Source: Sneathiella sp.
GTDB lineage: Bacteria; Pseudomonadota; Alphaproteobacteria; Sneathiellales; Sneathiellaceae
Assembly (NCBI GenBank): GCA_002732675.1
Contig: NVRR01000093.1
Location: forward strand, 1 to 10,165
Direction: 5' to 3'
DNA: 10,165 bases
Part shown: positions 1 through 10,165 of the stretch, one piece after another
Numbering within the stretch: position 1 is the stretch's first letter
Layout of the letters: every line of letters starts with the position of its first letter
Program-made: the position numbers and the translations under genes
Notes under the pieces: model-generated
What the model saw: the letters and a program-made list of their open reading frames with translations, nothing else
The model's database searches: none
Told to the model about the DNA's origin: nothing

Positions 1-210
1 CTTACCCGCCGGGTCAAGGCTCGCCCCGCCGCGCCAAGACACATTCAGGCTGACAATGGGAATAGAGCGTTCCTCCACCAGCCAGGCGTTAATCCCGCCG
101 GGGCTAGTCACTTCCTTGATATCGGCAGCGTTTACCGCAACAACGACGCTTAAAAACAGAATTATGCTGCCGACAGCGGCCAGAAAATAACGGGAATATA
201 TATGAGGCAT
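1..210 (-). CDS. Second M16-family peptidase-like protein of a tandem pair, N-terminal part only
   Basis: Only the first 70 codons are in the window; the gene runs off the left edge. The start is ATG at 210-208. A good ribosome binding site (GAGGAAAG) lies inside the last codons of the upstream M16 gene, whose stop is 3 bases away, so the two are probably translationally coupled. The N-terminus has a basic stretch, then a long hydrophobic segment (about residues 9-28) ending in an alanine-rich cleavage-like site (VNAAD), so it is probably exported. The visible mature part (INAWLVEERSIPIVSLNVSW, then RGGASLDPAGK) matches the first beta strands of M16 domains. Paired bacterial M16B proteins often have one member with HxxEH and a partner without it; I infer this is the partner, but the region that would decide is outside the window. 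Confidence 0.8.
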   Translation of the reverse strand, partial: MPHIYSRYFLAAVGSIILFLSVVVAVNAADIKEVTSPGGINAWLVEERSIPIVSLNVSWRGGASLDPAGK

Positions 211-213
211 GAC

Positions 214-1581
214 TTAGCTTTCCTCAGCATCGGGCAAAAGGCGACCGACGACAGACCGCCGCTCATCAAAAAGGTTTTTTGCGGCGTTCTGAACATCTTC
301 GGCGGTCACTTCCGAGATATTCTGGGGCCAATTGACAATCTGCTCAATCGTTTCCCCGCTGGCCAGCGCCGAGCCAAAAATATTCGCCGCGCCGCGAACG
401 CTGTCACGGGAATAGATGGCTGCCGACATCAGCTGTTTTTTGGCTCTCGTCAGTTCTTTGTCCGTGACGCCATTGGCAACAATATCATCAACAACCGCCT
501 GAACGGCTGTTTCAATATCATCAAGGCTTTGGCCTGGCGTCGGACTGCCATACAGCATGAAAGTTGATTGATCATAGGACCCTGAGTGATAGTAGGCGCC
601 CGCTCCGACCGCGATTTTATCCTGAACCACGAGACTGCGATACAGCCTGCTGGTAACGCCGCCGCCCAGAATTTCGCTCAAAACTTCCAGCGCCCGCACC
701 TGTTTCTGATTTTCGTCCCGCCCGGACGGCGCCAGATAGCTTTGCCGCCACGACGGTTGCCGTACCCGTTTGTCCTTCATCTCGACCACACGCTTGGCCA
801 GTTGCGGCGGCTCCTGCACCCGTTTCCGATCGGGGATATCCACGGCGTCAAGGGGGCCATAATATTTACGCGCCAGATCAAAAACCTCTTCGGCATCGAC
901 ATCACCGGCGACGATCAATATGGCATTATTGGGCGCATAATATTTTTTGTACCAGTCGATGGCATCCTGCGTCGAAAGCTGCTCTATTTCATGACGCCAG
1001 CCAATGACCGGGGTCCCGTAAGGATGGGCCAAATACTGCGCGGCCTGAAACTGTTCCCCAAACAAACCGGCCGGGCTATTGTCTGTACGCTGTGACCGTT
1101 CTTCCAGAACCACCTTCAATTCCGCGCCGACCGTTTCATCGGTAAGCACCAGATTTGCCATGCGATCAGCTTCCATTTCCATGAAAAGCGGCAATTTATC
1201 GGCGCTGACATTCTGGTAGTACGCCGTATAGTCTTGGGAGGTGAAGGCATTTTCCTGACCGCCGTTCTTGGCAACGATTGCCGAAAACTCTCCCGGCGCC
1301 AGAGTATCCGTACCTTTAAACATCAGATGTTCCAGAAAATGCGCGATACCGGATTTAAGTGGCTGCTCATCTGCGGCACCAACTTTATACCAGACCATAT
1401 GGGTGACAACCGGCGCCCGATGATCCTCGATCACCACAACTTCCAGACCATTGTCCAAGGTCATGACTTGCGGGTTAAAAAGTGTCGGGATTTTTTCTGC
1501 GGCGGAAACCGTATAGGAGGTCGTCGCGGATATAGCAGAGATAAAAAATATACAAATAAGGAACTGTCGCCAAAGACCCAT
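214..1581 (-). CDS. Exported M16 zinc metallopeptidase (pitrilysin / processing-peptidase family)
   Basis: A 455-residue M16B-type peptidase with a predicted signal peptide (hydrophobic residues about 5-22, cleavage near VSA-AE at residue 28), so probably periplasmic. The inverted zinc motif HxxEH is intact as HFLEH (H81, E84, H85; E84 is the catalytic base). The third zinc ligand is one of the two glutamates in VVLEERSQ (E160/E161), about 76 residues after the second His, as in mitochondrial processing peptidase beta. The C-terminal half (about 190-455) is the second M16 domain. Start choice: the frame could begin at a TTG at 1584, but GGAG at 1592-1589 lies 7 bases before the ATG at 1581 and only 4 before the TTG, so I choose the ATG. 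It is followed 3 bases later by a second M16 gene, suggesting a heterodimer. The substrate cannot be told from sequence. Confidence 0.93.
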   Translation of the reverse strand: MGLWRQFLICIFFISAISATTSYTVSAAEKIPTLFNPQVMTLDNGLEVVVIEDHRAPVVTHMVWYKVGAADEQPLKSGIAHFLEHLMFKGTDTLAPGEFSAIVAKNGGQENAFTSQDYTAYYQNVSADKLPLFMEMEADRMANLVLTDETVGAELKVVLEERSQRTDNSPAGLFGEQFQAAQYLAHPYGTPVIGWRHEIEQLSTQDAIDWYKKYYAPNNAILIVAGDVDAEEVFDLARKYYGPLDAVDIPDRKRVQEPPQLAKRVVEMKDKRVRQPSWRQSYLAPSGRDENQKQVRALEVLSEILGGGVTSRLYRSLVVQDKIAVGAGAYYHSGSYDQSTFMLYGSPTPGQSLDDIETAVQAVVDDIVANGVTDKELTRAKKQLMSAAIYSRDSVRGAANIFGSALASGETIEQIVNWPQNISEVTAEDVQNAAKNLFDERRSVVGRLLPDAEES

Positions 1582-1588
1582 CAATATT

Positions 1589-1592
1589 CTCC
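1589..1592 (-). promoter_or_regulatory. Ribosome binding site deciding the start of the M16 peptidase gene
   Basis: GGAG on the minus strand, followed by 7 bases (AATATTG) and then ATG at 1581. The spacing suits the ATG and is too short for the in-frame TTG just before it. Confidence 0.7.
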
Positions 1593-1613
1593 GATCGCGA
1601 ATAAATACTCCCT

Positions 1614-1644
1614 ATGATAAAGGGCGCGGGCCTGCAAATTGCAA
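1614..1644 (-). promoter_or_regulatory. Possible sigma-70-type promoter for the M16 peptidase pair
   Basis: On the minus strand a TTGCAA element (1644-1639) lies 19 bases before TATCAT (1619-1614), about 30 bases before the chosen start. The -10 matches TATAAT in 5 of 6 positions and the -35 matches TTGACA in 4 of 6, but the spacer is long. A short palindrome, TGCAA-A-TTGCA (1633-1643), overlaps the -35. The 150-base gap after the bamF-like gene makes a separate promoter plausible. No convincing terminator is seen in the gap: only a 5-bp ACAGG/CCTGT hairpin (1691-1703) with no T-run. This call is weak. Confidence 0.25.
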
Positions 1645-1737
1645 GGCATTAATACACATAATTTTGTGATCCCCGGCGAGAATATGCGTCACAGGGTGCC
1701 TGTTAAAGGATAAACTTTGCGGCGAACAGGGCGAAAT

Positions 1738-2322
1738 CTAGTTAAACAGACCCTCGAGCAAAGCGCGCTTGCGGCGCTCAATCGTTGGCGTTGCCGCACC
1801 ATCAGCAGGCGTATCGCCAAGGGCGGCATTTTCCTGCAGGCGCTTTTTCTCCTGCGCCGGGTTCACCACGGTTCCGAAAAGTGGCTGTTCCTGCCAGAAC
1901 ATAATTCTTTCCATAAAGGTTTCGTCATTTTCTGCCAGAATGATCGTTTCCGTGTTCACCAACTGACGAATATCCGGATTGACATTTTCAGCCCCGGCGT
2001 CGCGCAACAGCGCCAATTCCCCAGCTGACATGCCAAGGGCTTGCGCCTCCGCTACCGTCACCGGCGTCTGGTTAATGGACTGTTTCCCCAGCAATGCCGC
2101 CTTGGCCCTGTTATTGGCAAGTCTGTCCTGCGGACCTTGCTGGCCGGGGGTTGGCGGGCGCAATGAGAAATCAGGCGGAATGATCAAGGGTGCCTTTGTC
2201 AGCACCGTGAATTCGTCCGGGCCTTCCTTATTCAGTCCAAGTATCTGCTTCGTGCCTTCACATCCTGTCAGCGCAACAACGGCCAACAACATAAACCCGG
2301 TAAAACGATATATGTGACGCAT
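1738..2322 (-). CDS. bamF: BamF-like outer-membrane lipoprotein (DUF3035 family)
   Basis: A 194-residue lipoprotein. The N-terminus has Arg and Arg at positions 2 and 6, a hydrophobic stretch (8-18) and a lipobox LTGC with the lipidated Cys at residue 21. Residue +2 is Glu rather than Asp, consistent with transport to the outer membrane. The mature start contains the stretch I associate with DUF3035/BamF: EFTVLTKAPLIIPPDFSLRPP (about residues 37-57). BamF is an alphaproteobacterial lipoprotein subunit reported in the BAM outer-membrane protein assembly complex; that role here is family knowledge, not seen directly. The rest is polar and low in complexity, ending in an Arg-rich tail (ERRKRALLEGLFN). 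A strong binding site (GGAGGA) lies about 10 bases before the ATG. It sits 16 bases after lspA, whose product would cleave its signal peptide. Confidence 0.82.
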   Translation of the reverse strand: MRHIYRFTGFMLLAVVALTGCEGTKQILGLNKEGPDEFTVLTKAPLIIPPDFSLRPPTPGQQGPQDRLANNRAKAALLGKQSINQTPVTVAEAQALGMSAGELALLRDAGAENVNPDIRQLVNTETIILAENDETFMERIMFWQEQPLFGTVVNPAQEKKRLQENAALGDTPADGAATPTIERRKRALLEGLFN

Positions 2323-2338
2323 TTTCCCTAATCCTCCG

Positions 2339-2815
2339 TCAGGACGCTATTTTATCGGATTTCTTGCCCCAAAACAAGCTTTCCAGCAACATAAGACCAA
2401 CACCGCAAACAATTGCCATATCAGCAATGTTAAAGGCGGGCCAGCGCATGAAAATCAAATCAAAGTCAAAGAAGTCCGCGACCGCACCATAATTGATGCG
2501 ATCAAAGATGTTGCCAATAGCGCCGCCCAGAACCAGTCCAAGACCAACAGCCAATAACTTATTTGTCGCCTTTTTAAGCATGGCGACAACGACAATGGAA
2601 ATCACTCCCGAAACGCCCACCAAAATCCACCGGGTCGTCCCGCCGCCTGCGAACATGCCAAAGCTGACACCATGATTCCAAACCATCACCAGATTGAAGA
2701 AGGACGTGACTTCAATGCCGTGCGGGTTCGCCGCCATCAGATCAATCAGATACATCTTGCTGACCTGATCCGCGGCGATAATCAAAAGGGCGACGATGAT
2801 CCCCAATCGAAACAC
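2339..2815 (-). CDS. lspA: Lipoprotein signal peptidase (signal peptidase II)
   Basis: A 158-residue inner-membrane aspartyl protease that removes signal peptides from diacylglyceryl-modified prolipoproteins. It has four hydrophobic membrane segments (about 4-20, 62-80, 88-104 and 130-148), the usual topology and length. Conserved family motifs are all present: D16 in AADQVSK, WNHGVSFGMF (46-55), GNIFDR (101-106), ADFFDF with catalytic D114, and FNIADMAI with N129 and catalytic D132. The start codon is GTG at 2815-2813, preceded by GAGGTG 6 bases upstream within the last codons of ileS; the ileS stop is 3 bases away, so translation is probably coupled. The ileS-lspA pairing is common in bacteria. 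The neighbouring lipoprotein gene supplies a plausible substrate. Confidence 0.96.
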   Translation of the reverse strand: MFRLGIIVALLIIAADQVSKMYLIDLMAANPHGIEVTSFFNLVMVWNHGVSFGMFAGGGTTRWILVGVSGVISIVVVAMLKKATNKLLAVGLGLVLGGAIGNIFDRINYGAVADFFDFDLIFMRWPAFNIADMAIVCGVGLMLLESLFWGKKSDKIAS

Positions 2816-2818
2816 TGC

Positions 2819-5638
2819 TTACACCTCGATCTCTACAGGCAGTCCGTCAACCACATCAGCGCAGCGAACGCATAGTTCCGTATGGTCGGTGTTGCGGCCC
2901 ACTTCTTCCAGGGTTTTCCAGCAACGGCTACATTTCTCGCCCTCCGCCAGTGCCGGGACAACGGCGACGCCGCTTACATCTTCCAGCGTGAAAGCACCGG
3001 CAGGCGCTGTGTCCGCTTTCAGGACAACACCTGAGGTAATACAGATATCGGCCAGATCCAATCCGTCCAGCACCGGTTTATAGTCATCGGCGACATAGAC
3101 GGTCGGGGCTGCCTGCAGGCTGGAGCCAATACGTTTTTCGCGGCGTTCGATCTCCAGCGCACCGGTAACGACCCGGCGAAAACTCCTTATCTTCGACCAG
3201 CGCTCTTCCAGCGCCGCATTTTTCCAGTTCGCGGGAATGTCGGGGAACTGACGCAAATGCACGCTGCTGTCCTCGCCCGGAAAACGGGTCAGCCAGGTTT
3301 CCTCAGCCGTGAACACCAGCATCGGCGCCAGCCAGGCGGTCAGGCAATGGAACAGGTGATCCAGAACCGTCCGCGCGGCGCGGCGCCGCAGATCATCCTT
3401 GCCATCGCAATAAAGAACATCTTTGCGGATATCAAAATAGAAGGCCGAAAGCTCCAACGTGCAGAAATTTTGGATGGCGGAGAAAAGCCGACTGAACTCG
3501 TAGTTATTACAATGGTCACGGATCATCTCGTCAAGCTCGGAGAGCCGATGTAAAACCCACTGCTCCAGCTCCGGCATCTCGGCCACGTCCACCCGTTCCG
3601 CCTCGTCCCAATCATTTAGATTTCCGAGGATAAAGCGCAGCGTATTGCGAAGTCGCCGATAGCTATCGATCTGGCCTTTGATGATCTCATTGCCGATGCG
3701 CATGTCTTCGGAATAATCCGACGCCACCACCCAGAGCCTGAGGATATCGGCACCGCTTTGGTCAATGATTTTCTGCGGCGCGATCACATTGCCGAGCGAT
3801 TTGGACATCTTGCGTCCCTGCCCGTCCATGACGAAGCCATGGGTCAGAACCGCATCATAGGGCGCCCGGCCCCGCGTTCCGCAACTTTCCAGCAGCGATG
3901 AATGGAACCAGCCGCGATGCTGATCAGTCCCTTCCAGATAAAGCGACGCCGGCCATTGCAGCTCCGGCCGGGCCTCCAGGGTGAAGGCATGGGTGCAGCC
4001 TGAATCAAACCAGACATCCAGAATATCGCTCGCCATCTCATAGTCATCGGCACTGAAATCGGGTCCGAGGAAGCGTTCCGCAGGGGACGCAAACCACGCA
4101 TCCGATCCTTCTGCTTCCATGATGTCGAGAATACGCGCATTGACCGCCTCATCACGGAGGAGTTCACCGGTTTCTCTATGGGTAAATACCGTGATCGGCA
4201 CGCCCCAGGCCCGTTGCCGCGACAAAACCCAGTCCGGCCGACCAGATATCATGGCATGGATCCGATTGCGGCCAGAGGCCGGGAACCATTTGGTATCATC
4301 GATGGCTTTCAAGGCAGTTGCCCGCAAGTCATTGGTGGTCATGGAGATAAACCATTGCGGCGTATTGCGGAAAATCAGCGGGGCCTTTGAGCGCCAGGAA
4401 TGCGGATAGGAATGCACCAGCTTGCCGCGCTTGAGCAACGCCCCAACTGTCTGCAACTCATCGGCAACGCCCTCGTTGCATTTATACACATGCTGGCCTG
4501 CAAACATTGGCACATGGTCGAAGAACGTGCCGTCTTCGCTAACCGTCTGCGGGATTTCGATGCCGTGGATCAATCCGACTTCATAGTCTTCCTGACCATG
4601 ACCCGGCGCCGTATGGACAAAACCGGTACCGGCCTCAACCGTCACATGATCGCCGTCAATCAGCGGCACATCGAAATCATATCCTTTACCGTGAAACGGA
4701 TGCTGACAAAGAACATCGGCGAAGGCCGTCCCCTTGCCTTCCCAGATGGTCTTGACGGAACGGATCCCGGTTTCCTTCTGAACATCCTCCAGCAGTGCCG
4801 CGGCAACGAATACCGTCTCGCCGATAACCGCAAGCGATCCTTCTTCAATGCCCGTGACTTCGACGCCCACATAATCCATGTCCGGGCCGTAGGCAATGGC
4901 GCGGTTACCGGGCATGGTCCAGGGGGTAGTTGTCCAGATAACGATCGACGCGCCCCTAAACTCCGCCGGGCCGGATTTAACCGGAAACCGCACATGGATG
5001 GTGGTTGAGGTATGATCGTGATACTCAAGTTCAGCTTCGGCCAGCGCAGTTTTTTCCACCGGCGACCACATAACCGGCTTAGAGCCACGATACAGCCCGC
5101 CATTCATCAAGAACTTCAGGAGTTCCCGCACGATCTGCGCTTCTGAATCGAAGCTCATCGTCGTATAGGGCCTTTCCCAGTCACCAATCACACCCAGGCG
5201 CTTAAATTCTTCCTTCTGGATATCAATCCAGTGAGCGGCAAATTCACGGCATTCTTTACGAAATTCAACGACCGGCACCTCGTCTTTGTCTTTACCGGCT
5301 TTGCGATATTTTTCTTCGATCTTCCATTCGATTGGCAGGCCATGGCAATCCCAGCCCGGCACGTAATGAGAATTCTTTCCCATCATCTGCTGCGACCGGC
5401 TGATCACGTCTTTGAGGATCTTGTTCATGGCATGACCGATATGCAAATGCCCGTTGGCATAGGGCGGTCCGTCATGCAGAATGAATTTTTCGCGGTCCGC
5501 GGACTGTTCCCTCTGGCGGCCGAACAGGTCCATTTTTTCCCAGCGTTCCAGCAGGCCTGGCTCTTTTGCAGGCAAGCCCGCCTTCATCGGAAAATCCGTA
5601 CGGGGGAGAAAAAGCGTTGATTTATAGTCAGTGCTCAT
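2819..5638 (-). CDS. ileS: Isoleucine--tRNA ligase (isoleucyl-tRNA synthetase)
   Basis: A 939-residue cytoplasmic class I aminoacyl-tRNA synthetase that charges tRNA(Ile), with an editing domain against valine. Visible landmarks in order: N-terminal LPRTDFPMKAGLP; the HIGH signature at residues 66-69 within PPYANGHLHIGHA; the inserted CP1 editing domain (about 190-400) containing the conserved WTTTPWTMPGN and GTGFVHTAPGHG; KMSKS at 610-614 within GRKMSKSLGN; the anticodon-binding helical domain (about 650-820); and a C-terminal zinc finger with CxxC pairs at 903/906 and 923/926. The zinc finger and overall length fit the common bacterial type rather than the eukaryote-like, mupirocin-resistant type. 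The start is ATG at 5638, with a weak AGGA about 13 bases upstream. It is followed directly by lspA. The 280 bases before it hold several inverted repeats and presumably its promoter. Confidence 0.97.
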   Translation of the reverse strand: MSTDYKSTLFLPRTDFPMKAGLPAKEPGLLERWEKMDLFGRQREQSADREKFILHDGPPYANGHLHIGHAMNKILKDVISRSQQMMGKNSHYVPGWDCHGLPIEWKIEEKYRKAGKDKDEVPVVEFRKECREFAAHWIDIQKEEFKRLGVIGDWERPYTTMSFDSEAQIVRELLKFLMNGGLYRGSKPVMWSPVEKTALAEAELEYHDHTSTTIHVRFPVKSGPAEFRGASIVIWTTTPWTMPGNRAIAYGPDMDYVGVEVTGIEEGSLAVIGETVFVAAALLEDVQKETGIRSVKTIWEGKGTAFADVLCQHPFHGKGYDFDVPLIDGDHVTVEAGTGFVHTAPGHGQEDYEVGLIHGIEIPQTVSEDGTFFDHVPMFAGQHVYKCNEGVADELQTVGALLKRGKLVHSYPHSWRSKAPLIFRNTPQWFISMTTNDLRATALKAIDDTKWFPASGRNRIHAMISGRPDWVLSRQRAWGVPITVFTHRETGELLRDEAVNARILDIMEAEGSDAWFASPAERFLGPDFSADDYEMASDILDVWFDSGCTHAFTLEARPELQWPASLYLEGTDQHRGWFHSSLLESCGTRGRAPYDAVLTHGFVMDGQGRKMSKSLGNVIAPQKIIDQSGADILRLWVVASDYSEDMRIGNEIIKGQIDSYRRLRNTLRFILGNLNDWDEAERVDVAEMPELEQWVLHRLSELDEMIRDHCNNYEFSRLFSAIQNFCTLELSAFYFDIRKDVLYCDGKDDLRRRAARTVLDHLFHCLTAWLAPMLVFTAEETWLTRFPGEDSSVHLRQFPDIPANWKNAALEERWSKIRSFRRVVTGALEIERREKRIGSSLQAAPTVYVADDYKPVLDGLDLADICITSGVVLKADTAPAGAFTLEDVSGVAVVPALAEGEKCSRCWKTLEEVGRNTDHTELCVRCADVVDGLPVEIEV

Positions 5639-5745
5639 GATGGCAAGCTGATCCTAACAGTGTCTGGTATTTTTGGTGAACGGGAGACGAAAATCCGCCG
5701 TAAATTCTTGGCCTCTGCCCTGATCATCAGGTACGAACCCTTTTT

Positions 5746-5773
5746 ACCCGGCCTTACACAATAAAGGCCGGGT
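5746..5773. repeat. Perfect 10-bp inverted repeat (stem-loop) upstream of ileS
   Basis: ACCCGGCCTT (5746-5755) and AAGGCCGGGT (5764-5773) are exact reverse complements around an 8-base loop. GAACCC and GGGTTC outside them could add a second helix. On the minus strand the stem is followed by AAAAAGGG rather than a T-run, so it does not look like an intrinsic terminator for the hydrolase transcript. It could be a structured leader of ileS, a protein binding site or a processing site; sequence alone cannot decide. Confidence 0.6.
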
Positions 5774-5895
5774 TAGTAATTCGGGTTCCGGTCGCATATT
5801 CGCCCCGGCGACCGCCCTGGATGGTTAAAAATTCAGTCATGGCTGGTGTTTTATCAACTCCCTTGGCTGCTGTCGAGAAATCATAGCAGCCAGAC

Positions 5896-5918
5896 GCCAA
5901 AAAACCGGCGTTTTTGGC
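5896..5918 (-). terminator. Possible terminator hairpin right after the hydrolase stop codon
   Basis: GCCAAAAA (5896-5903) pairs with TTTTTGGC (5911-5918), starting at the base next to the stop codon of the hydrolase gene. On the minus strand the T-run is inside the stem and the downstream bases are GTCTGGC, so this is not a textbook rho-independent terminator. A second hairpin (5865-5891) follows at once. Together they may mark the transcript end. Confidence 0.3.
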
Positions 5919-6824
5919 CTATTTCTCTGGCAAAAGGTATTTCGACAAAAAGGCGGGCAATTGCTGAAGTGCTGCGTTTCGCGATTCCTCGTGGGTGCCG
6001 ACAATAGGGATCACACCGGAAACGGTTTTATATTTCGGCAATGTCATTATTTTTAGTGCCGGAGCGTCAAAGCCGTGATAAGCGCCGGGAAAGACGGTTA
6101 TGGAAACCGGGTTTCCTCGTTTTTGTACCGTTTCAATGAATTGAACGCAGGGCGCGAGCAAGGTCCAGTTATCTGAGCCGCCAAAGAGCACAAGCAGCGG
6201 AATTTTCGTCGACCAGCTGTTCGGCTCTATTTTCGTATAAGGCCTAGACTGTATCCGATCACTACAAAGCGCTGGATAAAAGGCGGCGGCAACGGCGAAA
6301 TCATGTTCCGGCAGCGGTACGGGCCGGCCACTGCTGTCATGTTCAATGGTGAGCAATACGACCCCGCCGCCTTGCGACCAACCGACGACACCAATTTTAT
6401 CGCCAAGGATAAAATCCTGCGCCTGCAAATAGGCAAGCGCTGCATAGGCGTCCTTGGGGCGTTCACGGTACATCCGAACCCGGTTTTTGCTCTTGCCGCA
6501 TGTCGGCCCAAGCCCCCGCGACCCTCGGCTATCGACCAGCAGAACGGCAAGCCCCTTGGCAGTCAGTTGCTGCACCCAGCTGGCATAAATGGAGGTGACA
6601 TAGCCCGAATACATCATCCCGCCGCAGCCATGTAAAAACACAACGGCGGGATAAGGCCCTTCCCTATCCGGTCGCACCAGATAGGCCGTTAGGTCAAGAC
6701 TATCGGCATTTTGAAAATTTACCTTTTCATATATCCCCGCCTCAACGACGGTCAGAAACATAAAAAAAGATGCCAGAGCCGCAAGGGCACCGCAGGACTT
6801 AGGAATGAACTTTCTTATCCGCAT
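5919..6824 (-). CDS. Secreted dienelactone-hydrolase-like alpha/beta hydrolase
   Basis: A 301-residue alpha/beta hydrolase resembling the dienelactone hydrolase (DLH) family. The N-terminus has a basic start (RIRKFIPK), a hydrophobic segment (about 11-28) and a cleavage-like VEAG, so it is probably exported. Fold landmarks: HGCGG at 65-69 (oxyanion-hole loop), the nucleophile elbow GWSQGG with S150, an acidic residue D218 in LFGGSDNW, and H250 in GAYHGFDAP, giving a plausible S150-D218-H250 triad. True dienelactone hydrolases use Cys as nucleophile, so the substrate here is probably another ester or lactone and is not predictable. The start ATG at 6824 lies 26 bases inside the end of ribF, with AGGA about 7 bases before it, so translation is probably coupled to ribF. 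Hairpins directly after its stop suggest its transcript ends there. Confidence 0.85.
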   Translation of the reverse strand: MRIRKFIPKSCGALAALASFFMFLTVVEAGIYEKVNFQNADSLDLTAYLVRPDREGPYPAVVFLHGCGGMMYSGYVTSIYASWVQQLTAKGLAVLLVDSRGSRGLGPTCGKSKNRVRMYRERPKDAYAALAYLQAQDFILGDKIGVVGWSQGGGVVLLTIEHDSSGRPVPLPEHDFAVAAAFYPALCSDRIQSRPYTKIEPNSWSTKIPLLVLFGGSDNWTLLAPCVQFIETVQKRGNPVSITVFPGAYHGFDAPALKIMTLPKYKTVSGVIPIVGTHEESRNAALQQLPAFLSKYLLPEK

Positions 6825-7779
6825 ACTTATCCTGACTGCTTTTCTTGCTTGATAAAAGACGGCGGGCGGTTTCTGCGTCCAGCTCTATCTGTTTTTCCAG
6901 CTCCTCTATCCCGGCGAATTTTACTTCCGGGCGAATGAAATCGACGAACGCCACGCGCAGGGTCTGACCATACAGATCGCCTGAGTAATCGAGAAGATGG
7001 ACCTCCAACAGGACATCTTTCTTATCAAACGTCGGGCGATTGCCGAAATTGGCAACGCCGTCAATCCAGTCGACATGGGTGCCGTTATGCAACCCCACCC
7101 GGACCGCATAAACGCCCAGCTTCGGGTAGTGATAGCCGAGAAGCGGGATATTCGCTGTCGGAAAGCCAATGGTTCGGCCGCGCTTGTCACCTTCGACCAC
7201 TTCCCCTTCGATTTCCCACCAATGCCCCAGCAAGGACGCTGCCTTCCCCGGATCACCGGCTTTAAGGCATTCGCGAATGGCCGTGGAGGAAAAAATGATC
7301 GTCTGTTCGCCGACCGGTTCGACAACGGTCAGTCCGAAGCCATATTTTTTTGCAAAATCGCCGAGAACAACCGTCGTGCCCTGTCGCTTATGCCCGAAAA
7401 TGAAATCATAGCCGACAACCACGTGGACGGCGCCGTAGCCCTCGACCAGGACGTCATGCACAAATTCTTCAGCCGATTTTTGCGAGAATGCCAGATCGAA
7501 ATCAACAGCCGCCATCACATCGACGCCCAGCCATTTCAGATGTGCTGCTTTCGTCTCCATACTGGAAATACGAAACGGCGGTGCATCGGGCGCAAAAAAC
7601 TCTCGCGGATGCGGCTCGAACGTCAGCACACCGGACGGGACACCCAATTTATCCGCGACTTCCTGCGCATGGGCAATCACGGACTGATGCCCTCGGTGAA
7701 CGCCATCAAAATTACCAATCGCCAAAACCAGTCCCTGGCATTCTTCGGGAACGTCTTTATAGGAGCGTAAAATGCGCAT
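6799..7779 (-). CDS. ribF: Bifunctional riboflavin kinase / FAD synthetase
   Basis: A 326-residue cytoplasmic enzyme that phosphorylates riboflavin to FMN and adenylates FMN to FAD. The N-terminal FAD synthetase (nucleotidyltransferase) domain shows GNFDGVHRGH at 22-31, FEPHPREFF at 54-62, VVGYDFIFGHKRQG at 121-134 and SSTAIR at 164-169. The C-terminal riboflavin kinase domain (about 185-310) shows GRTIGFPTAN at 201-210 with the PTAN ATP/Mg-binding motif, GVYAV at 222-226, NFGNRPT at 244-250, and the catalytic-type Glu in LEVHLLD (E259). The last ~16 residues are a Lys/Ser-rich tail that also encodes the binding site and start of the overlapping hydrolase gene. The start is ATG at 7779, with AGGA about 13 bases upstream. 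It begins 28 bases after the chimeric gene, so it is probably co-transcribed with it. Confidence 0.96.
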   Translation of the reverse strand: MRILRSYKDVPEECQGLVLAIGNFDGVHRGHQSVIAHAQEVADKLGVPSGVLTFEPHPREFFAPDAPPFRISSMETKAAHLKWLGVDVMAAVDFDLAFSQKSAEEFVHDVLVEGYGAVHVVVGYDFIFGHKRQGTTVVLGDFAKKYGFGLTVVEPVGEQTIIFSSTAIRECLKAGDPGKAASLLGHWWEIEGEVVEGDKRGRTIGFPTANIPLLGYHYPKLGVYAVRVGLHNGTHVDWIDGVANFGNRPTFDKKDVLLEVHLLDYSGDLYGQTLRVAFVDFIRPEVKFAGIEELEKQIELDAETARRLLSSKKSSQDKYADKKVHS

Positions 7780-7807
7780 AAGTGATGATAATCCTGAATT
7801 CGAGTTT

Positions 7808-8365
7808 TTATTCTTTGTTACGCTTTGATACCATCAAAGTAGCCTCGCCATCCAGCACAACCGTATCGCCAATGGTACAGACGCAATCAAACATGACCCG
7901 TTTCCCTTTGATCTCACGAATTGTCGCCTTCGCAACGACCGTATCACCGATGCAAACCGGCGCCTTGAAATTAAGCGACTGGTTCATGTAAATGGCGCCG
8001 GGGCCGGGCAATTTGGTGCCAAAAACCGTGGACAGAAGCCCGGCTGACAACATGCCGTGGGCGATCCGCTCCTTGAAGATTGTATTTTCGGCAAATTCCG
8101 CATTCTCGGACAGAAACCCGTAGCCAGGATGAATGGCCTGGGCGCCAGTTTGGCGCGCCGCCTCCAAAATAACATCAGCTTTCAGGTAGCTTTGCGATAC
8201 CTCGGCGGTGCCGATCCGGATCGCTTCATCCGCCATCTGCACATGCCGGGCATCCGCATCGGCATCGGAGTAGACAGCAACTGTTTTCACGCCGAGTTTC
8301 GTTGCTGTTTCCATCACCCGGCAAGCAATCTCGCCGCGGTTTGCTATTAAAATTTTATCAAACAC
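7808..8365 (-). CDS. In-frame chimera: biotin-carboxylase N-terminus (MccA-like) joined to the C-terminal part of a MaoC/PhaJ-type hydratase
   Basis: The 185-residue frame changes family part-way. Residues 1-93 align without gaps to the start of biotin carboxylases ([16 protein letters not shown], then [17 protein letters not shown]), as in AccC or the alpha subunit of methylcrotonyl-CoA carboxylase. From about residue 94 it is instead the end of a MaoC/PhaJ (R)-enoyl-CoA hydratase: [33 protein letters not shown], then PVCIGDTV to the C-terminus. Missing are the rest of the biotin carboxylase with its ATP-grasp domain and the biotin carrier (about 570 residues), and the first ~40 hydratase residues with the catalytic DxNPxH motif. 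Neither activity should survive; I infer a non-functional remnant or an assembly mis-join. The start is GTG, 20 bases after liuC, with only a weak binding site (GAGCGAG). Position after mccB-liuC fits mccA; a MaoC gene next to ribF would fit the other parent. Confidence 0.88.
8087..8104 (-). other. Fusion junction between mccA-like and maoC-like sequence
   Basis: These 18 bases encode NAEFAE (residues 88-93 of the chimera). Biotin carboxylases read FLSEN-x-x-FAE here. PhaJ-type hydratases read NPLHLD-x-x-FA, then TxF and the I-(A/V)-HGM motif. The stretch therefore fits both parents and is where a microhomology-driven join would be expected. The exact breakpoint within it cannot be set from one sequence. 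Confidence 0.7.
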
Positions 8366-8385
8366 GATATGACCACTCGCTCAAA

Positions 8386-9180
8386 TTATGAAAGGATCCA
8401 GGAAGGCTTTCGTTTTTCAAGGAAGGCAGTAACACCCTCTACCCCCTCCTTCGTCTTGCGCCGTGCGGCAATGCGCGACGCCGTATCATTGATGACATCT
8501 TGCTCAATCGGGCGGCCAGCCACCGTGTAAATCAGATCTTTTGAATCGGCCATAGCGCCCGGTGCGTTTTTCATAATCTGGTTCAGAATTTCGTCCCGCG
8601 CTGGCGCCAGTTCATGCACATCATCAACCAGCTCATGTAGCAACCCGATACGATAGGCTTCCTCGGCGTCGAATAATTCAGCGGTCAGAAAATATCGTCG
8701 GCTCGCCCGAACGCCGATCGCTTCCACCACGTAAGGAGAAATCACGGCGGGCAGCAAACCGAGTTTCACTTCTGAAAGACAGAATTTTGCACTTTTAACA
8801 CCGATGGCGATATCGCATGCGGCGACAAGGCCAAGCCCGCCGCCATAAGCCGCCCCCTGAACCAGCGCGATCGTTGGTTTCGGAATGGCATGGAGGTTTT
8901 TAAGCATCCGCCCAAGTGCGAGACTATCTTCGCGGTTGTCTTCCTCCGTGAATTCCGCCGCCCGCTTCATCCAGTTCAAATCGGCCCCGGCGCAATAGCT
9001 TTTCCCTGCCGCCGCAACGACGACGGCACGTACACCGTCCTGATGCCCGACATCGATAAACATATCCCCGAGCCGCTCAATCAGTTCCTCGTCAAAGGCG
9101 TTATGAACCTCCGGACGGTTCAGGGTGATGGTCGCAATGCCGTCTGTTGAAAAATGTAATACAGCAGATTCTTCACTCAT
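8386..9180 (-). CDS. liuC: Enoyl-CoA hydratase family, probably 3-methylglutaconyl-CoA hydratase
   Basis: A 264-residue crotonase-fold protein of normal family length. In leucine/isovalerate degradation LiuC hydrates 3-methylglutaconyl-CoA to HMG-CoA. Motifs: NRPEVHNAFD (21-30), SYCAGADLNWMK (61-72) where CAGAD forms the first oxyanion-hole strand and ADLNWM is typical of LiuC/GnyH as I recall, GGGLGL (113-118) for the second oxyanion-hole NH, and CLSEVKLGLLPAVISPYVV (134-152) with the catalytic-type E137. The position of the first crotonase Glu is Gly117, which I recall as usual for this subgroup. The specific substrate rests mainly on the motif and on mccB lying 24 bases upstream; a general enoyl-CoA hydratase role is the alternative. 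The start is ATG at 9180 with a strong binding site. The MccA-like chimera follows 20 bases downstream, as in liu operons. Confidence 0.88.
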   Translation of the reverse strand: MSEESAVLHFSTDGIATITLNRPEVHNAFDEELIERLGDMFIDVGHQDGVRAVVVAAAGKSYCAGADLNWMKRAAEFTEEDNREDSLALGRMLKNLHAIPKPTIALVQGAAYGGGLGLVAACDIAIGVKSAKFCLSEVKLGLLPAVISPYVVEAIGVRASRRYFLTAELFDAEEAYRIGLLHELVDDVHELAPARDEILNQIMKNAPGAMADSKDLIYTVAGRPIEQDVINDTASRIAARRKTKEGVEGVTAFLEKRKPSWILS

Positions 9181-9185
9181 CTTTA

Positions 9186-9193
9186 CTCTCCTC
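9186..9193 (-). promoter_or_regulatory. Strong ribosome binding site of liuC
   Basis: GAGGAGAG on the minus strand, 5 bases before the ATG at 9180. It is among the closest matches to the anti-Shine-Dalgarno sequence in the window and fixes the liuC start. Confidence 0.75.
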
Positions 9194-9204
9194 GGGTCAA
9201 AGCC

Positions 9205-10165
9205 CTACATTCTAAACAGGCCAAATTTGGTGGGATCAATAGGGGCGTTTAACGACGCTGACAGGCCTAGCCCCAAAACATGCCGACTTTGCGCCGGATC
9301 GATAATACCATCATCCCAGACCCGGGCGCTGGCATGATAAGGATGCCCCTCTTTTTCATACTGGGCCTCCACGGGGGCCTTGAATGCCGCCTCCTCTTCC
9401 AAGCTCCAGCTCTCGCCGCGCGCTTCCATACCGTCTCGCTTAATGGTGGCGAGAACAGAAGCCGCTTGCGGCCCGCCCATCACCGAGATCCGGGCATTTG
9501 GCCACATCCAAAGCAGCCGGGGACTATAGGCACGGCCACACATGCCGTAGTTACCGGCGCCGAAGGATCCCCCAAATATTATCGTAAATTTAGGCACTTT
9601 CGCCGTGGCGACCGCTGTCACCAGTTTAGCGCCGTCCTTGGCGATGCCGCCTGTCTCATATTTTTGACCGACCATAAAGCCGGTAATATTCTGCAAGAAA
9701 ACCAAGGGGATATTCCGCTGGCAGCAAAGCTCGATGAAATGAGCGCCTTTGAGCGAAGATTCTGAAAACAGAATGCCGTTATTGGCAATAATACCGACCG
9801 GATAGCCATGAATATGGGCGAAACCGGTGACCAGCGTCGTCCCGTAGTTCTTCTTGAACTCGTCAAATACCGATCCGTCAACGATGCGTGCGATAATCTC
9901 CCGCACGTCAAACGGGGTGCGCATATCACGCGGGATCAATCCATAAATTTCCTGTGGGTCATAGAGCGGTTCTGTCGGTGTTTTGATTTCAAGCGGCATC
10001 GGTTTTGGCCGGTTGAAATTGGCCACGCAGCGCCGCGCGATTTCCAAGGCATGGGAGTCATTCTCGGCCAGATGATCGGTCACGCCGGAAACTTTCGAAT
10101 GCATCTCGGCGCCCCCCAAATCCTCTGCCGAGACAATCTCGCCAATCGCCGCTTTGACCAAAGGC
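9205..10165 (-). CDS. mccB: 3-Methylcrotonyl-CoA carboxylase, carboxyltransferase (beta) subunit, C-terminal part
   Basis: About 320 C-terminal residues of a biotin-dependent carboxyltransferase; the gene enters from the right edge. The frame continues open to the edge as PLVKAAIGE, so the apparent TTG start near 10161 is not real. With its alpha subunit the enzyme carboxylates 3-methylcrotonyl-CoA to 3-methylglutaconyl-CoA. Family landmarks: [20 protein letters not shown] near the visible start, the interdomain region with [20 protein letters not shown], the second carboxyltransferase domain with [20 protein letters not shown], and [20 protein letters not shown] followed by [17 protein letters not shown], which is characteristic of MccB rather than PccB. 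It ends in the usual TKFGLFRM. LiuC starts 24 bases after the stop. Its alpha partner, expected two genes downstream, is present only as the truncated chimera. Confidence 0.93.

Follow-up and report, generated by a model that had tools for sequence, protein, structure and literature searches.

The open frame analyzed here has two close counterparts among described proteins. One is the alpha subunit of methylcrotonyl-CoA carboxylase (mccA/liuD; PF00289), which the frame resembles over residues 1 to 93 and in its context, with mccB and an enoyl-CoA hydratase family gene (ech) beside the frame and hmgL on another contig (C195) of the same genome; the frame, however, ends at residue 93 of about 673 and lacks the ATP-grasp domain and the biotin carrier. 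The other is the MaoC (R)-specific enoyl-CoA hydratase (PF01575). Residues 88 to 185 of the frame correspond to residues 48 to 145 of an intact MaoC, P0004, and ribF follows, but the frame is without the first 47 residues, including the sequence SGDTNPVH. The D-x-N-P-x-H residues of MaoC/PhaJ hydratases are catalytic.

A third comparison is with the errors of draft genomes assembled from metagenomes. As excerpted, PMC7111523 describes such genomes as carrying local assembly errors and chimeras that can be recognized by missing read support, the chimeras being joins of two different organisms and called rare. The contig studied here, C85, resembles the assembly errors of that excerpt in that it belongs to a fragmented draft, contains an implausible join, and has other contigs that end there or close by. 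It differs in that the chimeras of the excerpt join different organisms, and in that the excerpt names read support as the test, whereas C85 was judged by contig ends, gene order in relatives, and protein matches.

Draft genome and neighborhood of the frame

The window, meaning the whole stretch of DNA that was analyzed, is the entire contig C85 (10165 bases). The draft genome from which it comes has 243 contigs and 2.36 Mb, with an estimated completeness of 65.9%; the fragmentation and the completeness suggest that the genome was assembled from a metagenome. Contig C137 of the same genome (L035, 3-623) holds another biotin carboxylase frame, which the contig end cuts after the first 207 residues and which is therefore a further sign of a fragmented draft. 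In the window, mccB and ech precede the mccA start, as they do in the relative G020 (Table 1). The first 26 bases of a dienelactone-hydrolase-like gene (5919-6824; named by eye) overlap the end of ribF, and the same 26-base overlap occurs in G020 (L005, 2780 and 2805).

Table 1. Features of the window at and around the chimeric open frame
Feature	Coordinates	Strand	Evidence
ribF (riboflavin kinase/FAD synthetase), normal neighbor of maoC	6799..7779	-	NCBIfam above cut-off; maoC-ribF order in G020
maoC 3' end (MaoC/PhaJ-like hydratase) including the stop codon; corresponds to residues 48-145 of an intact protein of 145 residues	7808..8104	-	98/98 identity to P0004; ribF next, as in G020
Join, at most 21 bases compatible with both genes (GAATGCGGAATTTGCCGAAAA)	8085..8105	-	Codon comparison with relatives and P0004
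mccA 5' end (methylcrotonyl-CoA carboxylase alpha), unambiguous for residues 1-87	8105..8365	-	Biotin_carb_N; identity to relatives; gene order; continues on C195
ech (enoyl-CoA hydratase family), leucine-degradation cluster, context of mccA	8386..9180	-	NCBIfam crotonase/gamma-carboxygeranoyl-CoA hydratase, below curated cut-offs; same order in G020
mccB (carboxyltransferase subunit), cut by contig end	9205..10164	-	Carboxyltransferase family match, below curated cut-off; G020 counterpart 535 residues

Two truncated domains in one open frame

Open reading frame analysis gave a frame of 185 residues with a GTG start on the minus strand at 7808-8365. Pfam placed Biotin_carb_N (PF00289) on residues 1 to 94 (model positions 1 to 94 of 110; E value of 1.2E-38) and MaoC_dehydratas (PF01575) on residues 89 to 156 (model positions 40 to 108 of 123; E value of 2.5E-11). 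The matches are significant but partial, so that each of the two domains is genuine and truncated: the MaoC domain is without its N-terminal part, and Biotin_carb_N is incomplete as well. Residues 1 to 93 are of the mccA type, and neither the ATP-grasp domain nor the biotin carrier of mccA was found in the frame by Pfam. The D-x-N-P-x-H motif, which in P0004 directly precedes L-NAEFAE, is also missing. The first-pass annotation had described this frame as an mccA start switching at NAEFAE to a MaoC hydratase end, with both parents cut inside their domains and deprived of ATP-grasp, biotin carrier, and DxNPxH. The Pfam coverage, the separate family match of each half, and the alignment with P0004 all bear out that description, and the mccA remainder lies collinear on C195. 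In a protein collection, the frame appears as one entry, P0003, of 185 residues and with the two domains.

The join falls within codons N88 to E93 (NAEFAE), at 8087-8104 of the window. Compared with relatives and P0004, the codon before NAEFAE is mccA-like (E), and the codon that follows is MaoC-like in its third base (N, not K). The 21 bases given for the join are an upper bound derived from this comparison. The 18-base core of the join has one exact occurrence in the draft genome, and the GC content is alike on either side (0.537 versus 0.544).

mccA and maoC are separate genes in relatives

The window was compared with 23 other genomes of the same genus. All 23 had a maoC match, and 20 had a close match to mccA, among them G009, where the frame is broken; G008, G012, and G016 gave no mccA hit at an E value of 1E-35 and fall outside the junction count of 20. 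In 19 of the 23 genomes, the closest match to the mccA part of the window has 72 to 84% identity, and in the 20th, G009, it has 73%. At the position of the join, every maoC gene (23/23) runs upstream into [S/T]GDTNP[V/I]H, and every mccA gene (20/20) runs downstream into F[I/V]GPP. Comparison of the locus in close relatives thus showed separate mccA and maoC genes and no chimera in any of these 23 genomes. The maoC matches of G015 and G023 were stretched, beginning at query residues 18 and 38, respectively; considered as possible chimeras, they were rejected, having the normal motif upstream and being MaoC genes.

Three same-genus genomes have both genes on one contig, 0.29, 0.54, and 2.02 Mb apart. 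In G011 (maoC at 1118064, mccA at 1408647, both on the plus strand) and G005 (maoC at 1327447, mccA at 1864565, both on the plus strand), the two genes share a strand and maoC is the first of them, and in G022 (maoC at 813454, plus; mccA at 2835394, minus) the genes are on opposite strands with 2.02 Mb between them. Because of this order and these strands, no short deletion could join the start of mccA to the end of a downstream maoC in any of the three. The gene order of G020 fits two continuous arrangements, C151|maoC-ribF and mccB-ech-mccA|C195, in which the window supplies one side of each and another contig of its own genome the other.

At the join, the mccA sequence of 19 of 20 relatives is SENA[D/G/A/E/S]FA[E/D]K, and 11 of 23 have HLNAEFAE[K/N/Q] in maoC. 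As relatives of both genes have NAxFA-like residues there in the same frame, an in-frame product needs no selection. The exact in-register run common to mccA and maoC was 3 to 11 bases in all 20 relatives tested; none of the 20 had NAEFAE in both genes, and in 2 of them mccA has E at the third place. It follows that this strain must have either an unusually alike mccA/maoC pair or an overlap shorter than 21 bases. For a genome of 2.36 to 3.6 Mb, composition predicts that repeats of 21 bases or more would arise by chance 1.4 to 3.2 times and those of 20 bases or more 5.5 to 12.9 times, so that such shared pairs are not rare genome-wide.

The missing halves of both genes

When the G020 mccA was searched against the draft genome, query residues 99 to 668 matched bases 4275 to 5984 of contig C195 (5985 bases). 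This contig opens inside mccA, with the last base of codon 99 and then residue 100, and mccA stays open for 573 residues; beyond it are hmgL and three more genes in the order of G020. The C195 part of mccA presumably holds the ATP-grasp and biotin carrier domains, as they are listed for P0122. The distance from residue 87 to the residue at which C195 starts is 12 residues in 114 of 115 relatives of at least 640 residues (119 other hits, 4 of them shorter than 640 residues and dropped; the remaining 1 of the 115 was not fully aligned at both places). As the window provides 6 of these 12 residues (NAEFAE), 17 bases are missing between the join and C195. Among the matches listed, P0123 was the nearest both to the C195 remainder (80%) and to the mccA start in the window (86%, tied with P0143), which fits one mccA split between two contigs; no near-identical full-length mccA was among them, the best being 80%. 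Contigs C137 and C60 were considered as sources of the missing part and rejected, since the biotin carboxylase genes on them are different ones, with 53% and 44% identity to the G020 mccA.

The cheY-like gene that lies upstream of maoC in relatives was found on contig C151 (7275 bases), whose end on the maoC side lies 191 bases upstream of cheY. The spacing between cheY and maoC was 224 to 286 bases in all 22 relatives with cheY in view (G015 was left out, its match being too weak at 19/128 residues and its maoC being near a contig end). From this spacing, C151 is estimated to stop 33 to 95 bases before the maoC start and 174 to 236 bases before codon 48. A search of the draft genome with the intact MaoC gave, besides the copy in the window, ten weak matches (26 to 37% identity), and it found the 5' part of maoC, its first 47 codons, in none of the contigs. 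The exact matches between the window and C195 or C151 were of 13 to 15 bases and at unrelated places, so that neither contig overlaps the window at the join. The protein collection does contain an intact MaoC: P0004, of 145 residues and from a 15.6-kb contig with the source codes lgn and ena, was the best match after the window's own protein, has a normal start with SGDTNPVH, and from NAEFAE to its end is identical to the frame at 98 of 98 residues.

No second example of the join was found. Among the 24 same-genus genomes, that of the window included, no protein other than the window's own spanned both halves. The 8000 best candidates were scored and gave 7997 protein matches; among the 120 of these that were listed, both halves scored only in the window's own protein. 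In a scan of named genomes (best 80 matches), no query residue beyond 110 was matched, and no literature was found that brings together methylcrotonyl-CoA carboxylase, MaoC, and gene fusion.

Origin of the join

The frame very probably consists of parts of two ordinary genes, mccA and maoC, that were wrongly joined in assembly, and is not a fusion fossil. This reading rests on how the genes are ordered in relatives, on the existence of an intact MaoC, and on the quality of the draft, and not on the contig ends alone, since a mis-join and a reciprocal rearrangement give the same tangle of ends. In the real genome, a whole mccA would lie within mccB-ech-mccA-hmgL and a whole maoC between the cheY-like gene and ribF. 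Read coverage would have been lost just past mccA codon 93, leaving the gap of 17 bases before C195, and likewise just ahead of maoC codon 48, leaving the estimated 174 to 236 bases after C151. Two loose ends would then remain, alike across NAEFAE over at most about 21 bases. With neither true continuation there as a competitor, the assembler may have joined them unopposed. If coverage was interrupted on both sides in this way, a shared stretch that long would probably suffice for such a false join. The true continuations are found elsewhere, that of mccA on C195 of the same genome and that of maoC as the intact P0004 in the protein collection. A mis-join at a short shared sequence had been named earlier as the alternative reading, and the C195 and C151 ends, the relatives' gene order, and P0004 now favor it.

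We also considered a real, recent, strain-specific rearrangement at NAEFAE, most plausibly an inversion or a large tandem duplication, which would have produced a true in-frame chimera, the other pieces being moved away or retained elsewhere and the mccA remainder still being present. The reading frame stays open through the join, its flanks are alike in GC content, and with the arrangement of G011 and G005 a tandem duplication of 290 to 540 kb would give exactly such a join. Moreover, the mere 3 to 11 bases shared in relatives would be no obstacle to a real break, and this short run slightly lowers our confidence in a mis-join and slightly raises the standing of a rearrangement. Even so, we regard a rearrangement as unlikely, given that an intact MaoC with the identical 98 residues lies on another contig of the protein collection and that the join occurs in none of the other same-genus genomes. 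Both C195 and C151 break off at the join or close to it, and neither showed a reciprocal junction; this makes a rearrangement less probable, although a true one at these bases would produce the same ends.

The origin proposed in the first-pass annotation, a gene-fusion fossil left by a microhomology-mediated deletion between mccA and a downstream maoC, would suit the position of the join in codons resembling both genes. It has become highly improbable, since the mccA 3' end that should have been deleted is present with hmgL in the same genome (C195), since the two genes are 0.29 to 2.02 Mb apart in relatives, with maoC ahead on the same strand or on the opposite strand, and since an intact MaoC exists. 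The fossil is refuted unless C195 is foreign to this genome; C195 is collinear with G020, and P0123, the full-length protein listed as nearest to its mccA piece, is nearest (tied) to the mccA piece of the window as well. Least credible of all is a functional new family of fused enzymes: the open frame would agree with it, but both domains are cut with loss of their motif-bearing parts, and the window itself is the one example among the 120 listed of 7997 matches.

The frame should accordingly be marked as mis-assembled and kept out of catalogs of new domain architectures, although P0003 could pass for one; the case matters only as a caution. It also illustrates a cheap check that needs no reads, namely, to seek the missing halves in the same draft genome and to see where their contigs stop.

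Among the relatives, the mccA of G009 (L166, G009:C8:110200-111700) was broken near its 5' end, with the N-terminal match in a frame of 104 residues and YSS instead of IHP before GYGFLSEN. The break would be a frameshift or a sequencing error. P0169, a 558-residue mccA of S. glossodoripedis without PF00289, may be the same gene as that of G009.
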